Positions 1 through 64,000 of a stretch of DNA of 64,000 nt are shown here, piece after piece. The stretch is from Xanthomonas cassavae CFBP 4642 (GTDB lineage Bacteria > Pseudomonadota > Gammaproteobacteria > Xanthomonadales > Xanthomonadaceae). Position 1 is the stretch's first letter. Each line of letters starts with the position of its first letter. A model generated the notes under the pieces. The model was given only the letters and a program-made list of their open reading frames with translations. It ran no database searches and was not told the DNA's origin. A program made the translations under genes and the position numbers. Location of the stretch: NCBI RefSeq assembly GCF_000454545.1, contig NZ_CM002139.1, positions 250,833-314,832 on the forward strand, given 5' to 3'.

Positions 1-1
1 G

Positions 2-1687
2 GCGTTGTTGCAGGTGCTCGATACCGAGTCCGAACCGTTCTTCGATGCGCTGGCCGCCGCCGCGCAAGCCATCGCCGGCACGCCGATCGCGCTGGTGTCG
101 CTGGTGGACGAACATCGGCAGTGGTGGAAGGCCAACATCGGCGTGCCGGGCGCGTCCGAGACCCCGCGCGAGCTGGCGTTCTGCGCCCACGCCATCCAGG
201 ACGATGCGGTGATGGAGGTGCCCGATGCGCCGGCCGATCCGCGCTTCAGCCACAACGCCCTGGTCACCGATGCGCCCGGCATCCGCTATTACGCCGGTGC
301 GCCGATCGTGCTGTCCGATGGTCTGCGCATGGGCACGGTGTGCGTGATCGACAAGCGCCCACGGCAGTTGCTGCCGGCCCAGCTGGAGGCCTTGCAGCAA
401 CTGGCCAGGGTGGCTGCCGAAGGGCTGGAACAGCGGCGCGAGATGCTCGAGCGCGCCGACACCAATGCCCGGCTCGAGCAACGGCTGCGCGAGAGCGAGG
501 CGTTCCTGGAACGTACCGGGCGGGTGGCCGGCGTGGGTGGCTGGGAAGTGGATGTCGGCACCGGCACGCTGACCTGGTCGGACGAGACCTGCCGGATGCA
601 CGACCTGCCACCGGGCTACCAGCCCACCCTTGGCGAGGCCATTGCCTTCTATCCGCTGGAAGCGCGCGCGGTGATCACCGAGGCGGTGGACACCTGCGTC
701 AACCAGGGCATTCCCTGGGACCTGGAGCTGCCGCTGATCGGCAGCACCGGCCGCCACCTGTGGGTGCACAGCACCGGCGCGGTGGAACATGTGGATGGCC
801 GCATGCGCCTGATCGGCGCGATCCAGGACGTCACCGACCGCCACCGTGCAGTGGATGCGCTGGCCGCCAGCGAACGCAAGTTCCGCAAGATGTTCCAGTA
901 CAGCCTGGGCCTGATCTGTACCCACGACATGGATGGCCAGCTGGTCAGCGTGAACCCGGCGGCGGCACGCTCGCTGGGCCGCAGCGTGGAGGAGATGGAG
1001 GGCTGCTCGCTGTTCGAGCTGATCCGCACGGAGCGGCATGACGGCCTGCGCGGCTATCTCTCGCGCATGGTGCTCGATGGCCAGGATTCGGGGGTGATCG
1101 AGCTGGTGGCCCGCGATGGTAGCCTGCGTCACTGGAAATACCACAACGTGCTCGACGTGGAGGCCGATGCCACCATGGTGCTGGCGCATGCCCAGGACAT
1201 CACCAATCAGCACCAGCAGGAAAAACAGCTGCTGGAATGGTCGTTCACCGACCCGCTGACCAATTGCTTCAACCGCCGCTTCCTGGACGACCTGGACAAG
1301 CGCGACGCCAGCGTGCGCTGGGGCTGCGTGGTGGTGGATCTGGACAAGTTCAAACTGGTCAACGACACCTACGGCCACCAGCGAGGTGATGAGGTGCTGG
1401 TGCAGATGGCCTGGTTCCTCAATGACCCGCTGCGTCGCCAGGACCACCTGGTGCGGCTGGGCGGCGATGAATTTCTGGTGCTGCTGCACGAGGCCAGCGA
1501 GCCGCAGCTGGAAGCGCTGGTGCGCAGCTACCTCGCGGGCAGCGACGAGGCGCCGATCCTGTTCACCCTGGGCACCGCCTTGCGTCAGCCGGGCGAGACA
1601 CTGACCGCAGTGGTCGACCGGGCCGACCGTTCGCTCTACGCGACCCGGCGCGCGCGACGCGGCACGGGCGTCAACGACGCGCGTTAG
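2..1687 (+). CDS. GAF-PAS-PAS-GGDEF diguanylate cyclase (5' end outside window)
   Basis: Predicted diguanylate cyclase making c-di-GMP in response to a signal sensed by its N-terminal domains. A GAF domain covers about residues 10-140, followed by two PAS domains (about 165-280 and 290-400) and a C-terminal GGDEF domain (about 425-555). The active-site motif is an intact GGDEF near residue 485. RRQD lies five residues upstream of it and fits the RxxD inhibitory I-site, so product feedback inhibition is expected. No EAL domain or membrane segment is seen. The reading frame is open to the window edge, so the true start is probably upstream. The input signal is unknown. Confidence 0.9.
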   Translation, partial: ALLQVLDTESEPFFDALAAAAQAIAGTPIALVSLVDEHRQWWKANIGVPGASETPRELAFCAHAIQDDAVMEVPDAPADPRFSHNALVTDAPGIRYYAGAPIVLSDGLRMGTVCVIDKRPRQLLPAQLEALQQLARVAAEGLEQRREMLERADTNARLEQRLRESEAFLERTGRVAGVGGWEVDVGTGTLTWSDETCRMHDLPPGYQPTLGEAIAFYPLEARAVITEAVDTCVNQGIPWDLELPLIGSTGRHLWVHSTGAVEHVDGRMRLIGAIQDVTDRHRAVDALAASERKFRKMFQYSLGLICTHDMDGQLVSVNPAAARSLGRSVEEMEGCSLFELIRTERHDGLRGYLSRMVLDGQDSGVIELVARDGSLRHWKYHNVLDVEADATMVLAHAQDITNQHQQEKQLLEWSFTDPLTNCFNRRFLDDLDKRDASVRWGCVVVDLDKFKLVNDTYGHQRGDEVLVQMAWFLNDPLRRQDHLVRLGGDEFLVLLHEASEPQLEALVRSYLAGSDEAPILFTLGTALRQPGETLTAVVDRADRSLYATRRARRGTGVNDAR

Positions 1688-1788
1688 CTGTGATCTCTCA
1701 GTAGGTTGTTCATCCAGGGCCGATCTGGAAGATGGGGGTTACCACACCAACCCAGCCCCCAGGAGCCCCGGATGACGTCGATGCCTGC

Positions 1789-2008
1789 GACGTTCACCCG
1801 CGGGTCGTCGCCAAGCGCGCCCTAGCGCTCAACGCCGTCGCGCTCATCCTTTTCCACGATCGCCCAAGCGGAAATCCCGAGCCAAGCGGACCGCAAGGTC
1901 ACCGAGCGTCTGCAGCAGGCGCTGGCACTTCTCGACATCCGGGTACTCGACCCCCTGGTCATCGGCGACCGGAAGAGCGTCAGCTTGGCGGCAAGGGGGT
2001 GGGCATAG
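1789..2008 (+). pseudogene. Degenerate RadC-like JAB-domain gene fragment
   Basis: Two overlapping frames together spell the C-terminal half of a RadC/DUF2466-type JAB domain. The first frame reads [20 protein letters not shown] and then [12 protein letters not shown], where the family has HNHPSG. After a frameshift near 1885 the second frame reads [20 protein letters not shown] and ends [14 protein letters not shown]. The upstream half is missing and the metal-binding HxH is damaged, so this is a relic. Full-length copies are often carried on plasmids and genomic islands, which suggests past mobile DNA. The rest of 1688-2226 shows nothing I can name. Confidence 0.75.
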
Positions 2009-2226
2009 CCCACCCCTCACCGATGTAGTCCGCCGTCATCGACGCGAGCATGCGGCGAGCGCATGTTCTGCACTCCAAGGGAAGCCCCGGAGGCGGGATG
2101 GCTGCCTGCAACGCGCTGATGCTCCTTAGTTTTTGGGATCGCTAGACCTGCCCGTGTCTAGCCAGTGCAAAGTAGGTAAGCTCTTCTTGAAGAGGACGCA
2201 GCGCCAACATGGATAGGAAGTAACGC

Positions 2227-2868
2227 ATGGTAGAGACGACCGAGAACCAGCCAAAGCCCGGGGAATTCTTTACCCTTGAGCCCGATGCGCTCAGGGGCGG
2301 CCCCGGGCACGGTGTAGTGTTTGAGAACCGCAAAGCTCTGATCACTCCGCCTCGGCTCATCTTGCGGCCAGAAGAGGGAGGCTTCCCGCCGCTTCGAGAG
2401 ATTCCGCGCCTGGTTTACCACCCCAACGAGGGGGCTTTGCCCCAAGACCTAGAAGGCGGATTTAGCGGCTATTGGCTGATGTCCGAAAGGCTCCGCAAGG
2501 TGATGGATTCTGTGGACCCCAATGCGTTCGTCTTTGTGGAGGCCGACTATCGACTTGCGGATGGCTCAGCGGGTCCGATGTTCTTCCTCTGCGATGTGGT
2601 GCGAACAGTAGATGCTCTCGACGAAGATGTTTCTCAGCTCAACATCATCATCAGCGATGAGTTTGTTGAGGGGAAGTATTACGACCTGACCGGTGATGTG
2701 CGCCTCGCTTTCAAGAAAGATGTTCTCGGTTCGGCTCATGTCTTCCGTTTGCCTTATCACGGCATGGTCTTCTGCGACCGCGTATTCAAGCATGCTGTCG
2801 AGGCTGCAGGCATTGGTGACCAAAGCGGGTCCGATGGGCTTTGGTTTGATGACGTGGTGGATAGCTAG
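2227..2868 (+). CDS. Imm11/DUF1629-like protein, copy 1 (candidate immunity protein)
   Basis: A soluble protein of 213 aa without signal peptide or membrane segment. It resembles the DUF1629/Imm11 family of immunity proteins that accompany polymorphic toxins; the SGYWLMSERLRKVM stretch near residue 80 is the most family-like part. It is nearly collinear with the next gene, which is a clear duplication. The ATG is preceded by an AGGAAG ribosome binding site, and the second copy has the same arrangement. Both precede a frameshifted nuclease-type T4SS effector gene on the same strand, so protection against that toxin is a reasonable guess. Family assignment is by eye and function is inferred. 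Confidence 0.65.
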   Translation: MVETTENQPKPGEFFTLEPDALRGGPGHGVVFENRKALITPPRLILRPEEGGFPPLREIPRLVYHPNEGALPQDLEGGFSGYWLMSERLRKVMDSVDPNAFVFVEADYRLADGSAGPMFFLCDVVRTVDALDEDVSQLNIIISDEFVEGKYYDLTGDVRLAFKKDVLGSAHVFRLPYHGMVFCDRVFKHAVEAAGIGDQSGSDGLWFDDVVDS

Positions 2869-3046
2869 GTCCCGCAAAGAGACAACGAGAACGGAATCCG
2901 AGCCATTTCTAACTATCAGACCTTCTCCTAGAGCGAGCAGCACAGTGTTGCCCTTTTGCCTTCTTGTCTGCCCAGGTCGGCGATCGGGACGGTAGACTCT
3001 GCCCGACTGAGATGGTGAGCATACCCAGATGGACGGGAGGCAACGC

Positions 3047-3688
3047 ATGGAAACAACAATGATCAATGAACCCAAAAAAGGTGAGTTCTTCCTCCTTCGC
3101 CCCGATGCTCGCCGGGTGGGCAAAGGCCACGGTGTGGTCTTTGAAAACCGAGACGCACTCCTGACTGCTCCCAGACTCGTTTTGAAGCCGGAAAGTGGGG
3201 GCTTCCCACCCTTCCGGGAGACTCCCCGGTTGTTTTATCAACCTAGCGAAGGCGTGCTGCCACAGGACCTAGAGGGCGGCTTCAGCGGCTACTGGTTGGT
3301 TTCCGAACGTCTGCGTCGTGTGATGGAATCAGTGGATGCCGAAGCCTTCGCCTTCGCTGATGCTGACTATCGTTTAGCCGATGGCTCGAAGGGTCCGAAC
3401 GTCTATCTGTGCGATGTGATCCGCACGGTGGATGCGCTGGACGAGTGCGCTTCCATGCTCAACATCGAGGTCAGTGACGATTTTGAGGAGGGCAAGTATT
3501 ACGACCTCACAGGCGAAATCCGCTTGGCTTTCAGGCGTGATGTGCTGGGAGATGCACACGTCTTTAGGTTGCCTTTTCATGGAGGGGTCTTTTGCGACCG
3601 AGTATTTAAGGATGCTGTGGAAGCAGCAGGTATTGGCACCGATGCACAATCGAACGGCCTCTGGTTCTACGATCTAGTCAACCGCTAA
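3047..3688 (+). CDS. Imm11/DUF1629-like protein, copy 2 (tandem paralogue)
   Basis: A 213-aa paralogue of the preceding gene, matching it through most of its length (for example LPQDLEGGFSGYWL, EGKYYDLTG and VFCDRVFK). I chose the ATG at 3047 rather than an upstream alternative start at 3029 because GGGAGG sits six bases before it and the start then matches copy 1. The largest differences are in the first 15 residues and around residues 100-150, where duplicated immunity genes typically diverge to match different toxins. It ends 36 bases before the toxin-like reading frame. Cytoplasmic immunity function is inferred from family and context. Confidence 0.65.
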   Translation: METTMINEPKKGEFFLLRPDARRVGKGHGVVFENRDALLTAPRLVLKPESGGFPPFRETPRLFYQPSEGVLPQDLEGGFSGYWLVSERLRRVMESVDAEAFAFADADYRLADGSKGPNVYLCDVIRTVDALDECASMLNIEVSDDFEEGKYYDLTGEIRLAFRRDVLGDAHVFRLPFHGGVFCDRVFKDAVEAAGIGTDAQSNGLWFYDLVNR

Positions 3689-3724
3689 AGCGAGCGACAA
3701 TGTCGCAAGGAAGGAGCCTGATCC

Positions 3725-5211
3725 GTGCCGAACTACCGAACGCTTTTTCAGGACCACCACAACATTGAGCAGCAGACGCTGAAGAACAGCGAGTTGCTTG
3801 ATGAGCTTCGGCGGGCGGGGAAGTTCGATATCCACGCACCGGAAAACCGATTGTTCCTTCCTGCCAGTCCCCAGTTTGCACAAACAATTGGGGTTACGCC
3901 GCATAGCGGTGGCCCACTTGGAGAATACCAAAGTGGGATACTGCTTCGCTTGGAGAGGCTTCAGAAGACCCGTGATGGTCGAGCTGCCTTGAGTGGTGAC
4001 CCAGATGCGATGGATCGCATTGTTCGGCGCGTTGAAGAGCTACGCGATACGGTCAAGGTCGGGCTGATCAATGGTGATCTGAACACCAATACGCCCGTTG
4101 GTTTAAGCCCTGCGCAGACCAATCAGAAGGTTCAAGACTTTTCCGCGATATCCCGACCTACCAGCAAACCCATGCCCGACAAATTGAAGCCCTAAAAAGC
4201 TTCACGGGGATAGACCACGGCTGGGGCGCCGTCGCGCACTCTGAGTCGCGCATCGTTTCCGCGCTCAACCAGATCCAGGTCAGCAATAGCGCCATCATCC
4301 GGGGCGGCGACCTCCAACTCCAGCGCAGCGGGTTGTCGCTCGCTATCGCCAATGCGCACCACGATGGACGCGTGGTCTTTTCAGAGCAGGGCATCCTCAA
4401 GGTCGAGCAGACCCTGGGCAAGGAGGCCGCACACAACCTGCGCGTTCCCCGAGGTCAACGCGGTGCCGCATCCATGGACGTGCTGCTCGGTACAGCGTCG
4501 GCCAGCACCTTGGTGCGATCCGGCGGCTTGCTGGCCACCGGGGCAGACGCAGTGCTGACTGCCCGCCGTTCCGCCGAGTTGCTGGAACAGGGCAATGCCA
4601 CGGCCGCGCAGTCCGAGGTCACCCATGCCTTGGCCCGTAACGTCGGCGGCTGGGCCGGTGGTGCGTCCACAGCCGCAGCGCTGGGCGGTAGCGGCTTCGT
4701 GCCTGCGGCGTTGGTGGTCGGCGATGCGCTGTTGATGAGCAAGGCGTTCGACAAGGGCGCCGATCTGCTGGACAACCGCGCCATCTACCACCAGAGCGAC
4801 AAAGCGGGCGTAGACTGGCAGTTCAACGGTCGCAACTGGCAACGCGAAGCGGCCATCGAGCTCCTCGCCCAGGATGAGCGCCGCACGACCAACGAGCAGC
4901 CCGTGGTCGCCAGCTATGAGAAATCCCAGGAACTGGGCGCGCTTGCCAACGCCAAGGCAGTGGAGTTGGCACTGGGCAAGGCTCCTCCCCCGCAGGACCC
5001 GTTCAACCTCCCTGCACGGGCCAGCGACCAAGTCGGATTGGACAACCAGAACTGGCACCGCAATCCCGAGAGCCAGGCATGGGAACACCAAGTCAAAACC
5101 GCCGTGTCCGGTGCCAACGACCGGGGCACGGTGGAGGCTGCGCGCGGTGCGCCCGCCGTGGACGTACACGCGCCCGTCTGCCGATGCGAAGCAGCACTCG
5201 CCATCGGCTGA
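3725..5211 (+). pseudogene. Frameshifted XVIPCD-type T4SS effector with AHH/HNH-EndoVII-like nuclease domain
   Basis: A GTG start follows an AAGGAAGGA ribosome binding site. Residues 1-110 look like an AHH-type HNH/Endonuclease VII nuclease: a DHH near residue 10, then FDIHAPENRLFLP and PHSGGPLGEYQ. The frame stops at 4195, but the other frame continues the protein from FRDIPTYQQTHARQIEALK through 5211. Frames rejoin if one T is restored in the T run at 4139-4142. The second part (HGWGAVAHSESRIVSALNQ onwards) resembles the middle of Xanthomonas antibacterial T4SS effectors. After about 5127 it stops resembling them and no C-terminal XVIPCD export domain is seen. Likely inactive, unless the indel is a sequencing error. 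Confidence 0.65.
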
Positions 5212-5341
5212 CGGTGAGGGCGGTTGTGGGGTCGGTCGTTGTTCGCGCACGCTTGATCGCGCCGGTCGCCGCGCCCTGCAGCGGCCGGCATGCGTCATTC
5301 CACCTGCGGCCTTGGTCGCCCTCTCCCCCGAGGTGTCTTGC

Positions 5342-7819
5342 ATGCTCCCCGCTGTTGCCTCTCACCGCGCTTGGTCGCGTCTTTCATCAACGCCGCTGTG
5401 GCGCCGCGCCGCCGCCAGCCTATGCCTGCTAGGTGTCACCCTCGCTGGCCCGCTGGCTGCGCAGGACCCGGCGCAGGTCAACACCTTCATCGGCAGCAAG
5501 GACGACGGCAATACCTTCCCCGGTGCGTCGGCCCCGTCAGGCCTGATCCAGGTCAGCCCGATCGGCGCGCACTACGCCGGCTGGCGCTATGACGACCCAA
5601 GCATCCGCGGCTTCGGGCATTCGTTCCTGTCCGGCGCCGGATGCTGGGAGCAGGGCGGGCAGGTCTCGGTGTTGCCGGTGACCGGCCGCATCGGTCCCGG
5701 CGGCGACTTCGACACCGCCGATGCCAAGGCCTTCGACCAGAAGCGCTACGCCGCGCGTTTCACGCATGACGGCGAAGTGGGGCAGGCCGGCTACTACAAG
5801 GTGCGGCTCACCGATTACGGCGGTATCGATGCCGAAGCCAGCGCGCTCACCCGCGCCGCGGTCGAGCGCTATACCTTCGCGCCCGGCGCCGACACCGGTC
5901 ATGTGCTGGTCAACGTGGCCCAGGCCAACGACCGCCACGTGGTGATCGGCAGCCAGGTGCAGCTGGTCGGCGACCGCGTGGTCGAAGGCAAGCTGGTCAC
6001 GCAGAGTTTCTGCGGCGGCCACGAATACACCACCTGGTTCCGGCTGGAATTCGACCGTCCGTTTACGGCGCACGGTATCTGGGGCGAAGACGGCGGCGTG
6101 CCCGACGCGCGTCACGGCATGGGCGGCGAACTCAAACCCAATGGCGCCTGGCTCAGCTTTCCGCTGGGCACCGACAAGGACGCGCGCGCAGTGACCGTGG
6201 TCAGCGCGATCTCGCATGTGGATGCCGAAGGCGCCCGCAGCAATCTGCGTGCCGATGGCATGCAGGGCGGCAAACTGCTGAGCCTTGCGCAGATGCGCCA
6301 GCGCGCGCAGCAGGCCTGGCGTAGCGAGCTGGCCAGTCTGCAGCTGGAGGGCGCCAGCAGCGATGACCGCAGCGTGGCCTATACCGCGCTGTATCACGCG
6401 CTGCTGCAACCGCTCACCGGCAGCGATGCCGATGGCCGCTACCGCGGCTACGACGATGCCATCCACCGCGCCGAGGGCTGGACCTACTACGAATACTTTT
6501 CGCTGTGGGACACCTACCGCTCGCAGAACCAGTTGCTGGCCTTGCTGCGCCCGCAGCGCGCGCGCGACATCGGCCGTTCGCTGCTGGCCATCCACCGGCA
6601 GGGCGGTTGGTTGCCGCGCTGGGGCTATGCCAACTACGACACCAACATCATGACCGGCGATCCGGTGACGCCCTTCCTGGTCGACCTGTGGCGCTTGGGC
6701 GCGCTGCAGGGCAATGAGGCCGAGGCCTACGCGGCGCTGCGCCAGAACGCCTTCGGCCAACCGCCAATCAACTCGCGGCATTCCGGGCGCTCGGGCAATG
6801 CGAGTTATCTCGCCAACGGCTTCGTGCAATACGACCGCGCGTTTCCCTCCAAGGGCATGGACGTGGACCCGCACCACGGCGGCTCGGCCACGCTGGAATA
6901 CGCGCTGGCCGATTGCGCGCTGGCACAGATGGCCCACGCCCTGGGCCATGCCGACGACAGTACGCAGCTGCGCGCGCGCGGCGGCAACTGGCACCGCGTC
7001 TGGGACGCCACCGTGCGCGATGCGGATACCGGCTTTGCCGGCTTCCCGCGTCCGCGTCTGGAAGATGGCAGCTGGTACGCGCCGGCCAACGACCAGTACA
7101 GCCCACGCTCGCAGCACGGCTTCCATGAAGGGACCGCCTGGCAATACCAGTGGCTGGTGCAACAGGACATCCCCGGCATGCTGCAGGCCATGCACGGCAC
7201 CGAACAGGCAGGCAAACGCCTGGACACCTTCTTCGCCTACGACGACCTGCTCAAGGACCCGCTCGATGGCGCACGCACGCACTGGGTGGTCGGCCCGTAC
7301 AGCTACTACAACCAGTACCGCTACAACCCCAACAACGAACCGGACCTGCACGCGCCATGGATGTATACGCTGATCGGCCAGCCGTGGAAGACCGCCACCG
7401 TGGTGCGCGCCGCGCAGCAGTTGTTCACCAACGCGCCCAATGGCGTCACTGGTAACGACGACCTCGGCACCATGTCCGCCTGGTACCTGTTCAGCGCCCT
7501 GGGCCTGTATCCGGCGGTGCCGGGCAGCGGCCAATTCCTGCTGCACACCCCGCGCTTCAAACGCGCCACGCTAGACCTGGGCAATGGCAAGCGCCTGCGC
7601 ATCGACGCCCCCGGCGCCGACGGGCGCGCGCTGCAGTACGTGGAAGGCGTGCGCCTCAACGGCAAACCGCAGCCGCAGGTGTTCCTGGACTGGGCGCAGT
7701 TGCAGCAGGGCGGCACGTTGTTGTTTGCGCTCACCAGGCAGGCCCCCACGCAAGGCTGGGGTACCCAGGCCGATGCACTCCCGACCTCGTTCTGCGCCAC
7801 ACCTGCAGCAGCGCAGTGA
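5342..7819 (+). CDS. GH92 family alpha-mannosidase, secreted
   Basis: An 825-aa glycoside hydrolase of family 92, calcium-dependent exo-acting alpha-mannosidases that trim mannose from N-glycans and related glycans. The ATG at 5342 gives an N-terminal hydrophobic signal ending near PLAAQDP. Family signatures are VNTFIGSKDDGNTFPGA at the mature N-terminus, GHSFLSGAGC, WDTYRSQNQL, HEGTAWQYQW (acid-containing region) and GNDDLGTMSAWYLFSALG, whose acidic residues fit the catalytic-base region. It stands alone on this strand and is probably periplasmic, acting on plant-derived glycans. Specificity for a linkage cannot be read from sequence. Confidence 0.92.
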   Translation: MLPAVASHRAWSRLSSTPLWRRAAASLCLLGVTLAGPLAAQDPAQVNTFIGSKDDGNTFPGASAPSGLIQVSPIGAHYAGWRYDDPSIRGFGHSFLSGAGCWEQGGQVSVLPVTGRIGPGGDFDTADAKAFDQKRYAARFTHDGEVGQAGYYKVRLTDYGGIDAEASALTRAAVERYTFAPGADTGHVLVNVAQANDRHVVIGSQVQLVGDRVVEGKLVTQSFCGGHEYTTWFRLEFDRPFTAHGIWGEDGGVPDARHGMGGELKPNGAWLSFPLGTDKDARAVTVVSAISHVDAEGARSNLRADGMQGGKLLSLAQMRQRAQQAWRSELASLQLEGASSDDRSVAYTALYHALLQPLTGSDADGRYRGYDDAIHRAEGWTYYEYFSLWDTYRSQNQLLALLRPQRARDIGRSLLAIHRQGGWLPRWGYANYDTNIMTGDPVTPFLVDLWRLGALQGNEAEAYAALRQNAFGQPPINSRHSGRSGNASYLANGFVQYDRAFPSKGMDVDPHHGGSATLEYALADCALAQMAHALGHADDSTQLRARGGNWHRVWDATVRDADTGFAGFPRPRLEDGSWYAPANDQYSPRSQHGFHEGTAWQYQWLVQQDIPGMLQAMHGTEQAGKRLDTFFAYDDLLKDPLDGARTHWVVGPYSYYNQYRYNPNNEPDLHAPWMYTLIGQPWKTATVVRAAQQLFTNAPNGVTGNDDLGTMSAWYLFSALGLYPAVPGSGQFLLHTPRFKRATLDLGNGKRLRIDAPGADGRALQYVEGVRLNGKPQPQVFLDWAQLQQGGTLLFALTRQAPTQGWGTQADALPTSFCATPAAAQ

Positions 7820-7876
7820 CCAGCACGTGCTCCTGATCCGCCGGATGCCCCTGATCCATGGCCCGGTAGATGAAAG

Positions 7877-8065
7877 CCCCTCTCCTGCGGGGTGAAAAGG
7901 CACAGCTTGCGCGCTACTGGCGCGCGGAGCAGGGGTTGGGGTGAGGGTACGGGGCAAAGCCACTGACCAACCTGGATGACACGAAGCTTCGCCCGTACCC
8001 TCATCCGGCCCTTCGGGCCACCTTCTCCCCCATGAAGGGGGACAATGTCCCGCCGGGAGAAGGGA
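7877..8065. repeat. Composite palindromic CCCCTCTCC/GGGGTGAGGG repeat between convergent genes
   Basis: The intergenic stretch contains CCCCTCTCC-type arms, GGTTGGGGTGAGGGTACGGG and, further on, an inverted counterpart CCCGTACCCTCATCCGGCCC ending in GGGAGAAGGG. The same words recur inside recB and recD in this window, so this is a dispersed repeat family. It could fold into long hairpins and might act as a bidirectional terminator between the convergent mannosidase and permease genes. Confidence 0.7.
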
Positions 8066-8113
8066 CTGGTCGGCGTCGCGCAACCCAGCTGAAAGCGTCC
8101 TCTCAACAACGCC

Positions 8114-9529
8114 TCACCCGGCCTGGTTCAACCGGCTATTGCGCCGCCCATACGCCAGATACACCACCACGCCCAGCGCATTCCACAGCAGGAACCACCC
8201 CTGCGTCTTGCTCGGCAGGCTCCAGAACAGATACAGGCAGCCCAGGATCGCCACCGGTCCCACCACCCAGGCCAGCGGTGTGCGGAACGCCCGCGCGCGG
8301 CCAGGCTCGCGCACGCGCAACACCAACAGGCATGCCGCCACCGCGGTGAACGCCGCCAACGTGCCGGCATTGGCCAGCGCGGCGATCTCGTCCAGCCGCG
8401 CCACGCCCGCCAGTGCCGCCACCAGCACCGCGGTGAACAGCGTGATCGCCACCGGTGTGCCGGTGCGCGCGTTGACCTTGGACAAGCCGCGCGGCAACAG
8501 CCCGTCGCGCGACATCACGAAGAAGATCCGGCTCTGCCCATACAGGAACGCCAGCAACACGGTTGGCAGCGCAATGATCGCCACCGCGCCGATTACCAAT
8601 GCGGCCTTGCCGTGGCCGAGTTCGCGCAGGATCAGCGCCAGCGGTTCCGGGCTCTTGCCGAACACGGTAAAGCTCATCGCGCCGACTGCGGCCAGCGCCA
8701 CCAGCACGTAGATCAGCGTGCAGCCGATCATCGAGCCGACGATGCCGATCGACAGATCGCGCCCCGGGTTCTTGGTCTCCTCGGCCGCTGTGGAAATCGC
8801 ATCGAACCCGTAGAACGCAAAGAAGATGATCGCCGCTGCCGCCATCACCCCGCGCTCCACGCCATCCGGGCCCATCGTCTTGGAGAAACCGTACGGCATG
8901 AACGGCTGCAGATTCGCGCTGTTGAAGGCCGGCAAGGCGATCGCCACGAACACGCCCAGCGCGATGATCTTCAGCAACACCAGCACCGCGTTGAGCGTGG
9001 CGCTTTCCTTGGTGCCGGCCATCAGCATGCCGGCGACCAGGAAGGTGATCACCACTGCCGGCAGGTTCACGATGCCGCCGGCATGCGGCCCGGCAATCAG
9101 CGTCTGGGGCACTTCCACCCCCAGCCACTGCAGGAACCCGACGAAATAGCCCGACCAGCCCACCGCCACCGTGCTGACCACCAGCGAATATTCCAGCACC
9201 AGGCTCCAGCCCACTACCCAGGCGATGCTCTCGCCCAGCGCGGTGTAGCTGTACGTGTACGCGCTGCCGGCGGCCGGCATCATCGTGGCCATTTCCGCAT
9301 ACGCCAGCGCCGCGCAGGCGCAGACGATGCCGGCCGCCAGGAACGACAGCAGCACCGCGGGGCCGGCCTTGTCGGCGCCCACGCCGATCAACGTATAGAT
9401 GCCGGTGCCGACGATAGCGCCGATGCCCAGTGCGATCAGATGCGGCCAGCTCAGGCTGCGGACCAGTTGCCGCCCGGCCTCGTGCACGGTGACCTGATCG
9501 ATGGATTTGCGCCTCAGCCAAGACGACAT
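8114..9529 (-). CDS. APC-superfamily cationic amino-acid permease
   Basis: A 471-aa inner-membrane transporter of the amino acid-polyamine-organocation superfamily, CAT-like. It has about 12 hydrophobic segments. Family features are GIGAIVGTGIYTLIGVGA in the first segment, the substrate-binding unwound glycine stretch, and AFYGFDAISTAAEETKNPGRD in the middle. I chose the ATG at 9529 (MSSWLRRKSIDQ) because GAGG precedes it; the frame extends far upstream but that part overlaps unrelated sequence. Single gene, no operon partner. Substrate is inferred only at family level. Confidence 0.9.
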   Translation of the reverse strand: MSSWLRRKSIDQVTVHEAGRQLVRSLSWPHLIALGIGAIVGTGIYTLIGVGADKAGPAVLLSFLAAGIVCACAALAYAEMATMMPAAGSAYTYSYTALGESIAWVVGWSLVLEYSLVVSTVAVGWSGYFVGFLQWLGVEVPQTLIAGPHAGGIVNLPAVVITFLVAGMLMAGTKESATLNAVLVLLKIIALGVFVAIALPAFNSANLQPFMPYGFSKTMGPDGVERGVMAAAAIIFFAFYGFDAISTAAEETKNPGRDLSIGIVGSMIGCTLIYVLVALAAVGAMSFTVFGKSPEPLALILRELGHGKAALVIGAVAIIALPTVLLAFLYGQSRIFFVMSRDGLLPRGLSKVNARTGTPVAITLFTAVLVAALAGVARLDEIAALANAGTLAAFTAVAACLLVLRVREPGRARAFRTPLAWVVGPVAILGCLYLFWSLPSKTQGWFLLWNALGVVVYLAYGRRNSRLNQAG

Positions 9530-9618
9530 GCGAACCTCGCGGGAATCAAGAGAATGTGCGAGTGTCGCCCAACGCAGCGCAGCAAAGCTATTGGTCCAAG
9601 CCCACCCCCGATCCCAGC

Positions 9619-9965
9619 TCACTCCATCGACGGGCGATGCGGCGGCCGCGCCTTGCGATAGATCAGCTGCACCGCCCACGCGCCGGCGAGCCCGACCGCG
9701 CCGGCAGCGAAGTGGCTCCAGTCGCGCAACTGCGGCGCTGCGCCATTGGCCGCATGGCCCCATAGGTTGAACCACAGCAGCGCCAGCTCGCCATCGCCGA
9801 TCACCGGCACCAGCGCGTTGGGATTGAGCGCGCGAAGCTCCGGCGCCTGCACCGATGCACAGCCGCTGCCATACGCATGCAGCATGCAGTCCAGTGCCAA
9901 CCCATCGCATAACCACAACACTTGCGCACGTTGATCGAGATCGGCTTTCCGTAGATCTCCAGCAT
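9619..9965 (-). pseudogene. Glutathione S-transferase N-terminal fragment, frameshifted
   Basis: Reading leftwards from 9965, one frame gives MLEIYGKPISINVRK, the first strand and helix of a GST thioredoxin-fold domain. Another frame then gives VLWLCDGLALDCMLHAYGSG and ELRALNPNALVPVIGDGE, the rest of that domain including the usual NPxxxVPV proline loop. The two are joined by a frameshift near 9918. What follows (to 9619) is a hydrophobic stretch that does not look like the GST helical domain. The helical domain is absent, so this is a truncated relic. Confidence 0.7.
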
Positions 9966-10120
9966 GTGTTCCCCGCAGCACGCGCAATCGGTCGCAATGG
10001 CAAGAGGCGACGGTGGCGCGACTGCACGCCGCCACACGCACGCAGGGCGGCGAACGCAGGCGTGTGCGTCCGGCACGCTGCAGCTCGGTCCTGCATTCTC
10101 ACCGCTGCAATGGCGCACCG

Positions 10121-10351
10121 CTACGGCTCGATCTTGCCCGCGTAAGCCTCGCGCACGGTCTGGCTGATGTAGGTGCTCAAACCACGCCCCGCCACGGCGA
10201 GCCGCTGCATGGTCGCCACGACCTCGGCGCCGGCGCTGTCGGCGGTGTACACATAGGTCTGGCCACTCCGAAAGCGCACGGCAATGGCAGCGTCGGCCAG
10301 CGCATACGCCACCACGCCGGAATCGCCATCGCGACGGCCGTAGCGTTGCAT
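10121..10351 (-). CDS. Small conserved-looking hypothetical protein
   Basis: A 76-aa reading frame starting MQRYGRRDGDSGVVAYALAD. A start eight codons upstream at 10375 is also possible; neither has a convincing ribosome binding site. Composition and third-codon GC bias look coding. The pattern GVVAYALADAAIAVRFRSGQTYVYT suggests a short beta-rich fold, loosely like KTSC-type small domains, but I do not recognise it with confidence. It lies just upstream of the GST relic on the same strand. Confidence 0.5.
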   Translation of the reverse strand: MQRYGRRDGDSGVVAYALADAAIAVRFRSGQTYVYTADSAGAEVVATMQRLAVAGRGLSTYISQTVREAYAGKIEP

Positions 10352-10617
10352 TGGCAGCGAGCGGGGTGAGCGCATGCAGGCACGTTAGAACCATGGCGGT
10401 GACGAGGGGTTCACACTAGGCGACCGTGCTGCTGCGCAACTGCATTGCGCCACAGGGGCGCAGGTGTCGCGGCCGGTCGTCAGCGCCAGCGGGCGCCCGT
10501 CACCGGTGTGGCGGGCCGGTCATCTGCTACTGCCAGCGCACCGTGCAGCAATCGCCCACCGCACACTCCGGAGTGCACTGACGCAGCGGGTGCGACCGGC
10601 ACCGCTACACTGCGCAC

Positions 10618-12198
10618 ATGTCATCCGAATCCCTGATCCTTCTCGGGCTGCTGTGCGCAGTCTTCGTGCTGCAGCTGGCCTTGCTGCTGCGGCGTCCTTC
10701 CACCAGCGGGCTGGAGCAGGCGTTGCGCGCCGAGCAGCGCGACGGCCGCGGCGAATTGCGCGAGCAACTCGAAGGCCTGTCCCGGCAGCAGGACGGTCGC
10801 CTGGAAATCTTCGCGCGCAATCTCACCGAACTGTCCACCCACACCGATCAACGCCTGGACCAGTTGCGCGAAGCACTGGGCGAAGACGCACGCAAGGCGC
10901 GCGAGGAAAGCAGCCAGGCCCAGCAACGCACCGGCGAGCTGCTGACCGCGCGCCTGACCGAGCTGCGCACCCAGCTCGATGGCTTCGGCCAGCAGCAGGA
11001 AGCCCGCATCCACGTGTTCGGCCAGCAACTGACCGACCTGATTGCGCGCACCGACACCCACATGGCCGCCCTGCGCGAGGCGTTGGCCGAAGACGCGCGC
11101 AAGGGCCGCGATGAAGCCGGGCAATCGCAACAGCGCTTCACCGAAGCCCTGGGCCAACGCCTGAACGAGCTCACCCAGCGCAATGAACTGCGCATCGGCG
11201 AAATGCGCGCCACCCTGGAGCAGCAGCTGGCCGCGCTGCAGAGCGACAACGCCAGCAAGCTGGAACTGATGCGCGCCACTGTCGACGAAAAATTGCAGAC
11301 CACGCTCAACACGCGCCTGGATGCCTCCTTCAAGCTGGTGTCCGAGCGGCTGGAGCAGGTGCAGCGCGGCCTGGGCGAAATGCAGCAGCTGGCCACCGGC
11401 GTGGGCGATCTCAAGCGCGTGCTGACCAACGTCAAGGACCGTGGCGGCTGGGGCGAAGTGCAGCTGGAGAACATCCTCGAGCAGACGCTGACGATGGAGC
11501 AGTACGCGGGTGGCGTGCGGCTTAAGCCCGACAGCGCCGAAGCGGTGGATTTTGCGATCCGCCTGCCTGGGCGCGGCGACGACACCGTGGTGTGGCTGCC
11601 GGTCGATGCCAAGTTCCCGCGCGAGGACTACGAACGCCTGATCGACGCGCAGGAGAAGGGCGACCTGGACGCGATCAAGCATTCAACCGCGCAGCTGGAG
11701 CGCGCCATCCGCGTGCAGGCCAGGTCGATCAGCGACAAGTATGTCTGCCCACCGCAGACCACCGATTTCGCGGTGATGTTCCTGCCTACCGAGGGCCTGT
11801 ACGCCGAGGTGATCCGCCGTGCCGGCCTGGTCGACCTGCTGCAGCGCGAGTACCGCGTGGTGCTGGCCGGCCCGACCACCTTCACCGCCCTGCTCAACAG
11901 CCTGCAGATGGGTTTTCGCACCTTGGCGATCGAGAAGCGTTCCAGCGAGGTCTGGCAGGTGCTGGGCGCGGTGAAGAGCGAGTTCGGCAAGTTTGCCGGC
12001 ATTCTCGAGAAGGCCGAGCGGCAGATCGGCACCGTGGGCAAGAGCCTGGGCGAGGCCAGTCGCAAGACCCGCACCATCGAGCGCCGCCTGCGCGGGGTAG
12101 AGACCCTGGCCAGCGAACAATCGCACGCACTGCTCGACGACGCCGGCAACGAGGACACCGGCAACCATGATGATGAAGCCGGCGACGAGCAGGAATGA
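10618..12198 (+). CDS. rmuC: RmuC family DNA recombination protein
   Basis: A 526-aa RmuC homologue, a family implicated in limiting DNA inversions and rearrangements. It has one N-terminal membrane segment (about residues 5-25), a long coiled coil rich in E, Q and R (about 30-230), then the RmuC nuclease-like domain (about 240-480) with VGDLKRVLTNVKDRGGWGEV, WLPVDAKFPREDYERL and VCPPQTTDFAVMFLPTEGLYAE. Length and order are normal for the family. It is the first gene after the small hypothetical and is probably monocistronic. Confidence 0.95.
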   Translation: MSSESLILLGLLCAVFVLQLALLLRRPSTSGLEQALRAEQRDGRGELREQLEGLSRQQDGRLEIFARNLTELSTHTDQRLDQLREALGEDARKAREESSQAQQRTGELLTARLTELRTQLDGFGQQQEARIHVFGQQLTDLIARTDTHMAALREALAEDARKGRDEAGQSQQRFTEALGQRLNELTQRNELRIGEMRATLEQQLAALQSDNASKLELMRATVDEKLQTTLNTRLDASFKLVSERLEQVQRGLGEMQQLATGVGDLKRVLTNVKDRGGWGEVQLENILEQTLTMEQYAGGVRLKPDSAEAVDFAIRLPGRGDDTVVWLPVDAKFPREDYERLIDAQEKGDLDAIKHSTAQLERAIRVQARSISDKYVCPPQTTDFAVMFLPTEGLYAEVIRRAGLVDLLQREYRVVLAGPTTFTALLNSLQMGFRTLAIEKRSSEVWQVLGAVKSEFGKFAGILEKAERQIGTVGKSLGEASRKTRTIERRLRGVETLASEQSHALLDDAGNEDTGNHDDEAGDEQE

Positions 12199-12296
12199 GG
12201 GCCGCACGCAGCGTGCCGGCAGCGATGTCCTGCACAACGCCGAGCCCGCGCATGCAAGCACGCCTCTGATGCAGGTTGTCTCGGCACCTTTGCGAA

Positions 12297-12359
12297 GGAG
12301 CGCACCCGGGCGCGACGAGGCGTTATCGGTAAGGCTCCATCGCGCCCGGGTGCGCTCCT
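12297..12359. repeat. GTAGGAGCG-type palindromic repeat (REP/BIME-like)
   Basis: A 20-bp arm AGGAGCGCACCCGGGCGCGA at 12297-12316 is perfectly complementary to 12340-12359, with a 23-base spacer. The flanking bases read CTAC after the right arm, as in GTAGGAGCG repeat families of xanthomonads. It lies between rmuC and a lipoprotein gene and could terminate or stabilise the rmuC transcript. Related copies are at 12464 and inside recB at 24325. Confidence 0.8.
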
Positions 12360-12463
12360 ACACGGCGGAGGGCAGTTCGCTGCCGCAGCGCTGCAGGTGA
12401 TCGCCGCAGTGATGGCCGGCTGCAGGACATGTGATCGGCGGTCCTGCATCCCACCAACGTCCC

Positions 12464-12486
12464 GTAGGAGCGCCTTGGGGCGCGAC
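12464..12486 (+). repeat. Single GTAGGAGCG half-repeat
   Basis: GTAGGAGCGCC followed by TTGGGGCGCGAC is one arm of the same repeat family as 12297-12359, without a recognisable opposite arm. Apart from these repeats the gap 12199-12624 shows nothing that looks coding. Confidence 0.6.
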
Positions 12487-12624
12487 GCGGCCTTGCCGAT
12501 CACCCATCATCGCGTCCAGGCACGATCCTGCACGCCGCCAGACAACCCCACCCAACCCGACACGCCACGCTGACGCATCGGCCGCGATGCTTGGCGCGCA
12601 CTCTTGTTCCAGAAGAAGACCCGC

Positions 12625-13008
12625 ATGTCGAGCCGATGGATGTACGCGGCACTGTCCGCACTGCTGCTGGCCGCCTGTAGCAATACTCCGACCACGCAAC
12701 CGGCCCAGGCGGCGGGCGTGACACCCGCACCGACACCATCTGCATCCACGGATGCTGTTGCCTGCGCTGCCAAAGGTGGCCAACTGCACCCGGTGGGCCG
12801 CATGCAGATCCCGCACTGCATCGTGCCGTATGCCGATGCCGGCAAGACCTGCAGCGACAACTCCGACTGCAGCGGCGATTGCCTGGCCACCAGCATCGTG
12901 CCGACCGGCACCGCGACCTCAGGCACCTGCCAGCGCGACAGCGACCGCTTCGGTTGCCGCCAGGAAGTGGTTGGCGGCATGGGCCAGGCCGCGTTGTGCA
13001 TCGATTGA
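12625..13008 (+). CDS. Small Cys-rich lipoprotein
   Basis: A 127-aa protein with a lipoprotein signal: MSSRWMYAALSALLLAAC, the Cys at residue 18 being the lipidation site. A Thr/Ala/Pro-rich linker follows, then a domain with eight cysteines between about residues 49 and 126 (including CSDNSDCSGDC) that should form disulfides in the periplasm. The ATG at 12625 is used rather than a TTG seven codons upstream because it starts the signal peptide properly and AGAAGA precedes it. Function unknown. Confidence 0.8.
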   Translation: MSSRWMYAALSALLLAACSNTPTTQPAQAAGVTPAPTPSASTDAVACAAKGGQLHPVGRMQIPHCIVPYADAGKTCSDNSDCSGDCLATSIVPTGTATSGTCQRDSDRFGCRQEVVGGMGQAALCID

Positions 13009-13161
13009 TGGCTGCGAACAGGGTCAAGCGCGCGCACACGCCGATCAGTCGATCGGCCTGTGCGCGTCGCGGCAGATACCTGCAAGCGCCATGAGCCAGC
13101 GGCATCGCTCGCTCCACCCTGGCGGTTTATGCTCTCGGCTCTACCTGTCCAGGACGCACCG

Positions 13162-13707
13162 ATGAGCCGGACGCTGTACGACATCCCCGTGGCCCGCATC
13201 GACGGTGAGCCCGCCACGCTGGCCGACTATCGCGGCAAGGTGTTGCTGGTGGTCAACGTTGCCTCCAAGTGCGGGCTGACCCCGCAGTACGAAGGCCTGC
13301 AGGCGCTGTATCGCGACAAGCAGGCACAGGGGCTGGAACTGCTGGGCTTTCCGGCCAACGACTTCAACGGACAGGAGCCCGGCAGCGAGGCGGAGATTGC
13401 GCAGTTCTGCCAGCTCAGCTACGACGTGAGCTTTCCGATGTTTTCCAAGATCGCCGTCACCGGTGCCGAAATCCATCCGCTGTATCAGGCATTGACCAGC
13501 GCCCGCCCGCAGGCCACCGGCGATGGCCCGATGCGCGAAAAGCTGGCCGGCTACGGCATCGCACCCAACCCGGCACCGGGCGTGTTGTGGAACTTCGAGA
13601 AATTCCTGATCGGCCGCGACGGCCAGGTCATCGATCGCTTCGCCCCCGACGTGCCGGCAGACGATGCGCGCCTGCGTGTAGCGGTGGATGCGGCATTGGC
13701 GGCGTAG
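13162..13707 (+). CDS. Glutathione peroxidase-family thiol peroxidase
   Basis: A 181-aa GPx-family protein that reduces peroxides in the cytoplasm, in bacteria usually with thioredoxin or glutathione as donor. Catalytic residues are visible: Cys in NVASKCGLTPQYEGL, Gln in PANDFNGQEPG, and Trp/Asn in WNFEKFLIGRDG. The catalytic residue is Cys, not Sec. The ATG at 13162 has AGGA upstream and yields the normal family length. It is followed by a hairpin terminator. Confidence 0.93.
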   Translation: MSRTLYDIPVARIDGEPATLADYRGKVLLVVNVASKCGLTPQYEGLQALYRDKQAQGLELLGFPANDFNGQEPGSEAEIAQFCQLSYDVSFPMFSKIAVTGAEIHPLYQALTSARPQATGDGPMREKLAGYGIAPNPAPGVLWNFEKFLIGRDGQVIDRFAPDVPADDARLRVAVDAALAA

Positions 13708-13804
13708 CATCTGGCGCGGTGGCGAACTGATTTGATCCGCGTCGCTGTGATCGCTATTTATATTGCCGGTGATCCGCGCCATCTACGGGGTGGGGCCTTG
13801 CCAG

Positions 13805-13830
13805 AAAGCCCGGGATCGCCCCCGGGCTTT
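13805..13830 (+). terminator. Hairpin terminator after glutathione peroxidase gene
   Basis: AAAGCCCGGG at 13805-13814 pairs with CCCGGGCTTT at 13821-13830 around a six-base loop. The arms give A/T-flanked ends on both strands, so it can act bidirectionally. It lies about 100 bp after the peroxidase stop. Confidence 0.7.
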
Positions 13831-13856
13831 CGTATTCATTCCAAACCGCAAGCTCA

Positions 13857-13864
13857 ACCGATCA
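13857..13864. repeat. Target-site duplication, left copy (ACCGATCA)
   Basis: ACCGATCA directly before the left end of the IS1595-family element, repeated exactly at 14937-14944 after its right end. Eight bases is the usual duplication size for this family. Confidence 0.85.
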
Positions 13865-14936
13865 CCTGATTAGCCCCGACTCTCAGCCATGAAAATTGCT
13901 CGCTGCACGTAAAACCGGCTCTGGGCATGGTGTGGATTGCATCATGGCCGTGGCAAGTCGTGGCAGCATCTCGCGCAAGCGGAATCGACGATTAAAACGA
14001 TAGGCCGCTTCTCCCAGGTAACGCCTTGCGTATTTGCCTTGCGCGATGGCGTGATACACGCCACTGATGGCGCGTTTGAGATTGCCCAGCACCACGTTGA
14101 GCCAACGTGCACCGGCCGTTTCGGTCGCGGCACGACCACCGCCAGTGTCCAGCGTGGTGTGCGCGTGGCCGGCGTCTTCTAGCCGGCGGAAGCAGGCCAG
14201 CCCATCGGTGTAGACCTCGCATTCGGGCGCCAAGCGACGGGCAATCCAGTCCTGCAGCGAGGTGTTGTCGAAGCTGCGCACCGGCTCGATCACCACAAAG
14301 CGCGGCGCGGTGAAGGTGGCATCGGTCTGCACCGCAATCAGGAACGCTTGTTTGTTCTCCGATCCGCGTCCGGCCTTGCCACCGTTACGCTCGCCGCCGA
14401 GATAGGCATCGTCGATCTGCACGAAACCCGCCAGTTTCCGCATGGATTCGCGCTCGGCCATAACCTGCATGATCTTGTGTTTCATCCGCCAGGCCGTCTT
14501 GTAGTTGACGCCCAGATGCCGCATCAACTCCAGCGCGGCCATGTTGGTTTTGGTCGAGGTCAGCAGGTGCAACGCCAGCATCCAGGTGCGCAGCGGCAGC
14601 TTGGTGCCTTCGAACATCGTGCCTGCAATCAGGCTGGTCTGATGCCGGCACGCGCTGCATTGGTAGTAGATCGCAGCACCCCGCTTGAAACGCGAGCGCA
14701 CGCGTCCGGCACAAACAGGGCAACGAAAGCCTTGCGGCCAGCGCCACTTGTAAAGCGCGCGATAGCACTTGGCTTCGGTGCCGTAGGACGCGAAGAACTC
14801 AGGCATCGACAATCCCGCTTGGAACTGCACGGCATTGATACTCATCACGCCACCTCGTTGGCTTCAGGTGACAGCAGCATCCACCCAGCGCGGCGCAGAT
14901 CCTGCGACAGGCGGCTGATGGTCAGGGCTAATCAGG
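13865..14936. mobile_element. IS1595-family insertion sequence (ISXo5-like), complete
   Basis: A 1072-bp element with imperfect terminal inverted repeats: the left end reads CCTGATTAGCCCCGACTCTC and the reverse complement of the right end reads CCTGATTAGCCCTGACCATC. The single transposase gene lies on the minus strand. A perfect 8-bp direct repeat ACCGATCA flanks it, so the insertion is recent or undisturbed. It sits between the glutathione peroxidase gene and mlaA, and the right duplication includes the mlaA stop codon. Confidence 0.9.
13883..14848 (-). CDS. IS1595-family transposase
   Basis: A 321-aa transposase with an N-terminal zinc ribbon (CPVC near residue 44 and CSAC near residue 68) and an ISXO2-like DDE/DDN catalytic domain containing FVQIDDAYLGGERNGGKAG and VYTDGLACFRRLEDAGHAH. 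No frameshift or stop interrupts it, so it is probably active. It fills almost the whole element. Confidence 0.93.
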   Translation of the reverse strand: MMSINAVQFQAGLSMPEFFASYGTEAKCYRALYKWRWPQGFRCPVCAGRVRSRFKRGAAIYYQCSACRHQTSLIAGTMFEGTKLPLRTWMLALHLLTSTKTNMAALELMRHLGVNYKTAWRMKHKIMQVMAERESMRKLAGFVQIDDAYLGGERNGGKAGRGSENKQAFLIAVQTDATFTAPRFVVIEPVRSFDNTSLQDWIARRLAPECEVYTDGLACFRRLEDAGHAHTTLDTGGGRAATETAGARWLNVVLGNLKRAISGVYHAIAQGKYARRYLGEAAYRFNRRFRLREMLPRLATAMMQSTPCPEPVLRAASNFHG

Positions 14937-14944
14937 ACCGATCA
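14937..14944. repeat. Target-site duplication, right copy (ACCGATCA)
   Basis: Exact copy of the bases at 13857-13864. Its last three bases (14942-14944) are the complement of the mlaA TGA stop, so the insertion left the mlaA reading frame complete. Confidence 0.85.
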
Positions 14945-15997
14945 ACGGATCCACTGCGGGATGGGCATCGCATCCACCGGGACGGTGCTGTCCTTGTCCT
15001 CGCGCAGGTAGTCGGGCAGCTCGTTGTCCTTCTCGCGGTGGCTGCGCAGGTCGCGCACGATCTGGTAGTTGCGGCGCTGCATCCACGCATCGCGGGTCAA
15101 TGCGTATTCGTCCGGTGCCTGGTCGCGCAGCGAATCCAGCGACATCAGTTGCGAGCGCGTATCCACCAGCTGCAAACCCTGCAGGGCGAAGCGCGCACCA
15201 CTGTCGTCGACCTGGCGCAACGGCGAGAGCGGAATGTCGCCGCCCAGGCCGAAGGTGTCGCGCACGGTGCGCGGCCCGAACAGCGGAAGTTCGAAATAGC
15301 GCGAATTCCGCCAGCCCCACGCGCCCAGCGTCTGGCCGAAGTCCTCGCTGCGCCGCGGGATGCCGGCCGCCGAGGCCGGGTCGAACAGACCGGCCACACC
15401 CAGCGTGGTGTTCATCACGAAGCGGCCCAGCGACTGCGCTGCATAGACCGGGTGGCCCTGCAGCAGCTGGTTGACCATGGTCAGCGGCGTGCCGAGGTTG
15501 TCGAAGAAGTTGGTCACGCCCAGGCGCGCCGGACGCGGCACCACCTTGGTGTAGGCGGTCGCCAACGGACGTGCTACGCCGCGGTCCACCGCCAGGTTGA
15601 AGCGGTGCATGCCGCGGTTATAGCGCTCCCAGGGGTCGTAGGCCGGTGCCGCACCCGGTTGCGCCGGAGCGCCGTTGGCGCCGGCCTGCGGGATGGTTGG
15701 GCCGTACAGCGCGTCGAAATCGTCTTCGGCGGCGGTGGGGGCGCCGGCGGGCGCCGCACCGGCATCGGCGTTGGCGCCAGCCTGCTCAGCCGGTGCGGCT
15801 GTGGCCGGTAACGCGTCGGCAGCAGCGAACCCGGCTGCGGCCGGTTGCGCGGTCACTCCGGAATCGTCGCGGACCGGCGCCCGCGCACCCGGCGCGGTGT
15901 CGCTGGCTGTCGAGGGCGGCGCAGACTTCGGCGCCTGGCTGGCGCAGGCACCGAGCAACAGGCAGGCCAGCAGGGGGAGGGGGCGGAACTGGTTCAT
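14942..15997 (-). CDS. mlaA: MlaA/VacJ outer-membrane lipoprotein
   Basis: A 351-aa outer-membrane lipoprotein of the Mla system, which removes phospholipids from the outer leaflet. The signal MNQFRPLPLLACLLLGAC gives Cys18 as lipidation site. An unusually long Ala/Pro-rich linker (about residues 20-125) precedes the MlaA domain, which begins DPWERYNRGMHRFNLAVD and includes TNFFDNLGTPLTMVNQLLQG and GVAGLFDPAS. It is the last gene of the mla operon, about ten bases after mlaB. Its stop codon lies inside the IS target duplication, so the transcript now runs into the IS. Confidence 0.93.
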   Translation of the reverse strand: MNQFRPLPLLACLLLGACASQAPKSAPPSTASDTAPGARAPVRDDSGVTAQPAAAGFAAADALPATAAPAEQAGANADAGAAPAGAPTAAEDDFDALYGPTIPQAGANGAPAQPGAAPAYDPWERYNRGMHRFNLAVDRGVARPLATAYTKVVPRPARLGVTNFFDNLGTPLTMVNQLLQGHPVYAAQSLGRFVMNTTLGVAGLFDPASAAGIPRRSEDFGQTLGAWGWRNSRYFELPLFGPRTVRDTFGLGGDIPLSPLRQVDDSGARFALQGLQLVDTRSQLMSLDSLRDQAPDEYALTRDAWMQRRNYQIVRDLRSHREKDNELPDYLREDKDSTVPVDAMPIPQWIR

Positions 15998-16007
15998 GGC
16001 GTGGCGC

Positions 16008-16301
16008 TCAGGCCTGAAAATCGAGAGTGGGGGAGAGGCGATAGGCAGCACGCAGGTCGTCCAGGCCGGACGCCTCGCCCGCCACCGCCGCAGGACCGGT
16101 GCCGCGCAGACGCGCGGCCAGCTCGGCCAGCATCGCAACACCGGCGCTGTCCAGACGTTGTACACCCGACAGGTCCAGTGTGCGCACGCCATCCAGGTGC
16201 GCAATCGCCTGCGGCCAGGCCGCAGTGACCGCCGCACGGTCGAGCACGCCGGTCACCACCATCGTGTCGCCGTTGCGCTGTATCTGGCCGTCACTTGCCA
16301 T
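16008..16301 (-). CDS. mlaB: MlaB-like STAS-domain protein
   Basis: A 97-aa STAS protein, the cytoplasmic subunit that supports assembly and activity of the MlaFE ABC transporter. The STAS core VRTLDLSGVQRLDSAGVAML includes the conserved DSAG loop. The ATG at 16301 overlaps the mlaC end by 11 bases, indicating translational coupling. A longer upstream reading is less likely because it would run deep into mlaC. Confidence 0.88.
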   Translation of the reverse strand: MASDGQIQRNGDTMVVTGVLDRAAVTAAWPQAIAHLDGVRTLDLSGVQRLDSAGVAMLAELAARLRGTGPAAVAGEASGLDDLRAAYRLSPTLDFQA

Positions 16302-16953
16302 TGGCCGGTGCCGCGCCGACCTGCATGCTGCCGCTGCGCAGGTCGGCGGCGACCTTGGCGATGCCCTTTTCGCGCAACGGGCCATCGAACTGGGTCTTGA
16401 AGGTCTGCACGTAGGAGATGCCTTCGATCATCACGTCGAAGATCTTCCACTGGCCGCCAACATTGCGCATCAGGTAGTCGACCGGGGTGGGGTCGTTGCC
16501 GGCACGCAGCAGATCGGTGGATACCTTGACGCCGCGGTTGCCCGGCAGCGCGCTTTCGGACTTGCCGCGGAAGGTCGGCTTGCCTTCGAAGTTGAGCAGT
16601 GCGGTGCCATAGCGCTGCATCAGGTTGTCGGCCATGGCATCGGCAAACAGCTTGATATCGGCATCGGAGGCGCCGCGGCCATGCACGCCCAGCACCAGGC
16701 GTGCGGCGTAGTCGCGGTCGAAGGCCTTGTTCAATTCGCCGTCGATGTACTGACGCAGCGCTGCCGGGTTGCTGCGGAATTCGGCGCGGCGCTGTTCCAG
16801 CGTGCTCAGGATGCGGGTGCTGCTGTCGATGACGGTCTTGGTGGCCGCGCCTTGCGCAGGTGTGCTGGCGGCAGCCGGCTGTGCCAGCACGGTGGCCGGT
16901 GTGCACACCAGCAGGGTCGAGGCCAGGACGGCGGAGAGCAGGGTAGTCTTCAT
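16291..16953 (-). CDS. mlaC: MlaC periplasmic phospholipid-binding protein
   Basis: A 220-aa periplasmic shuttle (Ttg2D/MlaC family) carrying phospholipid between the outer-membrane MlaA complex and the inner-membrane MlaFEDB complex. The signal peptide ends near TVLAQPAA. The family core includes IDGELNKAFDRDYAARLVLG and YLMRNVGGQWKIFDVMIEGI. It overlaps mlaD by four bases and mlaB by 11. Confidence 0.93.
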   Translation of the reverse strand: MKTTLLSAVLASTLLVCTPATVLAQPAAASTPAQGAATKTVIDSSTRILSTLEQRRAEFRSNPAALRQYIDGELNKAFDRDYAARLVLGVHGRGASDADIKLFADAMADNLMQRYGTALLNFEGKPTFRGKSESALPGNRGVKVSTDLLRAGNDPTPVDYLMRNVGGQWKIFDVMIEGISYVQTFKTQFDGPLREKGIAKVAADLRSGSMQVGAAPANGK

Positions 16954-17483
16954 TGGTGCGGTTCCGTAGAGGGAGAAGCGGGCTGGGCAGGCGGGGCAGC
17001 CTGACCGTCTGCAGCGGATTTATCACCGCCGCCACTGAACATGTACTTGCCGACCAGCTGCAGCAGATCCACCGCTGGCTGGGTGAAACCGATCTCTTCG
17101 CCCGGCTTGAGCGTTTCCGGATCGCCACCCGGTTGCAACCCGATATAACTCTCGCCCAGCAAGCCGCTGGTGAAGATACCGGCCGAGGTGTCGGCGGGCA
17201 GATCCTTGTACTTGGTGTCCAGCGACAGCGTGACCACCGAATCGAACTTGGTCGGATCCAGGCTGATCTCCGAGACCTTGCCGATGATCACGCCACCGAT
17301 CTTCACCGGTGCCTGGGCACGCAGCTGGCCGATCTGGCTGAAGCGCGCGATCAGCGTGTACTGGCTGGAGCCAAAGCCCCAGCGCTGGTTGGTCGAGGCC
17401 ACCGCCAATACCAGCAACGAGGCCAGGGTCAGCAGCAAAAAGGCGCCGACGGCGAATTCGAGTCGTGGTCCACGCATGGCCAT
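16950..17483 (-). CDS. mlaD: MlaD MCE-domain protein
   Basis: A 177-aa inner-membrane-anchored MCE protein that forms the hexameric ring of the MlaFEDB complex. One N-terminal membrane helix (about residues 10-28) is followed by the MCE domain with ARFSQIGQLRAQAPVKIGGV and LLGESYIGLQPGG. The C-terminal tail is Gly/Ala/Pro-rich. AGGTGAG lies upstream of the start. Confidence 0.94.
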   Translation of the reverse strand: MAMRGPRLEFAVGAFLLLTLASLLVLAVASTNQRWGFGSSQYTLIARFSQIGQLRAQAPVKIGGVIIGKVSEISLDPTKFDSVVTLSLDTKYKDLPADTSAGIFTSGLLGESYIGLQPGGDPETLKPGEEIGFTQPAVDLLQLVGKYMFSGGGDKSAADGQAAPPAQPASPSTEPHQ

Positions 17484-17491
17484 GGGCTATC

Positions 17492-18241
17492 TCACCTAAA
17501 CAACATTGCAGAAAGGACGAAGTTGAACATCAGCACCAGCAGCGAGGCGTTCACCACCGCGCGGGTGGTGGCGATCGAGGTGCCTTCGATGGTCGGCTCG
17601 GCATGGAAGCCCACATAGGCGGCAACCAGTGCAGCGGTGCCGCCGAAGATCGCCGACTTGAGCATCGCCACGCCAAAGTCGTCCCAGAAGTCCACGCTAT
17701 TGCTCAGGCCGGACCAGAACGTGCCGTTGTCGATGCCCAGCACGTGCACTGCTTCGAAATAGCCACCGGTGATCGCCAGCGAGCAGAACACCCCGGTCAG
17801 CAGCGGCACCGTCAGCACCGCCGCCCAGAAGCGCGGCGCCACCGCCTTGGCCACCGGGTCGATGGCCATCAGCTCCAGCGCCTTGATCTGGTCGGTGGCG
17901 CGCATCAGACCGAGCTCGGCGGCGATCGAGCTGCCGGCGCGGCCGATGAACAACAGTGCGGTCAGCACCGGTGCCAGCTCGCGGTACAGCGACAGCCCCA
18001 GCAGCGTGGACAGCGCGTCCGATGCACCGTAGGTGGTGAGCGTGCGGTAGCCCTGCAGGGTCAGCACCAGGCCGACGAAGGCGCCGCCCACCGCAATGAT
18101 CGGCAGCGAACGCGCGCCCACCTTGTAGATCTCGCGCACCAGTTCGGCAATGAAATCGCGCGTGGGCAGCGAGCCGCGCAGCACGGTCAACGAAAACAGC
18201 CCGGCGCGACCGAAGGCGCGAATCGATTCGACGAAGGCCAT
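17492..18241 (-). CDS. mlaE: MlaE ABC transporter permease
   Basis: A 249-aa MlaE permease with about five membrane segments. Family motifs are SLYRELAPVLTALLFIGRAG and ATDQIKALELMAIDPV, typical of the MlaE domain. The start at 18241 shares one base with the mlaF stop (TGATG), a translational coupling arrangement. Confidence 0.95.
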   Translation of the reverse strand: MAFVESIRAFGRAGLFSLTVLRGSLPTRDFIAELVREIYKVGARSLPIIAVGGAFVGLVLTLQGYRTLTTYGASDALSTLLGLSLYRELAPVLTALLFIGRAGSSIAAELGLMRATDQIKALELMAIDPVAKAVAPRFWAAVLTVPLLTGVFCSLAITGGYFEAVHVLGIDNGTFWSGLSNSVDFWDDFGVAMLKSAIFGGTAALVAAYVGFHAEPTIEGTSIATTRAVVNASLLVLMFNFVLSAMLFR

Positions 18242-19035
18242 CAGGCAGCACTCCGGTCGCGGCGTGGCGCGGCATCGAACGCGATCGGGCCATCCGGCTG
18301 CCCGTGCAGGAACTGCTGCACCAACGGGTCGGTGCTGTCTTGCAGGTGTTCGGGCGTGCCGGCGAACACGATGCCGCCGTTGGCGATCACCACCGCCTGA
18401 TCGCAGATCGGCAGCGTCTCGTGCACGTGGTGGCTGACGATGATGCTGGTCAGGCCCAGGCTGTCGTTGAGGCGCTGGATCAGGCTCATGATCACGCCCG
18501 AGGCGATCGGGTCCAGCCCGGTCAGCGGCTCGTCGTAGATCATCAAGGGCGGATCCAGCGCCAGCGCACGTGCCAGCGCCACACGCCGCGCCATGCCGCC
18601 GGACAACTCGCGCGGCCACGCATCGGCAACCGCCAGCAGGCCCACCGCGTGCAGCTTCATCTGTACCAGGCGCTGCAGCACCGGTGCCGGCAGACGCGTG
18701 TGCGTGCGCAGCGGCAGCGCGACGTTGTCGGCGACGCTCAGGTCAGTGAGCAGCCCATTGCCCTGCAGCAACACGCCGACATTGCGGCGCATCTCCAGCA
18801 GCGCGCGGCTGCCATGCGGAATGGCATTGCCGAACAAGGTCACGGTACCGGCCACCGGGCGCAGCTCGCCGGTCAATGCGGCCAGCATCGTGGACTTGCC
18901 GCTCCCCGAAGGCCCGAGCACGGCGGTGATGCTGCCGCGCGGAACCTGCAACGAGACATCGCGCAGAATCGCGCGCCCGCCGCGATCGATGCGGACACCG
19001 GACACTTGCACGACAGGGGCAGCGGACGCCGTCAT
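18241..19035 (-). CDS. mlaF: MlaF ABC transporter ATPase
   Basis: A 264-aa ATPase driving the Mla phospholipid transporter. Walker A is GPSGSGKST near residue 42, the signature is ELSGGMARRVALARAL, and Walker B is LMIYDEPLTGLDP followed by VSHH as the switch histidine. AAAGG lies six bases before the ATG. It is the first gene of mlaFEDCB-mlaA, so the operon promoter should be just above 19035. Confidence 0.96.
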   Translation of the reverse strand: MTASAAPVVQVSGVRIDRGGRAILRDVSLQVPRGSITAVLGPSGSGKSTMLAALTGELRPVAGTVTLFGNAIPHGSRALLEMRRNVGVLLQGNGLLTDLSVADNVALPLRTHTRLPAPVLQRLVQMKLHAVGLLAVADAWPRELSGGMARRVALARALALDPPLMIYDEPLTGLDPIASGVIMSLIQRLNDSLGLTSIIVSHHVHETLPICDQAVVIANGGIVFAGTPEHLQDSTDPLVQQFLHGQPDGPIAFDAAPRRDRSAA

Positions 19036-19534
19036 TGCAGCCTTTAACAGAATTCCAACGCGATAGAGTAACCGTCACAGGGCTGAACATAACCGAACCG
19101 CCGCGTGCAGTATTGTCGCATTCACCGAGCGCCGATGTGGGTTTCCATAGCGCTGTCTGCGTAACAGCGTGTCCTGCAATGCGACCATCGCAAGATCCCG
19201 GATGTTGCAGAGACAAGCGTACGCCGTAGGAGGGAGCTCAAGCGGCCTGCGCCGCAGCACCTGGTCGACGCGCCTGCGTCGCGCGGGCAATGGCGGCCGT
19301 GCTCACCCGATGCATTGCGCACTGATGTGTCGACTGCGTCGCGTTGCCGGAACGGGCGGCTTGTTGGATGCGTCACAAGACACGACGATCGATGGCTCTC
19401 GTCGCCACAGGACCTGTCCATCTTGACTGGCACGCCCAATCTGACGCTCTCCAAGGAAGCGGGTGCTCGCTGGGATGCCAATGCATCTGCGGATGCGTCT
19501 GGTTGCTGTCGCCTGCAGCAAATCCCAGGCGTCC

Positions 19535-19923
19535 CTACAGACGCTGTGCGGCGGGATTGGCGGACAGCACGTGCAAGGCGCGCGCGGTCGTCGCCAAGTC
19601 GGCGCGGCGCAGAAAGATCAGGCCTGGTGCGGGAAGATGCCGGTGGTGGCGATGCAGGGTGTGCGCAGGCATCTGCAGTTCGAGGGAGTGCCCATGAGGT
19701 CCGTCCTGGTCGAAGAGGCGCTACGCGCAGGCTGCGCGAAGGGAAGATGCCGGGCAGCGCGATGCAGAAGTTGATCGCGGTATACGGCTGCAGGTTCGGG
19801 TGCGCCTGGCTGCCGCCGCTGTTGCCGATGGTGGATTGAGACAGCGGTACCGTCGCACCGGGCGCGGCATACAGTGCGCGCGGCGTCGCCGGCGGCAGGG
19901 TGGCAACGTTGTTGGCGAAACCC
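19535..19923 (-). pseudogene. Mdp/phage tail collar-like protein fragment and adjoining debris
   Basis: From about 19923 down to 19735 one minus frame reads NNVATLPPATPRALYAAPGA, then TIGNSGGSQAHPNLQPYTAI and NFCIALPGIFPSRS, the C-terminal end of microcystin-dependent (MdpB)/tail collar proteins. No start and no N-terminal collar domain is present. Below it, in another frame, a short stretch LELQMPAHTLHRHH...LRRADLATTARALHVLSANP ends at 19535 and may be debris of the next gene of that locus, which I cannot name. The rest of 19036-19534 looks non-coding. Confidence 0.65.
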
Positions 19924-19929
19924 CGATCT

Positions 19930-20438
19930 CCGACACAACGGTGGAAGCCGACGAAACGGTGATCTTCAGCATCGCCAGCGGTACCGGCTACGCGCAAGGC
20001 AGCCCGTCCAGCGCCACTGCCACCATCGTCAACGACGATTTTCCCGTCGCGTCAATCGCAGCGGCCCCGGCCAGCGTGGCCGAAGACGGCCCGGCCAATC
20101 TGATCGACATCGTCACCCTGGACCAGACCTCGCCAAGCGCGGTGTCGGTCGCCTTTGGCGTTGCCGGCTGGGGCCGGCTGACCCCGCAGTTGCGCGTGGA
20201 GTATCAGCGCGACTTCCAGGGTCGCGGCGATCCCACCTTGAGCTACGCCGATCTCAGCGGCGGTCCGTTCTACCGCACCGGGCAGGCCGCGTTCGATCGC
20301 AATCGCCTGATGGTGGGCATCGGCGCGGCGTCGTTGACCGAGCAGGGCCTGTCCACGCGGCTGGAATACCGCGGCATCACCGGCGGCGACAGCGGCGACG
20401 ATCAGACCTGGATGATCAATCTGGAAAAGAAATACTGA
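19930..20438 (+). pseudogene. Calx-beta/autotransporter barrel fusion remnant
   Basis: The frame reads DTTVEADETVIFSIASGTGY and continues with the Calx-beta words SATATIVNDDFPVASI and PASVAEDGPANLIDIVTLDQ. At about 20160 it jumps straight into an outer-membrane autotransporter barrel end, GWGRLTPQLRVEYQRDFQGR, finishing in WMINLEKKY. A full gene of this kind would have many Calx-beta repeats and a signal peptide. Here the 5' part is lost and the middle is deleted, with the frame kept across the join. No start codon fits, so it is a relic. Confidence 0.75.
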
Positions 20439-20665
20439 TCGCGCTCCACGTCATGCGGTAAGCGATGCGATGGGCCGGACGCGATGTTCGGCCCATTGCG
20501 TTTTCATGGGCGCATGCGGCGATGCAAGGCGTCCGGGTGCAGGCCCGATGCGGGTTCGAGCGGTTGACGGGCAGGACGCGCATTTGCAGGAGCGCGCCGC
20601 GGTGCCGGTGCCCGCGAAGGTGGCGCGAACGCGTGCCTGCGCGATCCGGCACAATGCAGGCACGC

Positions 20666-23600
20666 ATGCACGCCACGTCCGCGCCCGATTTCCGTCTTTA
20701 TCCATCCAATGCGCTGGATACCCTGGCTGCCCTGCTGGCGCAGGAGCTGCGCCGGCCGGTGCCCGGGCAGCCGGTGTTGCAGCCGGAGGTCGTGCTGATT
20801 CCGCAGGTGGCGATGCGGCGCTGGCTGCAGTCCACGCTGGCCGCCGAGCATGGGGTGGCGGCGAATCTGGAATTCCTGACCCCCGGCGAATTCGTGGCGC
20901 GCGCGCTGGAGCGCAACCTCGGCCCGGCCGACGACGATCTGGAGATGGCCACCACCCAGTGGCGGCTGTACGCCGCGCTGCAGGCCGATCTGGGCAGCGA
21001 TGCGGCACTGTCGCCACTGGCTGGCTATCTGTCCGATGGCGATGCGCTCAAGCCCTGGGCGCTGGCCGGCGAGTTGGGCAGCGTGTTCGAGAAGTACCAG
21101 GCCTGGCGCCGCGACTGGTTGCTGCGTTGGGAAGGCGGCGCCGATGCCGACGACCCGCAGGCGCGGCTGTGGCGCAGCATCGCCACCGGCCGGCAATACC
21201 GCGCGCGCCGCATCGGCCAGTACCTGGATCGCCATGCGCGCGCCGACGGCCCGCTGCCGCAGGGCTTGCCGGCGCGGCTGTTTGCCTTCGCCATCCTCAA
21301 TATCTCGCCCGACGTGTTGCGCGTGCTGGCCACGCAGGCGCGCGTGGGCACGTTGCATTTCTATCTGCCCACGCCCACGCAGGGGTATTGGGGCGATCTG
21401 CAAACCCTGTGGCAACGCCGCCGCGAGGGTGGGGCGGCGGCGTTGTTCGCCGACCAGGTGCAGGAAAACCCGCTGCTGCAGGCCTGGGGCGCGGCCGGCC
21501 GTGACTTCATGGCCCTGATCGGCGATTACGAAGTGGTGCACCCGCTGGCCGAAATCGCCGCCTATGCCGATCCGCTGGAGTCCGGCCGCCGCCCGCTCGC
21601 CGACGGCGGCCTGGGCGACAGCCTGTTGCGGCGCATGCAGAGCGACCTGTTCCATCGCCGCGCCCCGGCGGTGCCGGCCGCATTGCCGGCGGTGAATCGG
21701 CATGACCCCAGTCTGCAGGTGCACGCCTGCCACACGCGCCTGCGCGAGCTGCAGGTGCTGCACGATCAGCTACGCGCATTGCTGGACGATGCGCGCTTCG
21801 AACCGCCGCTGCAGCCGCGCCAGATCGCGGTGCTGTCGCCGGACATCGACCCGTACGTGCCGTATCTGGACGCAGTGTTCGGCAGCCATGGCAGTGACGA
21901 CGCATTGCCTTATGCCTTGGCCGACGCCAGCCCGCTGGCGAGCGAGCCGCTGGCCGAGGTGTTTCTCACCCTGCTGAAGCTGCCGATCGCACGCTTCGGC
22001 CTGCACGAAATCCTGGACCTGATCGCCAGCGCGCCGATCGCCGAAGCCGCCGGGCTGGACGAGGCCGGGCTGGAACGCCTGCGCGGCTGGCTGCATGCTG
22101 CCGGCGCACGCTGGGGTCTGGATGCGGCGCATCGGCGCCAGCACCAGGCACCGGGCGACGATGCCTACACCTGGCGCTTCGCGCTGGACCGGCTGCTGCT
22201 TGGCCATGCCAGTGGTGCCGACGACGATATCGACGGCGTGGCGCCGTGGCCGCAGCTGGAAGGCAGCGCACTGGCTGCGCTGGACACGCTGCTGCGCCTG
22301 CTGCGCGTGCTAGAGCGGCACCAGGCCGCACTGGCCGAGGCGCTGCCGCCGGCCAGCTGGCGCGAGCGCCTGCTGGAGCTGCTGGATGCGCTGATTCCCA
22401 CCGCGCCCTCGGCCCCGCGTGCGCAGCGCGCACTGGACCGGCTGCGTAGCCTCATCGACCAGTTCGCCCGCGATGCGCAGCGCGCGCAGTATCCCGGCAG
22501 CGTGCCGGCCGAGGTGGTGCGTGCGCACTTTGCCGCGGTGCTGGGCGAATCGGACACGCGCGCACCGCTGCTCACCGGCGGCATCAGCTTCGGGCGCATG
22601 GTGCCGATGCGCCTGCTGCCATTCCGGGTGATCTGCCTGCTGGGCATGAACGATGGCGACTTTCCGCGCCGCGACCCGGCGGCCGGGCTCAACCGCCTCA
22701 CCGCCGAACTGGGTACCGAGCGCCGCCGCCACGGCGACCGCTCCACCCGCGAGGACGACCGCTTTTTGTTCCTGCAATTGTTCGCCTCCGCACAGGACGT
22801 GTTCTACCTGAGCTATCTCGGCGCCGATGCGCGCGATGGCAGGCCGCGCGAGCCCTCGGTGCTGGTCAGCGAATTGCTGACCACCGCGGCGCACTACCAC
22901 GCCGCCGCCGATGCCGCCGGTACCTTGGTGGTGCAGCACCCGCTGCAGCCGTTCGCCGCGGCCGCCTTCGGTGCGCAGAGCGAAGCGGGCAAGGACCCGC
23001 GCCGTTTCAGCTATCGCCGGCAATGGCGCCCGGCAGTGGACAGCCTCACCGGCCAGCGCCAGCCGCTGGCGCCGTGGCTGGCTGGCGCGCTGCCGGCCGA
23101 CGCCGGCGGATTGCCGGGCAGCGTGTCCATCGACGAGTTGCGCCGGCTGTTCGGCGACCCGGCCGGGCAGTTCCTGCGCCATCGTTTGGGCATGCGCCTG
23201 CCCGATCCGGCCAGCGAAGACAGCGATCTGGAACCGCTGCTCGCACCCACGCGCGGGCTGGATCACTACGGCTTGCAGCAACAGGTGTTCCAAGCCGCAG
23301 TGGCCGATGACGTGGACGGGCTGTACGAACGTCTGCGCGCGCGCGCGTTGCTGCCGTCCGGCCCGCTGGGACGGCGCCAGCTCGACGAGCGGCTGGCGCA
23401 ATTGCGGCCATATGCGCAGGCCTTCCGGCAGTGGCGTGGCGACACCGACCCGCAGTCGCAGCGGCTGCAGGTGCAGATCGGCGATGTCGCGTTGCATGGC
23501 CGCGTGCCCGGCTGGTATGCGCACGGCGTGGGGCGCGTGCAGGTGGGCGCGCTCACCGGGCGCAATGCGATTGGCCACGGGCTGGAATGGTTGCTGCTGC

Positions 23601-24070
23601 GCGCCGCCGGCGAACAGGTGCCGTATGTGCGTTTCTTCGAGCACGACGACGGCCTGGGCCCGCATCCCATCGATGCGCAACCGCTGGCACCGGCACAGGC
23701 GCAGGCCGCGCTGGGCGAGCTGCTGCAGCTGTATCGACAAGGCCTGCAGGCACCGCTGCCGTTCGCGCCCTATAGCAGCTGGAAATACCACCAGGCCGCG
23801 CGCAGCGACGACCTGGACAAGGCCATCAAGGACGCGGCGGGGCAGTGGCAGGCCAGCTTCGGTTGGAGCGAATCGCAGAGCCCGGAGCTGCGCCTGGTCA
23901 ACCGTGGCCGCGACCCGTTCGCCGATGCGCAGCGGTTCAGCGCGTTCGCCAGCACCAGCCATCGGCTCTACGACCTGCTGGAACGCGCCAACACCGACGC
24001 AATGCTGGATCCGCAGCGCGTGATCGAAAGCTGGCGGCACTGGCATGGCGCGCAGGACGATGGCGAATGA
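20666..24070 (+). CDS. recC: Exodeoxyribonuclease V gamma subunit RecC
   Basis: A 1134-aa RecC subunit of the RecBCD helicase-nuclease that processes double-strand breaks. Landmarks are VVLIPQVAMRRWLQSTLAAE near the N-terminus, GISFGRMVPMRLLPFRVICLLGMNDGDFPR in the middle and ELLTTAAHYH further on. A start at 20654 is in frame too, but CACAAT there looks like a -10 element, so 20666 is preferred. It overlaps recB by ATGA. Gene order recC-recB-recD is normal for xanthomonads. Confidence 0.94.
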   Translation: MHATSAPDFRLYPSNALDTLAALLAQELRRPVPGQPVLQPEVVLIPQVAMRRWLQSTLAAEHGVAANLEFLTPGEFVARALERNLGPADDDLEMATTQWRLYAALQADLGSDAALSPLAGYLSDGDALKPWALAGELGSVFEKYQAWRRDWLLRWEGGADADDPQARLWRSIATGRQYRARRIGQYLDRHARADGPLPQGLPARLFAFAILNISPDVLRVLATQARVGTLHFYLPTPTQGYWGDLQTLWQRRREGGAAALFADQVQENPLLQAWGAAGRDFMALIGDYEVVHPLAEIAAYADPLESGRRPLADGGLGDSLLRRMQSDLFHRRAPAVPAALPAVNRHDPSLQVHACHTRLRELQVLHDQLRALLDDARFEPPLQPRQIAVLSPDIDPYVPYLDAVFGSHGSDDALPYALADASPLASEPLAEVFLTLLKLPIARFGLHEILDLIASAPIAEAAGLDEAGLERLRGWLHAAGARWGLDAAHRRQHQAPGDDAYTWRFALDRLLLGHASGADDDIDGVAPWPQLEGSALAALDTLLRLLRVLERHQAALAEALPPASWRERLLELLDALIPTAPSAPRAQRALDRLRSLIDQFARDAQRAQYPGSVPAEVVRAHFAAVLGESDTRAPLLTGGISFGRMVPMRLLPFRVICLLGMNDGDFPRRDPAAGLNRLTAELGTERRRHGDRSTREDDRFLFLQLFASAQDVFYLSYLGADARDGRPREPSVLVSELLTTAAHYHAAADAAGTLVVQHPLQPFAAAAFGAQSEAGKDPRRFSYRRQWRPAVDSLTGQRQPLAPWLAGALPADAGGLPGSVSIDELRRLFGDPAGQFLRHRLGMRLPDPASEDSDLEPLLAPTRGLDHYGLQQQVFQAAVADDVDGLYERLRARALLPSGPLGRRQLDERLAQLRPYAQAFRQWRGDTDPQSQRLQVQIGDVALHGRVPGWYAHGVGRVQVGALTGRNAIGHGLEWLLLRAAGEQVPYVRFFEHDDGLGPHPIDAQPLAPAQAQAALGELLQLYRQGLQAPLPFAPYSSWKYHQAARSDDLDKAIKDAAGQWQASFGWSESQSPELRLVNRGRDPFADAQRFSAFASTSHRLYDLLERANTDAMLDPQRVIESWRHWHGAQDDGE

Positions 24071-27000
24071 GCGCGCCCACCGCGACCGACCCGTATCTGC
24101 AGCTGCCGCTGGACGGCGTGCGCCTGATCGAAGCCAGCGCCGGCACCGGCAAGACCTTCACCCTGGCCACGTTGTTCACCCGGCTGGTGGTCGAGCGCGG
24201 CCTGCGCATCGGCCAGATCCTGGCGGTGACCTTTACCGAGGCCGCCACCCAGGAACTGCGCCGACGCATCCGCGAGCGCCTGGTGCTGGCCGCCACGCTG
24301 GTGCCCGATGCGCCATCCACCATCGTAGGAGCGCACCCGGGCGCGACCGACCTCGCCGACGACCCGTCGCGGCCAGGTCCGCTCCTACAAGAGCCGCCCG
24401 ACGTCCTGCTCACCCGCGCCATCCTCACCGCGCACCTGGCCGCCGGCACCGAGACCCCGGCCACGCTGCGCCGCCGCCTGCAGCAGGCGGTGGAAGAAAT
24501 CGACCTGGCCGCGGTGTTCACCATCCACGGTTTCTGCGCGCGCGTGCTGCGCGAACACGCACTGGAAAGCGGCCAGGCCTTCGCCGCCCCGCAGCTGCTC
24601 GCCAACGACCGCGAACTGCTGGGCGAAGTGGCCGCCGACCTGTGGCGCCAGCGCGCCGCTGACGCGGTGGTGGCCGAAGACCTGATCGCCCTGTGGTCCG
24701 CTGGCCCGCTGGCGCTGGTCACGGATCTGCGTGCCTTGCTGCGCCACACCACGCTGCTGCCGGCGGCCTGCGCCGACACCGACGATGCCGCCGCCTTGCT
24801 GCAGGCCGTGCATGCTGCCGGCCATGTCCTGGCGGCTGCCTTCCAGACCCATGGCACGGCGTTTTTCGAAACCCTCATGGCTGCCATCGACGGCGGCGTG
24901 CTGAGCAAGGTCAGCTACAAACCCGACTGGCTCACTGCGCTGTGGCACTGGTTCGACGCCTTCGCCGCGGCACCGTCGCAGGACAGCACGCCGCATCCCA
25001 AGCTGGTCAAGTTGACCGCGACCGAACTGGCCGCGGGCACCAACAAGAAGTTCGTCGATCGCACGCCGGCCTCGCCGCTGAGCCACGCCATCGATGGCTA
25101 TCTCACCGCGCTGGCCCGTGTCGAGCAATGGCGGACACGTCGCCGCATCCGCCTGCTGCACGCGCTGCGCGAGGACGCCATCGCCCGGCTCGCGCTGCTC
25201 AAGCGCCAGCGCCGCGTGCAGACCTACGACGACCTGGTCGATGGCGTGGCGCACGCGCTGGAAGGCCCGCAGGCCGACGCCCTGGTCAGGCGCCTGCGCG
25301 CGCAGTACGCCATCGCGCTGGTGGACGAATTCCAGGACACCGACGACCGCCAGTGGGCGATCTTTTCCAACGTGTTCGGCAACGGCCCGCTCGCGCAGGC
25401 GGCCGGCTTTGCGCCGTCGCTGTTCTTGATCGGCGACCCCAAGCAGGCCATCTACGGCTTCCGCGGTGGCGACGTGCACACCTATCTGGCGGCGGCGGTC
25501 AGCGCCGAACTGGCGCCACCGCTGAGCCACAACTTCCGCTCGCGCCCCGGCGTGCTGGCGGCGATCGATGCGCTGTACGCGCAGGCCGGCTACACCGATG
25601 CCTTCCTCACCGACGGCATCGCCTTCCACCCGGTGCAGCCGGGCACCAAGCGCCTGGACACCGACCTGCAACGCGCGGGCGCCACCGCCCCGGCGCTGAC
25701 GCTGTGGCGCGCGCCCGAACCGCCGCCGCCCGCCGCGCCAGCGGCAAAAACCAGGCAAGCCGGAAAGCCCAAGCCCTGGAGCGCCGGCCGCGCCCGCGAA
25801 CTGGCCACCGCTGCCTGCGTGGCCGCGATCCGCGGCTGGCTGGCCGCCGGCCGCGACGGCACCGCCATCATCAACGCACGTCCGGTGCAGGCCGGCGACA
25901 TCGCGGTGCTGGTGCGCAGCCATGGCGAGGCCACCCGCATCCAGCAGGCGCTGGGCGCGGTGGGCATTGCTGCGGTGGCCGCCGGCAAGCAAAGCCTGTT
26001 CGCCACCGACCAAGCGCTGGAACTGCTGGCGCTGCTGCAGGCCTTGCTCGACCCGGGCGACGACAGCCGCCTGCGCGCCGCACTGGCCACGGTGCTGATC
26101 GGGCAGGACGCCATCGCCATCGCCACGCTGGAACACGACGGCGAGCGGCATCGCCGCTGGCAGCAGCAGGCGCTGGACTGGCGCGAGCGTTGGCAACGCG
26201 GCGGCCCGCTGGCGCTGATCGGCGAACTCGGCGCCGCGCACGGGCAGCGCCTGCTGGCCCTGGTCGATGGCGAACGTCGCCTCACCAATTACCTGCAACT
26301 GGCCGAACTGCTGCAGGAGGCCGACGCGCGCGCGCTCGGCCCGCATGGCCTGGTCGACTGGCTGGCGCGCCGCATCGCCAATGCCGACGACAACGACGAA
26401 GCCCAGCAATTGCGGCTGGAATCGGACGCACGCCGCATGCAGATCGTCACCCTGCACAAGAGCAAGGGCCTGGAATATCCGCTGGTGTTCCTGCCGTACA
26501 TCGGCATCGGCCGCGGCGACAAGGGCGCCGGCCGCCATTGCGTGGTGCACGCACCGGAGACCGGTCGCCAGCTGCACTGGAACGTAAAGGAAGACCCCGC
26601 CTGGAGCGCCGCCGAAGCGGCCTGGAAGCAGGAACAACGCGCCGAAGACGCGCGCCTGCTGTATGTCGGCCTGACCCGCGCCGAGCATGCGCTGTGGATC
26701 GCCAGCGGCAGCTTCCACCAGCACGAACGCACGCCGTTGGCCGGCATGCTGCGTGCGCTCGATGCGCTGCAGGGTGCGGCCGGCCAGGGCGTGGTGGTGG
26801 TCGACACCGCCACCCCGCTGCCCGAGCTGCCACGCCTGCCGCCACCGCCCGAGGCGCAGGTGCCGCCTGCGCGCATCCCGCAGCGGCACATCGCCCCGGA
26901 ATGGTGGGTCTACAGCTTCACCCAGCTGGCCAACGCCGATGCCGGCGCCGCCACCGACCCGATGGCCAGCGCCACCGTGGTGGGCAGTGGCGGTACCGAC

Positions 27001-28008
27001 GAACCGGCCGCCAGCGACGCCGCGGCAGCGGTCACCGAGGCAGAGCCGTTCGATCCGCGCTTTGCCGGCAACCGCTTCGGTGTGGTGATGCACGACGTGT
27101 TCGAGCGTTGCGACTTCGCCGCCTGGCAGCACTGGCGCCCCGGCGCGCCGGCGCCCGAGGGCCAGGCCGCCCCGATCACCGAAGCCCTGCAACGCGGCGG
27201 CTACGCGCAGGACGAGCTCGATGACGGCCTGCGCATGCTCACTGCACTGATCGGCAACACCCTCACCGTGATCCTGCCCGAAGGCACCGCCCTGGCCGCC
27301 GTGCCCGAGCCGCAGCGCCGCAACGAAATGGAATTCCACTTCGCCATGCAGCCCACCCGCGTGGACGCGCTGCTGGCGCTGTTGCACCGCTTCGAGGTGG
27401 TCGGCGACCGCCAGGCCTTCGGCGCACGCCAGCGCCTGGAAGGCCTGATGACCGGCCTGATCGATCTGACCTACACCGTCGACGGCCGCTGGTACGTGCT
27501 GGACTACAAATCCAACCGCCTGCCCAGCTACGAACCCGACGCGCTGGCCCGCGTCATGGCGCATAGCGAGTACACCCTGCAGGCACTGATCTACACCGTG
27601 GCGCTGCACCGCTGGCTGCGCTTCCGCCTGGGCGAGGCCTACGACTACGCCCGCGACTTCGGCGGCGTGCGCTACCTGTTCTGCCGCGGCCTGGATGCGG
27701 GACGCCAGTGCATGGACGAGGCCGTGCCCGACCCCATACACGTACCGGTCGCCGGGGCCGACTCCACACGCGACGAGGCGTCCGCGCCCGGCATCCACGC
27801 CTGGCGCTTCGACCCGGCGCTGGTTCAGGCCCTGGATGCTCTGTTCGCCGGCAAGCCTCTAGATCCCGATTCCAGCGACGCCCCAAAGTCTCCCTCCTCC
27901 CAGGAGAGCGACGCCAAAAAGCCCCTCTCCCCCCGGGACCTCGGTCCCCTTCAAGGAGAGAGGGGTTGGGGTGAGGGTCCGTCCGCCCCGGGAACCCCCA
28001 CCCCATGA
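24067..28008 (+). CDS. recB: Exodeoxyribonuclease V beta subunit RecB with repeat-derived segments
   Basis: A 1313-aa SF1A helicase-nuclease. Walker A is ASAGTGKTFTLATL near residue 27, Walker B is LVDEFQDTDDRQW near residue 420, IYGFRGGDVHTY and VTLHKSKGLEYPLVFLP are further helicase motifs, and the nuclease active site is LIDLTYTVDGRWYVLDYKSN near residue 1140. Two stretches are odd. Residues about 86-108 are encoded by a GTAGGAGCG palindrome, and the last 40 or so residues (KKPLSPRDLGPLQGERGWGE) by a CCCCTCTCC repeat. Both keep the frame. It shares ATGA with recD. Confidence 0.94.
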   Translation: MSAPTATDPYLQLPLDGVRLIEASAGTGKTFTLATLFTRLVVERGLRIGQILAVTFTEAATQELRRRIRERLVLAATLVPDAPSTIVGAHPGATDLADDPSRPGPLLQEPPDVLLTRAILTAHLAAGTETPATLRRRLQQAVEEIDLAAVFTIHGFCARVLREHALESGQAFAAPQLLANDRELLGEVAADLWRQRAADAVVAEDLIALWSAGPLALVTDLRALLRHTTLLPAACADTDDAAALLQAVHAAGHVLAAAFQTHGTAFFETLMAAIDGGVLSKVSYKPDWLTALWHWFDAFAAAPSQDSTPHPKLVKLTATELAAGTNKKFVDRTPASPLSHAIDGYLTALARVEQWRTRRRIRLLHALREDAIARLALLKRQRRVQTYDDLVDGVAHALEGPQADALVRRLRAQYAIALVDEFQDTDDRQWAIFSNVFGNGPLAQAAGFAPSLFLIGDPKQAIYGFRGGDVHTYLAAAVSAELAPPLSHNFRSRPGVLAAIDALYAQAGYTDAFLTDGIAFHPVQPGTKRLDTDLQRAGATAPALTLWRAPEPPPPAAPAAKTRQAGKPKPWSAGRARELATAACVAAIRGWLAAGRDGTAIINARPVQAGDIAVLVRSHGEATRIQQALGAVGIAAVAAGKQSLFATDQALELLALLQALLDPGDDSRLRAALATVLIGQDAIAIATLEHDGERHRRWQQQALDWRERWQRGGPLALIGELGAAHGQRLLALVDGERRLTNYLQLAELLQEADARALGPHGLVDWLARRIANADDNDEAQQLRLESDARRMQIVTLHKSKGLEYPLVFLPYIGIGRGDKGAGRHCVVHAPETGRQLHWNVKEDPAWSAAEAAWKQEQRAEDARLLYVGLTRAEHALWIASGSFHQHERTPLAGMLRALDALQGAAGQGVVVVDTATPLPELPRLPPPPEAQVPPARIPQRHIAPEWWVYSFTQLANADAGAATDPMASATVVGSGGTDEPAASDAAAAVTEAEPFDPRFAGNRFGVVMHDVFERCDFAAWQHWRPGAPAPEGQAAPITEALQRGGYAQDELDDGLRMLTALIGNTLTVILPEGTALAAVPEPQRRNEMEFHFAMQPTRVDALLALLHRFEVVGDRQAFGARQRLEGLMTGLIDLTYTVDGRWYVLDYKSNRLPSYEPDALARVMAHSEYTLQALIYTVALHRWLRFRLGEAYDYARDFGGVRYLFCRGLDAGRQCMDEAVPDPIHVPVAGADSTRDEASAPGIHAWRFDPALVQALDALFAGKPLDPDSSDAPKSPSSQESDAKKPLSPRDLGPLQGERGWGEGPSAPGTPTP
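24325..24388 (+). repeat. GTAGGAGCG palindromic repeat inside recB
   Basis: GTAGGAGCGCACCCGGGCGC at the left and GGTCCGCTCCTAC at the right are the two ends of the repeat family seen at 12297-12359. Here the repeat lies within recB and is translated, giving VGAHPGATDLADDPSRPGPLL. Its presence in frame points to insertion into a tolerant loop of the helicase. Confidence 0.75.
27922..27980 (+). repeat. CCCCTCTCC/GGGGTGAGGG repeat forming the recB 3' end
   Basis: CCCCTCTCCCCCCGGGACCT starts the repeat, and AGAGAGGGGTTGGGGTGAGG ends it. It codes for part of the RecB tail and ends about 25 bases before the recB stop and recD start. The same words are found at 7877-8065 and in recD. Confidence 0.8.
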
Positions 28009-30395
28009 CCCACCCAACCCTGCTCACCGCCCTCAACCAGGCCAGTGCCCTGCGCACGCTGGACCTGGCCTTCGCGCAAAGCCTGCAGCGCCTCGCCCCG
28101 GACACCGACCCGCGGGTCCTGGCCGGCGCCGCGCTCGCCTCGCTAGCCGTCACCAGCGGCCACGCCGGTCTGGACCCGGCCCGCGCCGCGATGCTGCTGG
28201 ACCCGCGCGATGGCCCCCCGTCCACGCTGCCGGACCCCGCCGACTGGCAACGCGCACTCGCCGCCTCGCGCTGGGTCGACCAACCCGCGCCCGACCAACC
28301 TGCCGCCGCGGACTGCCCGCTGGTGCTCGAACACGGCCTGCTCTACCTGCGCCGCTACCGCGAGTACGAACGCCGCCTGGCCCTGGGACTGCGCCGCATC
28401 GCCGCGCAACCCATGCCCGCGTTCGACGCCACCGCGCTGGCACCGCTGTTCGCGCAGTTGTTCCCGAACGCGACCCAGACCCCTCTCCCCCCGGGAGAGG
28501 GTGCCCGAAGGGCGGGTGAGGGCACGGGCCTGCCCGAGCCATCCCTCCACCAAGAAGGAACAAACCCGCCCACGCCATCCCACGTCCCAGACCGCCAGGC
28601 CCAGGCCGCTGCGCTGGCCCTGCGCCGCGCGCTGCTGCTGGTCACCGGCGGCCCCGGTACCGGCAAGACCACCACCATCGCCCGCATGCTGCTGCTGCGC
28701 ATCGCCCAGGCCGCCGGCACAGCGCCGCCCCGCATCGCCCTGGCCGCGCCCACCGGCCGCGCCGCCGAGCGCATGGCCGAGAGCCTGCGCCTGGCCGTGG
28801 CCCGCGCCATGGAGCAAGGCCCGCCGCCTCCCTCCGCCGCACCGACTCCGGACACGTCCCGTCTCCCGCCTACCGGACTGCACGCAGACGTTTCCCCTCT
28901 CCCGCCTGCGGGAGAGGGTGCCCGCAGGGCGGGTGAGGGCAGCGCCCCCACCGACCCATCCTGGACCACCGCCCTCCCCACCGGCGCCAGCACCCTGCAT
29001 CGCCTGCTCGGCGTCATCCCCGACGCCCCGCAGTTCCGCCACACCGCCGACAACCCGCTGCCGTTCGACCTGATCGTGGTCGACGAAGCCTCCATGGTCG
29101 ACCTGCCGCTGATGTGCAAGCTGGTCGAAGCCGTCGCCGACGGCACCCAGCTCATCTTGCTCGGCGACGCCGACCAGCTGCCCTCGGTGGAAGCCGGCGA
29201 CGTGCTCGCCGCCATCCTGCAGGCGGCCGGCCCCGGCGATGCGCTGCAGCCGGATGACGCCCACGCCCTGCAACCGCTGCTCGGCAGCCCGCCTGCCGCC
29301 ACGCCCGCGCCTGCGCACACCGGCGGGCTCACCGGCCACCGCGTGCACCTGCTGCGCGGTTACCGCCAGGCAGACGAGTTCGCACTCGCCCCACTGGCCG
29401 ATGCCATCCGCGCCGGCGACGCCGACACCACGCTCGCGCTGCTGCGCAGCGGCGAGCTGGCCGGCGTGCATTTCCACGAAGACGGCGACGACCCGCTCAG
29501 CGACGACCGCGACGCACTGCTCGCCCACTGGCGCGCGCTGGCCGACGCCACCGACCCGGCCACCGCCCTGCGTGACGCCGGGCGCCTGCGCCTGCTCACC
29601 GCCGTGCGCGCCGGCCCGCAGGGCGCGCGCGGCCTCAACGCGCGGATCGAACACCTGCTGGCCGACACCGGCGCCGGCACACGCCGCCTTGGCACCGGCT
29701 CGCCCTGGTTCCAGGGCCGCCTGCTGCTGATCACCGAAAACAGCTACCGCCACGGCCTGTTCAACGGCGATGTCGGCATCTGTTTGCGAAGCGAAGCGAG
29801 TCCCTTTCCGGGGCGAAGCGAAGCCACTCCCTTCTCCGGGCACAGCGAAGCCCATCCGTCTTCGCAACCAGGCGCAGCGGATTCCTCAGTGGAGCGAAGC
29901 GCCGCAGGCGCCGCGACCCATCGCGGCAACCAAGCGCCCTCGTCCCGGCCAAGCCAACCTGGCGGCAACTCTTACCGCGACGCCACCGGTGCCGACCGCC
30001 GTGCACAAGGCCCGTTGATCGCCTGGTTCGACGGCGACGGCGACGGCCAGGTGCGCGGCTTCCACCCCGCCACCTTGCCGGCCCACGAAAGCGCCTTCGC
30101 CATGACCGTGCACAAGGCCCAGGGCAGCGAATTCGACACCGTGTGGCTGCAGCTGCCCACCCGCGACGCCCGCGTGCTCAGCCGCGAACTGCTCTACACC
30201 GGCATCACCCGCGCCCGCCGCGCCCTGCACCTGGCCGGCAGCGAAGCGGTCATCCGCGCCGCACTGGCGCGCCACGCCGCGCGGATCTCGGGGCTGGCGT
30301 GGAGGTTGGGTGCTAACGAACTGGAGCCGAGTTCGGTGCCGGCGCCGGTTCCCGAGCCGCCCGCAACGGCCCCGGTGCAAGGCGCGTTGTTCTGA
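28005..30395 (+). CDS. recD: Exodeoxyribonuclease V alpha subunit RecD with repeat-derived insertions
   Basis: A 796-aa SF1B helicase, longer than is usual for RecD. Walker A is LVTGGPGTGKTTTIARML near residue 215, Walker B is DLIVVDEASMVDLPLM, LLGDADQLPSVEAGDVL follows, and the C-terminal AFAMTVHKAQGSEFDTVWLQ completes the UvrD_C-type fold. Three stretches look like repeat insertions: TPLPPGEGARRAGEG (about residue 160), SPLPPAGEGARRAGEG (about residue 297) and a 60-70 residue block after NGDVGICLR (about residue 595). All keep the frame, so the protein is probably still made. Confidence 0.93.
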   Translation: MTHPTLLTALNQASALRTLDLAFAQSLQRLAPDTDPRVLAGAALASLAVTSGHAGLDPARAAMLLDPRDGPPSTLPDPADWQRALAASRWVDQPAPDQPAAADCPLVLEHGLLYLRRYREYERRLALGLRRIAAQPMPAFDATALAPLFAQLFPNATQTPLPPGEGARRAGEGTGLPEPSLHQEGTNPPTPSHVPDRQAQAAALALRRALLLVTGGPGTGKTTTIARMLLLRIAQAAGTAPPRIALAAPTGRAAERMAESLRLAVARAMEQGPPPPSAAPTPDTSRLPPTGLHADVSPLPPAGEGARRAGEGSAPTDPSWTTALPTGASTLHRLLGVIPDAPQFRHTADNPLPFDLIVVDEASMVDLPLMCKLVEAVADGTQLILLGDADQLPSVEAGDVLAAILQAAGPGDALQPDDAHALQPLLGSPPAATPAPAHTGGLTGHRVHLLRGYRQADEFALAPLADAIRAGDADTTLALLRSGELAGVHFHEDGDDPLSDDRDALLAHWRALADATDPATALRDAGRLRLLTAVRAGPQGARGLNARIEHLLADTGAGTRRLGTGSPWFQGRLLLITENSYRHGLFNGDVGICLRSEASPFPGRSEATPFSGHSEAHPSSQPGAADSSVERSAAGAATHRGNQAPSSRPSQPGGNSYRDATGADRRAQGPLIAWFDGDGDGQVRGFHPATLPAHESAFAMTVHKAQGSEFDTVWLQLPTRDARVLSRELLYTGITRARRALHLAGSEAVIRAALARHAARISGLAWRLGANELEPSSVPAPVPEPPATAPVQGALF
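28480..28529 (+). repeat. CCCCTCTCC palindromic repeat in recD, copy 1
   Basis: CCCCTCTCC, a short GGGAGAGGG hairpin partner and GCCCGAAGGGCGGGTGAGGG form a two-hairpin unit, translated in recD as PLPPGEGARRAGEG. It lies between the N-terminal domain and the Walker A motif. Confidence 0.8.
28894..28942 (+). repeat. CCCCTCTCC palindromic repeat in recD, copy 2
   Basis: A second copy of the two-hairpin unit (CCCCTCTCCCGCCTGCGGGA, then GCCCGCAGGGCGGGTGAGGG), read in the same frame as copy 1 so that it encodes almost the same peptide, PLPPAGEGARRAGEG. Reading the same frame twice suggests only this frame is free of stops. Confidence 0.8.
29785..29998 (+). repeat. GCGAAGCGA-rich insertion in recD
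   Basis: After NGDVGIC the helicase is interrupted by DNA with repeated GCGAAGCGA/GCGAAGCC words and TCCCTTTCC/TCCCTTCTC words, then GTGGAGCGAAGCGCCGCAGG. It codes for a Ser/Pro/Ala-rich block, after which conserved RecD sequence (LIAWFDGDGDGQ) resumes. It looks like a repeat of a different family from the CCCCTCTCC units. Confidence 0.65.
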
Positions 30396-30464
30396 TCGAA
30401 ACCAGCCGACACCCGCGCCTGGCCGGCAGAGCAACCGCCATGCAGTCATGACGGTTTGCGTCAT

Positions 30465-30481
30465 ATAACGAAATCCGTTAT
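30465..30481. promoter_or_regulatory. Operator upstream of higBA
   Basis: Inverted repeat ATAACG-AAATC-CGTTAT ten bases before the higB start, overlapping the likely promoter. HigA antitoxins autorepress by binding such sites; HigA binding here is inferred. Confidence 0.7.
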
Positions 30482-30490
30482 GGTCAAGCC

Positions 30491-30772
30491 ATGATCAGGA
30501 GCTTTATCGACAAGGAAGCCGAAAAGATCTGGTTGGGTGAGCGCTCCCGCCGGTTGCCGGCCGACATCCAGCCGGTGGCGCGCCGCAAGTTGCGCATGCT
30601 CAACGCTGCCGCGCACCTCGACGATCTGCGCATTCCACCCGCCAACCGGCTGGAAGCGTTGAAGGGCGAGCGGCGCGGTCGGTACAGCATCCGGATCAAC
30701 GAACAGTGGCGCATCTGCTTTCGATGGAGGGAAGGCGATGTCGCCGAGGTCGAAATCGTCGATTACCACTGA
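30491..30772 (+). CDS. higB: HigB-type RelE-superfamily toxin
   Basis: A 93-aa HigB toxin, a ribosome-dependent mRNA endonuclease of the RelE superfamily. Typical features are ARRKLRMLNAAAHLDDLRIP, then RLEALKGERRGRYSIRINEQWRICF, with the C-terminal VEIVDYH. It precedes its antitoxin, the reverse order that defines higBA loci, with 16 bases between them. Confidence 0.93.
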   Translation: MIRSFIDKEAEKIWLGERSRRLPADIQPVARRKLRMLNAAAHLDDLRIPPANRLEALKGERRGRYSIRINEQWRICFRWREGDVAEVEIVDYH

Positions 30773-30788
30773 GCCCAGACATCTGTCC

Positions 30789-31079
30789 ATGACGGTCCTA
30801 CCCAACATCCACCCTGGCGAAATCTTGCTTGAAGAGTTTCTCGAGCCATTGGGCATCAGCCAGAATGCGCTGGCCCGCGTAACCGGCGTGCCGCCGCGCC
30901 GCATCAATGAAATCGTACTGGGCAAGCGCGGTGTCACCGCCGACACCGCCGTGCGCCTGGCTGCAGCGTTGGGAACCAGCGAGCGCTTCTGGCTGGGCCT
31001 GCAAGCCGATTACGAACTTGAACAAGCGCATCGCGCGCTGGGCGACCTGCCGTCACGGATCACGCGGTTGGTGGCTTGA
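30789..31079 (+). CDS. higA: HigA-type XRE antitoxin
   Basis: A 96-aa antitoxin with an XRE helix-turn-helix: NIHPGEILLEEFLEPLGISQ at the N-terminus, then ALARVTGVPPRRINEIVLGK as recognition helix region, ending with LGTSERFWLGLQADYELEQA. It neutralises HigB and should repress the operon from the inverted repeat at 30465. I chose the ATG at 30789 because it matches HigA starts; an upstream in-frame start would lie inside higB. Confidence 0.93.
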   Translation: MTVLPNIHPGEILLEEFLEPLGISQNALARVTGVPPRRINEIVLGKRGVTADTAVRLAAALGTSERFWLGLQADYELEQAHRALGDLPSRITRLVA

Positions 31080-31113
31080 GTTGGGAGGCCCCCATCGCTA
31101 CGTGGATCGTGGG

Positions 31114-31419
31114 CTATAACCTGCCGGCCAAACGCACCATCAGATCCATGCGCTCATGCAGGATCGCCACGATCAGTGCCGGAGCGCGCTCACGCGGCAG
31201 GCAGAAGATGTGATGGTGCATGCAATGCGACATCCGCAATGCGGGGTACAGCGCGCTCAGATCCTTGAAAGTGCATTCCCCTGCTGCGAGACGGGCGATG
31301 CCCTGTTCCAGGTCTGCTATGTACCGGCGAACCTGCTCCTGGCCCCAGCGTGCCGAGGTGTAGCGGATGATCCCGCGCAGATCGGCTTCGGCTGCGTCGG
31401 TAAGGACGTAGCCGTGCAT
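31114..31419 (-). CDS. ParE/RelE-family toxin
   Basis: A 101-aa ParE-like toxin: YVLTDAAEADLRGIIRYTSA at the N-terminus and IFCLPRERAPALIVAILHER at the C-terminus are typical. The ATG shares one base with the antitoxin stop (TGATG). ParE toxins poison DNA gyrase; RelE members cleave mRNA, and sequence alone does not decide which applies. Confidence 0.9.
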   Translation of the reverse strand: MHGYVLTDAAEADLRGIIRYTSARWGQEQVRRYIADLEQGIARLAAGECTFKDLSALYPALRMSHCMHHHIFCLPRERAPALIVAILHERMDLMVRLAGRL

Positions 31420-31673
31420 CAACCGCGACTGCCCTCGGCCAATTCTTCATCCAGGATGGTGCTGATGCTCTTGGTAGAAACCTCGCCGGCAAGGCCTTCC
31501 TCGACACGTGCCCCAAGCAGGCTTTTCAACTCCTGCCACGCTTGATCGGCGTTTACGTCGCCCGGAAAGAGACGTTCGAGTGCGTACTGCTTGATGGTCT
31601 TGCCCTGCAGGGCCGCCAGCGCCTTGAGGCTCTGATGCTGCTGATCGCTTAGGTCGATGGTCAAACGGCTCAT
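31419..31673 (-). CDS. ParD-like antitoxin
   Basis: An 84-aa antitoxin upstream of and coupled to the ParE-like toxin. The N-terminus MSRLTIDLSDQQHQSLKALA looks like a ribbon-helix-helix DNA-binding strand and helix. The C-terminal half (STKSISTILDEELAEGSRG) would wrap the toxin. GGAG lies upstream of the ATG. A palindrome at 31711-31726 is a likely operator. Confidence 0.85.
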   Translation of the reverse strand: MSRLTIDLSDQQHQSLKALAALQGKTIKQYALERLFPGDVNADQAWQELKSLLGARVEEGLAGEVSTKSISTILDEELAEGSRG

Positions 31674-31710
31674 AAGCAGCTCCGAAGTCCGCACAAACCC
31701 ACATTAGCAC

Positions 31711-31726
31711 AGCCGGTTAGCCGGCT
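31711..31726. promoter_or_regulatory. Palindromic operator upstream of ParDE-like pair
   Basis: AGCCGG-TTAG-CCGGCT lies 38 bases upstream of the antitoxin start, next to a -10-like GCTAAT on the minus strand. Autorepression by the RHH antitoxin is inferred. Confidence 0.55.
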
Positions 31727-31861
31727 CGTTGATCGGTCTAAAGCAGCGTTTAGCGGGCTACCGCAGGTCATGCCGGCGGTGATTGGGAGACTCCGAGAGG
31801 CCGAGTTATGACGCCAGCGCTCAGCCAGTAGTAGAACATCCAATAAAACGTCCAAAAGCCG

Positions 31862-31888
31862 CGAGGTCAGGCGATTCACCTGACCTCG
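31862..31888 (-). terminator. Hairpin terminator after the Lys-rich small gene
   Basis: CGAGGTCAGG at 31862-31871 pairs with CCTGACCTCG at 31879-31888 around a seven-base loop. On the minus strand it is followed by GCGGCTTTTGG. It lies 27 bases beyond the stop of the small gene at 31915. Confidence 0.65.
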
Positions 31889-31914
31889 TTCGCCATCTGG
31901 CAGGCCCGGGCGGC

Positions 31915-32013
31915 TTACTTGCCCTTCTTTTCCTGCTTGGCCGCGCGCTTTTCTTTCAGCGTCTTGGTCGGCTCTTTCTTCTGGTTCTTCTTCTGGTCCA
32001 TCCCCTTGCTCAT
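31915..32013 (-). CDS. Very small lysine-rich protein (32 aa)
   Basis: Starts MSKGMDQKKNQKKEPTKTLK and continues EKRAAKQEKKGK. Nearly half the residues are Lys or Arg, with no hydrophobic core, so it is probably disordered and may bind nucleic acid. GAGGG sits about five bases before the ATG and a hairpin terminator follows, which supports a real gene despite its size. Similar short Lys-rich frames are known to me from other Proteobacteria, without known function. Confidence 0.7.
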   Translation of the reverse strand: MSKGMDQKKNQKKEPTKTLKEKRAAKQEKKGK

Positions 32014-32151
32014 GACACCCTCGTAGTTGCTGGATTGATTGGGCTGGCAGCGCCATGACCCCGGCGTGCCTGCGCACTGTAAGGCTTGTGTGCCATGGAA
32101 GGCAGAGGGGATTGCAGGCCAGGGCGACGGGCGGCGCGGCCGGCCACCGCC

Positions 32152-34065
32152 TCAGCGCGGCGCCAGCAGCCTGGCCAGCGTATCGGGCCGGTCGGCACGC
32201 CGCTGCAGCCTGGGGTAACGCAGCGGCCCTGTGTACGCAATCGCCACGTCTGCATGGTGGTCGTCCTGGGCAATGCCCAGCACGATGGGGCGATGCGTCG
32301 AGCCGCGCACCGCATCGCGCAAGGTCTGCGGGTTGAACCGCGCGCCGTTGACGGTGAGCAGGCGCGTGCCTGGCCGCAGCCCGGCCGCGAACGCGGGGCC
32401 ATTCCAGGCCACCGTGCGGACCATGCCATCGGCGCGCACAGCCAATCCGATCGAATAGCTGAGATCGGACACGCCTGCCTCATTCTCGCTGGCCCGGAAC
32501 GCTGCTGTCGGCGTGTCCGTGTAGACCAGTGCCCAGCCGTGCTGGGTCAGGCCGCGCGTGGTGTCTAGTTCGTCGTGCGCATCGATCCATCCCCGCAGGA
32601 AACCCGCCCAGTCGGCAGGCGCCACCGCGTTCAACGCAGCGCAGATGTCGTCGAACGTGTAGGTGCGCGTGGGCGCGTCCGGCGTGGCGCCGGCAAAGAA
32701 GCCGCGTGCGAAATCATCAAGGCCGCGATCGCCGCCGCTGCGCGCGCGAAGCTCGGCGTCCACCGCCAGCCACAGCATCACGCCTTCGGCGTAGTAATCG
32801 CGCCGGCGCTGCCAGTCGCGCCACGGCACCGGCTGGCGCAGCATGAAGGCCGGGTAGTGGACGTCGTCAGACAGGGGCCGCCATGCCCGTCCGGGCCGCT
32901 GCGCGATCTCCGCCGCTTCGATGGCCAGGCGGTCGCGCACCTCATCGGCACTGAACTGGCCGGCGCGCGTGGCCAGCACCCGTCCCCAGAACTCGGTCTG
33001 TCCTTCGTACATCCACAACAGGCTGCCGGAGACCGGCACGTTCGGGGTCGGTGCCCATAGGTCGGCCGGGGTCCGATAGAACCCGTTCCAGGCGTGCACG
33101 ATCTCGTGTGCGATCAGGTCGCGATACAGCAGCTGCTCCGGCCATTGCTGGAAGTGCGACAACGCCAACCCGTTCTCGCTGGACGCGCGATGCTCGGTGC
33201 CGCCGGACGACCCCTCGTCGCTCAGCCGTGCCAGGATCGCGTAGCGGGCGAACGGCGGCGGGCCGAACACCGCGCGCAGTTGCGCGACCAGAGCCTGCAA
33301 CTCCGCTACCCGCGCGGGCGGGATGTGCAGGTCGCCCGGCCGCAACGCCACCACGTCGAGCGACACGGCGCCGGCCCCGGCGGCGGACAATGGCAGCTGC
33401 GCGGTATGGCGGCCGGCCAGCACCGGCGCGTCCAGCAGCGTTTCCAGCGATGTCGTCCTGAAGCGATAGCGCGCGCCCTGTGCATGCTCCACGTCCAGCG
33501 CACTGAACGGCCGCAACCCCCCGGGCAGGGTGAGCGTGGCGGCCACCGGAATGTTCCGTGCATACCACCCGGCCGGGTAGAGCAGCAGGCGCTGCCACGG
33601 CACGGACACGATGTCGCGCGTGAGCAGGTCGCCGCCGGCCACCATCTGGAACTGCACATCGACTGCCCGCGTCCCGGCCGGCAGCTCCACGTGGAAGGCA
33701 TGCGGCTCGTAAGCATCGCGTCGCCACTTCAAACGGCGGCCCGCCGCACTGACCTGCAGGCCGGCCAGATCGGTGACGGTCAGGCTAGGCCCATGGCTGG
33801 CAGCCTCCCACCGCGGATACAGCAGCGTGGCCGTGGCACCCGGCGCGACCGGCACCCGCTGCTGCACGTTGAAGATGCGCCGCGCCACATCGGAGGCGTC
33901 CACGCGCACTTCCATCACTCCGTCAAACGGACGATCCACCGGCGGCGGCACAGCGACCGACGGGGCCAGATACACCGGGCCGGCGCTGGATTGGGCAAAT
34001 GCCGCAATCGCAACAACGGCAAGCACAACCGACAGCAGCACGGTGCCCGGGAAGCGGATCGTCAT
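32152..34065 (-). CDS. M61 family metallopeptidase (glycyl aminopeptidase-like) with PDZ domain
   Basis: A 637-aa secreted peptidase. The signal peptide MTIRFPGTVLLSVVLAVVAI ends near AFAQSSA. An M61 N-terminal beta domain (about 40-200) is followed by the catalytic domain with zinc motif LIAHEIVHAWNGF (HEXXH near residue 320) and YEGQTEFWGRVLA giving the third ligand. A C-terminal PDZ domain (about 540-620) contains LSYSIGLAVRADGMVRTVAW. Start at 34065 chosen for the signal peptide. Expected in the periplasm, probably active on peptides with small N-terminal residues. Confidence 0.9.
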   Translation of the reverse strand: MTIRFPGTVLLSVVLAVVAIAAFAQSSAGPVYLAPSVAVPPPVDRPFDGVMEVRVDASDVARRIFNVQQRVPVAPGATATLLYPRWEAASHGPSLTVTDLAGLQVSAAGRRLKWRRDAYEPHAFHVELPAGTRAVDVQFQMVAGGDLLTRDIVSVPWQRLLLYPAGWYARNIPVAATLTLPGGLRPFSALDVEHAQGARYRFRTTSLETLLDAPVLAGRHTAQLPLSAAGAGAVSLDVVALRPGDLHIPPARVAELQALVAQLRAVFGPPPFARYAILARLSDEGSSGGTEHRASSENGLALSHFQQWPEQLLYRDLIAHEIVHAWNGFYRTPADLWAPTPNVPVSGSLLWMYEGQTEFWGRVLATRAGQFSADEVRDRLAIEAAEIAQRPGRAWRPLSDDVHYPAFMLRQPVPWRDWQRRRDYYAEGVMLWLAVDAELRARSGGDRGLDDFARGFFAGATPDAPTRTYTFDDICAALNAVAPADWAGFLRGWIDAHDELDTTRGLTQHGWALVYTDTPTAAFRASENEAGVSDLSYSIGLAVRADGMVRTVAWNGPAFAAGLRPGTRLLTVNGARFNPQTLRDAVRGSTHRPIVLGIAQDDHHADVAIAYTGPLRYPRLQRRADRPDTLARLLAPR

Positions 34066-34340
34066 CGAGTCTCTTGGATGGTGCGGAACACGCACCGGCA
34101 ATGAAAGGGCGTGATCCTATACCGGCTGCACCAGGTGCTGATGTTGTTCAGTGCAGGCCGCAGGTTCAGTCCGCTATGAAATGTCCGGTTGCCGGTCGTT
34201 GCCGGTTGTCGGTTGCCGCGCGCAGCTTGGCGCACTCATTGCCGCCTCACATCCACATTTCGCTAAGAAGAAAGCAGGTGGATGACCGCTTACGCGCGCA
34301 CGCACCACCCGGCGCAACCGCGGCCTGTCTTCGACAGAAA

Positions 34341-34369
34341 CGACAAGGCCCGCAGTGCGGGCCTTGTCG
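34341..34369 (-). terminator. Strong hairpin terminator after small lipoprotein gene
   Basis: CGACAAGGCCCGC at 34341-34353 pairs perfectly with GCGGGCCTTGTCG at 34357-34369 around a three-base loop. TTTC follows on the minus strand. It lies nine bases past the stop of the minus-strand lipoprotein gene. Confidence 0.8.
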
Positions 34370-34377
34370 TGACGCGC

Positions 34378-34710
34378 TTACTTGGTTTGCACGCGCTGGT
34401 ACTGCTCGCCGCCGGTGTTGAGGTGGCCGTTGGTCTCGTCGATGACGAAGTTCGCCGTCTCCCCGTCATTGGTGACCTGCAGCGCCCCGTCCTTGTACAC
34501 CGCCGGGTAGCTCTCGGTCTTGGGCTGGCGGCTGAAGAACTTCGGCGTGGTGCTCCGGACCATGAAGGTCTCGCCATTACGCTCGATGTCCATCGTCTCT
34601 TCCTGCGTCTGCACATTGACCCAGTGCCCAACGAACTTCTCGCCCTCCACCTTGGCGCAACCGCTTACCAACAATGCCGCGGCCAGCGCGGTGCCCATCC
34701 ACTTCATCAT
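34378..34710 (-). CDS. Small lipoprotein
   Basis: A 110-aa lipoprotein with signal MMKWMGTALAAALLVSGC (Cys18 lipidated). The mature part (VEGEKFVGHWVNVQTQEETM, then NGETFMVRSTTPKFF) looks like a small beta-rich domain of the lipocalin-like size class. No named family recognised. Start at 34710 chosen for the signal peptide; the frame opens a little earlier. A strong terminator follows. Confidence 0.8.
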   Translation of the reverse strand: MMKWMGTALAAALLVSGCAKVEGEKFVGHWVNVQTQEETMDIERNGETFMVRSTTPKFFSRQPKTESYPAVYKDGALQVTNDGETANFVIDETNGHLNTGGEQYQRVQTK

Positions 34711-35123
34711 CGTGCGTTCTCCAGTTGAGGCTGCGGCGAGCATGGCGGGCGGGACATGTAGAAGAGGTCAAGGCCAAAAAGGAATTGCCAACTTTCTCCC
34801 AACATTTGCAGAACTTACTGGTGTCACGTGCTCGTAATAACCGATTCAATAAAACGAGATCCTTTCTCATCTCCAAATATGGCCCAGTCCGAGTAAACAA
34901 AAGCTTTCTCGCGATCAGTCATGATCTCGTTTTAAATATTTCCCTGCTTTTCTCGGGCGAACCAATCAGGTAGTGCGCGCATCCCTTTGCATCCTCACTA
35001 TCAGATTTCTCGATTAGATCGCTAAGTCGTCTTTTTGTAACGGCCTCATTTCTTCTCTGTCTACTCAATTCATAATTAATAATTAATTCTGGGTGGTGTA
35101 TGCTCCAATTGACACTTGGCGGT
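34711..35123. other. AT-rich non-coding stretch beside the IS30-family element
   Basis: Markedly lower GC than its surroundings, especially 34830-35110. No reading frame with a start, ribosome binding site and sensible composition is visible. A minus-strand frame of about 60 codons ending at 34919 (ELSRQRRNEAVTKRRLSDLI) has no start outside the IS end and could be the tail of a gene cut by the IS, which I cannot prove. Confidence 0.5.
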
Positions 35124-36186
35124 CTCAACTTGCAAGTGCAACACGTGAGTTGAATTGAGCGATCTCTTCTTCCAGCGCCTGGTTCGGCGTCTTCCAGCCA
35201 AGCGTCTGCCGTGGCCGGGCGTTCATCAGGTCGGCGACGTTGTTGAGATACTCCTGGCTCGCCTTGGACAAGTCCGCGCCTTTTGGCATGAACTGGCGCA
35301 GCAGGCCGTTGGTGTTCTCATTGCTGCCGCGCTGCCAGGGCGCATGTGGATCGGCGAACCAAAGATCGATGTTGAGCCGCTTCATCAGCTCTGGATAACA
35401 CGTCATCTCGGTTCCGCGGTCATAGGTGAGGCTTCCCAGTAGGAAACGCGGCAGCTTCTTCATCTGTCGCGTGAAGCCCTCCAGCGCATCCTGTGCAGTA
35501 CAGCCATCCATCTTGCACAGCACCACAAAGCGCGTCTTTCGCTCCACCAGCGTGCCTACGCACGAGCGGTTGAAAGCCCCTTTGATCAGGTCGCCTTCCC
35601 AGTGCCCAGGAATCAAGCGCTGCGCCACCTCTTCAGGCCGATGGACGATACGCAGCTCCTCCGGCACCCACGTGCGCTTGGCAGCGGTTGTACGGCGCAA
35701 GCCTCGCGTCGGCTTGTGCTGACGAAGCGCCTCCACAAGCTCTTTCTTCAAACCACCACGCGGATGCGCGTAGATAGCGGCGTAGATTGTTTCGTGACTC
35801 ACGCGTTGACTTGGATCATCCGGATGCATGGCCTTGAGCTTGGCAGCAATTTGCTGGGGCGACCAACGATACAGAACCAAGTCGTCACGCACCTGCTGAA
35901 AGAGCGCACTGCCTTCAACAAGCCGGCGCCTTCGAACGCACGCTCTGCGGCGCAGCCGATAGTTGCTGGCTGCGCTGGTTGCCGCATAGACAGGTTCGCC
36001 CTGTCGCCTTATCTCGCGCGACAGGGTGGACGCACTGCGATTGAGTCGCCTTGCAATGGAGTTGATGCTCATTCCGTTACCGAGTTCAATTTGAAGCAAA
36101 GCGCGTTCTTCGGAACCCAGGTGCCTGTACTGTGTGCCCATGCCGCTACCCTACGTCAAGGCGGGGTGTTGCACTTGGAAGTTGAG
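35124..36186. mobile_element. IS30-family insertion sequence
   Basis: About 1063 bp. The left end reads CTCAACTTGCAAGTGCAACA and the reverse complement of the right end CTCAACTTCCAAGTGCAACA, one mismatch in 20. The single transposase gene on the minus strand fills the element. Exact outer edges and the short target duplication are uncertain by two or three bases. It sits in an AT-rich islet. Confidence 0.85.
35125..36141 (-). CDS. IS30-family transposase
   Basis: A 338-aa transposase. An N-terminal helix-turn-helix (RHLGSEERALLQIELGNGMS, then SINSIARRLNRSASTLSREI) is followed by an integrase-like DDE domain: D in WEGDLIKGAFNRS, D in LTYDRGTEM, E in WQRGSNENTNGLLRQFMPKG. Uninterrupted, so likely active. 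The gene ends almost at the left terminal repeat. Confidence 0.95.
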   Translation of the reverse strand: MGTQYRHLGSEERALLQIELGNGMSINSIARRLNRSASTLSREIRRQGEPVYAATSAASNYRLRRRACVRRRRLVEGSALFQQVRDDLVLYRWSPQQIAAKLKAMHPDDPSQRVSHETIYAAIYAHPRGGLKKELVEALRQHKPTRGLRRTTAAKRTWVPEELRIVHRPEEVAQRLIPGHWEGDLIKGAFNRSCVGTLVERKTRFVVLCKMDGCTAQDALEGFTRQMKKLPRFLLGSLTYDRGTEMTCYPELMKRLNIDLWFADPHAPWQRGSNENTNGLLRQFMPKGADLSKASQEYLNNVADLMNARPRQTLGWKTPNQALEEEIAQFNSRVALAS

Positions 36187-36270
36187 TCTAAGCAGTTAAC
36201 CGTAGTTTCCATCTAGCATGTACGAGCACCCCAACTGGGGCGATGTGTCAGATTGTTGTGATGTGAGAAT

Positions 36271-36570
36271 ATGAATAATCAGATACAAACCAATAATTCA
36301 TTCGCCATCCGGTCCTTTCTTTCGCTCGTCGGCGGAGTGGTTCTACTGCAGGTTGGAAACCTCATGGGGAAGGGATCCTCGTACCAACTAAATTGGTACT
36401 ACATTGCCCTATGCGCTCTTTATGCATTGGTTCCGATTGCCATCCTTCGAGCTATCCAGCGCCGCCCCAGTTTTTCCAGGCGGCTATACTCCATGATCCT
36501 AAGTGCATCAGCGCTAGTAGCAATTGCGGGTGGAATAGCTCTTTCGCTGCTCCCTCTGCCCAGCCCCTAA
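36271..36570 (+). CDS. Small membrane protein in a low-GC islet
   Basis: A 99-aa protein with three predicted membrane helices (about residues 12-30, 42-62 and 75-95) and a short polar N-terminus MNNQIQTNNS. Codon use is AT-richer than flanking genes, pointing to horizontal origin together with the adjacent IS30 element. A GAGAAT ribosome binding site and a classic terminator directly after the stop support a real gene. No family recognised. Confidence 0.75.
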   Translation: MNNQIQTNNSFAIRSFLSLVGGVVLLQVGNLMGKGSSYQLNWYYIALCALYALVPIAILRAIQRRPSFSRRLYSMILSASALVAIAGGIALSLLPLPSP

Positions 36571-36599
36571 CCACTCAGCACGCGCTGAGTGGGTATTTT
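36571..36599 (+). terminator. Rho-independent terminator
   Basis: CCACTCAGC at 36571-36579 pairs with GCTGAGTGG at 36584-36592, loop ACGC, tail GTATTTT. It begins immediately after the TAA of the small membrane protein. The rest of 36600-36827 shows no gene. Confidence 0.9.
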
Positions 36600-36827
36600 G
36601 CCCCCAACTGATGCAGGCGTGAGCCTGCGTCAGTTCCTGCTGACTATGCCCACCCGCGCGGGGGATCGAAGAAGGCGCTGGAGGGCGCCCAGCTCGCAGT
36701 TAAGTAGGTGCGCTCGCGGTAGCGGCTGCCAGACGCGCATCGAGGCGGCAGGTCCCACTGGTGCACGACGACTGCCGCCAATCGGAGCGAGCGCAAGAGC
36801 CTGCTTCGGTGCGCCCGCTCCGGGGCC

Positions 36828-37283
36828 TCAACGCACCTTGTACAACACCGCCGCACCGGGCCGCGGTTCGAACATCGGCACGGTCTGCTGCTTGAGCGCG
36901 GAGCCCTTGGCGTCCCACACCAGCGTTTCGACCGGGTAGTCGTCCTTGCGGGTCATTGCGCCGATCTGCTGGACAATCACGGTCTTGGCGGCAGGCACTT
37001 CAGGGTTCCAGGCGAACACGCCAAGGCGACCGTAGAACACTGCCGGCGCAGCCGCGTCCAGGCGGCGGTCGGGGCACATCACCAGGCCACGTTCCAGCAT
37101 CACGCGCAGCGCGCCCACGGGCACGGCCTTGACGGTGGGCGAAGTGCGGTCGGTGCTGTGACCAGGGCAGACATTGGCCGAGCGGGTGATCATGTCCTCT
37201 GCCACCTGCCGGTCGGACTGGGCCAGTGCCGGCAGTGCGGCGGTGGACAGGGCAAGCAAGGCAAGAGCGGATTTCCAGGGCAT
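36828..37283 (-). CDS. Secreted hypothetical protein
   Basis: A 151-aa protein with signal peptide MPWKSALALLALSTAALPAL, cleaved near ALAQSD. GAGGAG lies seven bases before the ATG, which decides the start. The mature part has two cysteines (VCPGH and VMCPDRR) that may pair in the periplasm. No family recognised. Confidence 0.8.
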   Translation of the reverse strand: MPWKSALALLALSTAALPALAQSDRQVAEDMITRSANVCPGHSTDRTSPTVKAVPVGALRVMLERGLVMCPDRRLDAAAPAVFYGRLGVFAWNPEVPAAKTVIVQQIGAMTRKDDYPVETLVWDAKGSALKQQTVPMFEPRPGAAVLYKVR

Positions 37284-37735
37284 CTGACAACTCCTCATGA
37301 GATGGCACTCCAATGACGACAGCCGGGCAGGGCGGCTGCCGACGACGCGCCCGGATGCTAGCAAGCGCTTCGTTAAATCCCGTCGAGGCGATGGCCGCAG
37401 CAGGTAGCGAACGTCGACACCGGCACCGGGCATCGGCACCTGGTGCGTGCGCACCGCCGGAATGCCCCACGCTTGTGGAGCTGTGCAGTGCCCAGGTCGT
37501 CTCTGGCGTCATCGCGCCCGGGATATCGACGGCTGGCCCACTTGTGCGCGCCCGGCCGCTTGCCTGAGGCAGCGATTGGACGGCATCCCGCGCGACTGTC
37601 GTCGGGCAGATGCCCACCGCGTCATGGCCGCGCACGACAACCGCCGCTGACCTGTTTAGCGGCTGTCGGGAGACTCCCGATTGAGCGCCGGCAGCGCCAC
37701 CGCTAGCGTGCGCGCAAGACACTGCCGGATCACCC
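37284..37735. other. Intergenic stretch without a visible gene
   Basis: About 450 bases between divergent genes. Frames here overlap on both strands but none has a start with a ribosome binding site, and none resembles a family I know. It must carry the promoters of both neighbours; no clear operator is seen. Confidence 0.5.
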
Positions 37736-38137
37736 ATGGAACGCGCCGACCTCATCGCCTCACTGCTCACCGGTATGCGCCGGGCCGAAGCCTTGCGTGC
37801 GCAGCCGTCCAGCTACAGCACCGCGCACAGCGAGCAGATGAGCGTGGAACACGGCAAGGCCGCCGACGCGGAACTGGTGCTGTCAATGTTCAAGTTCACC
37901 CCGGAGCATCTCAAGCTGCTGGGCAGTGACGGGATCGAGGCGCTGGGTGAAATCGTGTGCCACGCCTGGGCACTGCACGGCGGCAACAACGAGAGCCTGA
38001 TCCGCTGGTTCCGCGAACCGATGAACGCGCTGGATGGCCAGACGCCGGCCGCCATGGTGCGCGCCGGTCGCCTCAAGGTGCTGCTGCTGGTGCTCAGGCA
38101 ACAGATGGAGTGGGAGTTGCCGAAGCGCTCGGCGTGA
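37736..38137 (+). CDS. MbcA/ParS/Xre-type (DUF2384-like) antitoxin, orphan
   Basis: A 133-aa protein. The C-terminal half contains LIRWFREPMNALDGQTPAAM, closely like the W-x-x-x-P-N-x-x-L-x-G-x-x-P motif of DUF2384/MbcA-ParS antitoxins that normally pair with RES-domain toxins. No RES gene is next to it on either side, so it is an orphan or has another role. The N-terminal half is helical and does not look like a standard helix-turn-helix. The stretch 38138-38395 after it shows no gene. Confidence 0.65.
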   Translation: MERADLIASLLTGMRRAEALRAQPSSYSTAHSEQMSVEHGKAADAELVLSMFKFTPEHLKLLGSDGIEALGEIVCHAWALHGGNNESLIRWFREPMNALDGQTPAAMVRAGRLKVLLLVLRQQMEWELPKRSA

Positions 38138-38395
38138 GCAGCCCGCGCCCGGCGAGCATGCGCGCGCTGCTGGCCGCGATGCCTTGTCGTAACGTGCAGT
38201 GCACCGCCTGGCATGGCACCGCGCGTTCGCGCTGTGCGCGGCCACGTCGCCTGCGCCGCCATTGACCTTCGACAGCTGCAACAGGACGGTCTTGGCCGCG
38301 TGCGCCGGCAGCCGCCGGGATGCGCAAACACGCGTCCGAGCCATCGCGTGCACGACCTGTGTGGCAATTGCAGGCCGTTCCGCGCAGCTACGCAG

Positions 38396-40015
38396 TCACT
38401 GCTTCGGGCGCGCCACCGCGTACATCTCCCAGGCGATCTTCCTCATCAAGGCGTCGTTGTCGTCGCCTTCGGCGTACAGGTCGAAGTGGGTGCGGCCTTC
38501 CAGGTAGCGGAAGTCGCTCCTGGCGCCCAGGCCGTCCAGCACCGCCTGGAATTTGCGCGCCGCGCCATCCAGGTAGAACGTGTCGGCGGTGCCAACGATC
38601 AGGTGGATCTTGCCGTCCAGGTCGGGTTTGAGCGTTGGCCACTGCGCGGCGACCCGGGCAGAAATGTCGTAGTGCGTGCGCCAATAAGCCACCACGGCCG
38701 GGTCCACCTTGCCGCTGTCGCGATCGAACATCGGCAGCGGGCGGCCATCTGCGCCGCGCGGGGAGAACACCCAGTCGAACGAGGTGAACTGGCCGCCGTA
38801 CGGGCCCAGCACGCGTTCGAGTTTGACGAAGGTCTCCAGATCGGCCACCACCTTGTCGTGGTCGCGGATCAACGGCACCTGGCTGCCGTCGGCGCGCCGG
38901 TACATGTTGGCATTGGGTGCGTACAGATCCGGCCCGGTGAAGTCATGGAAGTCGCTGGAATCGGGCGATGTGGACCAGGCGCCGCCGAACAGCGTGGGGT
39001 AGCGGGTCTGCAGCCACAGCGTGGCCCAGCCGCCGGAGGAATGCCCGTTGAGGAAGCGGCCGCTGGCCTTGCCGTCCATCCGGTAGTCGCGTTCCAGCGC
39101 AGGGATCAGCTCCTGGGTCAGCGCCGTGCCCCAGGGGCCGTTGTTGACCGAATCGGCGAATTCATGGGTACCGGTAGGCGTGGACTGGTCCAGGAAGACC
39201 CAGATCATCGGCGGCATCTGCTTGGCTGCCATCGCGCTCCAGGCGCTGGCAATGCTGCCGGCAAAGCGGTTGTAGTTGCTGCCGAAGCCGTCGGTGATAT
39301 AGACGGTGGGATAGCGCGTGGTGGCCTTGGCATCGTAGCCGGGTGGCGTCAGCACGCGGGCGCGCAGCGAGACCGGCCGGCCCCAGAACGCGCTCAATGC
39401 CGGGCTCACCATCGAGGCATCGGCACTGTGCAGCCTGGCCTCGGGCACGGCATCGCGTACGGCTCGCGGCGCGCGCGGCGAGACCTGCCACGGGTCGTCC
39501 GAGGCCGGCAGCCGGGTGCTGAGGGTGAGCGCAGGCAGCGGCGTCTTCTTGTCCAGCGTCACCGCGGTGACCACGCTCAGCAGATCGCCGCCATCGCGGC
39601 CGAGATAGCCGTAGCTGTGGTCCGGATCCAGCACCGCCTGAAACAGGTAGTCGCCGGCCGGCAGCGCGGAGAACCCGCTGGGGAAGGCGATGTTGTCCAG
39701 GTCGATCTGCACGCTGCCGCCCGGCACGAGCCCGGTCACCTCCTGCGCCGCCACCGCGGTGGCGCTGGGGCGGAACGGGTTGGCGTCCACCGCATCCACC
39801 TTGCCGTCCTTACTGCCTTGCTTGGCCTCGGCCTGGGCATCCTTGGCAAGCGTGGCGAACACCAGCAGCCGGCCGGAGGTGGGCTGGTCGGTGGCGCCGC
39901 CCAGGGTGACACGCAGCAGGCGATGGGCAGCCACCGGCTCGGCAGCGTGCGCAGCGCAGGCGCACAGCAGGCCAACGGCCAGAGCCACACGCGGAGCAAG
40001 ACGATGTAGGAACAT
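38396..40015 (-). CDS. Secreted esterase D-family alpha/beta hydrolase
   Basis: A 539-aa protein with signal peptide ending near AHAAEPV, an N-terminal beta domain (about 25-180) and a PF00756-type esterase domain. The nucleophile elbow is NGHSSGGW (Ser near residue 310), with GTADTFYLDGAARKF and TWO C-terminal histidine candidates in EGRTHFDLYAEGD completing a triad. AAGGA precedes the ATG at 40015. Substrate unknown; ferulate-, acetyl- and enterobactin-esterases share the fold. Confidence 0.85.
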   Translation of the reverse strand: MFLHRLAPRVALAVGLLCACAAHAAEPVAAHRLLRVTLGGATDQPTSGRLLVFATLAKDAQAEAKQGSKDGKVDAVDANPFRPSATAVAAQEVTGLVPGGSVQIDLDNIAFPSGFSALPAGDYLFQAVLDPDHSYGYLGRDGGDLLSVVTAVTLDKKTPLPALTLSTRLPASDDPWQVSPRAPRAVRDAVPEARLHSADASMVSPALSAFWGRPVSLRARVLTPPGYDAKATTRYPTVYITDGFGSNYNRFAGSIASAWSAMAAKQMPPMIWVFLDQSTPTGTHEFADSVNNGPWGTALTQELIPALERDYRMDGKASGRFLNGHSSGGWATLWLQTRYPTLFGGAWSTSPDSSDFHDFTGPDLYAPNANMYRRADGSQVPLIRDHDKVVADLETFVKLERVLGPYGGQFTSFDWVFSPRGADGRPLPMFDRDSGKVDPAVVAYWRTHYDISARVAAQWPTLKPDLDGKIHLIVGTADTFYLDGAARKFQAVLDGLGARSDFRYLEGRTHFDLYAEGDDNDALMRKIAWEMYAVARPKQ

Positions 40016-40207
40016 GCAAATCCTTGGAGACGCAGGTGGGTGGAGTGGGCGCAGATGGCCCTGCACAGACGGTAGCCAGTTCCGGTTGGCCGCGCGCCGC
40101 AAGGTGCGAGATCTGGTTGCCGTAGCCGAGCTGTGTGCGGTTGGAACCCCGGCGGGCAGCGTGTGGGCCGCTTTTATTTTCACAGCAGCAACCGCCTTCA
40201 CTTCGAA

Positions 40208-40323
40208 ACTAAAGTGGGCGTTAGTTTTAGCTCAGTCAACCGCTAACCAATGGCCAATCTAATGTCTGCTTTAGTTTTACTCGTTGCCGTAGAAACGCCG
40301 AGATAATCTAAAGTCCGCTTTAG
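40208..40323. promoter_or_regulatory. HipB-type operator array upstream of hipB
   Basis: The perfect palindrome CTAAAG-TCCG-CTTTAG lies at 40308-40323. ACTAAAGTGGGCGTTAGT (40208-40225) is a degenerate version, and a CTTTAGT half-site lies near 40269. Several CTAAAG/CTTTAG half-sites ahead of a hipB gene fit cooperative HipB repression, as known for the family. The leftmost site is also upstream of the divergent esterase. Confidence 0.75.
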
Positions 40324-40338
40324 TTCCGGTTATTCGCT

Positions 40339-40590
40339 ATGCGCGTCCCAATTGACCACGCATCCGACATCGGTGCCTATGTCCGCGCAGTGCGCAAGGC
40401 ACAAGGCCTACGTCAGGACGACCTGGCAGCGCTGGCCGGCACCAGTCATGTGGTGCTTGGCAATGTCGAGCGCGGCAAGGACACCGTGCAACTGGGCCGG
40501 GTGTTCGAAGTGCTGCGGCAATTAGGCATCCAGGTCCAGCTGGACCTGCCGGTGGAGTTGCCGGCTCCGGTAGCCAGGCACGTCGAATGA
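40339..40590 (+). CDS. hipB: HipB-type XRE antitoxin/repressor
   Basis: An 83-aa XRE protein with helix-turn-helix QGLRQDDLAALAGTSHVVLG and a short C-terminal tail LELPAPVARHVE-like (VELPAPVARHVE). It should bind the CTAAAG palindromes upstream. It overlaps hipA by ATGA. Its partner is damaged, so it may persist only as a repressor. Confidence 0.9.
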   Translation: MRVPIDHASDIGAYVRAVRKAQGLRQDDLAALAGTSHVVLGNVERGKDTVQLGRVFEVLRQLGIQVQLDLPVELPAPVARHVE

Positions 40591-41800
40591 ACACCGTCGA
40601 TGCGCCACGCACCCTGGAACTGTGGCTGGAAGAGCGCCGCATCGGTGAGCTGCGGGAGCAGGGCAACCTGTGGGCGCTCGCGTACGACCCAGCGTGGCAA
40701 ATGGACGGCTTCGATCTGTCTCCCGCGTTGCCACCTCGCACGGGTCAGATCATTGATGGCGGTAGTCAGCGCCCGGTGCAGTGGTTCTTCGACAACCTGC
40801 TCCCCGAAGAGGGCGGACGCCGGTTGATCGCCAGCGATGCCGGCATCGATGCGGCCGATGCCTTCGGCCTGCTGCAGCGGTTCGGCCCGGAGTCGGCCGG
40901 CGCGTTGACCGTGCTGCGGCCAGGCCAGCAACTGCCGCCGCCGGCGCTGCAGCCGCTGAGCGATGTCGCGCTTTCTGAGCGTATTCGCGCCTTGCCCCGG
41001 CAACCGCTGACCCATGACGCACCCAAGCGCATGTCGTTGGCAGGCGCCCAGCACAAGCTGGCAGTGGTGCTGGAGGCGGGGCAGTTGTGGGAGCCGGTGG
41101 GCACGGCTGCGTCCACCCATATCCTCAAACCCGACCACGAACATGTGGACGACTACCCGCACAGCGCGGTCAATGAATGGTTTTGCATGCAGCTGGCCGC
41201 TGCCTGCGGACTGCCGGTGCCACAGGTGGCCGTGCGCCGCGTGCCGGAACCGGTGTATCTGTCCGCCGGTTCGACCGCATCGGCGATGGCCTGCAGGCAC
41301 AGCGCCGTTATGCGCTGGACGGTTGCCAACTGCTGTCCCTGGATCGTGTTTACAACTACCAACAAGCCACCATCAACACCTTGCGCGCGCTCGAACGCAT
41401 CAGCCGCATGCCTGCGGCCAACCTGAGCTTCCTGCGCGGCGCCAATGGCTGGGAACTAGCCCCGCATTACGACCTGCTCAGCACCAGCGTGTACACGGCT
41501 CCGGATTGGGGCTTGGACGAGCTGGTTTTTCCGATGGGTACCGCTCGCCGTTATGCCGCCATCGGTCGCGATGCTGTGGCGGCGTTCGGCCACTCCATCG
41601 GCGTACCAGCGAAACTGACATTGCGGCATCTGGACGAACTGACGACCGCGATCAGGCGAGAGTCGCATGCCGTATTGCAGAGCTGCGAACAAGGCGCTAC
41701 GCATGCAGTCGATCCTGGCGAAGCGCGCCTGCTACGGCAGATTGTGTTCGGGCCTGTGGTGGATGCATTGAGTGCAGTGTCGGCATCGGCTTTACATTAG
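40587..41800 (+). pseudogene. hipA: hipA-type kinase toxin, frameshifted and missing its catalytic loop
   Basis: The first frame (from 40587) carries the HipA N-terminal domain and the ATP-binding MSLAGAQHKLAVVLEAGQLW and THILKPDHEHVDDYPHSAVN. Near 41261 one base is missing: the text reads CTGTCCGCCGG where CTGGTCCGCCGG would continue VYLVRRFDRIGDGLQAQRRY. In the second frame, ERISRMPAANLSFL joins two regions that in HipA are separated by the catalytic loop (GNxDAHxKN), so roughly 20-30 residues including the catalytic Asp are deleted. The C-terminal part (APHYDLLST onward) is present. Two independent lesions make it inactive. Confidence 0.85.
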
Positions 41801-41885
41801 CTCATGCATAGCAAATTTTGGTCGAGCTGCGAGAGCCGCTCGTACTTATATTTTTCATAGACATTGAAGAAGGTAGCGAGCAGGA

Positions 41886-42135
41886 TCACTTCAGCCCCAT
41901 CGGCTTGATCACTGCCTTGTCGCGCAGCTTGTCGAAGGCATCGGCGTCCTGTGCTGCCAGGCCAGCGTCACGGCCGATGCCCATCAGGAAGGAGCCGAGT
42001 CTGCCCCGGTCTGCCGGCTCGGCTGCCGACTCAAGGATTGCGCGGATCTCTGCCTGGGTGCTGCGGCCATGCAGTGGCGCACGCGCGGACCACGCGATGC
42101 ACCTTGGGGATATTGCGGACGATAAAAGAAGGCAT
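41886..42135 (-). pseudogene. FitA/VapB-like antitoxin, frameshifted
   Basis: From 42135 one frame reads MPSFIVRNIPKVHRVVRAC; a second continues PLHGRSTQAEIRAILESAAE and ends VIKPMGLK at 41886. Together they are an Arc-type ribbon-helix-helix antitoxin of the FitA class, broken by a one-base loss near 42080. AGGAGGGTGGA directly before the ATG is an excellent ribosome binding site. No PIN-domain toxin follows, so both toxin and frame are lost. Confidence 0.75.
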
Positions 42136-42143
42136 TCCACCCT

Positions 42144-42182
42144 CCTGGTTCAACCAGGTTGCTTGCACTTCAGAAATGCAAG
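42144..42182. promoter_or_regulatory. Two palindromic operators upstream of the FitA-like relic
   Basis: CCTGGTTCAACCAGG (42144-42158) is a perfect palindrome around one base, and CTTGCA-N9-TGCAAG (42162-42182) is a second. They lie 9 and 27 bases before the antitoxin start, where RHH antitoxins bind. Sites survive although the antitoxin is frameshifted. Confidence 0.65.
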
Positions 42183-42238
42183 CACTCAGGTAACCTCGAT
42201 GCCCGGCATCAGCAGACCAGGGCCAACCGGTCCTTGAC

Positions 42239-43351
42239 TCACCGATACGGCCCCGGCCCACGCCAGACCGGTTCGCCCTGGCGGTAGACCTCCATCATGT
42301 TGATGACCTCGCGGGCGTCGCCGATGCTCTTCAGTTCCGGCGAGTCCGGCGGCAGCAGGCGGCATTTGCTGGAGCCGCGTTTGAGTGCGACCTCCAGCGG
42401 GCAGACCATGCGTTGCTGGGTGCCGGGCAGGATGATGGCGATCTCCTGCATGCCCTGTTCCTTCCACACCCGCAACTGGGTTTCGCTGCGCACATCGTAA
42501 TACACCTGGTAGCCGCCGATATCCATGCTGGGCTGGGCGTTGCGGCGGTCGTTGCGGCGGCCCTGGCTGATGGTGGGCGTGTACGAAGTGCCGTCTTCGG
42601 CGGCGTCGGCCGGTTCGTCGAGCATGCCCGGTGGACGCCCGGTCCAGGTTTCCGGGCGGCGCTGCGGCGGCGATGACGGTTCGGCCGGTGGTTGCGGCGG
42701 AGTGGGGCGGTGCACGGGCCGGGCCGGGCGCTGTTCGGTCAGTCCGCCACTGCGCGTGCTGCCTTGCGGCGGCACCGGGTTCCTGGCGTTCCGCACCAGC
42801 GTGGATTGCACTGGCGAGGCCGCGGGTGGCGGCTGTACCGGTGCAGGCGTGGGCGAGGGCGGGGTGGGCGTTGGCGACGGGGTGAGTTGCTGGGGTTGGT
42901 CGGTGTCGCCGACAAAGTCCACCTTGGTGCGGCCACCGCTGGCCGAGCCCTGCGGCGGCGTCGCCGTGGGCGTGGAGGCCGACAGCAGGATCAGCAGCAT
43001 CAGCACATGCAGCAGCGCGCTGATCAGCGCGGCGATCCACGGCTCGAGGCGTTCGATCAGCGGTTCGCTGCGTGGCAGCCAGTCGCTGGGGTCCAGCTGG
43101 ACATGCAGCAGTTGCAGCGTGTCGTCGCGCACACGGTAGACCAGGACGTACGGGGTCTGTTTGACCACCCATTCGCGGGTGCCCGGCACCCGGCCGGCGC
43201 GGCCACGGCCGGGTTGTTCGGCCAGCGTGCGGGTGGCGTGCAACACCTGCCGTGCCATCGCCGCCGCCGCAACCGGGTTGAGCGCGTGATAGTGATCCTG
43301 GGCGTGGGCGAGCTGCTTGGCGGCCGGGACGGTCCACTCACGCCGCAACAT
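42239..43351 (-). CDS. ParE-like toxin domain fused to a membrane helix, Pro-rich linker and periplasmic domain
   Basis: One uninterrupted 370-aa frame. Residues 1-92 are a complete ParE/RelE fold: REWTVPAAKQLAHAQDHYHA, GRAGRVPGTREWVVKQTPYV, LVYRVRDDTLQLLHVQLDP. At about 98-128 a membrane helix follows (LEPWIAALISALLHVLMLLI). A long Pro/Thr/Ser/Arg-rich linker (about 130-265) leads to a conserved-looking end with IGGYQVYYDVRSETQLRVWK, RMVCPLEVALKRGSSKCRLL and VWRGPGPYR. The ATG overlaps the upstream antitoxin by 14 bases, as in normal parDE pairs. The fusion could be natural, or a lost stop between two genes; either way the frame is open. I do not know the C-terminal family. Confidence 0.75.
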   Translation of the reverse strand: MLRREWTVPAAKQLAHAQDHYHALNPVAAAAMARQVLHATRTLAEQPGRGRAGRVPGTREWVVKQTPYVLVYRVRDDTLQLLHVQLDPSDWLPRSEPLIERLEPWIAALISALLHVLMLLILLSASTPTATPPQGSASGGRTKVDFVGDTDQPQQLTPSPTPTPPSPTPAPVQPPPAASPVQSTLVRNARNPVPPQGSTRSGGLTEQRPARPVHRPTPPQPPAEPSSPPQRRPETWTGRPPGMLDEPADAAEDGTSYTPTISQGRRNDRRNAQPSMDIGGYQVYYDVRSETQLRVWKEQGMQEIAIILPGTQQRMVCPLEVALKRGSSKCRLLPPDSPELKSIGDAREVINMMEVYRQGEPVWRGPGPYR

Positions 43352-43544
43352 CAACGCCCCATCCGGCGAACAGTGCGGTGAGCTGCGCCGGCGCGACGAA
43401 GGCGCCCTGGTCGGCGGCAGCGATGCCTTCGAGCACGGCCGCCTGGAAGCTGGCCTCGGTCACCGCATGCAGCACGTCCTGCCACCCTGCGGTGTCGGGC
43501 AGCGTGTCGATCAGCGTATGGGCGTGATGCTTGATGGCAGACAT
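43338..43544 (-). CDS. ParD-like antitoxin partner of the fused toxin
   Basis: A 68-aa protein starting MSAIKHHAHTLIDTLPDTAG. It has the size and position of the antitoxin of a ParE-type toxin and resembles Phd/ParD-type short antitoxins seen next to ParE (KHHAHTLIDTLPDTAGWQDV, then EGIAAADQGAFVAPAQLTAL). It overlaps the toxin start. Family not decided. Confidence 0.7.
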   Translation of the reverse strand: MSAIKHHAHTLIDTLPDTAGWQDVLHAVTEASFQAAVLEGIAAADQGAFVAPAQLTALFAGWGVDVAA

Positions 43545-43793
43545 GGCACTGCGGTGGGGGAATACTGCCGACAAGTCTACCGCCGCAGCCCGGATTGGCG
43601 TGTGGCAACAGCCGGCGCGCAGGCGTGGCATTCACCGGCGAGGGCGGCCGCAGCGCACGGCGCCGGCGCTGCAGCCGCCTGCCAGCGGCCACGCCGGCGC
43701 ACGGGCGGCAACAGAAAGTGACACTTGGCACCTTGTCGGCGGCGTGGCCGGGTTTCATCCTGCAGCCGTCACTTCACCCACAAAGGATTGGTC

Positions 43794-44321
43794 ATGCCCG
43801 CTGCTGCCATCGCGCCTTTTACCCCGTACCTGTCGATGGCGGCCATCGCCTTCATTTATTACCGGCGCATCCGCCGTAGCTTCGGCCGCCAGCAGTGGAA
43901 GCCGGTGGGCACTGCGGTGCGTGCGACTGTGCTGGTCATCGCCGCCGCTGCGCTGGCATTTGCGGTGTACGGCTTGCCGCAGGTGCGGCTGGGGATCGCG
44001 CTGGGAGCGGTGGCCGGCATCGGGCTGGGCGCCCTGTCGCTGCGCTACACGCATGCCGAATGGGCGCAGGGCAGCGGCTGGTACACGCCCAACCCGTGGA
44101 TCGGCGCGGCGCTGATGCTGGTGCTGCTGGGCCGGCTGGCCTGGCGCTGGGCCTCGGGCGCTTTCAGCCAGGGTGCGGCCGCTGCCGGATCGCAGGCCAG
44201 CCCGCTGACCCTGGGGATTGCGGCCGCGCTGGTGCTGTATGCGCTGGTGCACGTAGGTGGGCTGTGGTGGCGTCTGCGCCAGCTGCGCCTGCAGGCAGGC
44301 GCGGCGGGGTCGGCGCGCTAA
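43794..44321 (+). CDS. Predicted inner-membrane protein
   Basis: A 175-aa protein with about five hydrophobic segments (residues 8-22, 42-62, 66-84, 103-118, 143-163) joined by short basic loops (YYRRIRRSFGRQQWKP). AAAGGA precedes the ATG at 43794. No catalytic motif; no family named with confidence. It is convergent with the cardiolipin synthase gene. Confidence 0.75.
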   Translation: MPAAAIAPFTPYLSMAAIAFIYYRRIRRSFGRQQWKPVGTAVRATVLVIAAAALAFAVYGLPQVRLGIALGAVAGIGLGALSLRYTHAEWAQGSGWYTPNPWIGAALMLVLLGRLAWRWASGAFSQGAAAAGSQASPLTLGIAAALVLYALVHVGGLWWRLRQLRLQAGAAGSAR

Positions 44322-44344
44322 CCGCCGTCACCGGCCCTGCGCGC

Positions 44345-45610
44345 TCACACCTGCGAGCGGAACGGGAACACCAGTTTTTCGCCCAGTTTCTGCCGCAGCG
44401 GCCGCGCACGCCAGCGTTCCAACGTGTACTGCTCGGCGCGCTGCAGATCGCGTTCGAATACCTCGGTCATGCGTGCGGCCAGCGTGGCGTCGTAAACGTT
44501 CAAGCTGGCCTCGTCGTTGAGGCGGAACGAGCGGATGTCGAAGTTGGTCGAACCCACCGACATCAGCAGGCCATCGATGATCAACAGCTTGGTGTGCAGC
44601 ATGGTGGGCTGGTATTCGTGGATCTCGATGCCGGCCTGCAGCAGCGGCTCCCAGCTGGCCTTGGAGGCCAACCGCACCGACACCGCATCGATATGCTTGC
44701 CCGGCAGCAGCACGCGGATGGCGACCCCGCGGCTGCGCGCCTCCAGCAGCGACCGGGTGATCAATGCATCGGGCACGAAATACGCCGCCGCCAGGTCGAT
44801 GGTGCTGCGCGCGGCGGCGATGGCGACCAGGTACATCAGGTGCATGCTCTCGCTGCCGCCGGCCGGCGAGGCCACGAACAACTGCGCATCGCTGTCGCCG
44901 GCCGCTTCCAGCGCCGGGTAGTACTGCGCGCCATTGACCACGCGGCCGGTGGTCTTGATCCAGTTGTCGTTGAAGGCGGTCTGCACCTGCGCCACCACCG
45001 GGCCTTCGATGCGGTAATGGGTGTCGCGCCAATGCTCCGGGTCCTGCGCATCGCCCATCCACTGGTCGGCCACGCCCACGCCGCCGGTGAAGCCGATCCG
45101 GCCATCGATCACCAGCAACTTGCGGTGCGTGCGGTTGTTGATGCGGTGCAGGTTGTACCAGGCCAGCGGGCGGTAGCGGTGCACTTCCACGCCAGCCTCG
45201 GTCATGGTGTCCACCAGCGCATGGTCCATCTTCAGGCTGCCGCCCCAGTCGATGGTGACCCGCACCGCCACGCCGGCGCGTGCGCGTTCGGACAACGCGT
45301 CACTGAACTGGCGACCGATCTCGCCCGACCAGTAGATGTAGGTTTCGAAGGTGATGGTGTGCTGCGCGCCGCGGATCGCAGCCAGCATGGCCGGGAAGAT
45401 CTCGTGGCCATTGTTGAGCACGTCGATGCGATTGCCCGACAGGATGGTCGGGCCCAGCAGTACCGACATCTCGCGCTTGAACTGCGGGTCGGCCACGTCG
45501 CACAGATGCGTGGGGATGTGCTGGAGCTTCTTCTCCGGCGTGGCGAAGTTGAGCAGCAGCAGCCCCACCAGCAAGGTGACGACCACAGCGGCCACGATGA
45601 TCCAGATCAT
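44345..45610 (-). CDS. cls: Cardiolipin synthase (PLD superfamily)
   Basis: A 421-aa membrane-associated cardiolipin synthase with an N-terminal membrane helix (IIVAAVVVTLLVGLLLLNF) and two PLDc HKD motifs: HRKLLVIDGRIGFTGG near residue 170 and HTKLLIIDGLLMSVGSTN near residue 350. It condenses phospholipids to cardiolipin. Single-helix N-terminus and length fit the ClsB/ClsC-like group better than ClsA. Start at 45610 chosen to give the membrane helix. Confidence 0.92.
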   Translation of the reverse strand: MIWIIVAAVVVTLLVGLLLLNFATPEKKLQHIPTHLCDVADPQFKREMSVLLGPTILSGNRIDVLNNGHEIFPAMLAAIRGAQHTITFETYIYWSGEIGRQFSDALSERARAGVAVRVTIDWGGSLKMDHALVDTMTEAGVEVHRYRPLAWYNLHRINNRTHRKLLVIDGRIGFTGGVGVADQWMGDAQDPEHWRDTHYRIEGPVVAQVQTAFNDNWIKTTGRVVNGAQYYPALEAAGDSDAQLFVASPAGGSESMHLMYLVAIAAARSTIDLAAAYFVPDALITRSLLEARSRGVAIRVLLPGKHIDAVSVRLASKASWEPLLQAGIEIHEYQPTMLHTKLLIIDGLLMSVGSTNFDIRSFRLNDEASLNVYDATLAARMTEVFERDLQRAEQYTLERWRARPLRQKLGEKLVFPFRSQV

Positions 45611-45775
45611 GCATCCCACTCCGATGTCCCGCCATTGCGGGCATAAACGGCGGGCATTCTTGCAAGGCTGGTGGCATGGGGGTCGTGAAGGGAGGGCGAC
45701 CGTTGGAGTGGCGCGGTTGCATGCCACCTGTCGGCGGGCATCGGATGCCACGCGCAATCGATGTGGCTGGCGCCG

Positions 45776-46322
45776 TTACTCCAGGACGTGCAGATAGTTG
45801 GGCGGTACATGCGGCGTCAGCCAGACGCCGTTGTCAGCCTGGAAAAAACCGAACCCGGCATCGTGCATCTGCAGGCTGTGCACGCCGAGCGCCACCGGCG
45901 TGCCGTGGCGTGCCCCGACGGTCGTAGCGGTTTGCGGATCGGCGGACACATGGACATGGTGGCGCTGGCCCGGCTGCAGGCCTTGCGCCAGGATCGCTTC
46001 GAGAAAGCGCGTGGCGGTGCCGTGATACAGCATCTGAGGAGGACGCAGGGCCTGGTGCTGCAGCGCGACGGTCGGTGTGGAGTGGCCTTGCGCGGCACGG
46101 ATGCGCAGCCCGTCGTCGGACAGCGTGAAGCGTTGCTTGTCGCTTTGCGCAACCACCGCTTGCAGTAATGCCATATCGAGTTGCCGGCCTGAGGCTGCGG
46201 CGCCGGAAATGACGGCGTGGATGTCTACCCAACCGTCCTGATCGAGCGTCAAGCCGATCGTCTCCGGCGCATGCCGCAAGACGTAGCTGACACTTGCTGG
46301 TATCGGTCAGCTGCTGAGCCAT
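45776..46322 (-). pseudogene. kptA: RNA 2'-phosphotransferase (KptA/Tpt1) with N-terminal frameshift
   Basis: KptA transfers a 2'-phosphate from RNA to NAD. The body (45776-46279) is intact: RHAPETIGLTLDQDGWVDIH, RIRAAQGHS, LYHGTATRFLEAILAQGL, HVHVSADPQTA and RHGTPVALGVHSL. The expected start, MAQQLTDTSK at 46322, is in a different frame: a two-base loss near 46288 removes the FLSYVL-like segment. The body could only start from TTG at 46279, exactly before the conserved Arg-His. It is therefore a pseudogene or a TTG-started shortened enzyme. Confidence 0.75.
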
Positions 46323-46455
46323 GGCGTGTCTCTGCTTCATTGCAGGAAAAGTCGTGCCGCCTGCCTGGCTGCCGGGTGGGCGGCGCACGTTTGCCGGACC
46401 AGCGTACACGCTTGTCAGACGGGTCAACCCCGCATGCATGGCGCGCTGCGGTCTT

Positions 46456-46592
46456 GGGAAGCCCTGAACAATCCATCCTGATCTACCGCAATCGACCAAC
46501 AGGTCACGCAGACGATTTCGATGCAACCGACCTTCGGCGAGGCGGAGTACAAAGGCAAACGCAAGCGGACGCGGCATGAGGTGTTCTTGGCC
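46456..46592 (+). mobile_element. IS5-family left-end fragment
   Basis: GGGAAGCCCTGAACAATCCA at 46456 looks like an IS5-family terminal repeat. From 46521 a frame reads MQPTFGEAEYKGKRKRTRHE and then VFLA, the N-terminus of IS5-group transposases, before it stops matching at about 46592. Only the first 5% or so of an element is left. The rest of 46323-46739 shows no gene. Confidence 0.7.
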
Positions 46593-46739
46593 GACGGCAG
46601 ATGCACCAGACCAGGAAGGGGAATCAGTACTCCTTCGGTTAGCCAAACACGTTATCGCTCGGACCGCGCTACAACATTGGGACGCGGATGCGACCGAGCC
46701 AACAATTTGCCGGCCCGGCCAAGAGAAGGTTGCCGTCAA

Positions 46740-47180
46740 TTACTGACTTTTATAACCATTATTTTCTAATATCTCCTTGTATGCAGCATAAAGCTTGGAA
46801 TCTCTCTCAATCGAATTTTTGACATTGTTAGGAAGACCTCGCGGATGATCGACGTAGAGCTGGTATGCGTTTGCACTAAGTGCAGTGTCTTCTCTCAACA
46901 CAATATTAGGCTGTCGATCCTCTCTAGGTAGCTCATGAACAGTGGGTTCCTCCGCCGAGAATCTTGCCTTTAAGAGCTCTGAAGCCCGACGACGGCGACT
47001 ACTCAAGTGCTGCAGACCGCTGAACTGACCGGACGGCGGGAGACTCGGCGGTTGTCTCTGCTGCGGTGGTGAGCTTTCTGGATTGCTCTCATTGGAATAG
47101 TGATAGCGACTACTTGATGCGCCACGAATCGGACTTGTCACGTAAAAAATATCCACGATATAGGCTTGTTGCAACACCAA
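46740..47180 (-). CDS. Low-GC effector-like protein of unknown family
   Basis: A frame of up to 146 aa ending NVKNSIERDSKLYAAYKEIL-ENNGYKSQ. No ATG exists in frame; TTG at 47180 or GTG at 47141 are possible. From the GTG it would begin MTSPIRGASSSRYHYSNESN, followed by SPPQQRQPPSLPPSGQFSGL and SSRRRRASELLKARF. A Ser/Pro/Gln-rich start, lower GC than its neighbours and an adjacent IS5 scar are typical of type III effectors. A weak PIP-like element lies upstream. I cannot match it to a named Xop family, so secretion is inferred. Confidence 0.55.
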   Translation of the reverse strand: MVLQQAYIVDIFYVTSPIRGASSSRYHYSNESNPESSPPQQRQPPSLPPSGQFSGLQHLSSRRRRASELLKARFSAEEPTVHELPREDRQPNIVLREDTALSANAYQLYVDHPRGLPNNVKNSIERDSKLYAAYKEILENNGYKSQ

Positions 47181-47277
47181 GGAAATGCAATTTGCATCTC
47201 GGCATGACGCCGCAGCGCCAATGCTCCTCTCAGTTTAGATTCATAGCCATTTGCACCAAGAATGTTTGGTGCCAGAA

Positions 47278-47302
47278 GCGAAGTTTACAGATGAACCGCG
47301 TT
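47278..47302 (-). promoter_or_regulatory. Weak PIP-box-like element upstream of effector-like gene
   Basis: On the minus strand AACGC-N15-TTCGC, two mismatches from the HrpX target TTCGC-N15-TTCGC. A -10-like TATGAAT lies about 32 bases downstream, the usual PIP to -10 distance. An inverted repeat GCACCAA-N6-TTGGTGC (47253-47272) lies between them. Suggestive only. Confidence 0.35.
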
Positions 47303-47500
47303 ACCTTAAGTGCAGGTGATTTTGCACTCTTTGCAAATGGTGGCGACCGCAAAGATTGTGGCGCTCGGCGCCTGCACGTCGTGGCGACCAGCAGGCTACT
47401 GCCCACAGCCAAGCCGGCACGTCGCGATGGCGACCCACAGCGTCAACGGGTAAAGAGGCATAGCCACATCCCTTGACCTGGAAAGCGCGTTGCGAGCCTT

Positions 47501-47746
47501 TCATTGCTGCCGATGCAACAGCTGCGTTTCGGCGGCGACCGGCAGCAACAGCGTGCCGTCGCCCGCAACTCTGCACTGACGCATTAGGCTCCGCGCGTAA
47601 GAATTTTCCTCTGCGTATGAAGTGAATCCTGTCATCGGCAATATATGCTGCCATAGCGTGATACCACCACGTCTAGAGACAAGAATTTCTGCATCGTGTG
47701 CGGCTAAAACGTATTCGCCGGACAGGCGAACCATTGCATCATCCAT
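47501..47746 (-). CDS. Doubtful small protein
   Basis: An 81-aa frame from MDDAMVRLSGEYVLAAHDAE to LLLPVAAETQLLHRQQ. Composition looks protein-like, with alternating hydrophobic residues (ITLWQHILPMTGFTSYAEEN), but there is no clear ribosome binding site and no family is recognised. It may be a fragment. Apart from it, 47181-48073 holds only the effector-like gene's upstream region and the promoter of the transporter (TATACT at 48035). Confidence 0.35.
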   Translation of the reverse strand: MDDAMVRLSGEYVLAAHDAEILVSRRGGITLWQHILPMTGFTSYAEENSYARSLMRQCRVAGDGTLLLPVAAETQLLHRQQ

Positions 47747-48073
47747 GTGCATCCACGCGGGTCAGGCGCATCGCCACCGCCTGCGACATGCTGGCGTCGG
47801 GCAAGCGCCGTGCGTGCTGCTTGGATCGCTCGGGATGTACAGCAAATCGCTGGCCGCGCCGACGCCCCAAGCGAACTGAAGCGTTACGCACAAGTCTTTG
47901 GGGATTGCGGCGAGATACGGCAGTGCAGGCCGCACGTCGGCCGCTTTTCACTCGCACGCTACACATCCACTAGCGGCTGGCACGGCGCCTGCCTATGCGC
48001 CGAAATGCTTACATGCGTCACACAAGCGCGCACCTATACTCCAGGGCTGTCCCACCGAAGAGGTTCTGACCGC

Positions 48074-49435
48074 ATGAGCGCACCCCCATCGTCTCCGATC
48101 GCCGCCGGTTCTGGCGCAGCGCCCGGCAGCCTTCACCGCTCGGTGTCCAATACGCTCAAGGGGTCGGCCGGTAATCTGGTCGAGTGGTACGACGTCTACG
48201 TCTATTCGGTGTTCGCCACCTACTTCGAATCGCAGTTCTTTTCCAAGGAAGACAAGAACGCCACCCTGTTCGTGTGGGCGATCTTCGCGATGACCTTCCT
48301 GATGCGCCCGATCGGCGCGTGGTACTTCGGCCGCTTCGCCGACCGCTATGGCCGGCGCCTGGCGCTGACCATCTCGGTGTCGATGATGGCGCTGTGCTCG
48401 TTCGTCATTGCCATCACGCCCACCGTGGCCACGATCGGTATCGCGGCGCCCATCATTCTATTGCTGGCGCGGTTGCTGCAGGGCTTTGCCACCGGTGGCG
48501 AGTACGGCACCAGCGCGACGTACATGTCCGAAGCGGCGATTCCCGGCCGGCGCGGGTTCCTGTCCTCGTTCCATTACGTCACGCTGGTCGGCGGGCACGT
48601 GCTGGCGCAGACCACCTTGCTGGTGATGCTGCATTTCTTCGACGCCTCGCAGGTGTCGGCATGGGGCTGGCGTGTGGCGTTCGGCCTGGGCGGCATCGGT
48701 GCATTGGTGGTGTTCTGGCTGCGCCAGACCATGGATGAGTCGCTGAGCTCCGAATCCATCGCCGATTCGCGTACCGGCAAGGCCAGGGCCTCGGGCTCGA
48801 TGCGCGAGCTGTTTGTGAACCAGTGGCGCCCGTTGCTGCTGTGCTTCCTGATCACCGCCGGCGGCACCATCGCGTTCTACACCTACTCGGTGACCGGCCC
48901 GAAGATGATCCAGAGCGCGTTCGCCGGCGGCGACGTGATGGCCGGCACCATCATCAACCTGGTGGCGTTGACGGTGTTGATGCTGATGCAGCCGGTGGGC
49001 GGCTGGTTGTCGGACATCGTCGGCCGCAAGACCCTGCTGGTGTTCTTCGGCATCGGCGGCGTGCTGTACACCTGGTTCCTGGTGATGGAATTGCCCAAGC
49101 AGACCGACTGGCTGATGGCCTTCGCCATCCTCACCGTGGGCTTTGTGATCCTGACCGGCTACACCTCGATCAACGCCGTGGTGAAGGCCGAATTGTTCCC
49201 CACCCATGTGCGCGCGCTGGGCGTGGGCCTGGGCTACGCATTGGCCAACTCGGCCTTCGGCGGTACCGCGCCGCTGCTGTACCAGGCCTCGTTGAAGACC
49301 GGGCATGTCAGCGAGTTCGTGATCTACGCCACGGCGGTGATCGCGGTGTCGCTGGTGGTCTACATGTTCTTCCTGACCAACAAGGGCAGCAACTGGCTGG
49401 ACGACGAAGCGGCGATGCGCAAGCGCGTGCGGTGA
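48074..49435 (+). CDS. MHS-family MFS transporter (alpha-ketoglutarate permease-like)
   Basis: A 453-aa proton symporter of the metabolite:H+ symporter family with 12 predicted helices. Signatures are GNLVEWYDVYVYSVFATYFE in helix 1, GRFADRYGRRLALTISV in the first cytoplasmic loop, RLLQGFATGGEYGTSATYMS in helix 4, and GWLSDIVGRKTLLVFFGIGG in the second half. It resembles KgtP-type 2-oxoglutarate permeases; dicarboxylate specificity is inferred. A TATACT -10 box lies 34 bases upstream. Confidence 0.9.
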   Translation: MSAPPSSPIAAGSGAAPGSLHRSVSNTLKGSAGNLVEWYDVYVYSVFATYFESQFFSKEDKNATLFVWAIFAMTFLMRPIGAWYFGRFADRYGRRLALTISVSMMALCSFVIAITPTVATIGIAAPIILLLARLLQGFATGGEYGTSATYMSEAAIPGRRGFLSSFHYVTLVGGHVLAQTTLLVMLHFFDASQVSAWGWRVAFGLGGIGALVVFWLRQTMDESLSSESIADSRTGKARASGSMRELFVNQWRPLLLCFLITAGGTIAFYTYSVTGPKMIQSAFAGGDVMAGTIINLVALTVLMLMQPVGGWLSDIVGRKTLLVFFGIGGVLYTWFLVMELPKQTDWLMAFAILTVGFVILTGYTSINAVVKAELFPTHVRALGVGLGYALANSAFGGTAPLLYQASLKTGHVSEFVIYATAVIAVSLVVYMFFLTNKGSNWLDDEAAMRKRVR

Positions 49436-49699
49436 GGTTGCTTGTCGGCTGTGCGAGAGCGGCACATTCGGCAAGCTCGTCACTGCTCGCAGCGATCACC
49501 AGGGTGCTGGTCATCCTCCACGCATGGGCGCGAGATCACAGCGGCCGCCACACCCAAGTGAGCCAGATGGCTGCTCTGGTAACGGATGGAGGGTGACAAC
49601 CGCATCGTCACGATCCCCATGCATCTATCTCATGCCAACTGCCATCGATCAGGCACCAGCTGCGACACTCGATCCGCACATCGAGTCCCGACTCCTCAC

Positions 49700-50497
49700 T
49701 CATACCTCCCGCACCGTCCGAAACGCGTCCATATCCGCAAACGTGCAAAAGTGAAAGCGCGGGATCGTGATCGGACCCGCGGCCGCCAGTCGCTTGAGCC
49801 AGTGGCCCACTGCGGCGCGATAGTCCGCCTGTTCTGCGCGATCGAGCGTTTCGCACAGGTAGGCCAGCGAGATATGAAACTGGAAATTGACGTAGTCCGG
49901 GCGCTGCAGGCGGGTCAGCGTCATTAGCCCCTGGCGTGCGGCTTCCAGGCGCTGTGCGGTCTGCGTATCGGCAGGGCGCAGCGGGATGAGCAGGCTGTCG
50001 TTGTTGCCGGTCCTTGCCGCAGCCGGGTTCACCACAAAGCTGCACGCACCCAGCGGCGCCGCAGTGCGTTGCGTCAGCCGCGCGAGAAAATCGGCATGGA
50101 TCTCGCTCAACGCCACATCGCGCGTCAGATCGCCTGGCCATGGCCCGCTGGCGCGGTCGATTTCATTGACCCCGCCCAGCAAGGTCACGTGATAACTGCT
50201 GGGCGGCAGCAGCGCGAACTTGTTCGCGAAGCGGTGTTCGGGCAGTTCGCGGTAGATATCCAGCACGCGGTCGAAGCTGTCGTAGCTATCGCCCTGTTGT
50301 TCGAGATGACCAACGAAGGTATTGCCGGCAAATGCCATCGGCCGGCGCGAGCGCAGAAACTTGCGCCCCACATCCGGCGGCGGCGTGTCGGCCAGCGCAG
50401 GCAGGCCGCTGGTCAGCAGCGCGGCGCTGGCGGTGGCGGTGGCGGTGGCGGCGATCAGATGGCGGCGGCTGATGGGTGTGTCCAGAAACGACGACAT
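49700..50497 (-). CDS. Tat-exported 2H-phosphoesterase-like protein (DUF1868)
   Basis: A 265-aa protein with a twin-arginine signal (SRRHLIAATATATAS) and two His-containing motifs, SYHVTLLGG near residue 105 and FQFHISLAYL near residue 220, the HxT/S pair of the 2H phosphoesterase superfamily. This fold handles 2',3'-cyclic phosphates and related esters. Its start lies ten bases after the stop of a TonB-dependent receptor and its AGGAA overlaps that end, so the two are co-translated. Confidence 0.82.
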   Translation of the reverse strand: MSSFLDTPISRRHLIAATATATASAALLTSGLPALADTPPPDVGRKFLRSRRPMAFAGNTFVGHLEQQGDSYDSFDRVLDIYRELPEHRFANKFALLPPSSYHVTLLGGVNEIDRASGPWPGDLTRDVALSEIHADFLARLTQRTAAPLGACSFVVNPAAARTGNNDSLLIPLRPADTQTAQRLEAARQGLMTLTRLQRPDYVNFQFHISLAYLCETLDRAEQADYRAAVGHWLKRLAAAGPITIPRFHFCTFADMDAFRTVREV

Positions 50498-50506
50498 GGG
50501 ATTTCC

Positions 50507-53161
50507 TCAGAGCTTGACGTTGACGCCGAGCATCACGGTGGGGGCCATCTTCCAGGCCGATTGCACGTATTCCTGATTGCGGCCGATGCGGTACTGGTAG
50601 CCCTGACCGGCCAGATTGAGCACGTCCAGGCTCACGGCCAGCGTGGGCGACACGTCCCAGGCCAGTTTCAGATCGATGCGGTCCAGCGGTTGCTGGTAGC
50701 GGTTGCGGTAGAACTCCTGCCGGCTGCTGTAGTTGGGGTAGCGGTCGTCCCACAGCTCGCCGGTGCGGCTCCAGGCCAGCGTGCTGCGCAGCGGCCCGCG
50801 GGCGTAATTCAGGGTCAGGTTCCACAACTGCCTGGGCTGCTGCGGCAGCACGTCCAGCGTGGTGCGGGTGCCATCGCCGAGCACCACCGGGTAGTCCACG
50901 TGCAGGAACGTCACATTGGCGGTCACCGACAAGCCGTCCAGCGCAGGCAGCCATGGCCCCAGTTCCTTGATGGCCCCCAGCTCGGCGCCGTGCAGGCGCA
51001 CCGGCCGGTCCACATTGCGCGGCTGGGTGACCAGCACCTGCTCGCCGTCGATGCTGTCCATCTGCCCGTAGCGGAAGATTTCATCAGTGATGGTCTTGTG
51101 GAACAGCGCGACCGACAGCAGGCTGCCGCCGTCGTCCCAGCTCCAGTCATGGCCAAGGTCCAGGTTCTGCGAGCGGCGCGGCTGCAGGTCCGGGTTGCCT
51201 TGGTTGAGCGTCGGCGGTGTGCTGCCTGGCGTGAGCACGCCGCCGTTCAAGGCCATCTGGTCCAGCCGCGGGCGCCCGATCGAGCGTGAGACGCCAATGC
51301 GCAGGGTGCCGTTGGCGCTGGTCTGCAGTTGCCCGCTGAGCGATGGCAACCAGTTGCGGTAGGTGCGCACCGCGCTGACCGGTGTCCAGGTGGTTCCGCT
51401 CAGCTGCTGGCCGGCGCTGGCAAAGCGTGTCTGCTCCAGGCGGATGCCGCCGGCCAGCAGCCAGCGCTCGCCGCGCCATTGCGCCTGGGCAAAGCCGGCG
51501 CGCACCTGTTCGTCGACGGCGTAACTGCCGCTGTTCTGCGCGGTGGTGTCCACCACCCCACGCGCCTGGCCGGCCAGGGCATCCCAGCGTGCGTTGGCCA
51601 ATGCCGGGTCGATGGTCATCATCTCCGTGTTGCAGCCCAGGGCGCAGGTCGGGCTGCCCAGCACGTCGGCCAGGGTGTCAGGCAAGCCGTTCCAGGTGGT
51701 GCGCTGCACAGCGGTGCGCATGTGCGTGCGCACCTGCCGCGCGCCAACGGCCAGCCCCAACCCACGGCTGTCCTCGTCCACGTTGCGACGCAGCTCCAGC
51801 TGCAGGTCGCCAACCCGTTCGGCGTAGCCGGTGCGCTCCTGCTGGTGATAGGCGTTGGGATAGCGCGTCGGGTCGTCGGCCAGGGCCGGGTCCAGCGGCG
51901 TGAAAGCGGGCAGCGTGCCGCTCCAGTCGAACCCGTATGCCAGGCGATTTTGCTGGAAGCGGTCCCAGGCCTGCGGGTTGTCCACCGTGGCGCGCGAGGT
52001 GCTCGCGCGCAGCGCGGCGCGCCATTGCGCCGGCAGCTCGGCCACTAGTTCGCCGTTGATGCCCGACAGCGCGCGCTTCCAGCGCAACTGCCCCAATTCG
52101 ACGGACTGATTCAGGTTGTCGAGCGTACCGCCCTGCGGGCCGCTGCGGGTCAGGCGTGCGCTGTTCTGCACCTGGGCGTTCTGGGTATAGCGGTCCGAGG
52201 CCTCGCGCTGGTGGAAGCTGTAACCGGACACATGGCCGCTGAGCGGACCGTCCGGCTGCCAGTCCACGCGTGCGGTGAGGCCGCGCCGTTGCCGGGTGTT
52301 GTCGTAGTTGTACCAGCGCCGCTCGCTGGGCACCGCGTCGCCCACGCCGCCATAGGGCACCGGAGCGCGCGTGCCGTCGGCGTTGTACCAGTTCAGGGCG
52401 CCGCCGTTTTCCTGCTGCGGCACCGCGATCTCGCGGCGCCAAACGCTGGCTGCGCCCAGGAATGCAAACTCGCCGTCACGACCGAAGCGTTTGCCCCATT
52501 TGAGCTCGCCTTCGCCCACCGGCGTACGGCCGCCATAGCGATTCCCCATCAGGTTGGCACCGCCCTTGGCCGAGGCAGTCAGCAGGCCGTCCGGACGGCC
52601 GAAGCCGGTGGCGGTGACCAGGTTGGTGGCGCCGCCGATCGCGCCACCGTCGTTTTCAGGCAGAAACGACTTCACCACGTCGATGCGGTCGACAAAGTTG
52701 GCCGGTAGCACATCCATCATGGCCTGGCGGCTGCCGATGTCGTTGCTTGCGAATGCAAAGCCATCGATCAGCATGCTGTTGTAGTTGCCGTTGAGGCCGC
52801 GCACGGTCACGTAGCGCGGCTCACCCTGGTACTCCACGGTGCTCACGCCGGTGACGCGGCGCAGCGCATCGCCGACGTTGAAATCCGCCAGTTGCCCGAT
52901 GCTGTCGGCGGCAACCGAATCCACGATCGTGGGCGCGGCCTGCTTGGTGGCGATGGCCCGGGTGTTCTGCGACTGGAACGAGGTCCGCACCTGCACCGCA
53001 TCCAGGGTCTGTGCCGTGGCATCGGCGGGTGCGGCGACCGCCGGCGCCTGCATCCAGCCCACCACGGCCATGCCCAGCGCGTACGACATTATGCGACGCT
53101 GTGGGACACGGGCTGCAGCGGGCCCAAGCGGGCCAGGGAACGAGGAATGAAAAAACCGCAT
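50507..53161 (-). CDS. TonB-dependent outer-membrane receptor
   Basis: An 884-aa receptor. Signal region to about residue 55, then the plug domain with TIVDSVAADSIGQLADFNVG and VTGVSTVEYQGEPRYVTVRG, then the 22-strand barrel ending in MAPTVMLGVNVKL. It resembles the Xanthomonas/Caulobacter TonB-receptor group used for plant carbohydrate uptake. It is coupled to the 2H-phosphoesterase-like gene and divergent from a ROK regulator, so it is likely controlled by that repressor in response to a sugar-like ligand. Start at 53161 is one of three in-frame options. Confidence 0.88.
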   Translation of the reverse strand: MRFFHSSFPGPLGPAAARVPQRRIMSYALGMAVVGWMQAPAVAAPADATAQTLDAVQVRTSFQSQNTRAIATKQAAPTIVDSVAADSIGQLADFNVGDALRRVTGVSTVEYQGEPRYVTVRGLNGNYNSMLIDGFAFASNDIGSRQAMMDVLPANFVDRIDVVKSFLPENDGGAIGGATNLVTATGFGRPDGLLTASAKGGANLMGNRYGGRTPVGEGELKWGKRFGRDGEFAFLGAASVWRREIAVPQQENGGALNWYNADGTRAPVPYGGVGDAVPSERRWYNYDNTRQRRGLTARVDWQPDGPLSGHVSGYSFHQREASDRYTQNAQVQNSARLTRSGPQGGTLDNLNQSVELGQLRWKRALSGINGELVAELPAQWRAALRASTSRATVDNPQAWDRFQQNRLAYGFDWSGTLPAFTPLDPALADDPTRYPNAYHQQERTGYAERVGDLQLELRRNVDEDSRGLGLAVGARQVRTHMRTAVQRTTWNGLPDTLADVLGSPTCALGCNTEMMTIDPALANARWDALAGQARGVVDTTAQNSGSYAVDEQVRAGFAQAQWRGERWLLAGGIRLEQTRFASAGQQLSGTTWTPVSAVRTYRNWLPSLSGQLQTSANGTLRIGVSRSIGRPRLDQMALNGGVLTPGSTPPTLNQGNPDLQPRRSQNLDLGHDWSWDDGGSLLSVALFHKTITDEIFRYGQMDSIDGEQVLVTQPRNVDRPVRLHGAELGAIKELGPWLPALDGLSVTANVTFLHVDYPVVLGDGTRTTLDVLPQQPRQLWNLTLNYARGPLRSTLAWSRTGELWDDRYPNYSSRQEFYRNRYQQPLDRIDLKLAWDVSPTLAVSLDVLNLAGQGYQYRIGRNQEYVQSAWKMAPTVMLGVNVKL

Positions 53162-53210
53162 GGCACTATCCGCACTGTCGGGCGGCCCCAACACGGTGGC
53201 CGCAGGCGAA

Positions 53211-53233
53211 TTAAATTAATCTCCTTAATTTAA
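53211..53233. promoter_or_regulatory. ROK-type operator between receptor and regulator
   Basis: TTAAATTAA (53211-53219) and TTAATTTAA (53225-53233) are perfect inverted repeats around TCTCC. The A/T-rich palindrome with a central spacer fits ROK (NagC/XylR) operators. It lies between the divergent receptor and regulator genes and probably controls both. Confidence 0.75.
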
Positions 53234-53267
53234 GCTTGTGTGACACCACCGGTCCTTTTGCCGCCCC

Positions 53268-54425
53268 ATGTCTTCCTTTTTCGCCCACGCGGCCATCCGT
53301 TCGCATTACCGCCGCCGTAGCGACGGGCAGGCCGCCGGTTCCAGCGAGCGCGCGTTGCTGGATCTGATCCGCAGCGCCGGCCAGGTGGCGCGTGCCGATC
53401 TGCCGCGCGCCAGCGGGCTCAGCGTTCCCGGCACCAAGGGCATCATCGACCCGCTGGTTGCACATGGGCTGCTCCAGCTCGGCCCGTCGCTGCGGCGCGG
53501 TCGCGGCCAACCCAGCGTCCAGTTGAGTCTGGTGCCCGACTACGCGTACAGCGTGGGAGCCTCGTTGATGGTCGATGGCATCGCGGTGGTGCTGATCGAT
53601 TTCGCCGGCCAGGTGCGCGGCATGCGCCAGCTCACTGCGTTCCCGCTGACGCTGGAACTGGTCGCAGCGCGGCTGCCGGAACTGGTGGAGCAGTTGCTGC
53701 AGGCGGCCGGTGTGAACCGGCAGCGGTTGTTCGGGGTGGGTGTCGGCATGACCGGCCCGCGCATCGGCGACGGCACGCCGGTCAATCCGCCGCTCACGCT
53801 GGACGCGGACTGGATGCAGATGGAGCTGGACCGGTTCATCGCCGACCGCCTGCAGTTGCCGGTGTGGATGGACAACGACGCCCATTGCGCCGCCCTGGCC
53901 GAAGCTTTGTACGGAGTCGGCCGGCAATCGCCGGACCTGGTCTACCTGACGATCGCCGATGGGTTTGCCGCGGGTGTGATCGCCGCCGGTAAGGTGCTCC
54001 GCGGCGCGCACGGCAATGTGGGCGAACTGGGGCGTATCTCGGCCATCACCGGCAGCGCGCGGCCAACGCTGGAAGGCCTGCGCCAGGCGCTGGTCGCCGA
54101 TGGCCATGTACTGGCGGACCTGCAGACCCTGCTGCAGCACTACGATCCGGCGTGGCCGCAGATCGACGCCTGGCTGGATGCGGTGCAACCCACCGTGACC
54201 CTGGCGGTGGCGGCGATCATCGCGTTGATCGACCCGCGCGTCATCGTCTTCGGCGCGCGCCTGCCGGCAGATCTTGCGCAGCGGCTGATCGCCCGTGTCG
54301 CCTTCGAGCCCGCGCCACGGCGCGGCGGTGCATTGCTGTATCCGGCGTTGCTGGTCGGGCAGGTGCAGGCACATGCCACGGTGCTGGGTGCAGCCATGCT
54401 GCCGTTCAAGGAAACGCTGTTCTAG
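53268..54425 (+). CDS. ROK-family transcriptional repressor
   Basis: A 385-aa regulator with an N-terminal winged helix (ALLDLIRSAGQVARADLPRA, then SGLSVPGTKGIIDPLVAHGL) and a ROK sugar-kinase-like domain (about 85-385) with GVGVGMTGPRIGDGTPVNPP and WMDNDAHCAALAEALYGVGR. The usual zinc-site Cys-rich loop of ROK proteins is not seen. It should repress the divergent receptor operon until a sugar-like ligand binds. Confidence 0.88.
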   Translation: MSSFFAHAAIRSHYRRRSDGQAAGSSERALLDLIRSAGQVARADLPRASGLSVPGTKGIIDPLVAHGLLQLGPSLRRGRGQPSVQLSLVPDYAYSVGASLMVDGIAVVLIDFAGQVRGMRQLTAFPLTLELVAARLPELVEQLLQAAGVNRQRLFGVGVGMTGPRIGDGTPVNPPLTLDADWMQMELDRFIADRLQLPVWMDNDAHCAALAEALYGVGRQSPDLVYLTIADGFAAGVIAAGKVLRGAHGNVGELGRISAITGSARPTLEGLRQALVADGHVLADLQTLLQHYDPAWPQIDAWLDAVQPTVTLAVAAIIALIDPRVIVFGARLPADLAQRLIARVAFEPAPRRGGALLYPALLVGQVQAHATVLGAAMLPFKETLF

Positions 54426-54478
54426 CACCAGTGGTGGACCAGCCGATGCGCGTGCCGGCGTTGCGGCGGGGCGTCGTT

Positions 54479-54503
54479 TCGCATCGCGGCAGCATAGTTC
54501 GCC
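54479..54503 (+). promoter_or_regulatory. Perfect PIP box for avrBs2
   Basis: TTCGC at 54479-54483, exactly 15 bases, then TTCGC at 54499-54503: the consensus HrpX-binding plant-inducible promoter box. It lies 64 bases upstream of the avrBs2 ATG. A TTTACT element about 31 bases downstream may serve as -10. Confidence 0.93.
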
Positions 54504-54566
54504 TCGGTTGCGCATTGTCATATGCCAGGCGCTTTACTGGCCGCCCGCAGTGCTCTTGAGGTCGTC

Positions 54567-56717
54567 ATGCGTATTGCTCCTTCGCAACCGGCCGCCCTGC
54601 TCACCACCGCGCTGGCAACACCGACGCACACCAGCCCGATTACCCCGATGGAGGTGCCGCACGTGCCCGGCGGCAACCCGCCACTGGGTCCACGTCCGCG
54701 TCGCCAGGCGTTTATGCAACCACCACTGGCGGCGTTGGACGACAGCGCCATGACCGGCAAGCAGGCATTGGTGGCACTGGACAGCGAGTTTTCGGAGCAA
54801 CGCCTGGTCGAAGTGCAGGCAAGGCAGATCACCGTGCAGGCCGCGCAAAGCACGCTGGCCAAGCAGCTTGCAAAGGCCGGCAAAGGGACCAGGCCCGCCA
54901 GCATCGCGGCACGTTTTGCCGCCGGAGCGCTGGAGCCGGTGTATCTGGATACCGCTGCGTTCGAAGCAATGACCGCCGGTTTGCCGGATCACTCCCGTGC
55001 AGCGGCGGGCCCGGTGCTGGTCGATGCGCAGCAAGGCCGCATCATCTTCGATCTGCAACGCGCGTTTGCGCATGACGACACCTTCAGCGATGCAGCACGC
55101 ACTGCATTGCGCAAGACGCTGGACCTGCCCGGCCATGGGCTGAAGACACCTGGCTGGCTGAAGCCCACCGCACCCACGCAGCCGCGTCGCAAGTTGCAGC
55201 AAGCCGCGCGCTACCACGGACACGCGGTGCCGGCGCGCGACGGCGGCGCGGCCTTCTTCAAGGCCAACGACCATCATCTGCTGGCCGGAAAGCAAGCGCT
55301 GTTGCGCAAGCACCGCAAGGAGCTCGTGCACGACGCGTACTTCCAGGCGCCCAGCACGCGCGCGCTGGGCAAGGACGTGATGGTGCACCGGGGCCTGTTC
55401 GACAACCACGCCGGCATTCCGGAAAACTCGCTGGCCGCCATCGATCGCGCCTACGCACAGGGGTATCGCAACCTGGAGCTGGATGTCGAGGTCAGTGCCG
55501 ACGGCGTGCCGGTCTTGATGCACGACTTCAGCATTGGCCGCATGACCGACGATCCGCAGAACAGGCTGGTCTCGCAGGTACCGTTCGCCCAGTTGCGCGA
55601 GATGCCGCTGGTGATCCGCAACCCGGTCGATGGCAACTTCATCAAGACCGATCAGACCATTGCCGCGGTGGAGCAGGCATTGGAGCATGCGCTGCAGAAG
55701 CCGGAGGCGATGTCGGTCGCGCTGGATTGCAAGGAAGACACCGCCGAGGCGGTGGTCATGCTGCTGATGCGCCGGCCGGACCTGCGCCCGGGGGCCGCGA
55801 TCAAGCTGTATGCCAAGTACTACACGGGCGGCTTCGATCAATTTCTGTCAAATCTATACAAGCGCTACAAGATCAATCCGCTGCACTCCCAGGATGCGCC
55901 GCGCCGGGCCGCACTCGATCGGCTGTTGGCCAAGATCGCTGTGGTGCCGGTCTTCAGCCAGAGCATGCTCGCCGACGCGCAGCTGCGCCAGTTCTTCCCG
56001 GGCAAGGACGAGGGCCCGGAGGGACTGGCCGACACTGCGGTGCAGTGGCTGGAAAGCTGGAGCAGGATGCGCCCGGTCATCGTGGAGGCGGTGGCCACCG
56101 ATCAGCAAAGCGCTGCAGGCAAGGCCATGGAGCTGACACGCGCACGCCTGCGCCAGCCGGACTCGTCCTACGCGCAGGCGGCGTTTTCGTCCGGCTATCG
56201 GTATGAGGATTTCTCCCTGCCGCGCGCCAACCACGACAAGGACTATTACGTCTGGCGCAACTTCGGCGAGATGCAGAAGCTCAGCGGCGAAGCCTTCGGG
56301 ATCCAGCGCACCACCGCCGGTGCCTTTCGCGATGCCGGCGAAAGCCTGCTGACCGACCAGCCCGAGGAGGAACTACTCGCGTTGCTGGAAGACCGCACGC
56401 TGGCGCGTGGTCATACCGGCATGGAACTGGACCTGCCGCCAGACACCCCTATCGACACCGCGCGCGATGCGGCGATCGTGGCGCAGCGCACCGGCGAATT
56501 CCGCGCCGCCTCCAGGCCCGCCGACCCGGCCCATGTGGCCGCAGTGCGGGAAGGCCGCCTTCTGGATCGCTCGGCAGAGCCTGTGCACGACAGCGCAGCC
56601 AGGCAGGGGGTGGATGCACGCGCCGAATCCCTGGGGCGACTGGCCGATCAGTACCGTGGTGCACCGGTGACCCATTACCTCAACGAGCAAGCCAGACAGA
56701 CCGAGCCAGGAGAGTGA
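54567..56717 (+). CDS. avrBs2: Type III effector AvrBs2 with glycerophosphodiester phosphodiesterase domain
   Basis: A 716-aa type III effector, injected into plant cells through the Hrp system and recognised by Bs2 in pepper. The N-terminus (MRIAPSQPAALLTTALATPT) is the Ser/Pro/Thr-rich secretion region. The GDPD domain begins VMVHRGLFDNHAGIPENSLA; in RNLELDVEVSADGVPVLMHD the acidic residues fall at E304 and D306, the published AvrBs2 catalytic positions, which supports both identity and start. It has its own PIP box and a GAGG ribosome binding site. No frameshift or early stop, so it looks functional. Confidence 0.95.
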   Translation: MRIAPSQPAALLTTALATPTHTSPITPMEVPHVPGGNPPLGPRPRRQAFMQPPLAALDDSAMTGKQALVALDSEFSEQRLVEVQARQITVQAAQSTLAKQLAKAGKGTRPASIAARFAAGALEPVYLDTAAFEAMTAGLPDHSRAAAGPVLVDAQQGRIIFDLQRAFAHDDTFSDAARTALRKTLDLPGHGLKTPGWLKPTAPTQPRRKLQQAARYHGHAVPARDGGAAFFKANDHHLLAGKQALLRKHRKELVHDAYFQAPSTRALGKDVMVHRGLFDNHAGIPENSLAAIDRAYAQGYRNLELDVEVSADGVPVLMHDFSIGRMTDDPQNRLVSQVPFAQLREMPLVIRNPVDGNFIKTDQTIAAVEQALEHALQKPEAMSVALDCKEDTAEAVVMLLMRRPDLRPGAAIKLYAKYYTGGFDQFLSNLYKRYKINPLHSQDAPRRAALDRLLAKIAVVPVFSQSMLADAQLRQFFPGKDEGPEGLADTAVQWLESWSRMRPVIVEAVATDQQSAAGKAMELTRARLRQPDSSYAQAAFSSGYRYEDFSLPRANHDKDYYVWRNFGEMQKLSGEAFGIQRTTAGAFRDAGESLLTDQPEEELLALLEDRTLARGHTGMELDLPPDTPIDTARDAAIVAQRTGEFRAASRPADPAHVAAVREGRLLDRSAEPVHDSAARQGVDARAESLGRLADQYRGAPVTHYLNEQARQTEPGE

Positions 56718-56893
56718 TAACGGCGCACTGATCCTGCGCCGGCGCGCGTGGCCCGGCGGCATGACCGCTTACGTGGTCGCCAATGGGGGGCCGCCTTGCA
56801 GTGTTGCAGGTGGACATCGCCTTCGCCGGCAAACTGCACTGGCGCTCGCACCCAGGACGCGCGCATTGCGCCGCCACTGCGCCTGCTGCGGCG

Positions 56894-58708
56894 CTACGGC
56901 GTCTCCATCAACGCAATCACCTCGCGGTCCTGCGCCTCCACCGCCACCAGCCGTTGCATCAGCAGCGACAGCGTCACCACGTCCTGGTGGTTGTGGTCGG
57001 CCACGCGGCGCAGGTTGCGCGCGCTGCCGCCGCGCAGATAGCTCAGCCACGCCGCCGGCGCTTCGGAGCCGGGCAGGTCGTCTTCGCGCACCACGCGCAG
57101 CAGCTGCCGCTCGATGGTGGACAGCTTGCAGTTCTCCCAGGTGCCGCGGTACCGGCGGCGGGTGGGGAACAGCAGGTCCACATGATCCAGCGCCGACAGT
57201 GGGTCGCCGCGGCGCGCCAGCCGGTAGCGCGTCTTGAGCAGCGGCGCGTCGTAGCAGCGGCCGTTGTAGCTGGACAGCACCGTGCGCGGCGACAGCCAGC
57301 TGCGGAACAGGTCCAGCATGGCGCTCTCGGCGGCCATGGTGGACATCATCAACTGGCGCACGCGCAGGCCGCTGCCTTGCACGGCATCGGTGCACCACTG
57401 CGCCACCCCGATCATGAAGGCGCGCGTGCCGGTGCCGCCGGCAAGGCCGGTGGTTTCGGTATCGAAGAACAACAGGTCCAGCGGGTCGACCGCGTCCTCG
57501 CGTCTGGCGAATGCCAGCGAGAGCGCTTCGCCAGGAATCGGCTGCGGCAGGAACGCTTCGACCAGATGCAGGCCCGGTGCGATCTCGTTGCCGGGCAGCT
57601 GCCGATCGGTGGACGGCGCGCGCAGCGGCGTGTGCGGCGAGATCGCCCGTTCGCGCAGGCCGATCATCTTGCGCAACCCAGCGATGTCGGTGCGACGTTG
57701 CAGTGGTGGCGTCGCCGACATCGGTGGTGCCGGTGGTGTCGTGGTATTGCGCGCTGCTGGCGAGCGGCCTGCGAGATCTGCATCCATGGCATCGGTCACA
57801 TCGATTGCATCGCCACCGACAGCGGATGACAACGCCTGCATGTGGCGCACATCGTGCTCCACCCATGCAAACACCGATGCCTCGCGCGCAGGCGGTGCAG
57901 TAGCCGGTGACTGCAAGGCGCGGCGCATGAGTGCCGGTGCGGTGCGCACACCGTGCGGGCGGGCTGCCGGGGCGGCATGACGTGCAGCGGCGGCATCGTG
58001 CGATGACAAGCGTGCAGCGAGTGCCCCGGTGCCGGAGACCGCTGCACGCTGCGCACGTGTCGGCGTCACCGCGTCGTCCTTGCGCGATGCAGGTGTCAGC
58101 CCGCCGACCTGACGGCGCAGCAGGCGCAAACGCTCCGCGCTGCCACCCGAGGCGCTGCCAGGTGCAGGCGTTGCCTGGTCCTGCGCTGGCGGCGTCGCAC
58201 TGTCGGCAGCCATGTGCGCACCGCTTGCGTGCGTACCGCCTGAGACAGCGCCAGCCGCCGCTATCTCAACGGCTGCTCGCCTGAGCACTGCCGGCTGCGT
58301 CGGTGGCGCAGACGGCTTGGTCGCGCGCGCGCTCGCCCATGCCGGCGCCACAGCATTCACGTCGCTCTGCGTGAGCGTCGGTGTAGCAACGCGCAAGGCG
58401 TCAACACGGTGCGCCGCGTCCGCCAGACGTGGCTCATCCGACCACCGCAAGGCCGGCGCATATGCGGGCACATCGGCCGCAGCAGACGTTGCGGCCGATG
58501 GCGCGATCGGCGCGGACGATATGCCCGGCCTGGCTGCACCGACAGCGGTTTGCGGCACCTCACGCCCAAGCGCGGCATCGGCATCTTCCGCACGCGCCGC
58601 TGCTGCAGCTTGCGGTGCATCGCTGTCGGCAACCACCGCGGGCGCAGGCACATCCGCATGCCCGGCCTGCCGACGCAGCAAGCGCAGTCGGTCTGCACTC
58701 ACGCTCAT
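56894..58708 (-). CDS. mrfB: MrfB-like DEDD exonuclease (YprB family)
   Basis: A 604-aa protein whose C-terminal third (about 395-600) is an RNase H-like exonuclease: LLFFDTETTGLAGGTGTRAF (DxE), SSYNGRCYDAPLLKTRYRL (D), and VADHNHQDVVTLSLLMQ (H and D). Its partner is the helicase upstream, overlapping by ATGA; in Bacillus subtilis this pair (MrfA/MrfB) repairs mitomycin damage. The first 390 residues are low-complexity Ala/Pro/Arg-rich and contain RLRLLRRQ twice (near residues 7 and 195), unlike short bacterial MrfB proteins. Confidence 0.85.
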   Translation of the reverse strand: MSVSADRLRLLRRQAGHADVPAPAVVADSDAPQAAAAARAEDADAALGREVPQTAVGAARPGISSAPIAPSAATSAAADVPAYAPALRWSDEPRLADAAHRVDALRVATPTLTQSDVNAVAPAWASARATKPSAPPTQPAVLRRAAVEIAAAGAVSGGTHASGAHMAADSATPPAQDQATPAPGSASGGSAERLRLLRRQVGGLTPASRKDDAVTPTRAQRAAVSGTGALAARLSSHDAAAARHAAPAARPHGVRTAPALMRRALQSPATAPPAREASVFAWVEHDVRHMQALSSAVGGDAIDVTDAMDADLAGRSPAARNTTTPPAPPMSATPPLQRRTDIAGLRKMIGLRERAISPHTPLRAPSTDRQLPGNEIAPGLHLVEAFLPQPIPGEALSLAFARREDAVDPLDLLFFDTETTGLAGGTGTRAFMIGVAQWCTDAVQGSGLRVRQLMMSTMAAESAMLDLFRSWLSPRTVLSSYNGRCYDAPLLKTRYRLARRGDPLSALDHVDLLFPTRRRYRGTWENCKLSTIERQLLRVVREDDLPGSEAPAAWLSYLRGGSARNLRRVADHNHQDVVTLSLLMQRLVAVEAQDREVIALMETP

Positions 58709-61200
58709 GCAAGCACGTCCAGTGCCAGGTCGTCGTCCACCTGGGTGGCATGGCGCAGCGGCGCATCGGCGTCGAACAACAGCGCCAGCACCGTCAACGC
58801 CAGCGACTTGGGCGATTCGCCCTTACCTTCCTCGTGCGCGGCCAGCACCGGGCCCACGCAGGCCGGGCACCCGGCGCTGCAATCGCAACGCCGTACCAGC
58901 TCGTCGGCGCGCTGCAGCAGCTCGGCCTGGCGCAGCCACAGCGGCTCGCTCAGGCCCACGCCGCCGGGGAAGTTATCGTACAGGTACACCGTGGGCACGA
59001 AGGCCTGCTGCAGTTCCACCGCGCCCTGTTCGCCTTCTTCCACCCCGCGCAGTTGCCCGCGCCCGGTCTGGTCGGCCACCGCAAACCACGCGCCATCGCC
59101 ACTGCCCACAGCCTTTTGCAGATCGCGTGCATCGGCCATCACTGCCACCGTGGCCACCACGTGCAGCGCGTAGGCGGCGCCTAAAAAGCCATCCAGCGCA
59201 TCCTGTTTGGAGGCGAACGCCTTGCCCAGGGTGGCCTGCGGCAACTGCCACCACACCGCGGTGGTGTGCAGCTCCTGGTCGGGCAGATTCACCGGGCCGT
59301 AGCCGATGTTTTCATGCGTGTAATAGCGGATCTTCTTGTAGCCGGAGACGCGCCGCACCACGTGCACCTCGCCATGGTGCGAATCGCCACGGCCGGCCAC
59401 GCCGCCATCGAAGCGGTCCAGCACCTTGAGCTTGGTGTAGTCGATGCTGTCGGTGTAGTAGTCCACGTGGGTACGCGTGACATAGGCCTTGCGGCCTTCC
59501 CAGTCCAGTCGCTCCACCTGGTACGGCGTGCTTTGCACCATGTGGATGGCGCCTTCGTACAAGGTCAGTGCAGCGGCCGAATAATCCACCTCGGCGATGA
59601 TCTGCTGCTTGCCGGCGCTCTTGTCCACCACCACGAAGTTGCCGTCGGCCACCGAGCGCAGGCTCACCGCATTGGCCGGGTAGCTGTCGGCAATCCATTC
59701 CCAGCGGTCGCCTTCCTGGTGGATCACTTCGCTTTCGGCCAGGGCTTCCAGGAACACCAATGGGTCGATCGGACCAAACGGCTCGTCGGCAACGAACGGC
59801 AATTCGAACGCCGCGCAGCGGATGTGGTCGAACAGGATCAGCGGTTGATCGGGCGCAGTGCGTGCGTGCTCGGGCGAGGCATCGGCAAAGAAATCCGGAT
59901 GCCGAACCACGTATTGATCCAGCGGTTGCGAGCTGGCCACCAGCACGCCCAGCGCCGGCTGCCGGCGCCGCCCGGCGCGGCCGAAGCGCTGCCAGGTGGC
60001 GGCCACGCTGCCGGGGTAGCCATTGAGGATCACCACATCCAGCGCGCCGATATCCACGCCCAGTTCCAACGCAGAAGTCGAAATGATGCCGTCGATGGTG
60101 CCGGCACGCATTGCCCGCTCCACTTCGCGCCGCTCGGTGGGCAGGTAGCCGCCACGGTACGCGCGAATGCGTGCCGGCTTGCGTGGGTCGTGGTCGAAGA
60201 TGTCTTTGAGGTACTTGGTCAGCACCTCCACCATCAGGCGCGTCTGCGCGAACACCAACGTCTTCAGACCGCTCTTGATGGCGATGCGCGCAATGCGGTT
60301 GCTCTGCGAACGCGCCGAGGCGCGCAGGCCGAGATCGGCATTGACCACTGGCGGGTTCCACAACAGCACATGCTTGTCGCCGGTGGGCGCGCCGGATTCG
60401 GTGATGGCATGCACCTGTTCTTCGATCAGGGCCTGTGCGTGCGCGTGCGGGTTGCCGATGGTGGCCGAGCACAGGATGAACTGCGGCTTGGCGCCATAGA
60501 ACGCGCAAATGCGCTTGAGCCGGCGCAGTACGTTGGTGACGTGGCTGCCGAACACGCCGCGATAGGTGTGGATCTCATCGATCACCACATAGCGCAGGTT
60601 CTCGAAGAACTGCGCCCACTTGGTGTGATGCGGCAGGATTGCCTGGTGCAGCATGTCCGGGTTGCTCACCACGATGTCGCCATGCAGGCGGATCGCCTGG
60701 CGCGCATCGCCGGGCGTATCGCCGTCGAAGGTGAAGGCCTTCACCCCCAGCGCGCCGGCGCGGTTCAATTCCAGCAGCTCGGCCACCTGGTCCTGCGCCA
60801 GCGCCTTGGTGGGGAACAGGTACAGCGCCTTGGCCCCTGCGGTCATCGCCGCGCTCACCACCGGCAGCGTGTAGCACAGCGATTTGCCCGACGCAGTGGG
60901 CGTCACGATCGCCACATGCTCGCCACGCTGGCTTGCCGCCCAGGCGTCGGCCTGATGGCTGTAGAGCTGGCCGATCCCGCGCGTGCGCAGCGCATCGGCC
61001 AATGCGGCCGGCACATCCTCCGGGATCGGCGCGTAATTACCGTCGCGCCCGGGAATGGTGAAGCTGCCGGTGATGCGGTCCTGGTAGCGCCGTTCCAGGC
61101 GCTGCGTGAGCAGTGCGCCGTCGCGGCTGGGCCGGCCATCGGTGGTGGCCAGGGCGCGTTCGGCGGTTTCGGTGCGGGGAGCGAGGGCAAATGGAGGCAT
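58705..61200 (-). CDS. mrfA: MrfA-like DEXH helicase with C-terminal zinc-binding domain
   Basis: An 831-aa SF2 helicase of the YprA/MrfA family. Walker A is TPTASGKS near residue 100; DEIH, SAT, GIISTSALELGVDIGALDVV and QRFGRAGRRRQ are the remaining helicase motifs. The C-terminal DUF1998 end has CDCSAGCPACVGP, the four-Cys site characteristic of MrfA. GGGAG precedes the ATG at 61200. Works with MrfB in a mitomycin-type repair pathway outside UvrABC. Confidence 0.92.
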   Translation of the reverse strand: MPPFALAPRTETAERALATTDGRPSRDGALLTQRLERRYQDRITGSFTIPGRDGNYAPIPEDVPAALADALRTRGIGQLYSHQADAWAASQRGEHVAIVTPTASGKSLCYTLPVVSAAMTAGAKALYLFPTKALAQDQVAELLELNRAGALGVKAFTFDGDTPGDARQAIRLHGDIVVSNPDMLHQAILPHHTKWAQFFENLRYVVIDEIHTYRGVFGSHVTNVLRRLKRICAFYGAKPQFILCSATIGNPHAHAQALIEEQVHAITESGAPTGDKHVLLWNPPVVNADLGLRASARSQSNRIARIAIKSGLKTLVFAQTRLMVEVLTKYLKDIFDHDPRKPARIRAYRGGYLPTERREVERAMRAGTIDGIISTSALELGVDIGALDVVILNGYPGSVAATWQRFGRAGRRRQPALGVLVASSQPLDQYVVRHPDFFADASPEHARTAPDQPLILFDHIRCAAFELPFVADEPFGPIDPLVFLEALAESEVIHQEGDRWEWIADSYPANAVSLRSVADGNFVVVDKSAGKQQIIAEVDYSAAALTLYEGAIHMVQSTPYQVERLDWEGRKAYVTRTHVDYYTDSIDYTKLKVLDRFDGGVAGRGDSHHGEVHVVRRVSGYKKIRYYTHENIGYGPVNLPDQELHTTAVWWQLPQATLGKAFASKQDALDGFLGAAYALHVVATVAVMADARDLQKAVGSGDGAWFAVADQTGRGQLRGVEEGEQGAVELQQAFVPTVYLYDNFPGGVGLSEPLWLRQAELLQRADELVRRCDCSAGCPACVGPVLAAHEEGKGESPKSLALTVLALLFDADAPLRHATQVDDDLALDVLA

Positions 61201-61236
61201 ACGACGGCTCCCAAAGAGGGGCATGAGACAGGGGAG

Positions 61237-61257
61237 GTGTCTCAGGGTATGAGACAC
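61237..61257. promoter_or_regulatory. Palindrome between mrfA and the hemolysin III gene
   Basis: GTGTCTCA-GGGTA-TGAGACAC has perfect eight-base arms, and a further TGAGACA copy lies at 61224-61230. Placed between two divergent genes, it looks like a repressor site. It does not match the LexA palindrome (TTAGTA-N4-TACTAA) known for Xanthomonas. Confidence 0.55.
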
Positions 61258-61327
61258 GGCCCGAATGGGCGAGCCCGTGTCACTGAGCGAATTCAGCAAG
61301 CGGGTATGCTGTGGCCCCCACTGCGCC

Positions 61328-62035
61328 ATGCCCGAGCTGCACGTTGTGGGCTCCCCCTCTCGAAGACCCGCCGTGCCCGTGCCCCCCAGCGCCCTCGCTC
61401 CGCATTACAAGACTCCCGCTGCCCGTCGTGCCGATGTGATCGTGCATGCCGCCGGCCTGTTCCTGGCCATCGTCGGTGGCGGCTGGATGGTGTGGCGGGC
61501 GCATGCCAACCAGACCATGCTGCTGACCACCTGTGTCTACGCGCTGGGCCTGCTGGTGATGTTCGCCTGCTCGGCCGCCTACAACTTCGCCCCGCCGCTG
61601 CGCCAGCCGATGCTGCGCAAGTTCGACCACGCCGGCATCTTCGTCATGATCGCCGGCTCGTACACGCCGTTCTTCCTGGTCGCGCTCGATGGCAGCTGGC
61701 GCTGGGCCATGATCCTGACCGTCTGGAGCGTGGCGCTGTTGGGCGTGTTCGCCAAACTGTGCCTGCCCGGCATCGCCAAGGGCTTCTGGGTGGCGATCTA
61801 CCTGCTGCTGGGCTGGGCCGGAATCGTGGTGGTCAACCAGATGATCGCCGGCCTGGACAGCGCGGTGCTGTGGCTCATCGTGGCCGGCGGCGCGTTCTAC
61901 ACCGTGGGCGTGGCGTTCTACGTGCGCAAGTCGATGGTCTACAACCGCGCCATCTGGCATGCCCATGTGCTGGGCGGTGCGTTGTCGCACTGGTGCGCCA
62001 TCTGGCTGTGCCTGCGGCCGTTGAGCGGGGCGTGA
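61328..62035 (+). CDS. Hemolysin III/PAQR-family membrane protein
   Basis: A protein of up to 235 aa with seven predicted helices. Family motifs are HAAGLFLAIVGGGWMVWRA, ACSAAYNFAPPLRQPMLRKF, DHAGIFVMIAGSYTPFFLVA and NRAIWHAHVLGGALSHWCAI with the conserved histidines. The ATG at 61328 is used; GTG starts at 61373 or 61379 are possible. The family shows lytic activity in some species, but its role in Xanthomonas is unknown. Confidence 0.85.
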   Translation: MPELHVVGSPSRRPAVPVPPSALAPHYKTPAARRADVIVHAAGLFLAIVGGGWMVWRAHANQTMLLTTCVYALGLLVMFACSAAYNFAPPLRQPMLRKFDHAGIFVMIAGSYTPFFLVALDGSWRWAMILTVWSVALLGVFAKLCLPGIAKGFWVAIYLLLGWAGIVVVNQMIAGLDSAVLWLIVAGGAFYTVGVAFYVRKSMVYNRAIWHAHVLGGALSHWCAIWLCLRPLSGA

Positions 62036-62079
62036 AGGCGCAGTTGGGCGTCCTCGGGCCGACCGCTTGCCTCGCCCAA

Positions 62080-62099
62080 AGTGATACTTTAATGTCACT
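62080..62099. promoter_or_regulatory. Operator upstream of the Phd/ParE-like pair
   Basis: AGTGA-N10-TCACT with TACTTTAATG in the spacer lies just before the antitoxin ATG (62102). This spacing and position fit Phd/YefM autorepression; the factor binding here is inferred. Confidence 0.6.
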
Positions 62100-62101
62100 C
62101 C

Positions 62102-62359
62102 ATGCGCACCGAACTTGTCACCACGCTCAAGCGTCAGGCCACCGAACTCCTTGCAGCTGCCGAGCGCGACAAGGAGCCGATCCTGATCACACAGCACGGT
62201 TTGCCCAGTGCCTATCTGGTGGATGTCGCCAGCTACGAGCGCATGCAGCAGCGCATGGCGCTCCTCGAAGGAATCGCCCGTGGAGAAATGGCAGTAGCGG
62301 AAGGCCGCACTCTGAGCCATGAACAGGCACAGCAACGCATGGCGCGATGGCTGAAATAA
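62102..62359 (+). CDS. Phd/YefM-family antitoxin
   Basis: An 85-aa antitoxin: VTTLKRQATELLAAAERDKE at the N-terminus is the DNA-binding region, and PILITQHGLPSAYLVDVASY the core. It overlaps the toxin gene by 13 bases. A palindrome stands directly upstream. Confidence 0.9.
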   Translation: MRTELVTTLKRQATELLAAAERDKEPILITQHGLPSAYLVDVASYERMQQRMALLEGIARGEMAVAEGRTLSHEQAQQRMARWLK

Positions 62360-62646
62360 TCTGGTCGGCGCCGGCATTGGCTGACTTGGACGCGATTGCC
62401 GACTACATCGCAATCGACAACGCGCCCGCTGCAGCGGCACTGGTGAAACGGGTGTTCGCGCACGTTGAGCAATTGATCAAGCACCCGGACAGCGGAAGCC
62501 GGCCACAGGAACTCAAGCGCTCGCGCTATCGCCAGATTGTCGAACCACCTTGCCGCATCATCTACCGCGTGGATGGGCAGCGCATCGTGGTGGTGCACGT
62601 CATGCGGTCCGAGCGCGCGCTTCGCAGGAACCGTCTTTCACGCTGA
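62347..62646 (+). CDS. ParE/RelE-family toxin
   Basis: A 99-aa toxin: IIWSAPALADLDAIADYIAI, then VEQLIKHPDSGSRPQELKRS, ending IVVVHVMRSERALRR. Typical ParE/RelE fold without apparent damage. Paired with the overlapping Phd-type antitoxin. The cellular target (gyrase or mRNA) cannot be told from sequence. Confidence 0.92.
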   Translation: MAEIIWSAPALADLDAIADYIAIDNAPAAAALVKRVFAHVEQLIKHPDSGSRPQELKRSRYRQIVEPPCRIIYRVDGQRIVVVHVMRSERALRRNRLSR

Positions 62647-62829
62647 GAGCGGCTAACGAAACCACTGCACAGCCGCCAGGCGGGCGCGGCCGGTGTTGGG
62701 TGCGGCATGGGCCGCTCCTGCACTCTGGTCGTGAGTGCGCCGCCCGCATCCAGCTGACGACTGCTCGCACGTTCTGTCAGCCGCTGTATGGCCGGCAGGC
62801 ACTGCAAGCGCCTGCCGCATCCCATCATT

Positions 62830-63714
62830 TCACCGCGCGCGGTCGCCCAATCCCACACGGTGCAGCATTTCTGCCCGCAGGCGATCGAGCACCGCAAAGC
62901 CCACATCGGCGCCATCGCCGGCCGGATCGATATGCACCCGGAACGGCCGCGTACCGAACGGTGCATCCACCACCTGCACGATCGCCTGCGCCACCTCGGC
63001 CACGTCGGCGTCCTCGGGCACGATGCGCGCGAACGCCTGCTGCACCTGTTCGCCGAATCCCGCATACGGGCCAGCCTCGTACGCGGCCGCGCGCGTCGCA
63101 TCGTCGGGGGCGCCGGCATGCGCGAAGTGGTTGGTGCTCTTGGTGAAGGCGCCGGGCACGATGATCGAGGTCTCGATGCCCCAACGCGCCAGCTCGCGCG
63201 CGTACTGCACCGCCAGCGCATCCATCGCCGCCTTGGCCGCGAAGTAGGGCGCCAGATATGGCGGGGTGCCGCCCGCCGAGCGGCTGCTGGACACCCACAC
63301 CAGCAAGCCCTGCTGCTGCGCGCGCAATTGCGGCAACGCGGCGCGGTTCACCCGCTGCGTGCCCAGCACGTTGATGTCGTAAACCTGCGCCAACTGCTCG
63401 GCAGTGAAGGCTTCGGCCGGGCCGAACACCATGTGGCCGGCGTTGTGCACCACCATGTCCAAGCCGCCGGCCTCGGCCACGATGGCCGCCACCGCCGCAT
63501 CGGCCGAGGTCTGCGATTGCACGTCCAGCTCGACTGCGTGCAAGGCCAGCTGCCGCGTGCCGGCCAGCTCGGCCATCTCCTGCGCCACACCGGCGTTGCG
63601 GCCGGCGGTATCGCGCATGGAGGCGTAGACGGTGTGGCCGGCGGCTGCCAGCGCTTGCGCGGTCAAGCGGCCGAAACCGCTGGACGCGCCGGTCACCAGA
63701 ATGCGTTTGCGCAT
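62830..63714 (-). CDS. Short-chain dehydrogenase/reductase
   Basis: A 294-aa classical SDR. The cofactor motif is TGASSGFG near residue 8; NAG occurs in VVHNAGHM; the catalytic set is Ser in WVSSSRSAGG and Tyr-x3-Lys in YLAPYFAAKAA. The C-terminal region ends with a long loop containing DVGFAVLDRLRAEML. Substrate unknown. A second SDR lies upstream on the same strand but only its end is present. Confidence 0.9.
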   Translation of the reverse strand: MRKRILVTGASSGFGRLTAQALAAAGHTVYASMRDTAGRNAGVAQEMAELAGTRQLALHAVELDVQSQTSADAAVAAIVAEAGGLDMVVHNAGHMVFGPAEAFTAEQLAQVYDINVLGTQRVNRAALPQLRAQQQGLLVWVSSSRSAGGTPPYLAPYFAAKAAMDALAVQYARELARWGIETSIIVPGAFTKSTNHFAHAGAPDDATRAAAYEAGPYAGFGEQVQQAFARIVPEDADVAEVAQAIVQVVDAPFGTRPFRVHIDPAGDGADVGFAVLDRLRAEMLHRVGLGDRAR

Positions 63715-63769
63715 GTCATTGCTCCTCAAGGGAAATGGGCGGCGCGCACTCCCGGCGCGCCGCTGCAGG

Positions 63770-63896
63770 TCAGACCATGCCGCCGTTGGCGCGCAGCACC
63801 TGCCCATTGATCCAGCCGCCATCGGGGCCGGCCAGGAACGCCACTGCGGCGGCGATATCCTCCGGGGTGCCCAGGCGTTCCAGCGGGTTGGCCTTA
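63770..63896 (-). pseudogene. 3' fragment of a second SDR, cut by a mobile-element end
   Basis: The frame reads [20 protein letters not shown], then [25 protein letters not shown], the C-terminal end of a classical SDR. Upstream the similarity ends at 63897, where an IS5-like terminal sequence begins. The remainder of the gene, if it exists, lies outside the window. Confidence 0.75.
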
Positions 63897-64000
63897 GGGC
63901 AACGCTGATCAAGTAGTCGCAACGGCCAGCGAACTGGCCGATCCGGCTCATGACGCACTTGGATCTACGATCAGCCGTCCTTCCATGCCCGTTTCCGGGC
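63897..64000. mobile_element. Probable IS5-family element end running off the window
   Basis: GGGCAACGCTGATCAA at 63897-63912 matches the IS5-like end at 46456 in 12 of 16 positions and sits exactly where SDR similarity ends. One minus-strand frame ends in ARKRAWKDG-stop, which may be the tail of a transposase. Too little is visible to name the element. Confidence 0.45.

What the first reader, a model, noticed from the sequence alone, without database searches (positions are those of the whole stretch)
42239..43544. ParE toxin domain fused to a membrane anchor and a periplasmic domain
A full ParE-like fold continues in frame into a membrane helix, a long Pro-rich linker and a conserved-looking extracytoplasmic domain, with a normal overlapping antitoxin upstream. 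ParE toxins are usually solitary soluble proteins of about 100 aa. A membrane-tethered version, or a toxin domain used as the cytoplasmic part of an envelope protein, would be a new architecture.
Basis: partly seen in the sequence, partly recalled or inferred. Interest (0 to 1): 0.7.

Follow-up and report, generated by a model that had tools for sequence, protein, structure and literature searches.

The report
ParE toxin fused to TolA-like protein
In Xanthomonas bacteria a self-poisoning protein domain with its own antidote gene has been joined, apparently once, to a membrane protein that resembles the cell-envelope force transducers TolA and TonB; the joined form was described in 2025, the resemblance to force transducers seems to be a new lead.

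Summary
ORF 42239-43351(-), 370 aa, is one frame: ParE domain, membrane helix, Pro-rich linker, folded C-terminal domain. A 68-aa antitoxin gene overlaps its start by 14 nt. All 35 genus genomes searched match, 34 in one open frame. The architecture is not new: Gerdes 2025 (PMC11980606) named it ToxM/ToxR, from Xanthomonas perforans. What this work adds: (1) 26 of 149 sampled family genomes encode the membrane protein without ParE, with no antitoxin found at 27 such locus rows; fused forms are one clade, so one fusion of a parDE module to an older gene is the best reading. (2) The helix carries the complete SHLS motif of TolA/TonB in 35 of 35 distinct fused locus proteins, and a family profile finds TolA in the PDB: the older protein looks like a proton-motive-force transducer. 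No relative was found for its C-terminal domain. (3) ParE is under purifying selection, yet 38 of 39 fused forms lack a C-terminal His kept by 22 of 23 close solitary relatives. Whether the tethered domain still poisons the cell is open.

The parts
42239..43351 (-). Fusion gene (ToxM-like): ParE domain, TolA/TonB-like membrane helix, Pro-rich linker, C-terminal domain; 370 aa
   Evidence: One open frame; match in 35 of 35 genus genomes, 34 uninterrupted; AF2 model
43076..43351 (-). ParE domain, residues 1-92
42980..43066 (-). Membrane helix, residues 96-124
   Evidence: AF2 helix; highest 19-residue hydropathy 2.66, window starting at residue 106
42974..43021 (-). Complete SHLS motif S111-X3-H115-X6-L122-X3-S126
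   Evidence: 35 of 35 distinct fused locus proteins; 0.097% of 100,000 shuffles of the window helix
42536..42973 (-). Pro-rich linker, residues 127-272, predicted disordered
   Evidence: Blocks of residues 131-270: pLDDT 37-64
42239..42535 (-). C-terminal domain, residues 273-370, Cys 317 and Cys 330 invariant; probably periplasmic
   Evidence: AF2; invariant Cys columns in the 47-row alignment; no convincing PDB match
43338..43544 (-). Antitoxin gene (ToxR-like), 68 aa, 14-nt overlap with the fusion
   Evidence: 65 of 65 fused locus rows (duplicate genomes included) have a 68-aa antitoxin, an ATG start of the fusion and a 14-nt overlap
43572..43579 (-). TAGACTTG box 27 nt upstream of the antitoxin ATG, possible -10 region
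   Evidence: Present in 12 of the 12 aligned loci printed, 2 of them outside Xanthomonas

Best explanation
This is a ToxM/ToxR-type toxin-antitoxin pair in which a ParE domain forms the cytoplasmic head of a TolA/TonB-like force transducer. Supported here by sequence: a parDE module became joined in frame to the start of an older Xanthomonadaceae gene, most likely once; the antitoxin gene, the overlap, the ParE fold and the membrane protein have been kept since. Inferred: the antitoxin is made first and binds the ParE head, helped by the overlapping genes (about 0.9); the helix docks through its SHLS motif on a TolQ- or ExbB-type motor, so the protein is driven by the proton-motive force while its C-terminal domain engages an unknown envelope partner (about 0.65); engagement, or loss of the antitoxin, changes the state of the ParE head, making it a read-out of envelope state on the cytoplasmic side (about 0.4). 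Whether the head can still inhibit gyrase is undecided (about 0.5).
For: Fusion in 35 of 35 genus genomes and in 2 further genera of a 149-genome family sample. ParE-less orthologues in 26 of those 149 genomes (my count from the match table); antitoxin found at 0 of 27 ParE-less locus rows with an intact start region against 65 of 65 fused rows. A gene downstream is shared with ParE-less Xanthomonas relatives. Fused forms one clade in the envelope tree, 100/98, 21 of 51 rows, and in the ParE tree, 93/90, 17 of 35 rows. Median pairwise dN/dS, 29 Xanthomonas sequences: ParE 0.17, C-domain 0.24, antitoxin 0.34. SHLS motif complete in 35 of 35 distinct fused locus proteins; profile finds two TolA chains, E 3.3e-5 and 6.8e-5. 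Motif definition and its contacts with TolQ/ExbB: PMC12215075, passages seen. Motor proteins exist in the genome: 5 MotA_ExbB matches.
Against: No relative was found for the C-terminal domain, so the third part of a TolA/TonB protein is unsupported (model mean pLDDT 70). The TolA profile match is modest (27 bits, bias 9) and covers helix plus low-complexity linker; NCBIfam TolA stays below its cut-off in the 3 proteins that match it and is not matched by P0085 or the paralogue. The nearest MotA_ExbB gene lies about 91 kb away. Of 25 distinct ParE-less locus proteins only 22 have S-X3-H and 8 the full motif; S-X3-H alone arises in 9.2% of shuffles; 2 of 13 full-length fused database proteins have Thr for Ser. 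In the two other genera none of the window's close neighbours was found within 5 kb, apart from weak matches to one gene that lies 7 kb away in the window, so transfer between genera is not excluded. No experiment supports antitoxin binding, motor docking or toxicity.
Confidence: 0.6

Rival explanations
1. Domesticated, non-toxic head: the ParE domain lost toxicity after fusion and now only serves as a docking site for the small partner protein at the membrane. (Compatible with the transducer part of the best explanation.)
For: 38 of 39 fused sequences lack the C-terminal His found in 22 of 23 solitary-length relatives (16 of 17, 6 of 6). The free tail is replaced by a short join to the helix; in M. 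tuberculosis ParE2 removing the last 10 residues abolishes toxicity (PMC4906023, passages seen).
Against: The antitoxin is present in 65 of 65 fused rows and ParE is as constrained as the rest. The His is not universal in the wider family: by eye 4 of 7 other ParE-family ORFs read in this genome have it, 3 do not, 1 more was not resolved.
Confidence: 0.35
2. Membrane-posted defence toxin (the proposal of Gerdes 2025): entry of phage or plasmid DNA through the inner membrane frees the ParE head.
For: Published proposal for ToxM/ToxR (PMC11980606 section 28); membrane position.
Against: Present in 35 of 35 genus genomes rather than patchy; no PADLOC match for either protein; no phage record matches, and no plasmid record covers 80% of the protein.
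Confidence: 0.15
3. Selfish capture: the pair is kept because it makes loss of the locus costly, with no new function for the joined protein.
For: The gene is kept in 35 of 35 genus genomes, with an antitoxin in 65 of 65 fused rows read.
Against: Addiction would work without a fusion; helix and C-domain are under purifying selection too.
Confidence: 0.15
4. Two working products: a separate ParE and a separate transducer arise by internal start or cleavage.
For: ParE-less orthologues exist as stand-alone genes in relatives.
Against: No in-frame start codon between residues 75 and 115 is present in more than 30% of 31 sequences; the next frequent ones (116, 118) lie inside the helix. Cleavage is untested.
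Confidence: 0.07

Closest known systems
ToxM/ToxR (Gerdes 2025, mBio, PMC11980606)
   Same: N-terminal BECR/ParE-fold domain, one membrane helix, disordered stretch, structured C-terminal domain, upstream antitoxin, Xanthomonas example
   Different: Its main text does not contain TonB, TolA, force or proton motive, and the sections read do not mention ParE-less orthologues. ToxR is called an RHH protein, whereas no RHH family matched our antitoxin. Its supplementary tables could not be opened, so that the gene is the same is inferred from layout and genus
TolA/TonB force transducers
   Same: Membrane helix with SHLS motif, extended linker, folded C-terminal domain
   Different: Cytoplasmic ParE head; no motor gene nearby; kinship of the C-terminal domain not shown
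vWA-type force transducers (PMC12204202, passages seen)
   Same: SHLS helix, disordered linker and a C-terminal domain other than that of TolA/TonB
   Different: vWA fold and motor genes alongside; no toxin head
ParDE type II toxin-antitoxin (e.g. P. aeruginosa 6xrw, PaaA2-ParE2 5cw7)
   Same: ParE fold, upstream overlapping antitoxin
   Different: Solitary relatives end about where the fused protein continues; this antitoxin has no library model

Membership tests
ToxM/ToxR (Gerdes 2025) | N-terminal BECR-fold toxin domain, central membrane helix, disordered region capped by structured C-domain | tested here: met
ToxM/ToxR (Gerdes 2025) | Upstream antitoxin gene, co-transcribed | tested here: inconclusive
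   Gene present with 14-nt overlap; co-transcription not measured
ToxM/ToxR (Gerdes 2025) | Antitoxin with RHH or HTH DNA-binding domain | tested here: inconclusive
   No RHH/HTH family for 5 of 5 antitoxins at E up to 5 in Pfam or NCBIfam (one weak Clr5 match, E 0.12, to a relative). Profile search of the PDB: nothing significant, though a RelB antitoxin chain (9g12) is listed at E 0.93. No structure of the antitoxin was predicted
ParE toxin (PF05016) | Family profile over curated cut-off and ParE fold | tested here: met
ParE toxin (PF05016) | Gyrase inhibition / toxicity neutralised by the antitoxin | not testable with these tools
   Needs expression
TolA/TonB force transducer | SHLS motif in an N-terminal membrane helix | tested here: met
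   Complete in the window protein and 35 of 35 distinct fused locus proteins; 8 of 25 ParE-less ones complete, 22 of 25 with S-X3-H; definition from PMC12215075
TolA/TonB force transducer | Extended periplasmic linker | tested here: met
   about 146 residues, Pro-rich, predicted disordered; its periplasmic side is inferred
TolA/TonB force transducer | C-terminal TonB_C/TolA domain | tested here: inconclusive
   Sequence libraries; fold; kinship neither shown nor excluded
TolA/TonB force transducer | Interaction with TolQR/ExbBD motor | not testable with these tools
   5 MotA_ExbB matches in the genome, nearest about 91 kb away

The most novel reading that the evidence does not exclude
A toxin-antitoxin pair wired to a proton-motive-force motor: the ParE head, held by its antitoxin, is released or hidden according to whether the TolA/TonB-like transducer is engaged in the envelope, so that envelope state or loss of membrane energy is passed directly to DNA gyrase and growth.
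Probability: 0.25. Interest if true: 0.9.

Novelty: new variant of a known kind. Interest (0 to 1): 0.6.

Why it matters
If right, a toxin-antitoxin module became part of the conserved gene set of a genus by fusion to a motor-driven envelope protein, giving a testable link between envelope energetics and a growth-arrest domain. It also recasts the published ToxM: its C-terminal part belongs to an older envelope protein, not to the toxin. And it shows a naming error: ParE-less orthologues carry the name 'RelE/ParE family toxin' in public records.

Full report
WHAT IS THERE. On the minus strand, 43338-43544 encodes a 68-aa protein and 42239-43351 a 370-aa protein whose ATG lies within the first gene (14-nt overlap). 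Pfam finds ParE_toxin at residues 6-85 of the 371-aa reading. AlphaFold2, with 76 aligned sequences, gives a well-scored ParE fold, one helix at 96-124, a disordered Pro-rich stretch and a folded C-terminal domain. The window is Xanthomonas: the closest named loci are X. codiaei (96%) and X. floridensis (95%).

THE FUSION IS REAL AND CONSERVED. All 35 genus genomes searched match; 34 have residues 1 or 2 to 371 in one open frame without a stop; one (G027, by contig position the X. phaseoli of L087) is split between two frames in the linker. In a sample of 149 family genomes, 54 match at all. Only 13 candidates per genome were scored in most of these genomes, so the counts are lower bounds. In all 65 fused locus rows read (named and unnamed copies of the same genomes included; 35 distinct proteins) the antitoxin is 68 aa, the fusion starts with ATG and the overlap is 14 nt. 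At 27 ParE-less locus rows with an intact start region (duplicates included) no antitoxin was detected, while the same search found antitoxins of 35-42% identity at three solitary ParE loci. I dropped contig-end fragments (L054, L084, L091, L092) from these counts; L084 is a second, partial copy in one genome (G030).

ORIGIN. ParE-less orthologues mostly have an ATG of their own some 8-20 codons before the point where similarity to the fusion begins (last in-frame ATG, my choice of start). Solitary relatives of the ParE domain end shortly after the position of the conserved Trp, where the fusion runs on into the stretch before the helix. A tree of the envelope part (51 rows) puts 21 fused rows in one clade, 100/98; a tree of the ParE part (35 rows) puts 17 fused rows in one clade, 93/90, with solitary P0123, P0125 and P0126 nearest. 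In one search rooting on two divergent family members places the fused clade among ParE-less rows, though the fork that holds them is an open one. A gene lying downstream is shared with ParE-less Xanthomonas relatives. In the two other genera no close neighbour of the window's gene was found within 5 kb, apart from weak matches to one gene that lies 7 kb away in the window. The simplest history is one in-frame fusion of a parDE module to an older gene, then mostly vertical descent within Xanthomonas; losses, and transfer between genera, are not excluded.

THE OLDER PROTEIN LOOKS LIKE A TolA/TonB-TYPE FORCE TRANSDUCER. Its helix carries S111-X3-H115-X6-L122-X3-S126, which is the SHLS motif as defined in PMC12215075 (passages seen); there the Ser and His contact the TolQ/ExbB motor. 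All 35 distinct fused locus proteins have the complete motif; shuffling the window's helix gives it in 0.097% of 100,000 trials, and S-X3-H alone in 9.2%. The 35 are close relatives, so they are not independent. Among 25 distinct ParE-less locus proteins 22 have S-X3-H and 8 the full motif; of 13 full-length fused proteins in the database list 11 and 10; of the other 107 listed proteins 104 and 62, searched over the first 170 residues, so a few may be off-target (the list holds the best 120 of 426 hits). A profile of the family finds two TolA chains in the PDB with E 3.3e-5 and 6.8e-5, over helix and linker; the score carries a composition bias of about 9 bits. NCBIfam TolA is matched below its cut-off by P0018 (2.5e-5), P0040 (0.0018) and the window protein (0.01), not by P0085 or the paralogue. 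The C-terminal domain has two invariant Cys in 47 rows; what it is related to is open. Transducers with an unrelated C-terminal domain are known (PMC12204202, passages). The genome has 5 MotA_ExbB and 9 TonB_C matches elsewhere, the nearest motor gene about 91 kb away. In a 151-genome sample of the order, all 16 genomes with any match to a ParE-less member belong to the own family.

IS THE TOXIN HEAD STILL A TOXIN? For: ParE dN/dS is 0.17 (median of pairs, 29 Xanthomonas sequences; L080, L083 and the frame-broken L087 left out), not weaker constraint than the C-domain (0.24); linker 0.20, helix region 0.15, antitoxin 0.34, its overlap included. And the antitoxin is present in 65 of 65 rows. 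Against: the His at column 86 is kept by 22 of 23 solitary-length relatives among the 29 hits (the other 6 are pieces of fused proteins) and lost in 38 of 39 fused ones (Leu 29, Val 7, gap 2), P0012 keeping it; and the free C-terminal tail, needed for toxicity in M. tuberculosis ParE2 (PMC4906023, passages), is absent. The His is present in the aligned PDB toxins 5cw7 and 3kxe, but among the 8 other ParE-family matches of this genome it is present in 4 of the 7 that I could read and absent in 3 (by eye). So the hint is fair, not strong.

WHAT IS KNOWN. Gerdes 2025 (PMC11980606) named this architecture ToxM, with ToxR as antitoxin, from X. perforans, modelled the complex, and suggested defence against DNA crossing the membrane (sections 27-29 read). 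The words TonB, TolA, force and proton motive do not occur in its main text. Its supplementary tables could not be opened, so that our gene is the same gene is inferred from layout and genus. A 2016 survey of Xanthomonas toxin-antitoxin systems (PMC4861877, passages) does not contain the word transmembrane in its main text.

VERDICT. The new points are the ParE-less relatives, the single fusion and the force-transducer helix. The mechanism is inferred throughout.

Noticed in passing
40339-41800 (+): hipB-like ORF followed by a hipA that appears split between two reading frames (40587-41426, which holds only the start of HipA_C; and 41177-41800, not scanned).
   Followed up: no
41886-42261 (-): FitA-like RHH antitoxin remnant: the match (29.3 bits, cut-off 27) covers only the second half of the model, and the first half seems to lie in another frame (42031-42261). 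No toxin gene was identified beside it.
   Followed up: partly
62102-62646 (+) and 31114-31694 (-): Two further, solitary ParE-family toxins with upstream antitoxin-like ORFs; 9 ParE-family matches in the genome in all.
   Followed up: partly
43716-43726: Palindrome AAGTGACACTT in a conserved block upstream of the antitoxin, exact in 6 of the 10 Xanthomonas loci printed and in neither of the two outside the genus.
   Followed up: no
L128:5497-7350 (-), L129:5736-7502 (+), L130:5349-7196 (+): Protein of about 600 aa with an S-X3-H helix, long disordered-looking stretch and a weakly similar C-terminal domain, next to an NfuA-like gene (name recalled, not tested).
   Followed up: partly
P0018, P0033, P0058 and others: Orthologues with no ParE domain listed are named 'RelE/ParE family toxin' in public records: probably a name carried over from the fused form.
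   Followed up: partly
L087 (X. phaseoli pv. phaseoli): Natural copy whose frame is broken in the linker, leaving ParE plus helix; described only.
   Followed up: partly
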